A DNA stretch of 25,343 bases from a virus. The notes under the pieces are model-generated. The model was not told the origin of the DNA. It worked only from the letters and a program-made list of their open reading frames with translations, and made no database searches. The translations under genes were made by a program, and so were the position numbers. This document shows, piece by piece, positions 1 through 25,343 of the stretch (positions within the stretch are counted from its first letter, which is position 1; the number at the start of each line of letters is the position of its first letter). The stretch is from IMG/VR virus record IMGVR_UViG_3300042889_000608, positions 1-25,343 of that record. One strand, 5' to 3'.

Positions 1-187
1 CGTAAGCTGGTGCATTATCCCAACAACCCAACGACATGTGTTCTAATATAGTCTTTACATCGTTTATTGTTTTTACCTTTTGGAAATCTATGGGTCTCCA
101 TCTAGGTTCTGGTATGGGTTTAATAACCTCTAATTTACTTAACCTCTTTTTCGATTGCGGTGTCTTCCTCTTTTTTGCTGTTGCCAT
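1..187 (-). CDS. Hypothetical protein, cut by left edge
   Basis: Reading the minus strand from the ATG at 187 gives 62 open codons that run off the window edge. The N-terminus is very basic (MATAKKRKTPQSKKR) and is followed by a proline-rich stretch, KPIPEPRWRP. The ATG is preceded by an A-rich leader. The first 53 bases overlap the end of the upstream gene (135-485) in another frame, an unusually long overlap for this genome. Both frames look coding: this one has no stop and continues well past its neighbour's stop. I do not recognise the family; the basic N-terminus may bind nucleic acid, which is only a guess. Confidence 0.65.
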   Translation of the reverse strand, partial: MATAKKRKTPQSKKRLSKLEVIKPIPEPRWRPIDFQKVKTINDVKTILEHMSLGCWDNAPAY

Positions 188-485
188 TTTCTTTTTGTTG
201 AATGTTTTTTAATGCTGAGTACAATGCATCGTAAATTATAGGACTTTGTTTTTCGTATTCTTTTACCAATTCGTCTATACTCTTCTTTTTGGGTTCTTTA
301 TATGCAAGAATTTCTTTGATAGTTCTTGGATTTCCTGGAGGAATATTCTTCCACAAGGTATCCTTCTTTTTAATCAGTTCCGCTATTATTTGTAGTCTCT
401 CTCTTTCCATTCTTTCTGCAAAGAACGTGAACAAGAACCATCTCTCGATGATTTCATGCCAAATTGCTTTAATCTTTCTTTTCAT
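135..485 (-). CDS. Hypothetical charged helical protein
   Basis: 116 residues, with no family recognised. The first half (MKRKIKAIWHEIIERWF, then RMERERLQIIAELIKKKD) looks amphipathic and helical. A PPGNPRT turn follows, then a Lys/Glu-rich tail. The ATG lies inside the end of the upstream gene (469-633, 17-bp overlap), and its own end overlaps the next gene by 53 bp. It belongs to a run of small overlapping genes typical of phage accessory regions. Confidence 0.75.
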   Translation of the reverse strand: MKRKIKAIWHEIIERWFLFTFFAERMERERLQIIAELIKKKDTLWKNIPPGNPRTIKEILAYKEPKKKSIDELVKEYEKQSPIIYDALYSALKNIQQKENGNSKKEEDTAIEKEVK

Positions 486-633
486 CTTCTACTTTTTTAG
501 GGTTAGTCTGATTCTTCCACTCAGATTTAGGAGCGTAAGACCACTGACTTCCTGCCATTTGATAAGCTTGTACATCGGATACTCTAATAATGTTACCCGT
601 CTTTTTGTTTTTTAAACACTTCATGTTGTCCAT
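469..633 (-). CDS. Small hypothetical protein (54 aa)
   Basis: Translating from the ATG at 633 gives 54 residues beginning MDNMKCLKNKKTGNIIRVSD and ending in TAA at 469. The start KCLKNKKTGNIIRV followed by YQMAGSQWSYAPKSEWK reads like a small beta-rich phage protein with a charged tail, but I cannot name a family. A second ATG at codon 4 could also be the start. The gene fills the space between 637 and 485 exactly and overlaps the next gene by 17 bp. Confidence 0.7.
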   Translation of the reverse strand: MDNMKCLKNKKTGNIIRVSDVQAYQMAGSQWSYAPKSEWKNQTNPKKVEDEKKD

Positions 634-636
634 GTT

Positions 637-801
637 TTATTTGATGATGAAATACATTTTGAATTTACACAATTTATTGCAATCTTGTATTAATTTGTTT
701 ATGGTATCCTTCCACTCTTTGTGTTCTGTCTTCTTACGTTTGTCTGGCTCTTTAGAAAACATGTCCTCTATCTTTTCTACTATTTCTATTACAGTGGCCA
801 T
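637..801 (-). CDS. Small hypothetical protein (54 aa)
   Basis: The ATG at 801 opens 54 codons ending in TAA at 637, three bases before the next start. The product begins MATVIEIVEKIEDMFSKEPD and is rich in Lys and Glu, with two cysteines near the end (DCNKLCKF). It looks mostly helical. The start overlaps the end of the upstream small membrane protein by 13 bp. No family recognised. Confidence 0.7.
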   Translation of the reverse strand: MATVIEIVEKIEDMFSKEPDKRKKTEHKEWKDTINKLIQDCNKLCKFKMYFIIK

Positions 802-911
802 CCTATTAATTTACAGATTCCTATAATTGCTATACAAGAAAGCAGCAACACTACTGAGAGTGCTGCTAATCTTTCGTTACTATCTTGTTGTTTCTTGCTT
901 CTACCTTGCAT
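789..911 (-). CDS. Small single-pass membrane protein (40 aa)
   Basis: The ATG at 911 gives 40 codons ending in TAA at 789. The first 14 residues are polar and basic (MQGRSKKQQDSNER). They are followed by a hydrophobic stretch, LAALSVVLLLSCIAIIGICK, long enough for one membrane span, then IGWPL. The gene fits between the neighbouring genes at 913 and 801, with a 13-bp overlap. Small one-span phage proteins can be holins, spanins or superinfection-exclusion proteins; nothing here decides between them. Confidence 0.65.
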   Translation of the reverse strand: MQGRSKKQQDSNERLAALSVVLLLSCIAIIGICKLIGWPL

Positions 912-912
912 A

Positions 913-1179
913 CTAAAATCTTTTTGCTAGATTTAATATGAAAGCCTCTTCTTCTTTACTTAATACATTCCACTTTGTGTGTAATTTATCTAAAGCTTCC
1001 ATGTATTCTAATTCTGTTGCGCAGACTTGTCTATCGGTGTCTGTATTTTTTAAATAGTCTTTGTCTTTTAACCAATCTATAGCTTCTTCTATTTCGTAAT
1101 CGCTACAGTCTTCTAAAAAATCTTTAACGTTTACATCAACGTCAATCTCTGTGTCTACAGGTACTAAAATGTTTGGCAT
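913..1179 (-). CDS. Hypothetical acidic protein (88 aa)
   Basis: An acidic 88-residue protein. It opens with an Asp/Val-rich segment (MPNILVPVDTEIDVDVNVKD) and continues as predicted helices, including EEAIDWLKDKDYLKN. The C-terminal segment (LHTKWNVLSKEEEAFILNLAKRF) resembles a recurring short phage motif, but I cannot assign a function. The ATG is preceded by AATAAAAGTT, the leader shared by several genes in this part of the window. Confidence 0.8.
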   Translation of the reverse strand: MPNILVPVDTEIDVDVNVKDFLEDCSDYEIEEAIDWLKDKDYLKNTDTDRQVCATELEYMEALDKLHTKWNVLSKEEEAFILNLAKRF

Positions 1180-1184
1180 AACTT

Positions 1185-1973
1185 TTATTTTTTTATTTTA
1201 TTAAATGATATTTGTCCGTCAGTAATAATCATATACTCTTGACTTGTCTCTTGTACATCAACAAAGTAGTATCTACCACCTGTTGCCTTACCTTCTTTGT
1301 CTATCTCGTTCTGATACGTGTGACCAACCACTTGAATAATCTTCTTACGTAGTGTATCCTTATTAGCAGACATCAAAGCTTTAGGTCTTATCCACATCGG
1401 TCCTTGATATGTCTCGTTACCATATCCGCCTGATCCTATTACCGTTCCATTCTCTATATCTGTTATCTTATAAGATCTGTAACATAGGTTTGCTGGTGTA
1501 TACTTAAATGTCTCGTTGATTTGATCTACCATTGTATCAAGCTTCCAACTAGGAATGAAATCGTCTAACCATTCGCTACTGATTCCTGCGTGGCTGAATA
1601 CAAACTCGTCCATTCTATGCGCAACTTCTAAGTGTTGTCTGTTCTCTCCTATCAATTGTTTAATCACCATAGCCATTCTTGTTTGGTAACCTGAAGTGGA
1701 ACTCTCGTTTATCTCTGGAAAATAATGATAATCGTGGTTACCTATTAACATGATAACTCTAGTCTTGTGTTGATCTTCAGTACCTGCGTTGGTGAATGAG
1801 GTCTCTTTGAACTCTACGATCTCCTTAAAGTTATGCATCTGTTCTACAGCAGAAATATCAAACGAATCGAAGTAGTCGCCTAAGAATATGACTGTATCCG
1901 CATCCTTCTCTTGTGCTACTATTTGTTTCCATTGATCTCTACCATGGACATCTCCTATGATAATCGTTTTCAT
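1185..1973 (-). CDS. Metallophosphoesterase, PPP/calcineurin-like
   Basis: 262 residues carrying the complete metal-ligand set of PPP-type calcineurin-like phosphoesterases. These are GDVHG (D8, H10), GDYFD (D33), GNHD (N79, H80, D81), FSHAG (H128) and GHTY (H218). Members hydrolyse phosphomonoesters or diesters with two metal ions; phage members include lambda protein phosphatase, and others cleave nucleotides. The substrate cannot be read from the sequence. A central insert (about residues 140-200) distinguishes it from the minimal lambda enzyme. It is unlike the shorter phosphoesterase at 9595-10251. It sits alone among small genes, so context gives no pathway. Confidence 0.9.
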   Translation of the reverse strand: MKTIIIGDVHGRDQWKQIVAQEKDADTVIFLGDYFDSFDISAVEQMHNFKEIVEFKETSFTNAGTEDQHKTRVIMLIGNHDYHYFPEINESSTSGYQTRMAMVIKQLIGENRQHLEVAHRMDEFVFSHAGISSEWLDDFIPSWKLDTMVDQINETFKYTPANLCYRSYKITDIENGTVIGSGGYGNETYQGPMWIRPKALMSANKDTLRKKIIQVVGHTYQNEIDKEGKATGGRYYFVDVQETSQEYMIITDGQISFNKIKK

Positions 1974-2010
1974 AACCTAAATTTAATCTAATTAATAATG
2001 CTGATAAAAT

Positions 2011-2352
2011 CTATCTCCAAAGTACCTGAATTGCTACGATAGAAAAACCGAGTAGCAAGCACACGATAGTTTTAAATGATAGTGGCTCTTTAAAAATGTA
2101 GTGACTCATTAAAGTAAACACAATTATGCCAATAGAAAAGCCTATCAATCTGCTCGGCCATATTTCGCCTTCGAAAGCAGTTATGAAGTATCTAACGGAC
2201 TTTAGGTACATCCACGTTAGAGGTAGTGATAAAGCGTAAAGTAAAAATTGATATTTTGGGTACCATTCCCATTTTATTCCGCCTTGCAATTGCAAGAACG
2301 CAACGATCTGCGCTACTAATCCGTATAGGATACCGAAAACTAAATTTTGCAT
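2011..2352 (-). CDS. Four-span membrane protein, half-DMT-like
   Basis: 113 residues with four predicted membrane spans, at roughly 4-22, 34-52, 66-85 and 93-111. The second half (RLIGFSIGIIVFTLMSHYIF, then KEPLSF, then LLLGFSIVAIQVLW) has the look of the last helices of drug/metabolite transporter (EamA/SMR) proteins, including the acidic residue before the final helix. A four-helix unit of this size would act as a dimer if it is SMR-like. The family assignment rests on pattern only. The ATG follows CAGTT. Adjacent genes are unrelated small soluble proteins. Confidence 0.75.
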   Translation of the reverse strand: MQNLVFGILYGLVAQIVAFLQLQGGIKWEWYPKYQFLLYALSLPLTWMYLKSVRYFITAFEGEIWPSRLIGFSIGIIVFTLMSHYIFKEPLSFKTIVCLLLGFSIVAIQVLWR

Positions 2353-2370
2353 AACTGTTTTTTGTTTGTA

Positions 2371-2658
2371 TTATTCCTCTGTTGTTGGCATCGTCAAATT
2401 CATCATGTCTCCGCCAGTCTCGGCTACCGCTTTTCCTTTTTTACCCTTAGCAATCAACTTATCCATTTCCATTTTGATCTCCTTTAAAGACGCAGCATAT
2501 TGTTCTAACTGCTCTCTATCGTCTGTGGTAAGGTTCTTAATTGCTTCTTTAACGGTAACAATCGTAGGTTCTGTAACCATTCCAGTTACTGTGTCTAAGC
2601 CTTCTGATAATAGGCTTGCTATTTGTTTTGAATAGTCTTGTGGGTTTACGTAGCTCAT
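2371..2658 (-). CDS. Hypothetical helical protein (95 aa)
   Basis: 95 residues, mostly predicted helix. It starts MSYVNPQDYSKQIASLLSEG, with a charged middle helix (DDREQLEQYAASLKEIKMEM) and a Lys/Gly-rich hinge before a flexible tail. No enzyme motif is visible. The size and helical content would suit a small scaffold or accessory protein. The family is not recognised. Confidence 0.8.
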   Translation of the reverse strand: MSYVNPQDYSKQIASLLSEGLDTVTGMVTEPTIVTVKEAIKNLTTDDREQLEQYAASLKEIKMEMDKLIAKGKKGKAVAETGGDMMNLTMPTTEE

Positions 2659-2682
2659 GTTTCTTGTTTGTGTTAATAAATA

Positions 2683-2895
2683 TTAGCCTATTGAAGCCTG
2701 AGCCAATTGTTTGAGCTTTCTGCCTACCTCAGGGTCTTTGATTATCTGTATTGAATAATCTGTCTTACCGTCTACAACGAGGTGTCCTGTGAATCTCTCT
2801 GCTGTGCTGTGGTTAACACAAGTGGTAGAGTAACCAAGAGCCACCCTTTTTGGGTGGATCTCTACGCTACATACTTTACAATACTTTTTACTCAT
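2683..2895 (-). CDS. Small zinc-finger-like protein (70 aa)
   Basis: 70 residues with CKVC near the N-terminus, then IHPKRVALGYSTTCVNH. The spacing C-x2-C ... C-x2-H and the text between (I-x-x-x-R-x-x-x-G-Y) recall the DksA/TraR C-terminal zinc finger, with His replacing the last Cys. The rest (LVVDGKTDYSIQIIKDPEVG) is not DksA-like. A structural zinc site is likely; any role in transcription is speculation. The start is one base from the end of the upstream 56-residue gene. Confidence 0.75.
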   Translation of the reverse strand: MSKKYCKVCSVEIHPKRVALGYSTTCVNHSTAERFTGHLVVDGKTDYSIQIIKDPEVGRKLKQLAQASIG

Positions 2896-2896
2896 A

Positions 2897-3067
2897 TTAG
2901 AAGTGTACTTTTTTAATGTCCTTAATTTGCTGCTGAATCAACTTAGCCGCTGTCTTGTTTCCTTGAGCGAGGTAGAACTTAACTTCCTTCTCGAGTTCTT
3001 CGATAGTCTCTATTAGTTCGTCTTCGTTCTCGTTGTAAATGTCGCCAATTTCAATTTCTTCAAACAT
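2897..3067 (-). CDS. Small acidic coiled-coil-like protein (56 aa)
   Basis: Translating from the ATG at 3067 gives 56 residues ending in TAA at 2897. The product starts MFEEIEIGDIYNENEDELIE and continues as one or two long charged helices (ETIEELEKEVKFYLAQGN, then KTAAKLIQQQIKDIKK). It fills the gap between two annotated neighbours with 1-3 base spacing, which supports it being real. No family recognised. Confidence 0.75.
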   Translation of the reverse strand: MFEEIEIGDIYNENEDELIETIEELEKEVKFYLAQGNKTAAKLIQQQIKDIKKVHF

Positions 3068-3070
3068 AGA

Positions 3071-3331
3071 TTATAAATTTTGGATTTGTTCTAATAATTT
3101 TGTTACGTCTTCTTCTGTTAGATAACCTTCTACGTCATTAGTTACTGGTGTGGTGTAAGTTAGATCGTCATTGCTGTCTGTGACCGCTAACTCGTATAGA
3201 CCTTTGTCTCCACCGTACGTGTGAGGTCCTTTAACTACTGACGCACCGTATCCGTTATCGAATTTGATACGACTAATAATACCTGATCCCATAGGATGGG
3301 TTTTGAATTCTAAATCGCTGAATGTTTTCAT
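3071..3331 (-). CDS. Conserved-type phage protein (86 aa)
   Basis: An 86-residue protein. It starts MKTFSDLEFKTHPMGSGIIS, followed by FDNGYGASVVKGPHTYG and a C-terminal TPVTNDVEGYLTEEDV. I recall similar text in many phage genomes as a small uncharacterised family; no function is known to me. It looks like a single beta-rich domain with a final helix. Its neighbours on both sides are also small phage proteins of unknown role. Confidence 0.8.
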   Translation of the reverse strand: MKTFSDLEFKTHPMGSGIISRIKFDNGYGASVVKGPHTYGGDKGLYELAVTDSNDDLTYTTPVTNDVEGYLTEEDVTKLLEQIQNL

Positions 3332-3350
3332 TTGTTTATTGTTTTATATG

Positions 3351-3815
3351 TTACCAACTTGATTGATATGTGTACTCTGCTGTGTCTGCATCTCCTGCTG
3401 ACACAATACTCATTAAGATATCGTACGTGTTCTGTACTTGCTCGAAGTAGTAGTCGTCGTAGTCTGTACTTCCAAAGAAAAAGCCTGAGCTTCTTGGTAA
3501 CAACTGCTCTGCTTTACTATGATCGTCTAATACGTCTTCGCAAGCATTCAACAGATCTCGCAATTGTTCGTAGTCTACTCTGTACTCTGCGCAATTGTCT
3601 TTTCCCTTCTGCACATTCTCTACGAACCACTGATGGATCTGATTTGCTTTGCGCCAATATCCGACTTCTTCTACGATGTATTCAATCTTTTTTGGATTGA
3701 TGAACGGATGCGGCTTACCACCTTCGGTAACTGTTACTTCGCATCTCTTGTCTTCGCGTACCCATTCTCCTGTCTGTAAGAATGTTTTTTTCTGTAAATA
3801 CATGTCTAATCCCAT
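3351..3815 (-). CDS. Conserved phage protein, MGLDMYL family
   Basis: 154 residues starting MGLDMYLQKKTF. Further motifs are VGYWRKANQIHQWFVENVQ, NCAEYRV and LLPRSSGFFFGSTDYDDYY. This text pattern recurs in phages and some bacteria as an uncharacterised family. The many aromatic and charged residues in the YWRKAN-IH-WF block suggest a binding site, but no catalytic motif is established. The ATG is preceded by AATAAAAGTT, the local leader. Function unknown. Confidence 0.85.
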   Translation of the reverse strand: MGLDMYLQKKTFLQTGEWVREDKRCEVTVTEGGKPHPFINPKKIEYIVEEVGYWRKANQIHQWFVENVQKGKDNCAEYRVDYEQLRDLLNACEDVLDDHSKAEQLLPRSSGFFFGSTDYDDYYFEQVQNTYDILMSIVSAGDADTAEYTYQSSW

Positions 3816-3820
3816 AACTT

Positions 3821-4027
3821 TTATTTTATTTTATTTTTATTTAACAACCATTCTAAACATTTTTCGCACACATTTTTTGGATCTTCTTTGTGTAGTTCAA
3901 CAAAGTATGTAGTCTTTGTGACAAATGTGCCTCGACTATTCCTTTGTATATGCCTACCGCACTGAGTTCTAGAAGGATGCAACTTACCATTGCCTAAACT
4001 TTGAAAGACGTGTGCTTTATAGTCCAT
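3821..4027 (-). CDS. Small Cys/His protein (68 aa)
   Basis: 68 residues. A CGRHI segment in the middle and a later CEKCLEWLL give a possible C-x2-H plus C-x2-C zinc site. The N-terminal HVFQSLGNGKLHPSRTQCGR is basic. Small zinc proteins of this type are common in phages, but I cannot assign a function. The start codon is preceded by AAAAGTTA, one base longer than the usual local leader. Confidence 0.75.
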   Translation of the reverse strand: MDYKAHVFQSLGNGKLHPSRTQCGRHIQRNSRGTFVTKTTYFVELHKEDPKNVCEKCLEWLLNKNKIK

Positions 4028-4033
4028 TAACTT

Positions 4034-4264
4034 TTATTTTTGTTTAATAATATTTCCGCCATGAAAGTCGCCTCTTGCTCCGAAACCAAATTCCTTACCT
4101 AATCCATCGAGCTTTGCTACTACTGCAAATGTGTTATCGTAATCGTCAACAACATTGTAGTCGATACAATCGAAACTGTCTACAGCTTCTTTTTCGTTGT
4201 CAAATATCACCGTATTTATATAGTCCTCTGTCGTGAGGATAACTGCATATAATTTTTTACTCAT
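4034..4264 (-). CDS. Hypothetical protein (76 aa)
   Basis: 76 residues, starting MSKKLYAVILTTEDYINTVIF. It alternates hydrophobic and acidic stretches and ends in a Gly-rich basic tail (GFGARGDFHGGNIIKQK). The layout suggests a small alpha/beta domain. The ATG is preceded by AATAAAAGTT. No family recognised. Confidence 0.8.
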   Translation of the reverse strand: MSKKLYAVILTTEDYINTVIFDNEKEAVDSFDCIDYNVVDDYDNTFAVVAKLDGLGKEFGFGARGDFHGGNIIKQK

Positions 4265-4273
4265 AACTTTTAT

Positions 4274-4381
4274 TTATCTATCTTTTAATCTTTTAAATAC
4301 TGCGATAATTTCTGGCTTCTCTAATCTTTTTAAGAAAGCTTTCAATTTATCATCTAATAATTTTTTTTCTTTTTTAGTCAT
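4274..4381 (-). CDS. Very small basic protein (35 aa)
   Basis: The ATG at 4381 opens 35 codons ending in TAA at 4274. The product begins MTKKEKKLLDDKLKAFLKRL and ends FKRLKDR. It is Lys/Leu-rich and likely one amphipathic helix. The start has the leader AATAAGTT, like several neighbours, and the gene fits the gap between 4264 and 4404 with few bases left over. Nothing indicates a function. Confidence 0.55.
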   Translation of the reverse strand: MTKKEKKLLDDKLKAFLKRLEKPEIIAVFKRLKDR

Positions 4382-4403
4382 AACTTATTTATTTATAATT
4401 TAA

Positions 4404-5330
4404 TTAGGCTACTTCTACTACAGTAGTAAATTTACTCATGTGATCAAGATACCTTTCAGTTTGCTTGGCATTGTATTTAGGTCTATCAAAGTTCTCCCAA
4501 TTGTATACGGTCGCAATGAAGTCGTCGAATCTTGCTTTAGTAACAACTATAGGACTGAATGATCCGTCTTCTACCGCAGTAGTCTTTATGTTCATCTCGA
4601 CTTTACCGTTTTTAACGTGACCTACAACTTCGAATGCATACACTCTTACATTATCGTATCGACCTCTACCTGTTTGTAGATCAAAATACTGATTAGGTTT
4701 TACTTCTAATGTATAAGCGCCTTGTTGATCATAATCAATATTGTAGTGTCTTTCGCACTCTGTACGAGAAGATATAGTATGCGTGAATCCAGCTTGCTTG
4801 TAAGAAGCTAAACCTTCTTCTAATATCTGAGCCTCTGTCTTACGTATAGCAAATTCAGTGTGAGATATTGGTTGCTCGAATGTAGCGTAACGTTTTTGTG
4901 CGTACTGTTGATACTCTGCTTTCCACGTAGGCATCATGAAATTGATTTGATTCAATAAAACTGCAACCATACCTAAAGTTTTTAAGTACGCAATAGTTTT
5001 AGTATCGTCGTACTCTACCTCTTTAGAATAGAAACTTAATTTTGCTTTAGCTTCTTCACCGTATCTAGCGTAGTGATATACAGTAATTGCATTGTGATTC
5101 CACATATCTTTTACGTCTTCTTCAGATGAAAAGATTTGTAATGTTTCTCCACCACTTTGAAGTTTGACTGTGTATGTTTCGCCTGTAAATTTAGCGAACC
5201 ACTCTGAGATACTTACTTCTAATGTAGCAACTTCTTTACTAAAAACATTGTCGTAGTAATACTTAGATGCTTCTTTTTGAGATTCCAATTGTGACTGTAA
5301 CGCGGTCAACGTAGTTTGTAGTGTGTTCAT
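4404..5330 (-). CDS. Large hypothetical protein (308 aa)
   Basis: 308 residues and the first gene after the non-coding block at 5331-5573, so probably the head of a transcription unit. The first 70 residues are helical (MNTLQTTLTALQSQLESQKE). The middle is mixed, and about residues 190-290 look beta-rich (AYTLEVKPNQYFDLQTGRGR and following). No catalytic motif or membrane span is evident. The ATG carries the AATAAAAGTT leader, with a small hairpin about 35 bases further upstream. Family unknown. Confidence 0.85.
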   Translation of the reverse strand: MNTLQTTLTALQSQLESQKEASKYYYDNVFSKEVATLEVSISEWFAKFTGETYTVKLQSGGETLQIFSSEEDVKDMWNHNAITVYHYARYGEEAKAKLSFYSKEVEYDDTKTIAYLKTLGMVAVLLNQINFMMPTWKAEYQQYAQKRYATFEQPISHTEFAIRKTEAQILEEGLASYKQAGFTHTISSRTECERHYNIDYDQQGAYTLEVKPNQYFDLQTGRGRYDNVRVYAFEVVGHVKNGKVEMNIKTTAVEDGSFSPIVVTKARFDDFIATVYNWENFDRPKYNAKQTERYLDHMSKFTTVVEVA

Positions 5331-5363
5331 AACTTTTATTTTATATTAATATTTTTTTATATA

Positions 5364-5383
5364 TGATGCTCTAAGTGGCATCA
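5364..5383 (-). promoter_or_regulatory. Small hairpin in leader of 4404-5330
   Basis: TGATGC and GCATCA flank an 8-base loop, giving a six-pair stem in the likely 5' leader about 35 bases upstream of the ATG at 5330. There is no U-tract, so it is not an evident terminator. It could be an mRNA stability element or chance. Confidence 0.3.
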
Positions 5384-5385
5384 AC

Positions 5386-5398
5386 AAGGTAAAAGTAC
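5386..5398 (-). promoter_or_regulatory. Shared promoter-like box, copy A
   Basis: On the minus strand this reads GTACTTTTACCTT, matching GTAATTTTACCTT at 13500-13512 in 12 of 13 positions. In both blocks it lies exactly 59 bases from the TTCTTCATAG box and just upstream of a gene. Its TA-x2-TTT core partly resembles the Bacteroidota -7 box (TA-x2-TTTG), but the last base differs. It is likely a promoter element; no start site is known. Confidence 0.45.
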
Positions 5399-5444
5399 TG
5401 CTATCTATCGAAACAAAAAAATTATTTATCAAGTATCTTAAAAG

Positions 5445-5484
5445 TTCTTCATAGAGAACCAACGCGTTATGTATATTCTTTTTT
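5445..5484 (-). promoter_or_regulatory. Shared upstream box, copy A
   Basis: The plus-strand text TTCTTCATAGA-x-AACCAA-x3-GTTATG, followed by x-ATAT and a T-run, is shared with 13559-13598 without gaps. The conserved box and its fixed distance to the 5386 box suggest a protein-binding region upstream of a phage promoter. The identity of the binding factor is unknown. Confidence 0.5.
5454..5471 (+). repeat. 18-bp element, copy 1
   Basis: GAGAACCAACGCGTTATG, related to the exact pair at 13568 and 13652 (14 of 18 identical). The variable core here is CGC instead of TCA. With copy 2 it forms an inverted pair. Confidence 0.55.
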
Positions 5485-5490
5485 AACATG

Positions 5491-5508
5491 CGCAACTGAT
5501 TGGTTTCC
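5491..5508 (-). repeat. 18-bp element, copy 2 (inverted)
   Basis: The minus strand reads GGAAACCAATCAGTTGCG. It shares the 12-base core AACCAATCAGTT with the copies at 13568 and 13652. It is inverted relative to copy 1, with 19 bases between the two. Confidence 0.55.
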
Positions 5509-5573
5509 AATACGCATAAAATGGCCTATTTTGGGCTCTTTGGGCACGCTTGGTACCAAATGACTATAATATA

Positions 5574-5774
5574 CTAAGCTTTTTGTTTTTGGACCAATGG
5601 GGCAGACTTGGGAGCTCCGAAAGTAAAGAATTTGGTCTTATTAGATGGCTGATATGGGCACGATGGACATGATGCACCGAATAGATCTAAGTGATAGTCG
5701 CAACCGATTTGATCTGAGCTGCATGGTTTGATAGCGATCTTCTTACCAAACTTTTTCGTAAACAATTGTTTCAT
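5574..5774 (-). CDS. Small Cys-containing protein (66 aa)
   Basis: 66 residues, starting with a basic segment (MKQLFTKKFGKKIAIKPC). Cysteines at about 18, 25, 36 and 39 (last pair CPSC) could hold a metal. The tail is basic and disordered. It is the last gene before the non-coding block at 5331-5573. The ATG follows AAAGGTT, the nearest thing to a Shine-Dalgarno-like leader here. Function unknown. Confidence 0.7.
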   Translation of the reverse strand: MKQLFTKKFGKKIAIKPCSSDQIGCDYHLDLFGASCPSCPYQPSNKTKFFTFGAPKSAPLVQKQKA

Positions 5775-5790
5775 AACCTTTAGATGGAGT

Positions 5791-6102
5791 TTATGTGTAT
5801 TTTGAGATGAGTGTGTCTATAATTTGTTTTTCACTTTCAATTAAAACCTTTTTGTTTTGTACAGTCTTTACAAATTGTATGTGCTTCTCTACCACTTGTC
5901 TCTTAGCCGCAAATAAACCTGATATTCTAGAACCTTCGATACATTGTTTGTATTCTGTAGATAGGGCTTCTTTCAATAACAATAACTTTTGGTCGTAAGA
6001 TAGGTCCTTGTTCTTCTGTCTGTTCTTAAAAGATTCGGCCAATTCAAATGCTTTGATTAATTTATCTCCCATTTTCGTTAGCGTCGATCTTTTAGTTTCC
6101 AT
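5791..6102 (-). CDS. Hypothetical helical protein (103 aa)
   Basis: 103 residues, almost entirely predicted helix and rich in Lys and Glu (for example LLLLKEALSTEYKQCIEGSR, then IQFVKTVQNKKVLIESEKQ). No motif or membrane span is seen. It follows the membrane/coiled-coil gene at 6102-6395 through a TAATG junction, so the two are likely translationally coupled. Whether they act together is not known. Confidence 0.8.
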   Translation of the reverse strand: METKRSTLTKMGDKLIKAFELAESFKNRQKNKDLSYDQKLLLLKEALSTEYKQCIEGSRISGLFAAKRQVVEKHIQFVKTVQNKKVLIESEKQIIDTLISKYT

Positions 6103-6395
6103 TACTCTCTGTTTTTAACCATGTACTTATATATAGTCTTCTGAAGTTCTTGTAGTGCTGCTGTGTTCTCTCTTATCAAGGTATCCAGTCGATCTCTTTC
6201 TTCTACTAGTATCTTCATCATTTGGTCTTGCAGTTTATCTACCTTCTCCTCAAGTGCTTCGTTCTTTTCTACTAGTCTTAGGTACTGTTGCCATGCAAAA
6301 TACCCTAATAAGAATGCCAATACCCCTAGTATACCGTATTGCATGAAGGCAGAACCTACACTAGAACTATCAACCGTTGCCTGTAAAATCGTCAT
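6102..6395 (-). CDS. Membrane-anchored coiled coil, holin-like
   Basis: 97 residues. There is a short N-terminus, then one membrane span at about 19-38 (YGILGVLAFLLGYFAWQQYL) and a long charged coiled coil to the end (LVEKNEALEEKVDKLQDQM onward). This layout matches BhlA/UviB-type small holin-like proteins. It could also be a generic membrane-tethered phage protein, and no endolysin gene is recognised in the window. Stop and start codons overlap the next gene (TAATG). Confidence 0.75.
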   Translation of the reverse strand: MTILQATVDSSSVGSAFMQYGILGVLAFLLGYFAWQQYLRLVEKNEALEEKVDKLQDQMMKILVEERDRLDTLIRENTAALQELQKTIYKYMVKNRE

Positions 6396-6399
6396 TATC

Positions 6400-6615
6400 T
6401 TAGTTTAAATTTGAATACTTCCTACATAATAAATCTTCCCAATTCTCAGCTAAAACTTTGATCATCTTCGGTACCGGTTTGATCTGTCCGCTCTCTATTA
6501 ACAAAACCATTGTGTCTACCCAAACCTCTCTACTGTTTATGTGTAGGTATTCGTGTAGCTCGGTGGGAATCTGTGCCTCTTCCGCTATTCTATCTAGTTG
6601 ATCGTATATCAGCAT
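6400..6615 (-). CDS. Hypothetical protein (71 aa)
   Basis: 71 residues, predicted helical, starting MLIYDQLDRIAEEAQIPTEL. It has a Trp-containing middle (SREVWVDTMVLLIESG) and ends CRKYSNLN. The ATG is preceded by CAGGAT, a rare Shine-Dalgarno-like site in this window. No family recognised. It lies between the holin-like gene and a zincin gene. Confidence 0.75.
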   Translation of the reverse strand: MLIYDQLDRIAEEAQIPTELHEYLHINSREVWVDTMVLLIESGQIKPVPKMIKVLAENWEDLLCRKYSNLN

Positions 6616-6638
6616 ATCCTGAACATAAATATTTGTGG

Positions 6639-7034
6639 TTAACCAATGTTGTATTCTTTTTTAAGAAATCTAAGACATTTTTTGTAGTCTCGTCTCTCTA
6701 CTCTTAGCGCGTCCTTCTCCAACGGATTCTGATGGTGCGGTAGATACTTGGCCAGAATCTGATACTCGTGCATAGAGTGTTTAACATAATGTGTATACTC
6801 GTGTATGATTGTCTTAACAAGTTCTGCTAGATCATGATGAATTTCTTTGTTTACGAATATGGTCTGATCTATCTCGTCGTAGTATCCGTAGTCGTCGCCT
6901 GAAAGATAATCGGCCTTCCTAAATTCTAGGGCTGGATATGCACCGTTAATCTTAGACCTTCCGTAGGTAAAGTAACACCAATCCAATATCTTCTGTGCTG
7001 TGGATCTTGTTACCCAATTTTTTTCTTTGCTCAT
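6639..7034 (-). CDS. Predicted zincin metallopeptidase 1 (HEYTH)
   Basis: 131 residues with IIHEYTHYVKH. H78, E79 and H82 form the HExxH zinc site, and E106 in NPLEKDA is the likely third ligand, as in several small phage and bacterial zincins. The N-terminal 60 residues include a helix and the segment EIDQTIFVNKEI leading to the active-site helix. Such domains are gluzincin or SprT-like peptidases. The substrate is unknown and activity unproven. An ATGA overlap joins it to the upstream 40-residue gene. It is one of three HExxH proteins within 4.3 kb. Confidence 0.8.
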   Translation of the reverse strand: MSKEKNWVTRSTAQKILDWCYFTYGRSKINGAYPALEFRKADYLSGDDYGYYDEIDQTIFVNKEIHHDLAELVKTIIHEYTHYVKHSMHEYQILAKYLPHHQNPLEKDALRVERRDYKKCLRFLKKEYNIG

Positions 7035-7153
7035 AAACCTAATGCTTTTCTTTCTGTTTTAGTTAAATTTGCTATGGCTTCTTTCTTGGCCTTTTCGTAT
7101 TTCTTAAGTCGCTCTTTCTCTTTATCTTTATTTTTTGTTGATGTATTTTTCAT
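7031..7153 (-). CDS. Small highly basic protein (40 aa)
   Basis: Reading from the ATG at 7153 gives 40 codons ending in TGA at 7031. The product is Lys/Glu-rich (MKNTSTKNKDKEKERLKKYE onward) and ends TKTERKALGL, likely a charged helix. Its first 26 bases overlap the end of the zincin gene at 7128-7814 and its stop overlaps the next ATG (ATGA). It is thus wedged between two zincin genes and fills the gap exactly. No function can be assigned. Confidence 0.65.
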   Translation of the reverse strand: MKNTSTKNKDKEKERLKKYEKAKKEAIANLTKTERKALGL

Positions 7154-7814
7154 ATATGAGTTTATACTTCTTTGATAGTTTTTCTAATTTAGTTCCCGGT
7201 ATTTTAAAATTGAATTCAAAGTAATCTGAATCGATACATGTGTATGCTTGAACTTCGTCGTAGAATACCTGCTCAGTGTATCCCATATCTGTTAAGTTCT
7301 TACACATTCTTTTATATATCGTAGGATCTATTTGTTTGGTAATGGCATCCACTTCTTTCTTGTACTTTTTATCTATATGATAGTAAGCATGGCACAACTC
7401 ATGTTGAAACGTACTTGATACTGTATCTGATACTCCAATGATATAAGCCTTAGTTTTAGGACCGTATCTGAGATTTATAGTCTCTCGTATCTCGTCTAAT
7501 ATATTCATCATAACTCCATCGTATGCACTGTAGTATACAAATTTACCACTCATTTTATCGTAACACTTCTCAGCAACTTTAAGTGGGAAATTAAAACCTA
7601 CCCAATCTGAAGCGTAACTAAATTTATCTCCATTCTTTCTACTGTACCACTCTATGTAGTCCCATATACAGAACACCTTGCCTCTGAATTTAGGGTTGGG
7701 AGATTCGTAATACTCTTGTACTCGTAAGAATAACATTGCTCTGTGGTACCTGTCTGGTACTATCACAGCGAATATCTTAGGTTTAATCTCTTCTATCGTG
7801 TATTGTATTTTCAT
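7128..7814 (-). CDS. Predicted zincin metallopeptidase 2 (HELCH)
   Basis: 228 residues. FQHELCHAYYHID gives H138, E139 and H142 as the HExxH site, and E187 in FYDEVQAY is a good third ligand. The N-terminal 130 residues include WDYIEWYSRKNGDKFSY and look like a substrate- or structure-specific domain before the zincin helix. Unlike the 131-residue zincin 1, the N-terminal region is long. The family name is uncertain and the target unknown. The ATG at 7814 lies five bases after the upstream gene. Confidence 0.8.
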   Translation of the reverse strand: MKIQYTIEEIKPKIFAVIVPDRYHRAMLFLRVQEYYESPNPKFRGKVFCIWDYIEWYSRKNGDKFSYASDWVGFNFPLKVAEKCYDKMSGKFVYYSAYDGVMMNILDEIRETINLRYGPKTKAYIIGVSDTVSSTFQHELCHAYYHIDKKYKKEVDAITKQIDPTIYKRMCKNLTDMGYTEQVFYDEVQAYTCIDSDYFEFNFKIPGTKLEKLSKKYKLIYEKYINKK

Positions 7815-7819
7815 AGTCT

Positions 7820-8062
7820 TTATTTTAAAAGTTCGTCTAAATCTATATTATAGTTACTCATAATTTCTTGCAATTCGTCTCTAACCTCTTGTAAGGCATC
7901 AACGATATCTTCGCTTACGGCATCTGGAGCATATTTGGTTTTGGCTCTTAGAAGTTGCTGTATATCCCATAAGGCGAGAGCCATGTCTTTTGCTTTTACG
8001 CAGCGCATGTGTGATGCTTCGTCAAATGCGTCTTCTAAATTAAATTCTAATACAGCTTTCAT
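7820..8062 (-). CDS. Hypothetical phage protein (80 aa)
   Basis: 80 residues. The segment MRCVKAKDMALALWDIQQLL, followed by RAKTKY and a C-terminal acidic helix ending NYNIDLDELLK, is a pattern I associate with small uncharacterised phage proteins. It is all-helical by eye, with no catalytic motif. It lies one base from the RNA ligase gene and may share its mRNA. Confidence 0.8.
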   Translation of the reverse strand: MKAVLEFNLEDAFDEASHMRCVKAKDMALALWDIQQLLRAKTKYAPDAVSEDIVDALQEVRDELQEIMSNYNIDLDELLK

Positions 8063-8063
8063 A

Positions 8064-9179
8064 TTAATTTTTTTTAATGTTAAATAATTCTGGTCTTCTT
8101 TGTTTTAGTTTATACATCTCATCGTCTTGCCATACTGGTTTCTGATATTTGGGTTTGATTATCTTCCATACCATGTGATCGTATTCTCTGCCATCCCACA
8201 TTGCAAATAGTATGGACTTATACTGTTTATCTACATACTTGTCCAAATGAAGAGCGAAGTCTTTTTTGCTAGGTTCTGGGTCCACATCGTTGTACTTACC
8301 ATATCTGAAATAATCGTGTATCTTACCGCAGTGTTCTCCTACTGAAAATTTGGCGTAGCTTAAGTTCATAACCCAATTTCTGACCCATTTGTCAAATTCG
8401 TCAGGCACTTTTTCTAGGTATTTCTCTATATCTTCGCCGTTCTTTAATATCTCCCATATATCTACGTTAGAAAGTCCAGTCAATATTCTATGTAGTCTCA
8501 CGTACTCCTCTCCTTTGATCTTCATCCTGGTTCCATCGTTAAATCTTACAACGAATCCTTCTTGATTGTTTTTAATCATGGACTTAAGTTGCTTATAATC
8601 TTTTATACCATCATATTGATATACTACATCGAAGTTGTCTTTATAGTAAGGAACTTGTACACTTGCTTCTATACCATCTGGTGAACAATCAATACAAGCA
8701 AGCAATACTAATTTTTCTAAACTTCCGTAGTTACACACAATCCTATTTTCTGGGTATATTATCTCGAATAGATATGTATAACCTGGGGATAATAATTCTG
8801 AGTTGTATTTGTTTAGCATCTCTCTACCCTTTATTGCCTGATCAGAAACAAAAGATCCTTTGGAAGCTAAGTGCCATTCTCCATTGTAGTAGAATACAAT
8901 ACCCAAAGATCCGTCCATCTTCTCGTACACATGAAACTCTTCGTTAGGTATCTCTTTCATTTCCTCCATATTGAAGAACTTAGGAAATGATTTGGCTATC
9001 ACATTACCTTCGTTGTCCAATATTGTGCCTCTCATGTTCAAAGTAATATCGTCCCATCTCCCTTCGTATTGACACGTACGCGAGTAGTTATAGATAGACA
9101 GCGGTAAAGTAGGGTGATCCTGTTTTACCACATATCCTCGTTCTATGTAGTTGTTTAATATGTCTAAATCGTATTTCAT
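8064..9179 (-). CDS. rnlA: RNA ligase, T4 Rnl1 type
   Basis: 371 residues, close to T4 Rnl1 (374). It has the nucleotidyltransferase motifs in order: RGTILD (R50), FPKFFN, motif I YEKMDGS with the AMP-accepting lysine K87, KGSF, FEIIYPENRIV (E139), EGFVVRF (E207) and motif V MKIKGEEYV (K220, K222). The enzyme uses ATP to join 5'-phosphate and 3'-hydroxyl RNA ends, classically to repair tRNA cut by host anticodon nucleases. The C-terminal ~130 residues would be the Rnl1-specific helical domain. The start overlaps the kinase stop by one base (TAATG), so kinase and ligase are coupled. Confidence 0.93.
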   Translation of the reverse strand: MKYDLDILNNYIERGYVVKQDHPTLPLSIYNYSRTCQYEGRWDDITLNMRGTILDNEGNVIAKSFPKFFNMEEMKEIPNEEFHVYEKMDGSLGIVFYYNGEWHLASKGSFVSDQAIKGREMLNKYNSELLSPGYTYLFEIIYPENRIVCNYGSLEKLVLLACIDCSPDGIEASVQVPYYKDNFDVVYQYDGIKDYKQLKSMIKNNQEGFVVRFNDGTRMKIKGEEYVRLHRILTGLSNVDIWEILKNGEDIEKYLEKVPDEFDKWVRNWVMNLSYAKFSVGEHCGKIHDYFRYGKYNDVDPEPSKKDFALHLDKYVDKQYKSILFAMWDGREYDHMVWKIIKPKYQKPVWQDDEMYKLKQRRPELFNIKKN

Positions 9180-9589
9180 TATAATTTAATATTAAAGCGT
9201 GATTTCATTTGTTCTATCTTTTCATCAGGTACTCCGTGTACGTTTTTACCTCCATGCCTATTCTCTATAATAAAGCTAAACACTTTATATCCGTATTGCT
9301 CTGCTAGTTTAAAGTACGGCTCCATCTCCCATTCTTGTGTGAATGTATTCGATACTACAATTTCTGGATAGTATTGAGGATTCGCTATGTTATCTTTCAT
9401 TCTTATTTCTACTTCATTTCTGCACCACTCGTGTGCTTGTCTTAATTTACTAGCATCGAAGTTGTAATTGCCTTCTTTATCGTAGAAGAACTTATCAGCT
9501 TCACATATTGCGTAATCGTTCCACACATGATGAGCGAATGTAGATTTGCCTGAGCCAGGAATTCCTCGTATTAGGTATAACTCTTTCAT
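9179..9589 (-). CDS. P-loop polynucleotide-kinase-like protein
   Basis: 136 residues. Walker A is GIPGSGKST (9-17). EADKFFYDKEGNYNFDASKL, AHEWCRNEV, SNTFTQEWEMEPY and NVHGVPDEKI follow. This order matches the AAA_33 / N4BP2L1-like P-loop kinases, related to the kinase half of T4 Pnk. T4 Pnk also carries a HAD-type 3'-phosphatase domain, which is absent here. The likely role is phosphorylating 5' ends so that the following RNA ligase can join them. It lies between a phosphoesterase (five bases upstream) and the ligase. Confidence 0.87.
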   Translation of the reverse strand: MKELYLIRGIPGSGKSTFAHHVWNDYAICEADKFFYDKEGNYNFDASKLRQAHEWCRNEVEIRMKDNIANPQYYPEIVVSNTFTQEWEMEPYFKLAEQYGYKVFSFIIENRHGGKNVHGVPDEKIEQMKSRFNIKL

Positions 9590-9594
9590 ATTTT

Positions 9595-10251
9595 TTATTT
9601 TGAATAATTTTCAGTTTTTTCGTGATGGTCAAATTTGAATAATGATTTGATTGGTTGTTTATTCATTAAGCTTAGCACTTCTGACATATCTATTGGATAT
9701 AAATTGTTACCATCCACTCCCGCATCCATCATTTTGCCAGGTCCTATGCGTTGATTTGCAGGGAAGTGGACGTGACCGTGTAAATGGATTGTTCCTCTGG
9801 CCATGTTATTCCAACTAGCAATAGGATAGTGCATACACATAAACAACTGATCGCCCATTAGTGGAGTACCAACGTTGTACTTTACGTGAAGGTACAAGTA
9901 GTCGTGCACAGAACTGAATAAAGATTGTACGTTCTCTTTATTCTTTTGAATGTGGTCATCATGATTGCCTAATACTAAATGAATAGTCTTGCACACAATT
10001 CTATCTCTAAATTCCTTGATGCTATCGAATCCACCGAATGACCAATCTCCTAAGTGAATTAGTATGTCGTCTTGCTTAACCACTTCGTTTATATTATCTA
10101 CTAAAGTAGCGTTCATTCTTTCTAAACTCTTGAACTCCCTTATTGTAGTAGGATCAGTCCACTTAGTGGTAGCTGAACATATATTAGCGTGATTATAATG
10201 CGTGTCACTCGTAAAAAATAACCGCTGTCCTTTTTCTAATGTTATCTTCAT
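9595..10251 (-). CDS. Calcineurin-like phosphoesterase (COG4186-like)
   Basis: 218 residues with SDTHYNH (D16, H18), LGDWSF (D69), GNHDDH (N96, H97), MHYP (H141) and LHGHVH (H160, H162). This is a full set of metallophosphoesterase ligands, in the arrangement of the predicted phosphoesterase group COG4186. Its place directly before the kinase and ligase suggests that it processes RNA ends (3'-phosphate or 2',3'-cyclic phosphate), as the central domain of bacterial Pnkp does. That role is inferred from context, not shown. It is not closely similar to the other phosphoesterase at 1185-1973. Confidence 0.88.
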   Translation of the reverse strand: MKITLEKGQRLFFTSDTHYNHANICSATTKWTDPTTIREFKSLERMNATLVDNINEVVKQDDILIHLGDWSFGGFDSIKEFRDRIVCKTIHLVLGNHDDHIQKNKENVQSLFSSVHDYLYLHVKYNVGTPLMGDQLFMCMHYPIASWNNMARGTIHLHGHVHFPANQRIGPGKMMDAGVDGNNLYPIDMSEVLSLMNKQPIKSLFKFDHHEKTENYSK

Positions 10252-10254
10252 ATC

Positions 10255-10860
10255 TTATATGTTTTCTTGTTCAAATAGTTTTTCAAATCTCTTCGGTAAC
10301 TTATCGTACTTGCCTCTAAAATTACTAGGCATCGCTGCGATAATATTTTTGTTCCTATATGGTGGATTATCAGAACTCGACCATCTTCTTGTTTTCCTCA
10401 TCCAATGATGAAAGTATAAATAAGCATTCGCCTTTTTGATATAATTTTCTTTGTCAATACTTAAGTCATATTTCTCAATCAACTTAGCAGATCTTTTCTC
10501 GTTATCTAATTCTAATTCTACAACACCTTGAATCGCTGATTCAATTATGTGAGATGGAAGATCCGTTCCTGTTATCCATGCATCCACCAATAATAGATAC
10601 TTATTTGCTTTTACATACACTGGTACTTTGTCTATCCATTGAGTGAGGTGACTGTATTCGTGTACCAATATTTCAAACGAATCTTTCTGCTTCATCGCCA
10701 CTTGCAATGTTCTGCTCTCGTCATCGAAATATCCTGTGCACCTAATAGACGGAATTGGCTTTAAATAGTTAACGTCTTTAAGCTTACACGATACCTTGTG
10801 TTTCTTACAACCATTTTTTACTAACTCAATAAAAGTCTTATCGTTTTTGCTTAGTCTCAT
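10255..10860 (-). CDS. Predicted zincin metallopeptidase 3 (HEYSH)
   Basis: 201 residues. ILVHEYSHLTQW gives H67, E68 and H71. A later ELELDNEKRSAKLI helix supplies a plausible glutamate ligand. The N-terminus (about 1-60) is a small domain ending in beta strands (GYFDDESRTLQVAM). The C-terminus, with YLYFHHWMRKTRRWSSSD and a basic tail, may bind nucleic acid or protein. It lies three bases upstream of the phosphoesterase of the repair cluster. Family and substrate are unknown. Confidence 0.78.
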   Translation of the reverse strand: MRLSKNDKTFIELVKNGCKKHKVSCKLKDVNYLKPIPSIRCTGYFDDESRTLQVAMKQKDSFEILVHEYSHLTQWIDKVPVYVKANKYLLLVDAWITGTDLPSHIIESAIQGVVELELDNEKRSAKLIEKYDLSIDKENYIKKANAYLYFHHWMRKTRRWSSSDNPPYRNKNIIAAMPSNFRGKYDKLPKRFEKLFEQENI

Positions 10861-10863
10861 TTA

Positions 10864-11073
10864 TTATATATTAAAGTTTAATTTAGAATAGCGTTTAGTA
10901 TCGTACTGCATCTGTAGTTCTAATGCGTTGATCTTGGTTGTCCTATCTTCGTAAGAAGAGGATACATTCAGAGCTCTCATCCAAGCTTGGAATTCTGGAT
11001 CCGCAGCAACTTCTGCTCTTTGCATTTCTAGTTGCTCATATTTTTCTGGACATAATTTATCAAATACATTCAT
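10864..11073 (-). CDS. Hypothetical protein (69 aa)
   Basis: The longest open frame reaches 11154 through a non-ATG start inside the neighbouring gene. The ATG at 11073 (MNVFDKLCPEKYEQLEMQRA) is the better start and leaves a normal gap after the gene ending at 11099. The 69-residue product is helical, with DPEFQAWMRALNVSSSYEDR in the middle and a basic end. No family recognised. Confidence 0.75.
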   Translation of the reverse strand: MNVFDKLCPEKYEQLEMQRAEVAADPEFQAWMRALNVSSSYEDRTTKINALELQMQYDTKRYSKLNFNI

Positions 11074-11098
11074 GTTGTTTATTTTTATGGTTATTAAA

Positions 11099-11365
11099 TT
11101 ATTCTGCGTATTCTTGTATATCGTAGTAGTGATCAGCTTGATAAGGTAATACACTTACTACATTCTTGGCATCCCACATTTGCTTAACGCACTTTTGGAA
11201 TTCTTCGAATGAGTGGTACGGTGCATCTATTCTAGATCCATCGTCGTAGGTTACTTCTACTCTAGCGATCTTATAATTCTCTATGTATCCACCGAAGCGG
11301 GCATTTTCGTATTGATCGTCTGTTCTAAAAGTGAATTCAATTCCTGTTAAGTTGTCTATATACAT
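11099..11365 (-). CDS. Hypothetical acidic protein (88 aa)
   Basis: 88 residues, Tyr- and Asp-rich, starting MYIDNLTGIEFTFRTDDQYE. Strand-like text ARVEVTYDDGSRIDAPYHSF is followed by a helix (FEEFQKCVKQMWDAK). This reads as a small mixed domain of the kind common among unnamed phage genes. No active-site motif is seen. Confidence 0.78.
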   Translation of the reverse strand: MYIDNLTGIEFTFRTDDQYENARFGGYIENYKIARVEVTYDDGSRIDAPYHSFEEFQKCVKQMWDAKNVVSVLPYQADHYYDIQEYAE

Positions 11366-11382
11366 AAGTTTCTTTTTAGTTA

Positions 11383-11658
11383 TTAATAGCAGTATGGTCC
11401 TATCATTGTTAAAGGTACATCGTATCTACCAAATCCGTCTACTTCGTGTACAGTAGCTTTAGTCAATCTGATATCCTTTATGATGAATACTTTACCGCTT
11501 GTCTTCTTGTGTTCTACTATAACCTTATCACCGATACTGAATGCTTTACGTTTCTCTTTTGAATCTGTTTTCTTCTTTGCTTTAATGGTATCTACTACCA
11601 TTCTATTTAACTTTGATAATTCTAATAAAGTCAATTTATTTAATTGTGACTGAGTCAT
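11383..11658 (-). CDS. Hypothetical protein with SH3/KOW-like segment
   Basis: 91 residues from the ATG at 11658; a longer frame to 11715 would run into the previous gene and lacks an ATG leader. An N-terminal helix (TQSQLNKLTLLELSKLNRM) and a Lys-rich linker precede FSIGDKVIVEHKKTSGKVFI. The latter looks like a KOW/SH3-type barrel (GDKV...G.V..I). Such barrels bind RNA or protein. The assignment is tentative. Confidence 0.72.
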   Translation of the reverse strand: MTQSQLNKLTLLELSKLNRMVVDTIKAKKKTDSKEKRKAFSIGDKVIVEHKKTSGKVFIIKDIRLTKATVHEVDGFGRYDVPLTMIGPYCY

Positions 11659-11671
11659 GTTTATATTTTTA

Positions 11672-11872
11672 TTAATTAAAGTAATATGATGCTTGTTCCC
11701 ATCTACCATCAACATTTGTTTCTACTACATAGTCGCCATTGTATGCTCTATTCTCTCGTAGTACTAACCAAATTTTATGAGTATCGGTTTCGATCTTTAA
11801 TTCATCACCGTCCCATGCTTGTTCGATTGTGTCCATGCTGTTTAACTCAGCTTTAGTGTATTCGTGTAACAT
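11672..11872 (-). CDS. Hypothetical protein (66 aa)
   Basis: 66 residues from the ATG at 11872 (MLHEYTKAELNSMDTIEQAW). The frame could be extended to 11911, but only inside the upstream gene. The rest alternates strands (ELKIETDTHKIWLVLREN, then NGDYVVETNVDGRWEQ) and looks like a small beta sheet. Family unknown. Confidence 0.72.
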   Translation of the reverse strand: MLHEYTKAELNSMDTIEQAWDGDELKIETDTHKIWLVLRENRAYNGDYVVETNVDGRWEQASYYFN

Positions 11873-11879
11873 AATTAAA

Positions 11880-13043
11880 TTATTTATTGTTATAAAATTT
11901 AGAGTCGTCAATTTCGTTGTAAGAATAGTCTATGGTTATTCTCTCTTCTAAGAATTTCTCTTTAACCACACCTATCTTACGATCTTCTATAGTTACTGTA
12001 CCAACTCCATCGTATGCTTCTAATTCTATTTCGTCGTATTGATCGCATGCCGCTTTGTAAGTAAAGAAAGGACCAAACATTACACTATAGTCTGATGCAT
12101 CAAATCCATCTAATAAGAATGACTCACCGTATCCATCTTTGTACTTCATGTAGTATGGTGATTGAGTAACGAACCATACGTTAGGAGATTTGCCATCACC
12201 GATAATTTCACTAGCCAAATCCTTAGCTAACTTTGCTGTAGCAATTTTGTATTCGGCTAAATGATCTACTTCTACTTTAGGTACTTCTACTGTTTTAACA
12301 ATACCAAATTCAAGTATGTAGTTCTTGATCTTAGTTACAATTTCGTCTCTCGTCATACCTTTATACAGTTTATAAACAATGTTATATGGTGCATTAGGAG
12401 TGTTTGTTTCTGCTCCAGTAGCAACGTTGAAAGTCCACGTGATACGCTCTGTTTCGTACATATAACCTAATGCGCTGTTAACATGACCGCTATCTAACCA
12501 TGCTGGAATGTGACATATTACTTTCCACAATCCGCGCTCAGGATTTTTAACGAATCCTAAATGTCTTAAGTAAGATCTATATGTATTGCTACGATAAAAC
12601 AATTGCTTATTATATTTTTTCCACCAAGTTGGTTGTTCGATACCGGCCATTGCTGCGTGGTATTCTTTAGTAGTGAATGTGTCACCTACGTTCTTAGAAT
12701 TGATAAACGACTTAACTGATTGAAACAAGTTTGGCTTTGCGTCCATAGTAGCTAATGCTTCTACTAAAGCATCTTGAGCTACGAATGTATCTTTTAGGTT
12801 CATACCACCGATATGCCATTCGATTGTTTCTTTATCTGTATAACGACGATACTCTTTCCAATCGTACACACTAAATACAGTACCGTCTTCTAATTCCAAT
12901 TCCCACTCGTTTTGTACTTTATCGTGATGGTCACCGCCACTGTTTGGCGCACCTAAGATAACTTGTAGATCTGCTAACGTAGCACTAAATGTAGCACCAT
13001 GAAATGAAGTACCGTCCAACGATTTGTTTGTTTTCTTTATCAT
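11880..13043 (-). CDS. Multi-module phage protein (387 aa)
   Basis: Three regions can be seen. Residues ~8-85 (SLDGTSFHG, LGAPNSGGDHHDKVQNEWEL, DGTVFSVYDWKE, EWHIGG) form a pattern I know as a recurring uncharacterised phage domain. Residues ~105-190 (LFQSVKSFINSKNVGDTFTT, TYRSYLRHLGFVKNPERGLW) look like a winged helix. Residues ~260-387 include FGPFFTYKAACDQYDEIELE and GVGTVTIEDRKIGVVKEKFL, another recurring phage pattern. The combination suggests a DNA- or RNA-binding adaptor, but no function is established. The ATG is preceded by AATAAGTT. Confidence 0.82.
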   Translation of the reverse strand: MIKKTNKSLDGTSFHGATFSATLADLQVILGAPNSGGDHHDKVQNEWELELEDGTVFSVYDWKEYRRYTDKETIEWHIGGMNLKDTFVAQDALVEALATMDAKPNLFQSVKSFINSKNVGDTFTTKEYHAAMAGIEQPTWWKKYNKQLFYRSNTYRSYLRHLGFVKNPERGLWKVICHIPAWLDSGHVNSALGYMYETERITWTFNVATGAETNTPNAPYNIVYKLYKGMTRDEIVTKIKNYILEFGIVKTVEVPKVEVDHLAEYKIATAKLAKDLASEIIGDGKSPNVWFVTQSPYYMKYKDGYGESFLLDGFDASDYSVMFGPFFTYKAACDQYDEIELEAYDGVGTVTIEDRKIGVVKEKFLEERITIDYSYNEIDDSKFYNNK

Positions 13044-13049
13044 AACTTA

Positions 13050-13154
13050 TTATTTGTTTTTATTTGTTTCAAAAATTGTTTTAAACATTACGTAACCTAT
13101 AATACAGACTACGAAAATTACTATTAATTCACCTACTGAAATATACTGATTCAT
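13050..13154 (-). CDS. Small membrane protein (34 aa)
   Basis: The ATG at 13154 gives 34 codons ending in TAA at 13050. After MNQYISVGE comes one hydrophobic span, LIVIFVVCIIGYVMF, then a polar tail, KTIFETNKNK. The gene fits the 116-base gap between its neighbours almost exactly. Possible roles include a membrane anchor or a lysis-timing protein, but nothing decides. Confidence 0.65.
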   Translation of the reverse strand: MNQYISVGELIVIFVVCIIGYVMFKTIFETNKNK

Positions 13155-13159
13155 ATTAA

Positions 13160-13480
13160 TTAGTTTAATGAAGGCATTACTGAATATTCTATGTCTGTGT
13201 TGTGCCACTTTTTCATATACGATTGCCATGACATTTCACCTGTATCTATTTTTTGTTGATCTAATTCCATGTTACGAGGTACTCCACCAATAAAATTAGT
13301 ACCAAACAATTCTACATTCGAAGATGGCCACTCAAAATTAACGTGACAGTCAGGATACACTTCGTAGAATACGTTGTGATTGGCACGAATGATTTCGATA
13401 TCTTCGTTCTCAATATTAATAACACTGTCGATTTCGACCTCTTTAGTAAGAGCATTTTTAACGTGGATTCGTAATTGCAT
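13160..13480 (-). CDS. Hypothetical protein (106 aa)
   Basis: I choose the ATG at 13480 (MQLRIHVKNALTKEVEIDSV). The longer frame to 13516 needs a TTG and would swallow the AATAAAAGTT leader and the promoter-like box. The 106-residue product starts with beta strands, contains NHVNFEWPSS-like beta text (CHVNFEWPSSNVELFGTNF) and ends with a Trp-rich helix (MSWQSYMKKWHNTDIEY). It is the first gene after the non-coding block. No family recognised. Confidence 0.8.
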   Translation of the reverse strand: MQLRIHVKNALTKEVEIDSVINIENEDIEIIRANHNVFYEVYPDCHVNFEWPSSNVELFGTNFIGGVPRNMELDQQKIDTGEMSWQSYMKKWHNTDIEYSVMPSLN

Positions 13481-13499
13481 AACTTTTATTGTTTGATAT

Positions 13500-13512
13500 A
13501 AGGTAAAATTAC
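13500..13512 (-). promoter_or_regulatory. Shared promoter-like box, copy B
   Basis: The minus strand reads GTAATTTTACCTT, ending 20 bases upstream of the ATG at 13480. It matches copy A (5386-5398) in 12 of 13 bases and sits at the same distance from the upstream box. It is a candidate core promoter; the match to the host TA-x2-TTTG box is partial. Confidence 0.45.
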
Positions 13513-13558
13513 GCAATCCTGGATATCTAGAGCTGTTTTATTGAACTATTTTCGAAAC

Positions 13559-13598
13559 TTCTTCATAGATAACCAATCAGTTATGCATATGTTTTTTA
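13559..13598 (-). promoter_or_regulatory. Shared upstream box, copy B
   Basis: The plus strand reads TTCTTCATAGA, then TAACCAATCAGTTATG, then CATAT and a T-run, aligning without gaps to 5445-5484. The 44 bases between this box and the 13500 box are not conserved with block A, although their length is. That pattern suggests two protein-contact sites at a fixed distance. Confidence 0.5.
13568..13585 (+). repeat. 18-bp element, copy 3
   Basis: GATAACCAATCAGTTATG, identical base for base to 13652-13669, in the same orientation and 84 bases apart. It lies within the shared upstream box. Confidence 0.7.
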
Positions 13599-13615
13599 GT
13601 AATATGAGCTATTTT

Positions 13616-13669
13616 CATAACGCGTTGATTACCAATGGGTTGCAACCCTATGATAACCAATCAGTTATG
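13616..13669. repeat. 54-bp imperfect palindrome around GGGTTGCAACCC
   Basis: The centre is the perfect palindrome GGGTTGCAACCC (13637-13648). The outer arms are CATAACGCGTTGATTACC (13616-13633, an inverted 18-bp element) and GATAACCAATCAGTTATG (13652-13669, a direct copy). Everything is symmetric about 13642.5, and 20 of 27 base pairs match by my count. It could be a dimeric or tetrameric operator, an origin-like element or a hairpin in the mRNA 3' end of 13706-14386. It lacks a following T-run, so a simple terminator is less likely. Confidence 0.65.
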
Positions 13670-13705
13670 AATGGTGCTAAATTATATGTGTAAAGCGTTG
13701 GGAAA

Positions 13706-14386
13706 TTACTTGTAGTCTATGATATCGTCTACATTTAGGTTGCCTTTATCTTCGTAACCTATTCTTTCTAAGTGTTCTAAATAGAATGGATCTAAATCGT
13801 AAAACTTTGTATTGTTCTCGTCTAACACTTCTTCGTCGTGTATGTATTTTGATTCTATGTTTCTAGTAATTCTATCGCTGAATGGATCCACTGCAAATAA
13901 GAAGCTGCAGTTATAACACAACCATCTCAAGTTCTCTAATCTCCAATCAGATTTATTACCGTTTATAAAGTTGATAAGCAAAGGAACTTTCATATCTAAT
14001 ATGCGTTTCTCTTTGAATCCACACTCAGCACAACAATAACCTAATCTACCGTCTTTCATCAATAGATCTTTAAGCTTAGCCACTCTCTGAGGATTTGCTA
14101 CTTGCTTTTCTACTAGCATCTCTTCTAAATCCTTCTTAAAGTTACTACCTTGAAAATTCTTTGGTATACCTTTAGCAGATTGATTCATGTGTAAATCAAA
14201 TAAGGTTTTACCTGTATCTCTGTCTATATACTTGCTTGCATATTTCTTGTACGTAATGTACGTGATCTTCATCCATCTCGCAGCTTCGTGGTTGCTACGC
14301 GTATTGTTGATTGCTTCCCATATCTGATCTTCTGTGATCTGAAGACCTTGGTATATAAATTGAGGTTTGTCTTTATTCTCTTCCAT
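13706..14386 (-). CDS. HTH/HNH-fold protein with degenerate active site
   Basis: 226 residues. The N-terminus (about 18-55, EDQIWEAINNTRSNHEAARW, then a helix ending KKYASKYID) looks like a helix-turn-helix. A zinc HNH fold follows: C119-x2-C122, then LLINFINGNKSDWRLENLRW, then C157-x2-C160. In active HNH proteins the INF segment reads HHI or DHI. Here Asn139 and Phe140 occupy those positions, and Ser replaces the common final His. The zinc cysteines and the ENL asparagine are kept. It therefore probably binds DNA without cutting it. Stop/start overlap (TAATG) with the upstream gene suggests coupling. Confidence 0.78.
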   Translation of the reverse strand: MEENKDKPQFIYQGLQITEDQIWEAINNTRSNHEAARWMKITYITYKKYASKYIDRDTGKTLFDLHMNQSAKGIPKNFQGSNFKKDLEEMLVEKQVANPQRVAKLKDLLMKDGRLGYCCAECGFKEKRILDMKVPLLINFINGNKSDWRLENLRWLCYNCSFLFAVDPFSDRITRNIESKYIHDEEVLDENNTKFYDLDPFYLEHLERIGYEDKGNLNVDDIIDYK

Positions 14387-14793
14387 TAATCTTGAATTTT
14401 GGGATTAATCATTACTAATAAGTTCCAAAGATCGTAAGGATTTTGTAATATTATTTCAGTGTCATTTTCGTCCAATATGGGATTTAGAGTTCCGTCTGGA
14501 TTTTGTCTATCGTAAAGGTAGAATGCTATTACTTCTGAACAAGCTTCACCAAAGTGGAAATAGATCATGACGTCTATAACTGCTAAAAACTTCTCGTCGT
14601 ACTTAAACATATCCATATCCATATCTGCGTACATCAATCCTTGTCTTACAAATATCTCGTCCAAACTGTTTATCATTTGTACGAACATCTCTTTCTTCTT
14701 ATCAGATTGTGTCTTCTTCTTTCTTCTTACGTAAGACTTAACATTCAGCATGTTATCCACCGCATTCTGCACCTCTTTGAAATTGTCTGCCAT
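14386..14793 (-). CDS. Hypothetical protein (135 aa)
   Basis: I choose the ATG at 14793 (MADNFKEVQNAVDNML); the upstream extension lies in the previous gene's end and lacks an ATG. 135 residues. A basic helical N-terminus (KSYVRRKKKTQSDKKKEMF) precedes an acidic, Met-rich stretch (YADMDMDMFKYDEKF) and a hydrophobic C-terminal half. No recognised motif. Its start is two bases from the neighbour's end and its stop overlaps the HNH-like gene. Confidence 0.78.
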   Translation of the reverse strand: MADNFKEVQNAVDNMLNVKSYVRRKKKTQSDKKKEMFVQMINSLDEIFVRQGLMYADMDMDMFKYDEKFLAVIDVMIYFHFGEACSEVIAFYLYDRQNPDGTLNPILDENDTEIILQNPYDLWNLLVMINPKIQD

Positions 14794-14794
14794 C

Positions 14795-15145
14795 TTAATT
14801 TGTTTTATCTGTGTGAGTAACAACCTTACTAAACTTCTTAGACTTAATTAGATCTATAAGCTTTGTCATTCTGTTACACGCCTCGTAATCCTCTTCTTCG
14901 ACGTAAAATAATATGCACGTTTCAAGTGCTGAGACCCATTGGTTTTTGTGTAATTCTATGTATGAGTTTGAATCGTTAATTTCAAAAATAGAAGCAAAGG
15001 TCTTCTTATTTTGTATAGCGTACTCTATCGCTTTTGGTACTTCGACCTTAAGAAGGCCTTTTAATATATTGGATGCTTCTATATCTTGAGCTGTCAACGT
15101 ACCGATGTTCTCAAATATGGCTCGAGGAGGTCTATTTTGTTCCAT
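14795..15145 (-). CDS. Hypothetical protein (116 aa)
   Basis: 116 residues, starting MEQNRPPRAIFENIGTLTAQ. It is mostly helical, with an acidic middle (LFYVEEEDYEACNRMTKLID) and a basic tail (KSKKFSKVVTHTDKTN). No catalytic motif or membrane span. It forms a closely spaced set of four unknown genes (13706-15491) immediately after the glycan cassette. The ATG follows CTAGTT. Confidence 0.78.
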   Translation of the reverse strand: MEQNRPPRAIFENIGTLTAQDIEASNILKGLLKVEVPKAIEYAIQNKKTFASIFEINDSNSYIELHKNQWVSALETCILFYVEEEDYEACNRMTKLIDLIKSKKFSKVVTHTDKTN

Positions 15146-15161
15146 AACTAGTTTTAATATT

Positions 15162-15491
15162 TTATTCTCCTCCGCCTTTGAATGTCTTCATTAGCATATC
15201 GGAGATGGATGTCAATGGTATTGTGAAACCTATAACATTCTGATAGGCATTTCTATCGTCGTAAGCAATGGTAATACCAGCATCTCCCATTCTTTTTTGG
15301 AGCGCAACAGATATCTTGTTTGCCAATTCCTGCTTGGCTCTTGGATCTTGAATCTCTTGATTCAATACGAATTGCATTTTGATACCCATCTTCGTGGTGT
15401 TATCGTTTACATCGAACTGTATTTGAAATGGCATCTTTTTGCCATCTATTGTCAAAGTTACTGGGTATCTAGGTTGTTGTGAAAGGGCCAT
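15162..15491 (-). CDS. Hypothetical beta-rich protein (109 aa)
   Basis: 109 residues. The first third is strand-like (YPVTLTIDGKKMPFQIQFDV), the middle is a helix (PRAKQELANKISVALQKRMG) and the end is a hydrophobic segment plus KGGGE. It looks like a small alpha/beta domain. It could be structural, but I do not recognise it. It is the first gene after the glycosyltransferase run. Confidence 0.78.
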   Translation of the reverse strand: MALSQQPRYPVTLTIDGKKMPFQIQFDVNDNTTKMGIKMQFVLNQEIQDPRAKQELANKISVALQKRMGDAGITIAYDDRNAYQNVIGFTIPLTSISDMLMKTFKGGGE

Positions 15492-15513
15492 CGTTCTTTT
15501 ATCTTATAAATAT

Positions 15514-16689
15514 TTAGAATACGTTCTTGATGAAGGTTCCCATCATTTTGTCTGTATGATCTATCATTTGTAATACGTCGATCTTAAGTCCGTTGTATTC
15601 GTACGTACCTACTGCATCCACTGATTCTCTAATGATAACCTGTATATTTGGAACTATATTTAGATCTACGTTCTCTTTTGCGTCAAAGTAGATAAGTATA
15701 TCGTTCTGCTTTGGCTCTTCTATATTACGCACCCTAGCTTCAAGGATTAGATCTGTCTTAGGCTGTTCATGTTTTATATAGTCAGCAATTAAAGTCTGAT
15801 CTACGTATATGTTATTGAACCAGGGCTCTAATGATAGTAATAGGTTAGCATCGCAATTCTCCACAACTATTCCTATATCGTACCTCGGTTTTAATATCGG
15901 CATTTGATACTCGTCGTTCTCAATCCAGCTACCCCACTTTCTGATATAGTTTCTTGCAGCTTTAGCAGATGCATTCTTAAAGTAGTCGTCGTCCTTGCCA
16001 ATCTCTTCTGTCCATCTGTGTCCTCTACAAGTTAAGTGGTATACGAATGCGTCTCTTGACTGGATTAGTTCGTATCCATGTAGTATCCACCTTTGGAATA
16101 TATCCGAATCTTCGTAAGGGAACGGCGCGAATAGTTTATCATGACCTCCCATTGCAACGAAGTCTTCTTTGTATATGATCCACGGTGCAAACATACCATT
16201 AGTTGTTAAGTCTTTGTACTCGTGTTGAGCTTCTAAAACGTATGCCTCAAATGCATCTAAGTTTAAGTTATCAAAGTCAGTACCAAAATCTCTAATCATC
16301 TTTTCTTTACCTGCTGGGTGTAGAGGAGGTTCCACTCTTGTTGCGCATACAACGGTTTCTTTTTGTAGATGCTTTAACAAGTTCTCTAGATAATATGGAC
16401 CTAAGATCATATCTGCGTGCATGATACCTACTACTTCTGTCTGCGCTAGCTCGATTCCTTTATCGTATAGTATTGTATGACCAACTCTTTTATCAGATCT
16501 ATATACGGCAGTAATATTATCATCGCTAATTCCAGCCAACCATTCAGTTGTACCGTCAGTAGATCCGTCATCTAACATAACGATCTTACAATTTGGTGCA
16601 TGAGTTTTTATACTGGCGTATGCATTCTTTAAGTGTCTTAAGTTATTACTCGAAGGTATAACTAGCGTAACTTTTTCTTGTGTTAACAT
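15514..16689 (-). CDS. GT2 glycosyltransferase, tandem copy B
   Basis: 391 residues. The N-terminal GT-A fold begins VTLVIPSSNN. DDGSTDGT (40-47) binds the nucleotide and HADM (91-94) is the metal-binding DxD-type site. EPPLHPAGKEK, FAPWIIYKEDF, LIQSRDAFVYHLTCRGHRW and YIRKWGSW follow. The C-terminal ~130 residues form an extra domain not seen in short GT2 enzymes. It is a clear paralogue of the next upstream gene (16683-17831) and overlaps it by seven bases. Donor and acceptor sugars cannot be read from sequence. Confidence 0.88.
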   Translation of the reverse strand: MLTQEKVTLVIPSSNNLRHLKNAYASIKTHAPNCKIVMLDDGSTDGTTEWLAGISDDNITAVYRSDKRVGHTILYDKGIELAQTEVVGIMHADMILGPYYLENLLKHLQKETVVCATRVEPPLHPAGKEKMIRDFGTDFDNLNLDAFEAYVLEAQHEYKDLTTNGMFAPWIIYKEDFVAMGGHDKLFAPFPYEDSDIFQRWILHGYELIQSRDAFVYHLTCRGHRWTEEIGKDDDYFKNASAKAARNYIRKWGSWIENDEYQMPILKPRYDIGIVVENCDANLLLSLEPWFNNIYVDQTLIADYIKHEQPKTDLILEARVRNIEEPKQNDILIYFDAKENVDLNIVPNIQVIIRESVDAVGTYEYNGLKIDVLQMIDHTDKMMGTFIKNVF

Positions 16690-17831
16690 AGTTTTAAATT
16701 TGGTCTTTTCTCTTCTACTTTATTTACTTTTAATTTGAATATACCTAACTCGTAATCTCCAGACTCTGGTACATCGTAAGTTAATATATCTGGTAATGTT
16801 TGCACTAATTGCATTATTGAATTGGAATCTAATATTAAATCGTTATAATCTACGGAAACTATAATATCGTTTGTAAGTTCATCTACATATTTTGATTTGA
16901 TATCAAAAGAACTTAATTGACTCATAGCATCTATGTACATTTTAGATACAGCTTCTTCTCCTAATTTTAAATTATTGAAGTAAGGTTCCAATTGATTTAT
17001 CGTAGTTGCCATCTTATTACAATTCTTAACCTCTAAACCAATGTCGTACTTAACATTGGGTATTGGTTCTAATGTATCTGTTTGTTTTAAGAATCCTCCC
17101 CACTTACGAATGTACTCGTTCATCGATATAGAGTTATTTACTTGCCATGATTCGTCCTTCTTTTGAAAGTCTTCCATTTTTTCTACGTGTGCAAACTGTC
17201 CGCCTCTACAAGTCAAGTGATATACCATTGCAGACCACGATTGAATCAAATCGTAACCATGTAATTTGAATCTTCTAAATAGATCTGCGTCTTCGAATAC
17301 AGATAAGAATATAGGATCGTGTCCTAAGTGTTGGTCTTTTCTAATTAACCATGGAGCGAAGATGCTTTTAGTTATCTTATCACTTTTGTTTTCCTCAACG
17401 AATTCATTAAACTCTTCGATCTTCAAATCTTCTGGCCACATACCAAAATCCTGTACTATCTTCTCTATTCCTGCTGGATGTAGTGGTGGTTCTATACGAG
17501 TGGCGCACACGATGTTGTCCTTTGTTTTAATATCCATCATGTGTTTGTCTGCATGAGGACCAAGAATCATATCAGCGTGAAATGCTATTACGTATTCTCT
17601 ATCGGCCCATTGAAACATATTATCGTAAGCGAAGCCTATTCCTTTTGGAGTCTCTTCGTGGTTTTGAATGAACTTAATACCATTCTCTCTCAACCATTCT
17701 ACAGTTCCGTCTGTGTCTTGATCTACGTACACAATGATTTGATTCGGATAGTAAGAATTATCTTGAATAGATTTGATACACGGTTTTAAGTATCGTAAAT
17801 TGTTCTTGCTTGGTATGCAGAATGTTATCAT
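16683..17831 (-). CDS. GT2 glycosyltransferase, tandem copy A
   Basis: 382 residues starting MITFCIPSKNNLRYLKPCIK. DTDGTVEW, then HADM (85-88) as DxD-type site, EPPLHPAGIEK, LIRKDQHLGHDPIFLS, HGYDLIQSWSAMVYHLTCRG and YIRKWGGF line up one by one with the neighbouring gene. The same C-terminal extra domain is present. The start overlaps the GT17 gene as ATGA, indicating coupled translation. Confidence 0.88.
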   Translation of the reverse strand: MITFCIPSKNNLRYLKPCIKSIQDNSYYPNQIIVYVDQDTDGTVEWLRENGIKFIQNHEETPKGIGFAYDNMFQWADREYVIAFHADMILGPHADKHMMDIKTKDNIVCATRIEPPLHPAGIEKIVQDFGMWPEDLKIEEFNEFVEENKSDKITKSIFAPWLIRKDQHLGHDPIFLSVFEDADLFRRFKLHGYDLIQSWSAMVYHLTCRGGQFAHVEKMEDFQKKDESWQVNNSISMNEYIRKWGGFLKQTDTLEPIPNVKYDIGLEVKNCNKMATTINQLEPYFNNLKLGEEAVSKMYIDAMSQLSSFDIKSKYVDELTNDIIVSVDYNDLILDSNSIMQLVQTLPDILTYDVPESGDYELGIFKLKVNKVEEKRPNLKLC

Positions 17832-18691
17832 CTAAAAAATTTTTTATACTTTTGTTTGTTATCTAGTAAATACTTTGGTAGTTGCGATTCATCTATAACA
17901 TAATAAAACTCTGATCTGCCTAATACGTCTTTACCTGAATCTAAGTTGCTCTTAATCTTGTCTTTTACTTCATCGTTATTAAACTCTTGATGTCCATAAG
18001 CCTCTATCTTTAATCTCATTTTATCTTCTCCTCCCATAAAACTAAAGTGCCAACCTGCATTATTTATATAAGTGTACTTTGTTTTTGATGGCGTTCTTAA
18101 ATGATTCAAACAAGATCCTTCAATGTTTTCGTATTTAGTTAACGTAGTACCTGCCCAAGGTTCGTTAGACTTACTGTTTAGATAACCCACGTAAACTAAT
18201 TGTTTTAACTTATAGACCGTATCGTTTTCTATATTAGAGTAATCCAATTCAGGATTCCATATCTCGTCTAAATCTCCTACGAAGCACAAATCTCCGTATT
18301 CAGCGCCTGCATTTTCTATAGCCAATCTTATCATTTCTTTTTGATAGAATTCTTTTAACCAATGTAGTTCTCCCTTTGGTACATTAGATGTAGTCAGTGC
18401 TTGGATACAAACCTGCTTTTCAAATTCATTGGTCTTATCGTTTACTATTCTCTGTTGTAAATCCTCAAACGATTTTGGTGGTGTAAACGTAACATGGTGG
18501 TGGATCTTATGTAAGTACTTTTCAAATCTCTGTTTGTTGTCGCTGAAATGCAACTGCTTCTGTTTACCTGAAAAAGTCTCTACGCATTCTACCAATACAA
18601 ACTTATCTACGTAAGGATCAAGCATTTCTAATCTTAACTCTAATAGATCTAATTCGTTAAAGAATGTAAATACATCAAATACTCTAGCCAT
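17828..18691 (-). CDS. GT17-family glycosyltransferase
   Basis: 287 residues from the ATG at 18691; the longer frame to 18721 starts with TTG inside the upstream gene. MARVFDVFTFFNELDLLELR, LEMLDPYVDKFVLVE and GDLDEIWNPE (D140, D142, E143 as the metal site) are hallmarks of GT17 (beta-1,4-mannosyl-glycoprotein beta-1,4-N-acetylglucosaminyltransferase family, with bacterial and viral members). HFSFMGGEDKMRLKIEAYGH near the end also fits. The acceptor is unknown; in this cassette it is more likely a phage or bacterial glycan than an N-glycan. Confidence 0.85.
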   Translation of the reverse strand: MARVFDVFTFFNELDLLELRLEMLDPYVDKFVLVECVETFSGKQKQLHFSDNKQRFEKYLHKIHHHVTFTPPKSFEDLQQRIVNDKTNEFEKQVCIQALTTSNVPKGELHWLKEFYQKEMIRLAIENAGAEYGDLCFVGDLDEIWNPELDYSNIENDTVYKLKQLVYVGYLNSKSNEPWAGTTLTKYENIEGSCLNHLRTPSKTKYTYINNAGWHFSFMGGEDKMRLKIEAYGHQEFNNDEVKDKIKSNLDSGKDVLGRSEFYYVIDESQLPKYLLDNKQKYKKFFR

Positions 18692-19574
18692 ATATCTTGC
18701 TTTCTTTTTTATATAATTCAAATTCCCTCATAACATCTGTATAAGATTGTAATTGGCCTTGTCTATCCATATATGTAAACTTACGACTTATATTGTATCC
18801 GCATGCCCAATAACCATCGCTTACATTATGTCTTGCCCAATACTTGGGTGCTATAATTAAATGAGCATCACTACAAAATGCTGGGAAATAGGCAAAGCTT
18901 GAATTGGATATGATTAACCATTTTGCATTCTTAACTATTGAATAATCTTTAGCCAAATCAAAGTGATACACATTATCAGCAAGCTCTGGTAATAATCTCT
19001 TTGCCATATCAGGATTCTCAGTGATAACTAAAAATTGCATGTTAGAGTTTAAACTAAGCATGTGATAGATTGCTTTAACCCAATAATCTCTTGATAAGAA
19101 TAGTGTAGGATCTGCTTCGTAGTCTCTGATATTCAATACGCATATATCATCATGACTATAGTCTATGCAATCAAATTTAGGTTTTACTTTCAACCAATCT
19201 TTAACTTCTTCTCTATAATCCCAAAAATACTCTTCGCCTTGCATAATACCCATAATTTTGGTATTATTTGCAACATTCAATAGATCTTGGTCTATTAATC
19301 TTATATCGCAACCGTGAGTACGATCGTGCTCTGAATGATCTAGCTTTATTCTTGTTTCTTTTTCTGTGTAAGTTTCATTAGTCGGTAATACTGCAGATCC
19401 TAAATCTATATCCATGAAGTATACGCCTTTATCATTGTATCTCTTATCTCCAAAGTTTTCCAATCCAGTATAACCAAATGCGTAATCATTTCTTTTGGCT
19501 ATAGCTCTAGTCGTTACATAAACTGCAAGTTGATTGCCGAAGCCTTGACCGTACATGAATTCCGTGTATATCAT
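18684..19574 (-). CDS. Divergent GT11-like fucosyltransferase
   Basis: 296 residues. The start MIYTEFMYGQGFGNQLAVYV resembles the GDP-binding G-x-GNQ motif of GT11. NAKWLIISNSSFAYFPAFCS corresponds to the NSSFSWWGA motif, and APKYW follows. The expected H-x-R-x-G-D motif is replaced by LNIRDYE, keeping the Arg but not the His or Gly. It could be an alpha-1,2-fucosyltransferase with altered specificity or a related GT family. A clear GT11 lies at 23975-24811 in the same cassette. ATGA overlap with the upstream SDR gene. Confidence 0.75.
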   Translation of the reverse strand: MIYTEFMYGQGFGNQLAVYVTTRAIAKRNDYAFGYTGLENFGDKRYNDKGVYFMDIDLGSAVLPTNETYTEKETRIKLDHSEHDRTHGCDIRLIDQDLLNVANNTKIMGIMQGEEYFWDYREEVKDWLKVKPKFDCIDYSHDDICVLNIRDYEADPTLFLSRDYWVKAIYHMLSLNSNMQFLVITENPDMAKRLLPELADNVYHFDLAKDYSIVKNAKWLIISNSSFAYFPAFCSDAHLIIAPKYWARHNVSDGYWACGYNISRKFTYMDRQGQLQSYTDVMREFELYKKESKIYG

Positions 19575-20290
19575 TTATTATAATATTCTTTTTTTAAATC
19601 TTCGAGTTGATTTTCTATGTTCTTTGTTTTTATTTCCCCTTTTAAACACTTGTTGCACTTAAATTCCTCTTTTGCTAATATACTAATTTCTTTTGAGAAT
19701 ATTCGCTTTATTTTTTTCAGTAAGTTATACTTAGAGAGGCACTCTCCTTCAAGTATTGTCTCTATGTTGTATGTCTCCCAATTTAACATTAAATCATAAC
19801 AGTTTTTTGCCCATTCTAAAGTGGTATTTCCGTTCCACATTGCTTGAGAATAACCAAATACATGATCTTCGGAACTTAATAACCACTCCATTAGACTAAA
19901 TTTAGAATTTAGCTCCGGTCCTATTATTGAGGATTTGAGTATCTTAGTTTTATTACTTTTTAGCTTTATAAAACTAGAGGCCCTTTTTTTAGAAATTCCG
20001 TAATCATCATCGTCCATTTCGCAATCAGTTCCTGGATGTATCACTCTGCATTTAACATTCTCTTCTAACCATATGGGTAAATCATAATTTATTTCGAATA
20101 TTTTTGTTTTTTGAGGTATCGCGCCTATACAATTTATAATGTAAGCGCCATTATAATCTAATACAAAGTCTTTAAATTCTTGACTAGGAAACTTAAGACT
20201 AGTCGTTGTGATGTTTACAGATTTTTTTTCTAAAAAAAACTGGACCATATGACCTAACATTCCTTTATGACCTAGGATTAAAGTATCCAT
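19571..20290 (-). CDS. RmlD-like SDR sugar reductase
   Basis: 239 residues. GHKGMLGHM (G7, G10, G13) is the nucleotide-binding glycine motif, CIGAIPQ follows, and Y97-GIS-K101 is the SDR catalytic pair. RmlD and WbjC/CapF-type enzymes reduce 4-keto-deoxysugar nucleotides; this protein is shorter than RmlD (about 290) and lacks the cupin domain of WbjC. It follows a PseB/CapE-like dehydratase gene with a 26-bp overlap, which fits a two-step 6-deoxysugar route. Composition is very AT-rich. The final residues include CNKCLKGEI, a C-x2-C of unknown role. Confidence 0.78.
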   Translation of the reverse strand: MDTLILGHKGMLGHMVQFFLEKKSVNITTTSLKFPSQEFKDFVLDYNGAYIINCIGAIPQKTKIFEINYDLPIWLEENVKCRVIHPGTDCEMDDDDYGISKKRASSFIKLKSNKTKILKSSIIGPELNSKFSLMEWLLSSEDHVFGYSQAMWNGNTTLEWAKNCYDLMLNWETYNIETILEGECLSKYNLLKKIKRIFSKEISILAKEEFKCNKCLKGEIKTKNIENQLEDLKKEYYNK

Positions 20291-21209
20291 ATAATTTTAA
20301 AATTTTATTTAGTTCTTCTTTATTTACTAATGTTGTATTTGAAGTTAATTCCTCCCATTCAAAATTAAGATTCTCTAGAATATCTTTATAGTGCATATAG
20401 TAGTTGTCATCACTTTCATTATAGAAAGTACGAGACCTCTCTTCTTTTGATATCATCATTTCATGTAATTTTTCAGATATTCTCGGCTTTGATATTGTAT
20501 ACTCCAATCCAAAATTCTCTTTGTATATTTCAAATAGATCTTTTATTTTAAAACTTTTTAAATTCGGTATTAAATTATAACCAGTAGTACAAAGACTAGA
20601 TTCTATTAAATCTATAGCTCTGTTGACGTCTATCATAAATCTTGTCATTTCCTCAGAATATAATTCTAGTTTGTAATTTTTATGTATAGCATCCCATATT
20701 AGCGGGATAATACTTCCTGTAGAATTAAAGACATTTCCATATATAACGTTAGATAGTTTAGTATTAGAATTATCTGAATTAACTATGAATGATTCTCCCG
20801 CTACAAATTTCATAGATCCATATAAAGTGGTAGCGGCTCGACTTTTGTCAGACGATATAAAACACGCAGATTCAAAATTATGTTCCTCAGCAACTCTCCT
20901 AGAATTAATCGCTCCATTTACTATGATCTTTACGGCCTCTTCTATGTTTTGATCTACAGCTTCTATTTGTTTCATACTAGCTGCAAATATACCGATATCA
21001 TGATTGCTGCTAGCTCTCTTCAGTAAATCAAAATTTCTGATATCTCCTATTACACAATTTATTTTTGGAAATTGTTTTTTAATGTAGTAATGTTTAGCTT
21101 CATCTCTAGAATAAATGGTTATATCATTATGCTCATGATAACGTTCTATTATATTTTTTCCTAAATAGCCTGCTCCCCCGGTTATGAATATTCTTTTATT
21201 TTTTATCAT
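20265..21209 (-). CDS. UDP-sugar 4,6-dehydratase-like SDR (CapE/PseB)
   Basis: 314 residues. TGGAGYLG (10-17) binds NAD(P), IGDIRN and IFAASMKQIEAVDQNIEEAV follow, then SSDKSRAATTLYGSMK with Y130 and K134 as the catalytic pair. This order is that of Polysacc_synt_2 (PF02719) enzymes such as PseB and CapE/WbjB, which make UDP-4-keto-6-deoxy sugars from UDP-GlcNAc. GC over 20281-20460 is 25% by my count, against 43% in 16021-16200, suggesting separate acquisition. Paired with the SDR just downstream. Substrate not proven. Confidence 0.85.
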   Translation of the reverse strand: MIKNKRIFITGGAGYLGKNIIERYHEHNDITIYSRDEAKHYYIKKQFPKINCVIGDIRNFDLLKRASSNHDIGIFAASMKQIEAVDQNIEEAVKIIVNGAINSRRVAEEHNFESACFISSDKSRAATTLYGSMKFVAGESFIVNSDNSNTKLSNVIYGNVFNSTGSIIPLIWDAIHKNYKLELYSEEMTRFMIDVNRAIDLIESSLCTTGYNLIPNLKSFKIKDLFEIYKENFGLEYTISKPRISEKLHEMMISKEERSRTFYNESDDNYYMHYKDILENLNFEWEELTSNTTLVNKEELNKILKLYGYFNPRS

Positions 21210-21213
21210 CTTA

Positions 21214-21771
21214 TTAAATATAAATGATTTGTTTATTCCTATTCATTTTTTTTACCATAGTCAAACCCGGGTTAATTGGAAGAGTTAGGACTTCAAATTC
21301 GTCTATTAGGTTTTGTTTTATGTATAAAGCGGTCTTATAGCAATCATTACAAGCTAAAGGATGAAACATAGAGGGATCGTAAGGGTATGTATCATGAAAA
21401 AATACGAATCCGTCTTCAATTACTCTGTCTTTAACATTCAAAAAGTCTTTCAAAGATTGCTCGTGAGAGTGATCTGCATCTATGAATACGGCATCAAACA
21501 TATCATCTGGTCCAAGGCTGGCGAAGTAATCGTCTGTCATTACTCTATGAAATTCCATATTAGGTTGTAAAGGGAAAGTTGGTTCGTTAAACGCGTCTAC
21601 ACCAATTGCCTTTTCGCAGTATTTTGAAGCTGGTATAAACGTTGCACCGTCTCTCACTCCTAATTCTAGGTACCTTTCTGGCTTAATCCACTTAAATATA
21701 TTACAAATAAATTCTGGATGATCAAAAGTTTCTTGAGGCGGAGGAACGCTCCTTAAGTAAATAGGTTTCAT
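21214..21771 (-). CDS. SAM-dependent methyltransferase (Methyltransf_24 type)
   Basis: 185 residues. YLELGVRDGAT (34-44) is the SAM-binding motif I, GVDAFNEP carries the acidic D59 that contacts ribose, FIDADHSHEQ (97-105) is motif IV-like, and VFFHDTYPYDP follows. This fits the Methyltransf_24 class I enzymes that often sit in polysaccharide loci and O-methylate sugars or small acceptors. Given its place between glycosyltransferases, sugar methylation is the likely role. It could instead act on another acceptor. Confidence 0.83.
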   Translation of the reverse strand: MKPIYLRSVPPPQETFDHPEFICNIFKWIKPERYLELGVRDGATFIPASKYCEKAIGVDAFNEPTFPLQPNMEFHRVMTDDYFASLGPDDMFDAVFIDADHSHEQSLKDFLNVKDRVIEDGFVFFHDTYPYDPSMFHPLACNDCYKTALYIKQNLIDEFEVLTLPINPGLTMVKKMNRNKQIIYI

Positions 21772-21779
21772 TGTTTGTT

Positions 21780-22580
21780 TTATTTATTTTTAAAAAAATC
21801 TAGAGCGTGAGTGTCTTCCACATCGTTATGATTATGTGTATAAAAAGCGTCTTCTGGAGTTTTCCAGGAATCACCTTCAGCTCTTGTTTTGGAGCACTTA
21901 ATCTTCCATTCTGGCAATGTTTTCGTGTAGTAGTGATTCAATTGAGCCTTATCAAAACTTAAGTATCTTGATGAAGAACTTCTACCGTTTCCTACATAAA
22001 AGTCAACGTCTATCCAATCTTCTCCAGCTATAAAGTGTATTGAATGACGATCAAAATCTTTATGTAACTTACAAATAGGTAAGAATTGATAGTGACTTTC
22101 TGTATGCGCTTCATCCCATCTTTTCGTAAATCTTTCTAACACACTAGTATTGTTCTCATCAAAAGTAGTATGTCCACCATCACCAAACATTGCAAAATTA
22201 ATGACGACTTGTCTCTGAGGAACATTATCAAATTTTGATATAAACTCTTTGACATTGTTAGTTTCTTTTAAATCTAGAAAACAATCAACATCAAAAAATG
22301 CGGCCCACTCATATTGTTCATAGTATTGTTTTCCAAAATGTGTATAGCACATAGCGTGTCTATTCCATTCCCAAGGATCATCTCTCATTGTTAAGGATAA
22401 TGACTCAACATCCCATTCCATAAAATGAACTTTGTCGTTTTGTATCGCGTTATTAAACCTCCAGTTATTTTGGTATATAAAAATATCATCAAAACCTAAT
22501 TTTAAATTATAATCTATCCACTCTTGCAAGTATAAATCTTCTTCTTTTGCCATGGTTACCAAGGCTATCTTTTTTTTCAT
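21780..22580 (-). CDS. Glycosyltransferase, Glyco_tranf_2_4/GT92-like
   Basis: 266 residues. It starts with the typical KEEDLYLQEWIDYNLKLGF (12-30; usual form K-E-x-x-x-E-W-x-x-H-x-x-x-G), then FIYQNN and AFFDVDCFLDL with D97-V-D99 as the DxD site. LNHYYTKTLPEWKIKCSKTR near the end matches the family's usual Y-T-K-S...K region. This GT-A family contains many bacterial polysaccharide enzymes. A T4-late-like TATAAATA lies 47 bases upstream of its ATG, in one of the few gaps of this cassette. Confidence 0.85.
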   Translation of the reverse strand: MKKKIALVTMAKEEDLYLQEWIDYNLKLGFDDIFIYQNNWRFNNAIQNDKVHFMEWDVESLSLTMRDDPWEWNRHAMCYTHFGKQYYEQYEWAAFFDVDCFLDLKETNNVKEFISKFDNVPQRQVVINFAMFGDGGHTTFDENNTSVLERFTKRWDEAHTESHYQFLPICKLHKDFDRHSIHFIAGEDWIDVDFYVGNGRSSSSRYLSFDKAQLNHYYTKTLPEWKIKCSKTRAEGDSWKTPEDAFYTHNHNDVEDTHALDFFKNK

Positions 22581-22627
22581 ATTTAGTTTTTATCTTTTAA
22601 AAAGTGTATATGTCAGTATCTAATTTG

Positions 22628-22635
22628 TATTTATA
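22628..22635 (-). promoter_or_regulatory. TATAAATA, T4-late-promoter-like box
   Basis: The minus strand reads TATAAATA, the exact consensus of T4 late promoters, overlapping the stop of 22631-23287 and 47 bases upstream of the ATG at 22580. The flanking DNA is AT-rich, so chance is possible. I found no other copy in a fitting gap position except a weaker case near 4390. Confidence 0.25.
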
Positions 22636-23287
22636 AACTTTTTTGTGTTAGCGAATAATAAAAATTAGTTTTGCCATGAAACCCAAATGGTATGATGCCT
22701 TCGTTTTCTGGTACATGACACTCATGACTAAATCTTGCCGCTATATCCAGTGGTGCATACTTACAACCATGTTGTTCGTATGTCTTTCTATGATATACAC
22801 AGTAGAATCCATCTTCGTTATAAAAACCATGATAAGGTTTCCACTCTAAATCTAACTCTTTTGCTAGACTTAATAACTTTTTACTTCTTAGTGTAAAGCC
22901 TCCATTACCCATTCTTTGAATAACTCCATCTTCATCTCTAAAAGAAAAATCGTCTTGAGGTAGTGGAAATATTGCGCCGATGTAATCGTATTGTAAGAAC
23001 TCGTCTGTCCACATATCTGGATTGACTATGTATCCATCGGGGTGTACTAGTAGTGCAAACTCGGTATCTATATACTCGTGAAGTCTATATACACAGAAGT
23101 GACTGAACTGCTCATAATTTATGGGTTCACATTTAATTATCTCTACATCGTCTGCTTGAATATCTTGTGACGTGATTAACTTTTTTGCAGCGAACTCTAT
23201 TTCTCTACAAGAGTATCTTATTGCTTTTAATGATTGTTCTGCAGTTATGGTATCTACAGCAACTATAGTTACGTTATCTAGTTTCAT
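22631..23287 (-). CDS. DUF5672-family putative glycosyltransferase
   Basis: 218 residues. VTIVAVDTITAEQSLKAIRY starts the fold. FALLVHPDGYIVNPDMWTDE, YDYIGAIFPLP, MGNGGFTLRSKKLL, NEDGFYCVYHR and PFGFHGKTNF are the hallmarks of DUF5672, a family commonly found in glycosyltransferase loci and predicted to have a GT-A fold. Reaction unknown. The start overlaps the previous GT2 gene by 14 bases. Confidence 0.82.
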   Translation of the reverse strand: MKLDNVTIVAVDTITAEQSLKAIRYSCREIEFAAKKLITSQDIQADDVEIIKCEPINYEQFSHFCVYRLHEYIDTEFALLVHPDGYIVNPDMWTDEFLQYDYIGAIFPLPQDDFSFRDEDGVIQRMGNGGFTLRSKKLLSLAKELDLEWKPYHGFYNEDGFYCVYHRKTYEQHGCKYAPLDIAARFSHECHVPENEGIIPFGFHGKTNFYYSLTQKSL

Positions 23288-23990
23288 ATCTTCTTATTAC
23301 TCTTTGAATTTCTTCTTGTTTTTGTTTCTCAGTCATCATGTTAGTTGTTCTAACCTCTGCGTTTCTATTTACTGCGCATACCATGTCTATTACGACAGGA
23401 TCTCCGTATAACATGTGCAATCTCTTATAGTATTCTACATCCACTAACCAATTCAAAGTTTCATCAAATTTTGGTTTCGTATATTCGTTTCTAATTGTTA
23501 GTACAGACGGACAACTTATAGTATTAACTCCAACGTATATGCGATCATGATAGTGCGGTGTCATTCTGTCGTACATAGTTACGCAATCATCAGTATGTAC
23601 GCATGCGGTGATAAACCAGTCTTTGTCTTGATTCTCAGCTATGCTATCGTATATTATTTGAAGTGAATCTACATCGTATAAGAAATCGTCTTGAAATAAC
23701 ATTTTGATAAATAGTCCGCTTGAATGTTCAATGGCATTATTCATATTAGGCGCTATCTTGCCTCTACCGTTAGAGTTTCTAAAGTACTTAATATTCATCA
23801 TTGATCTCCATGAATTACATAAGTTCTCTATGTCGTCATCTTCGCTATGATCTGATATCACGACTTCGTAATCTGTAAAGCTCTGCTGCGCTATTATGTT
23901 AAATGAGTGTTCTAAGTATTCCACTCCTTTGCCTTTAATTCCCCATGTGGGTATTGCAATGCTAAAGAAAGGTATTACGCTTTTATCCAT
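23274..23990 (-). CDS. GT2-family glycosyltransferase
   Basis: 238 residues. SIAIPTWGIKGKGVEYLEHS, DYEVVISDHSEDDDIENLC and MLFQDDFLYD (QDD as the DxD-type site) match a short GT2 (GT-A) enzyme. It ends in a basic Glu/Lys/Arg-rich helix (TEKQKQEEIQRVIRRYETR) that could contact a membrane or partner. It lacks the long C-terminal domain of the tandem GT2 pair at 15514-17831. Overlaps of 16 and 14 bases with the neighbours show tight operon packing. Confidence 0.85.
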   Translation of the reverse strand: MDKSVIPFFSIAIPTWGIKGKGVEYLEHSFNIIAQQSFTDYEVVISDHSEDDDIENLCNSWRSMMNIKYFRNSNGRGKIAPNMNNAIEHSSGLFIKMLFQDDFLYDVDSLQIIYDSIAENQDKDWFITACVHTDDCVTMYDRMTPHYHDRIYVGVNTISCPSVLTIRNEYTKPKFDETLNWLVDVEYYKRLHMLYGDPVVIDMVCAVNRNAEVRTTNMMTEKQKQEEIQRVIRRYETR

Positions 23991-24811
23991 GATTGTGGGT
24001 ATAAATCTTTTGTATCATGAACTCCATTGTATGCAGGTCCGAACCACTTCTTTGGAGCTACGACTCTTTTATCGGGGTTTTGGTTTAACCATGCACCCCA
24101 CCAACTAAAACTACTATTCGCTATTACGTTGTGATGGCACATACTCATCATGCACATGTCTACATCAGGTTCGTTTCCTTCCATATAAACAATGTTCTCT
24201 TGATCTCCGAATAACTCTTTAGCATATTCTATATCGTCAGAGAATACTAGGAAGCAATAGTTACCATCCATAAAATAGGTCATAGCATTGAAGTAATAGT
24301 CTGCGTCCATTACTGGATGGAATTGTTGAAGTCCTGCATAATCTCCCTTTCTTAAATGCACAGACACAAATTCTAATTGCATAGGAAATGTTGGAAAAGC
24401 AGACTCGGCTTTCTTTTTTGTTTCTGAATTAAACTCAAAGAATTCTCTTATTGTTTCGCTACAGTGTTCAAAGTACTTCTCTGTTTGAAAGTAACCCATC
24501 AAATTGGTTTGGTCTGGTACTCTAAATAGATCTTGACAGAAGTGGAAGTAAGGTTCTTGAGCTACGTGTAATGTTTGTATTTCGGATTGCGGTTTCAATG
24601 TTAACTTAACGTTATCGAAGTATTTTGGTAAATCAAAATAAACCTCTCTTCTAACTCCGTCTTTGAAATGCTCTACGCTTGGTACATCTACATTCTCTTT
24701 TGGAAATGCTACATCGTGTCCAGTTTTATTAGCTACACCTACAGTGGAAGCAAACTGAAACATTTGGTTGCCCAGCCTTCCAAAATGTCCTATCTTATTA
24801 TAACTTATCAT
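23975..24811 (-). CDS. GT11 alpha-1,2-fucosyltransferase
   Basis: 278 residues with all classical motifs: GHFGRLGNQMFQFA (8-21), VHLRKGDYAG with H152, R154, G156 and D157, VFSDDIEYAKELF, and IANSSFSWWGAWLNQN, then PKKWF. GT11 enzymes transfer L-fucose from GDP-fucose in alpha-1,2 linkage. The acceptor is unknown. The host or another part of the phage must supply GDP-fucose; the sugar-nucleotide epimerase next to it might be involved. ATGA overlap with that gene. Confidence 0.92.
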   Translation of the reverse strand: MISYNKIGHFGRLGNQMFQFASTVGVANKTGHDVAFPKENVDVPSVEHFKDGVRREVYFDLPKYFDNVKLTLKPQSEIQTLHVAQEPYFHFCQDLFRVPDQTNLMGYFQTEKYFEHCSETIREFFEFNSETKKKAESAFPTFPMQLEFVSVHLRKGDYAGLQQFHPVMDADYYFNAMTYFMDGNYCFLVFSDDIEYAKELFGDQENIVYMEGNEPDVDMCMMSMCHHNVIANSSFSWWGAWLNQNPDKRVVAPKKWFGPAYNGVHDTKDLYPQSWIKA

Positions 24812-25343
24812 ATCATTTGTTTAACGGCTTCGTAAACTCCTATAGATGGGAAAAATCCTAATGATCCTAATTTGCTTGAGTCCAAATACATGGATTCTAC
24901 TTGCACTATCTTATGAAAGTCTGATGCTTCCATAGTTCCTATGTTACTGTGAGATCCTATTTCTTGTTTAGCGTAAGCAATAATATCTTTGAATAGCGTT
25001 GGCTTTCTTGCAGATCCTAAATTGTATATCTCTCCGCTTTCTCCGCGATCCATAACAAACTTAATACCATCAACTACGTCGTCAACGTGTACGAAGTCTC
25101 TATAGAATTCTCCGTTGTTGTATAAATTAATATCTCTATTGGCCTTCAATTCGTCTATTAAAAATTGTAATGCATTCTTTTTCTTTGAAACTTTGCCGTC
25201 TCCTTTGCCTATTACATTTCCAAGTCTTACAATTTTGTATTTAATATTAAAAGTCTTACAGTAAGATTCTATTAATTGTTCTGCTGCTAATTTAGTTATA
25301 GAGTAGAATCCCTTTGGTTTACATGGAGAAGATTCTCTAGCTG
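24808..25343 (-). CDS. NAD-dependent sugar-nucleotide epimerase, partial
   Basis: 177 residues are visible; the N-terminus, including the Rossmann glycine motif, lies beyond the window. The frame is open to the right edge, so no start is assigned. Y-S-I-T-K is the SDR catalytic pair, and VRLGNVIGKG, EFYRDFVHVDDVVDGI and EIYNLGSARKPTLFKDI are typical of extended SDR epimerases/dehydratases acting on UDP-, GDP- or dTDP-sugars. The exact substrate cannot be told from this half. The ATGA overlap with the GT11 gene suggests that it supplies or modifies a sugar for the cassette. Confidence 0.87.
   Translation of the reverse strand, partial: ARESSPCKPKGFYSITKLAAEQLIESYCKTFNIKYKIVRLGNVIGKGDGKVSKKKNALQFLIDELKANRDINLYNNGEFYRDFVHVDDVVDGIKFVMDRGESGEIYNLGSARKPTLFKDIIAYAKQEIGSHSNIGTMEASDFHKIVQVESMYLDSSKLGSLGFFPSIGVYEAVKQMI

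Follow-up and report, generated by a model that had tools for sequence, protein, structure and literature searches.

Among the closest described systems are the class I activator-dependent promoters, such as those with CRP at -61.5 or -71.5. In E. coli, CRP activates strongly at -71.5, -72.5 and -62.5, with no activation at -66.5 or -76.5 (accessible part of PMC6301791). The sigma-ABfr promoters of Flavobacterium carry TTTG/TAnnTTTG, and those of F. johnsoniae have a box that starts at -12 and a nearly invariant G at -5 (accessible part of PMC6847099). The IHF sites of lambda attP, such as H', follow the consensus WATCAANNNNTTR; IHF introduces its bends at a distance of 9 bp from each other, and an A-tract flanks strong sites on the other side (accessible part of PMC8421141). 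Gene control in Bacteroidetes phages is little mapped, as far as the literature that we searched shows, and that literature, which left most subscription journals outside its reach, held no description of the element reported here.

The element lies in a 25-kb virus record of 25,343 nucleotides, the whole of which was analysed and is called the window below. A 54-bp palindrome (Table 1) lies between two minus-strand genes, the HNH-like one at 13706-14386 and a small one whose start is at 13480. A preliminary description of this DNA had placed two 18-bp elements in opposite orientation around a shared axis at 13642.5, with a third, identical direct copy at 13568, and all of these are present. 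GATAACCAATCAGTTATG is found at 13652-13669 and again, unchanged, at 13568-13585, CATAACGCGTTGATTACC lies inverted at 13616-13633, and GGGTTGCAACCC sits between CATAACGCGTTGATTACC and GATAACCAATCAGTTATG. A repeat search returned palindrome arms of 29 nt, at 13614-13642 and 13643-13671, that are 76% complementary. With up to three mismatches allowed, the 18-mer was found twice in the window against 0.01 expected, and none of 100 shuffles got to two. The palindrome is thus real and above chance.

Comparison of the copies gave the repeat unit as a 23-bp dyad, AACnnnTTG-N5-CAAnnnGTT, of which the window holds two head to tail, 25 bp apart. The 54-bp stretch is palindromic because these two symmetrical dyads stand in tandem, and GGGTTGCAACCC is their junction, GTT-GC-AAC with neighbouring bases. 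The switch between TCA and CGC with kept flanks, which the preliminary description had pointed out correctly, falls in the loosely constrained nnn spacer of the dyad. Beyond the dyad itself, that description had missed a second group of sites at 5457-5516 and the one fixed distance at which a promoter-like box follows each group. The copy at 13568 is part of a promoter-proximal element, marked by an extra AGAAnTTT block, that precedes the Bacteroidetes-type box serving the gene that starts at 13480.

Table 1 Features of the window around the palindrome and the second group of sites
Feature	Position	Strand	Remarks
54-bp palindrome	13616..13669	.	two tandem 23-bp dyads plus flanks
Dyad 1	13644..13666	-	AAC TGA TTG GTTAT CAt AGG GTT; 11/12 defined bases
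Dyad 2	13619..13641	-	AAC CCA TTG GTAAT CAA CGC GTT; 12/12; 25 bp downstream of dyad 1
Weak half-site	13692..13700	-	CAACGCTTT; adjoins the HNH stop codon; read from the sequence, aligned copies in relatives
Promoter-proximal element	13554..13582	-	AACTGATTGGTTATCTATGAAGAAGTTTC; a half-dyad with an AGAAnTTT block; dyad 2 lies 59 bp upstream; contains the third 18-bp copy
-7 type box	13503..13511	-	TAATTTTAC; starts 71 bp after the start of the proximal element
Second composite element	5440..5468	-	AACGCGTTGGTTCTCTATGAAGAACTTTT
-7 type box	5389..5397	-	TACTTTTAC; likewise 71 bp after the second element
Upstream dyad of second group	5494..5516	+	AACTGATTGGTTTCCAATACGCA; 10/12
Downstream gene	13160..13480	-	106 aa from its ATG
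Gene behind second composite promoter	4404..5330	-	308 aa
HNH endonuclease-like gene	13706..14386	-	upstream neighbour of the gap

The longest relative obtained with the HNH query is a 174-kb contig (L021, record G001) with portal and terminase genes and a baseplate-like match slightly below its cut-off. Among named phages, Flavobacterium phage immuto, annotated as T4-like, has the portal protein closest to that of this contig (55.7%). Given this portal and the promoter boxes, the host of these phages is probably a member of the Bacteroidetes. Apart from the named phages, the contigs used here are metagenomic, mostly fragments, and include several near copies. The window itself also encodes an RNA ligase like T4 RnlA, a phosphoesterase and several glycosyltransferase or nucleotide-sugar genes (8064-9179, 9595-10251 and 15514-24811).

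The dyad recurs in these relatives. Its 12-base core, AACTGATTGGTT, occurs with at most one mismatch at several places and in both orientations in all 11 related records. In G001, dyads with an N5 spacer match at least 11 of the 12 defined bases at seven places, whereas each spacer of 2-4 or 6-9 bp gave between zero and two, and ten Markov sequences averaged 0.6. Five of the seven places, including all four perfect dyads, fall in three promoter regions; the two sites at 140.9 kb are overlapped by a short plus-strand ORF. The preliminary description had also considered a replication element, and tandem dyads at a regular pitch would suit an origin or an iteron array for replication or partition. 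The distribution in G001, three separate loci each at a fixed distance before a promoter box, speaks against this reading, which we regard as extremely improbable.

Columns that the search did not impose are also constrained. With L001 and L155-L158 left out, 33 non-redundant dyads, of which a few are probably chance matches, gave 66 half-sites, where W (88%), A (52%) and Y (92%) precede CAA and R (83%) follows GTT. The pattern AACNNNTTGGNNNYCAA had 91 matches in 23 records, which were picked for carrying the element, against none for the reversed pattern. The 179-kb relative G012 speaks against the dyad as the unit, since with at most one mismatch it was found there five times against three for its reversal, although AACNNNTTGGNNNYCAA matched 13 times against none. 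Immuto, for all the likeness of its portal, differs from G001 in that a search for the dyad found none, and the same search found none in a second cultured relative, Chryseobacterium phage MA9V-2. A close form of the composite was also sought in 84,980 bacterial and archaeal genomes; its three matches, which we read as chance, lack a correctly spaced -7 box in the context shown. In Microcystis phage Mel-JY01, a divergent intergenic gap contains one perfect dyad (L199, about 400-422; PP395634, 98199-98221), 102 bp before a TAGTTTTG box, and two further places match with one mismatch; we did not count this phage as a case. The stated host of this phage may merit a check, since its portal resembles those of the phages studied here and its box looks Bacteroidetes-like.

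Conservation was assessed at loci that were fetched by protein and not by the element, by searching for AACnnnTTG at 61, 71 or 77 bp ahead of a loosely defined box. It lies 71 bp before the box in all 14 HNH-neighbourhood loci, which comprise 10 distinct sequences, and in all 15 loci of the 308-aa gene, one of which (L193) has it 345 bp before the match. A third family, encoding a 96-aa protein, has it at 71 bp (eight loci) or 61 bp (one) in all nine loci with enough upstream sequence, the tenth locus fetched being cut by the contig end. L175 and L178, two of the loci fetched by protein, carry the composite although they are outside the list from the pattern scan; in L178, where protein identity is 38% and the box is changed, the dyads and the 61-bp spacing are nevertheless kept. 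Loss of the symmetry in related phages was what the preliminary description had named as telling against its reading. Instead, two sites stand in register with changed letters in each of the 14 HNH-neighbourhood relatives, among which 10 sequences are distinct, some copies being degenerate to 10 of the 12 defined bases by a count on aligned sequences.

The HNH-like protein, which the preliminary description had put forward as binder, fared differently. The composite was found within 300 bases behind the gene in none of 19 distant HNH homologues, and it precedes two families that were fetched without the HNH query; one of the 19 contigs, that of L028, has a composite at another place (L154). 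Judged by the 300 bases behind these 19 genes, the element does not travel with the HNH gene; we rejected the HNH protein as partner, and an HNH homing-endonuclease target linked to its gene is not supported. Elsewhere among distant relatives, the same composite promoter precedes genes with what we read as a GDPGVGKTT/GDPGSGKTT ATP-binding motif (L169, 1659; L110, 4883).

The spacing to the box is strict. From the first base of the proximal site to the TAnnTTTAC box, it is 71 bp in all seven sequences that we laid out, which come from three unrelated promoter regions. A pattern scan of viral contigs returned 69 stretches with the element, near copies counted. Of 51 distinct elements, 33 had the box at 71 bp, five at 61 bp and one at 77 bp, and 12 had no box. 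A looser pattern gave 62 distinct elements (37 at 71 bp, seven at 61 bp, one at 77 bp and 17 without a box) and 23 non-redundant promoters, which are not independent events because the composite blocks are partly homologous. When boxes of the form TAnnTTTA[CT] were allowed anywhere, 23 of 40 non-redundant elements had theirs at 71 bp (17) or 61 bp (six), three had it elsewhere (one each at 77, 135 and 147 bp) and 14 had none; in 300 shuffles, at most two elements shared any one distance. The non-redundant sets kept one member per group above 85% identity, and the count of 40 needed 160 bases. The two favoured distances are one helical turn apart, and the site thus keeps a fixed helical phase upstream, as at class I promoters.

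Further sites lie upstream. Ahead of the 23 promoters, 58 were found in 4,444 bp against 5.8 in shuffles, the forward copies mainly near -26, -51 and -100. The lineage of the window departs from the common positions -26 and -51, with dyads 59 and 84 bp ahead of its proximal element. Some dyads are located between promoter and gene and, since 14 of the 40 non-redundant elements also have no box, the element is not a part of the promoter alone. The boxes share the TAnnTTT core of the sigma-ABfr promoters of Flavobacterium, and a run of seven T lies upstream in 15 of the 23 promoters by our own count, though it is absent from the one in front of the 13480 gene. The phage box differs in reading TAnnTTTAC in place of TAnnTTTG, with A where the -5 G stands (accessible part of PMC6847099). 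A scan for sigma-70 promoters gave one match against 1.8 in shuffles.

The palindrome is most likely a genetic switch and not a replication element, because it appears to be a binding site held at a fixed distance before certain promoters in a little-known group of Bacteroidetes-type phages. Its operator-like character, and hence the earlier prediction of DNA sites for a multimeric regulator, gains support from the dyad symmetry, the recurrence in both orientations, the fixed helical spacing to the box and the conservation before three unrelated genes. We consider it probable, from sequence comparison, that the dyads are sites for a dimeric activator of one promoter class and that an upstream activating region has its distal part in the palindrome. 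Should the box begin at -12, its position in F. johnsoniae, the dyad centres would come near -72 and -62, and the transcript behind the 13503..13511 box would start at about 13499 on the minus strand (numbering after the accessible part of PMC6847099). As at class I promoters with CRP, a dyad would then be centred near -72 or -62 with a shift of one helical turn; different here are the Bacteroidetes-type -7 box and the further dyads upstream.

The mechanism that we propose is as follows. A dimeric DNA-binding protein would bind the 23-bp dyads, often consecutive at about 25 bp, with the promoter-proximal site centred near -72 (-62 in some relatives) from the predicted start of a promoter with a TAnnTTTAC -7 box. 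The bound protein would contact RNA polymerase, or would bend the DNA so that upstream DNA does, from a fixed helix face in a class I-like manner. The upstream dyads would load additional protein, presumably cooperatively, and the activator would turn on a small set of phage operons together. A dimeric protein acting on RNA polymerase from the DNA is suggested by the shift of one helical turn, the sites in both orientations and the symmetry; we prefer activation to repression because of the far-upstream position of the site and the deviation of the box from the host consensus. For the dyads between promoter and gene, repression is as likely as activation.

The symmetry could alternatively reside in RNA. 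A hairpin in a read-through transcript from the HNH gene, acting as terminator, attenuator or end protector, would make the DNA symmetry a by-product, and the coding-strand RNA does fold at -15.1 to -34.7 kcal/mol in all 11 distinct sequences, of which 10 come from relatives and one is that of the window; every one of them folds better than its other strand, and z is -5.6 in the window. The outer three pairs co-vary between two lineages (11 of 11 paired), which may represent one event; the flank types CAT and TGC both adjoin sites elsewhere. However, spacer positions pair in only 52 of 121 cells, compared with 112 of 132 for motif positions (79 and 118 with G-U), and sites in other arrangements recur before promoters. 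Searches for Rfam RNAs, which gave no match at the gathering score, and for tRNAs found none. The second lineage, lineage B, has a TTTTTT run after the stem, and the window's lineage does not. A GC-rich stem followed by a T run, as in an intrinsic terminator, was sought in the window at 13400-13800, and none was found. The hairpin is a very unlikely explanation overall, and we take the RNA stem to be a by-product. A terminator role is possible in the T6 lineage only: in the lineage B gaps of L012, L014, L016, L019, L022 and L023, TTTTTT follows the paired dyads, and the array may double as a terminator there.

If an activator does bind the dyads, a host protein of the IHF/HU type (DNABII) is one candidate. 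The dyad would then be a two-sided IHF site that a DNABII homodimer binds, bending the upstream DNA. In the BHFa/CTnDOT case, BHFa is a host factor. The TCA/CGC difference falls in the N4 spacer of the IHF consensus, and dyad 2 matches that consensus exactly on the minus strand (13618-13630, AATCAACGCGTTA); in dyad 1 and at the proximal site, C replaces T. The columns not imposed by the search, W, A and Y before CAA and R after GTT, also agree with it, although the third consensus base of the IHF-like side is C in 56% and T in 36%. Within TTG-N5-CAA, 9 bp separate the TT step from the AA step, as with the IHF bends, and the AGAAnTTT block takes the place of the A-tract side of strong IHF sites. 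Compared with H' and the other IHF sites of lambda attP, the element has the same CAANNNGTTR side, TTG-N5-CAA core and A/T-rich block on one side, with up to 18 of 20 bases like H'; it differs in being two-sided, in favouring WACCAA over WATCAA, in its arrays and fixed promoter spacing, and in having no known recombination site.

The best match of the lambda H' 20-mer in the window is the palindrome locus (16/20), a score within the reach of chance (one of 20 Markov runs, five of 40 shuffled queries). H' also matches best at the locus in three lineage B stretches, G002 (17), L012 (17) and L067 (18), which are not independent since they belong to one lineage. In the 174-kb relative, by contrast, the best H' match is elsewhere. 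H1 and H2 do not favour the locus. Searches for DNABII genes in the phage records did not detect PF00216 in 30 records at E 0.001 or in five at E up to 10, nor PF18291 in 10 records, most of these records being fragments. HU is said to bind without sequence specificity (accessible part of PMC5683647), and Porphyromonas HU PG0121 is described as non-discriminatory (accessible part of PMC3969353). A DNABII homodimer as the binder, a sub-case of the activator reading, is a possibility that we hold only tentatively. That uncultured Bacteroidetes-type T4-like phages have a promoter class on which a sequence-specific DNABII homodimer serves as class I activator, on a phased array of symmetrical bending sites, seems unlikely.

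The binder may otherwise be encoded by the phage, a possible candidate being the basic 96-aa protein behind the third promoter, either as an autorepressor or as an activator. A dyad abuts the ATG of its gene (12/12 in G001 and G006, 11/12 in G008), and this protein family keeps the composite promoter at identities as low as about 30%. Against this, family and fold searches matched the protein to no DNA-binding protein, its model has a pLDDT of 75.2 only (a first model was poor, at 55.8), and the gene was found in 10 loci compared with 69 stretches with the element, although the scan can miss distant relatives. Comparison of the model with the PDB gave no match at E 0.001 or better, and the one good viral match is an uncharacterised phage protein. 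We judge a phage regulator of this kind distinctly unlikely.

Whichever protein binds, a composite promoter whose 23-bp site is defined and whose spacing is strict offers a marker for co-regulated operons in uncultured phages. The dyad is also a ready bait for the regulator, which may be a host protein on which the phage depends. A second promoter-like class may exist in G001 and could represent another temporal class. On its minus strand, [GTC]CACT stands exactly 40 bases before TA[TC]ATTT[AG] at eight places (524, 5779, 18170, 28277, 87267, 124315, 127793 and 161133, that at 87267 inside a long ORF), against five matches at all other spacings from 20 to 59.
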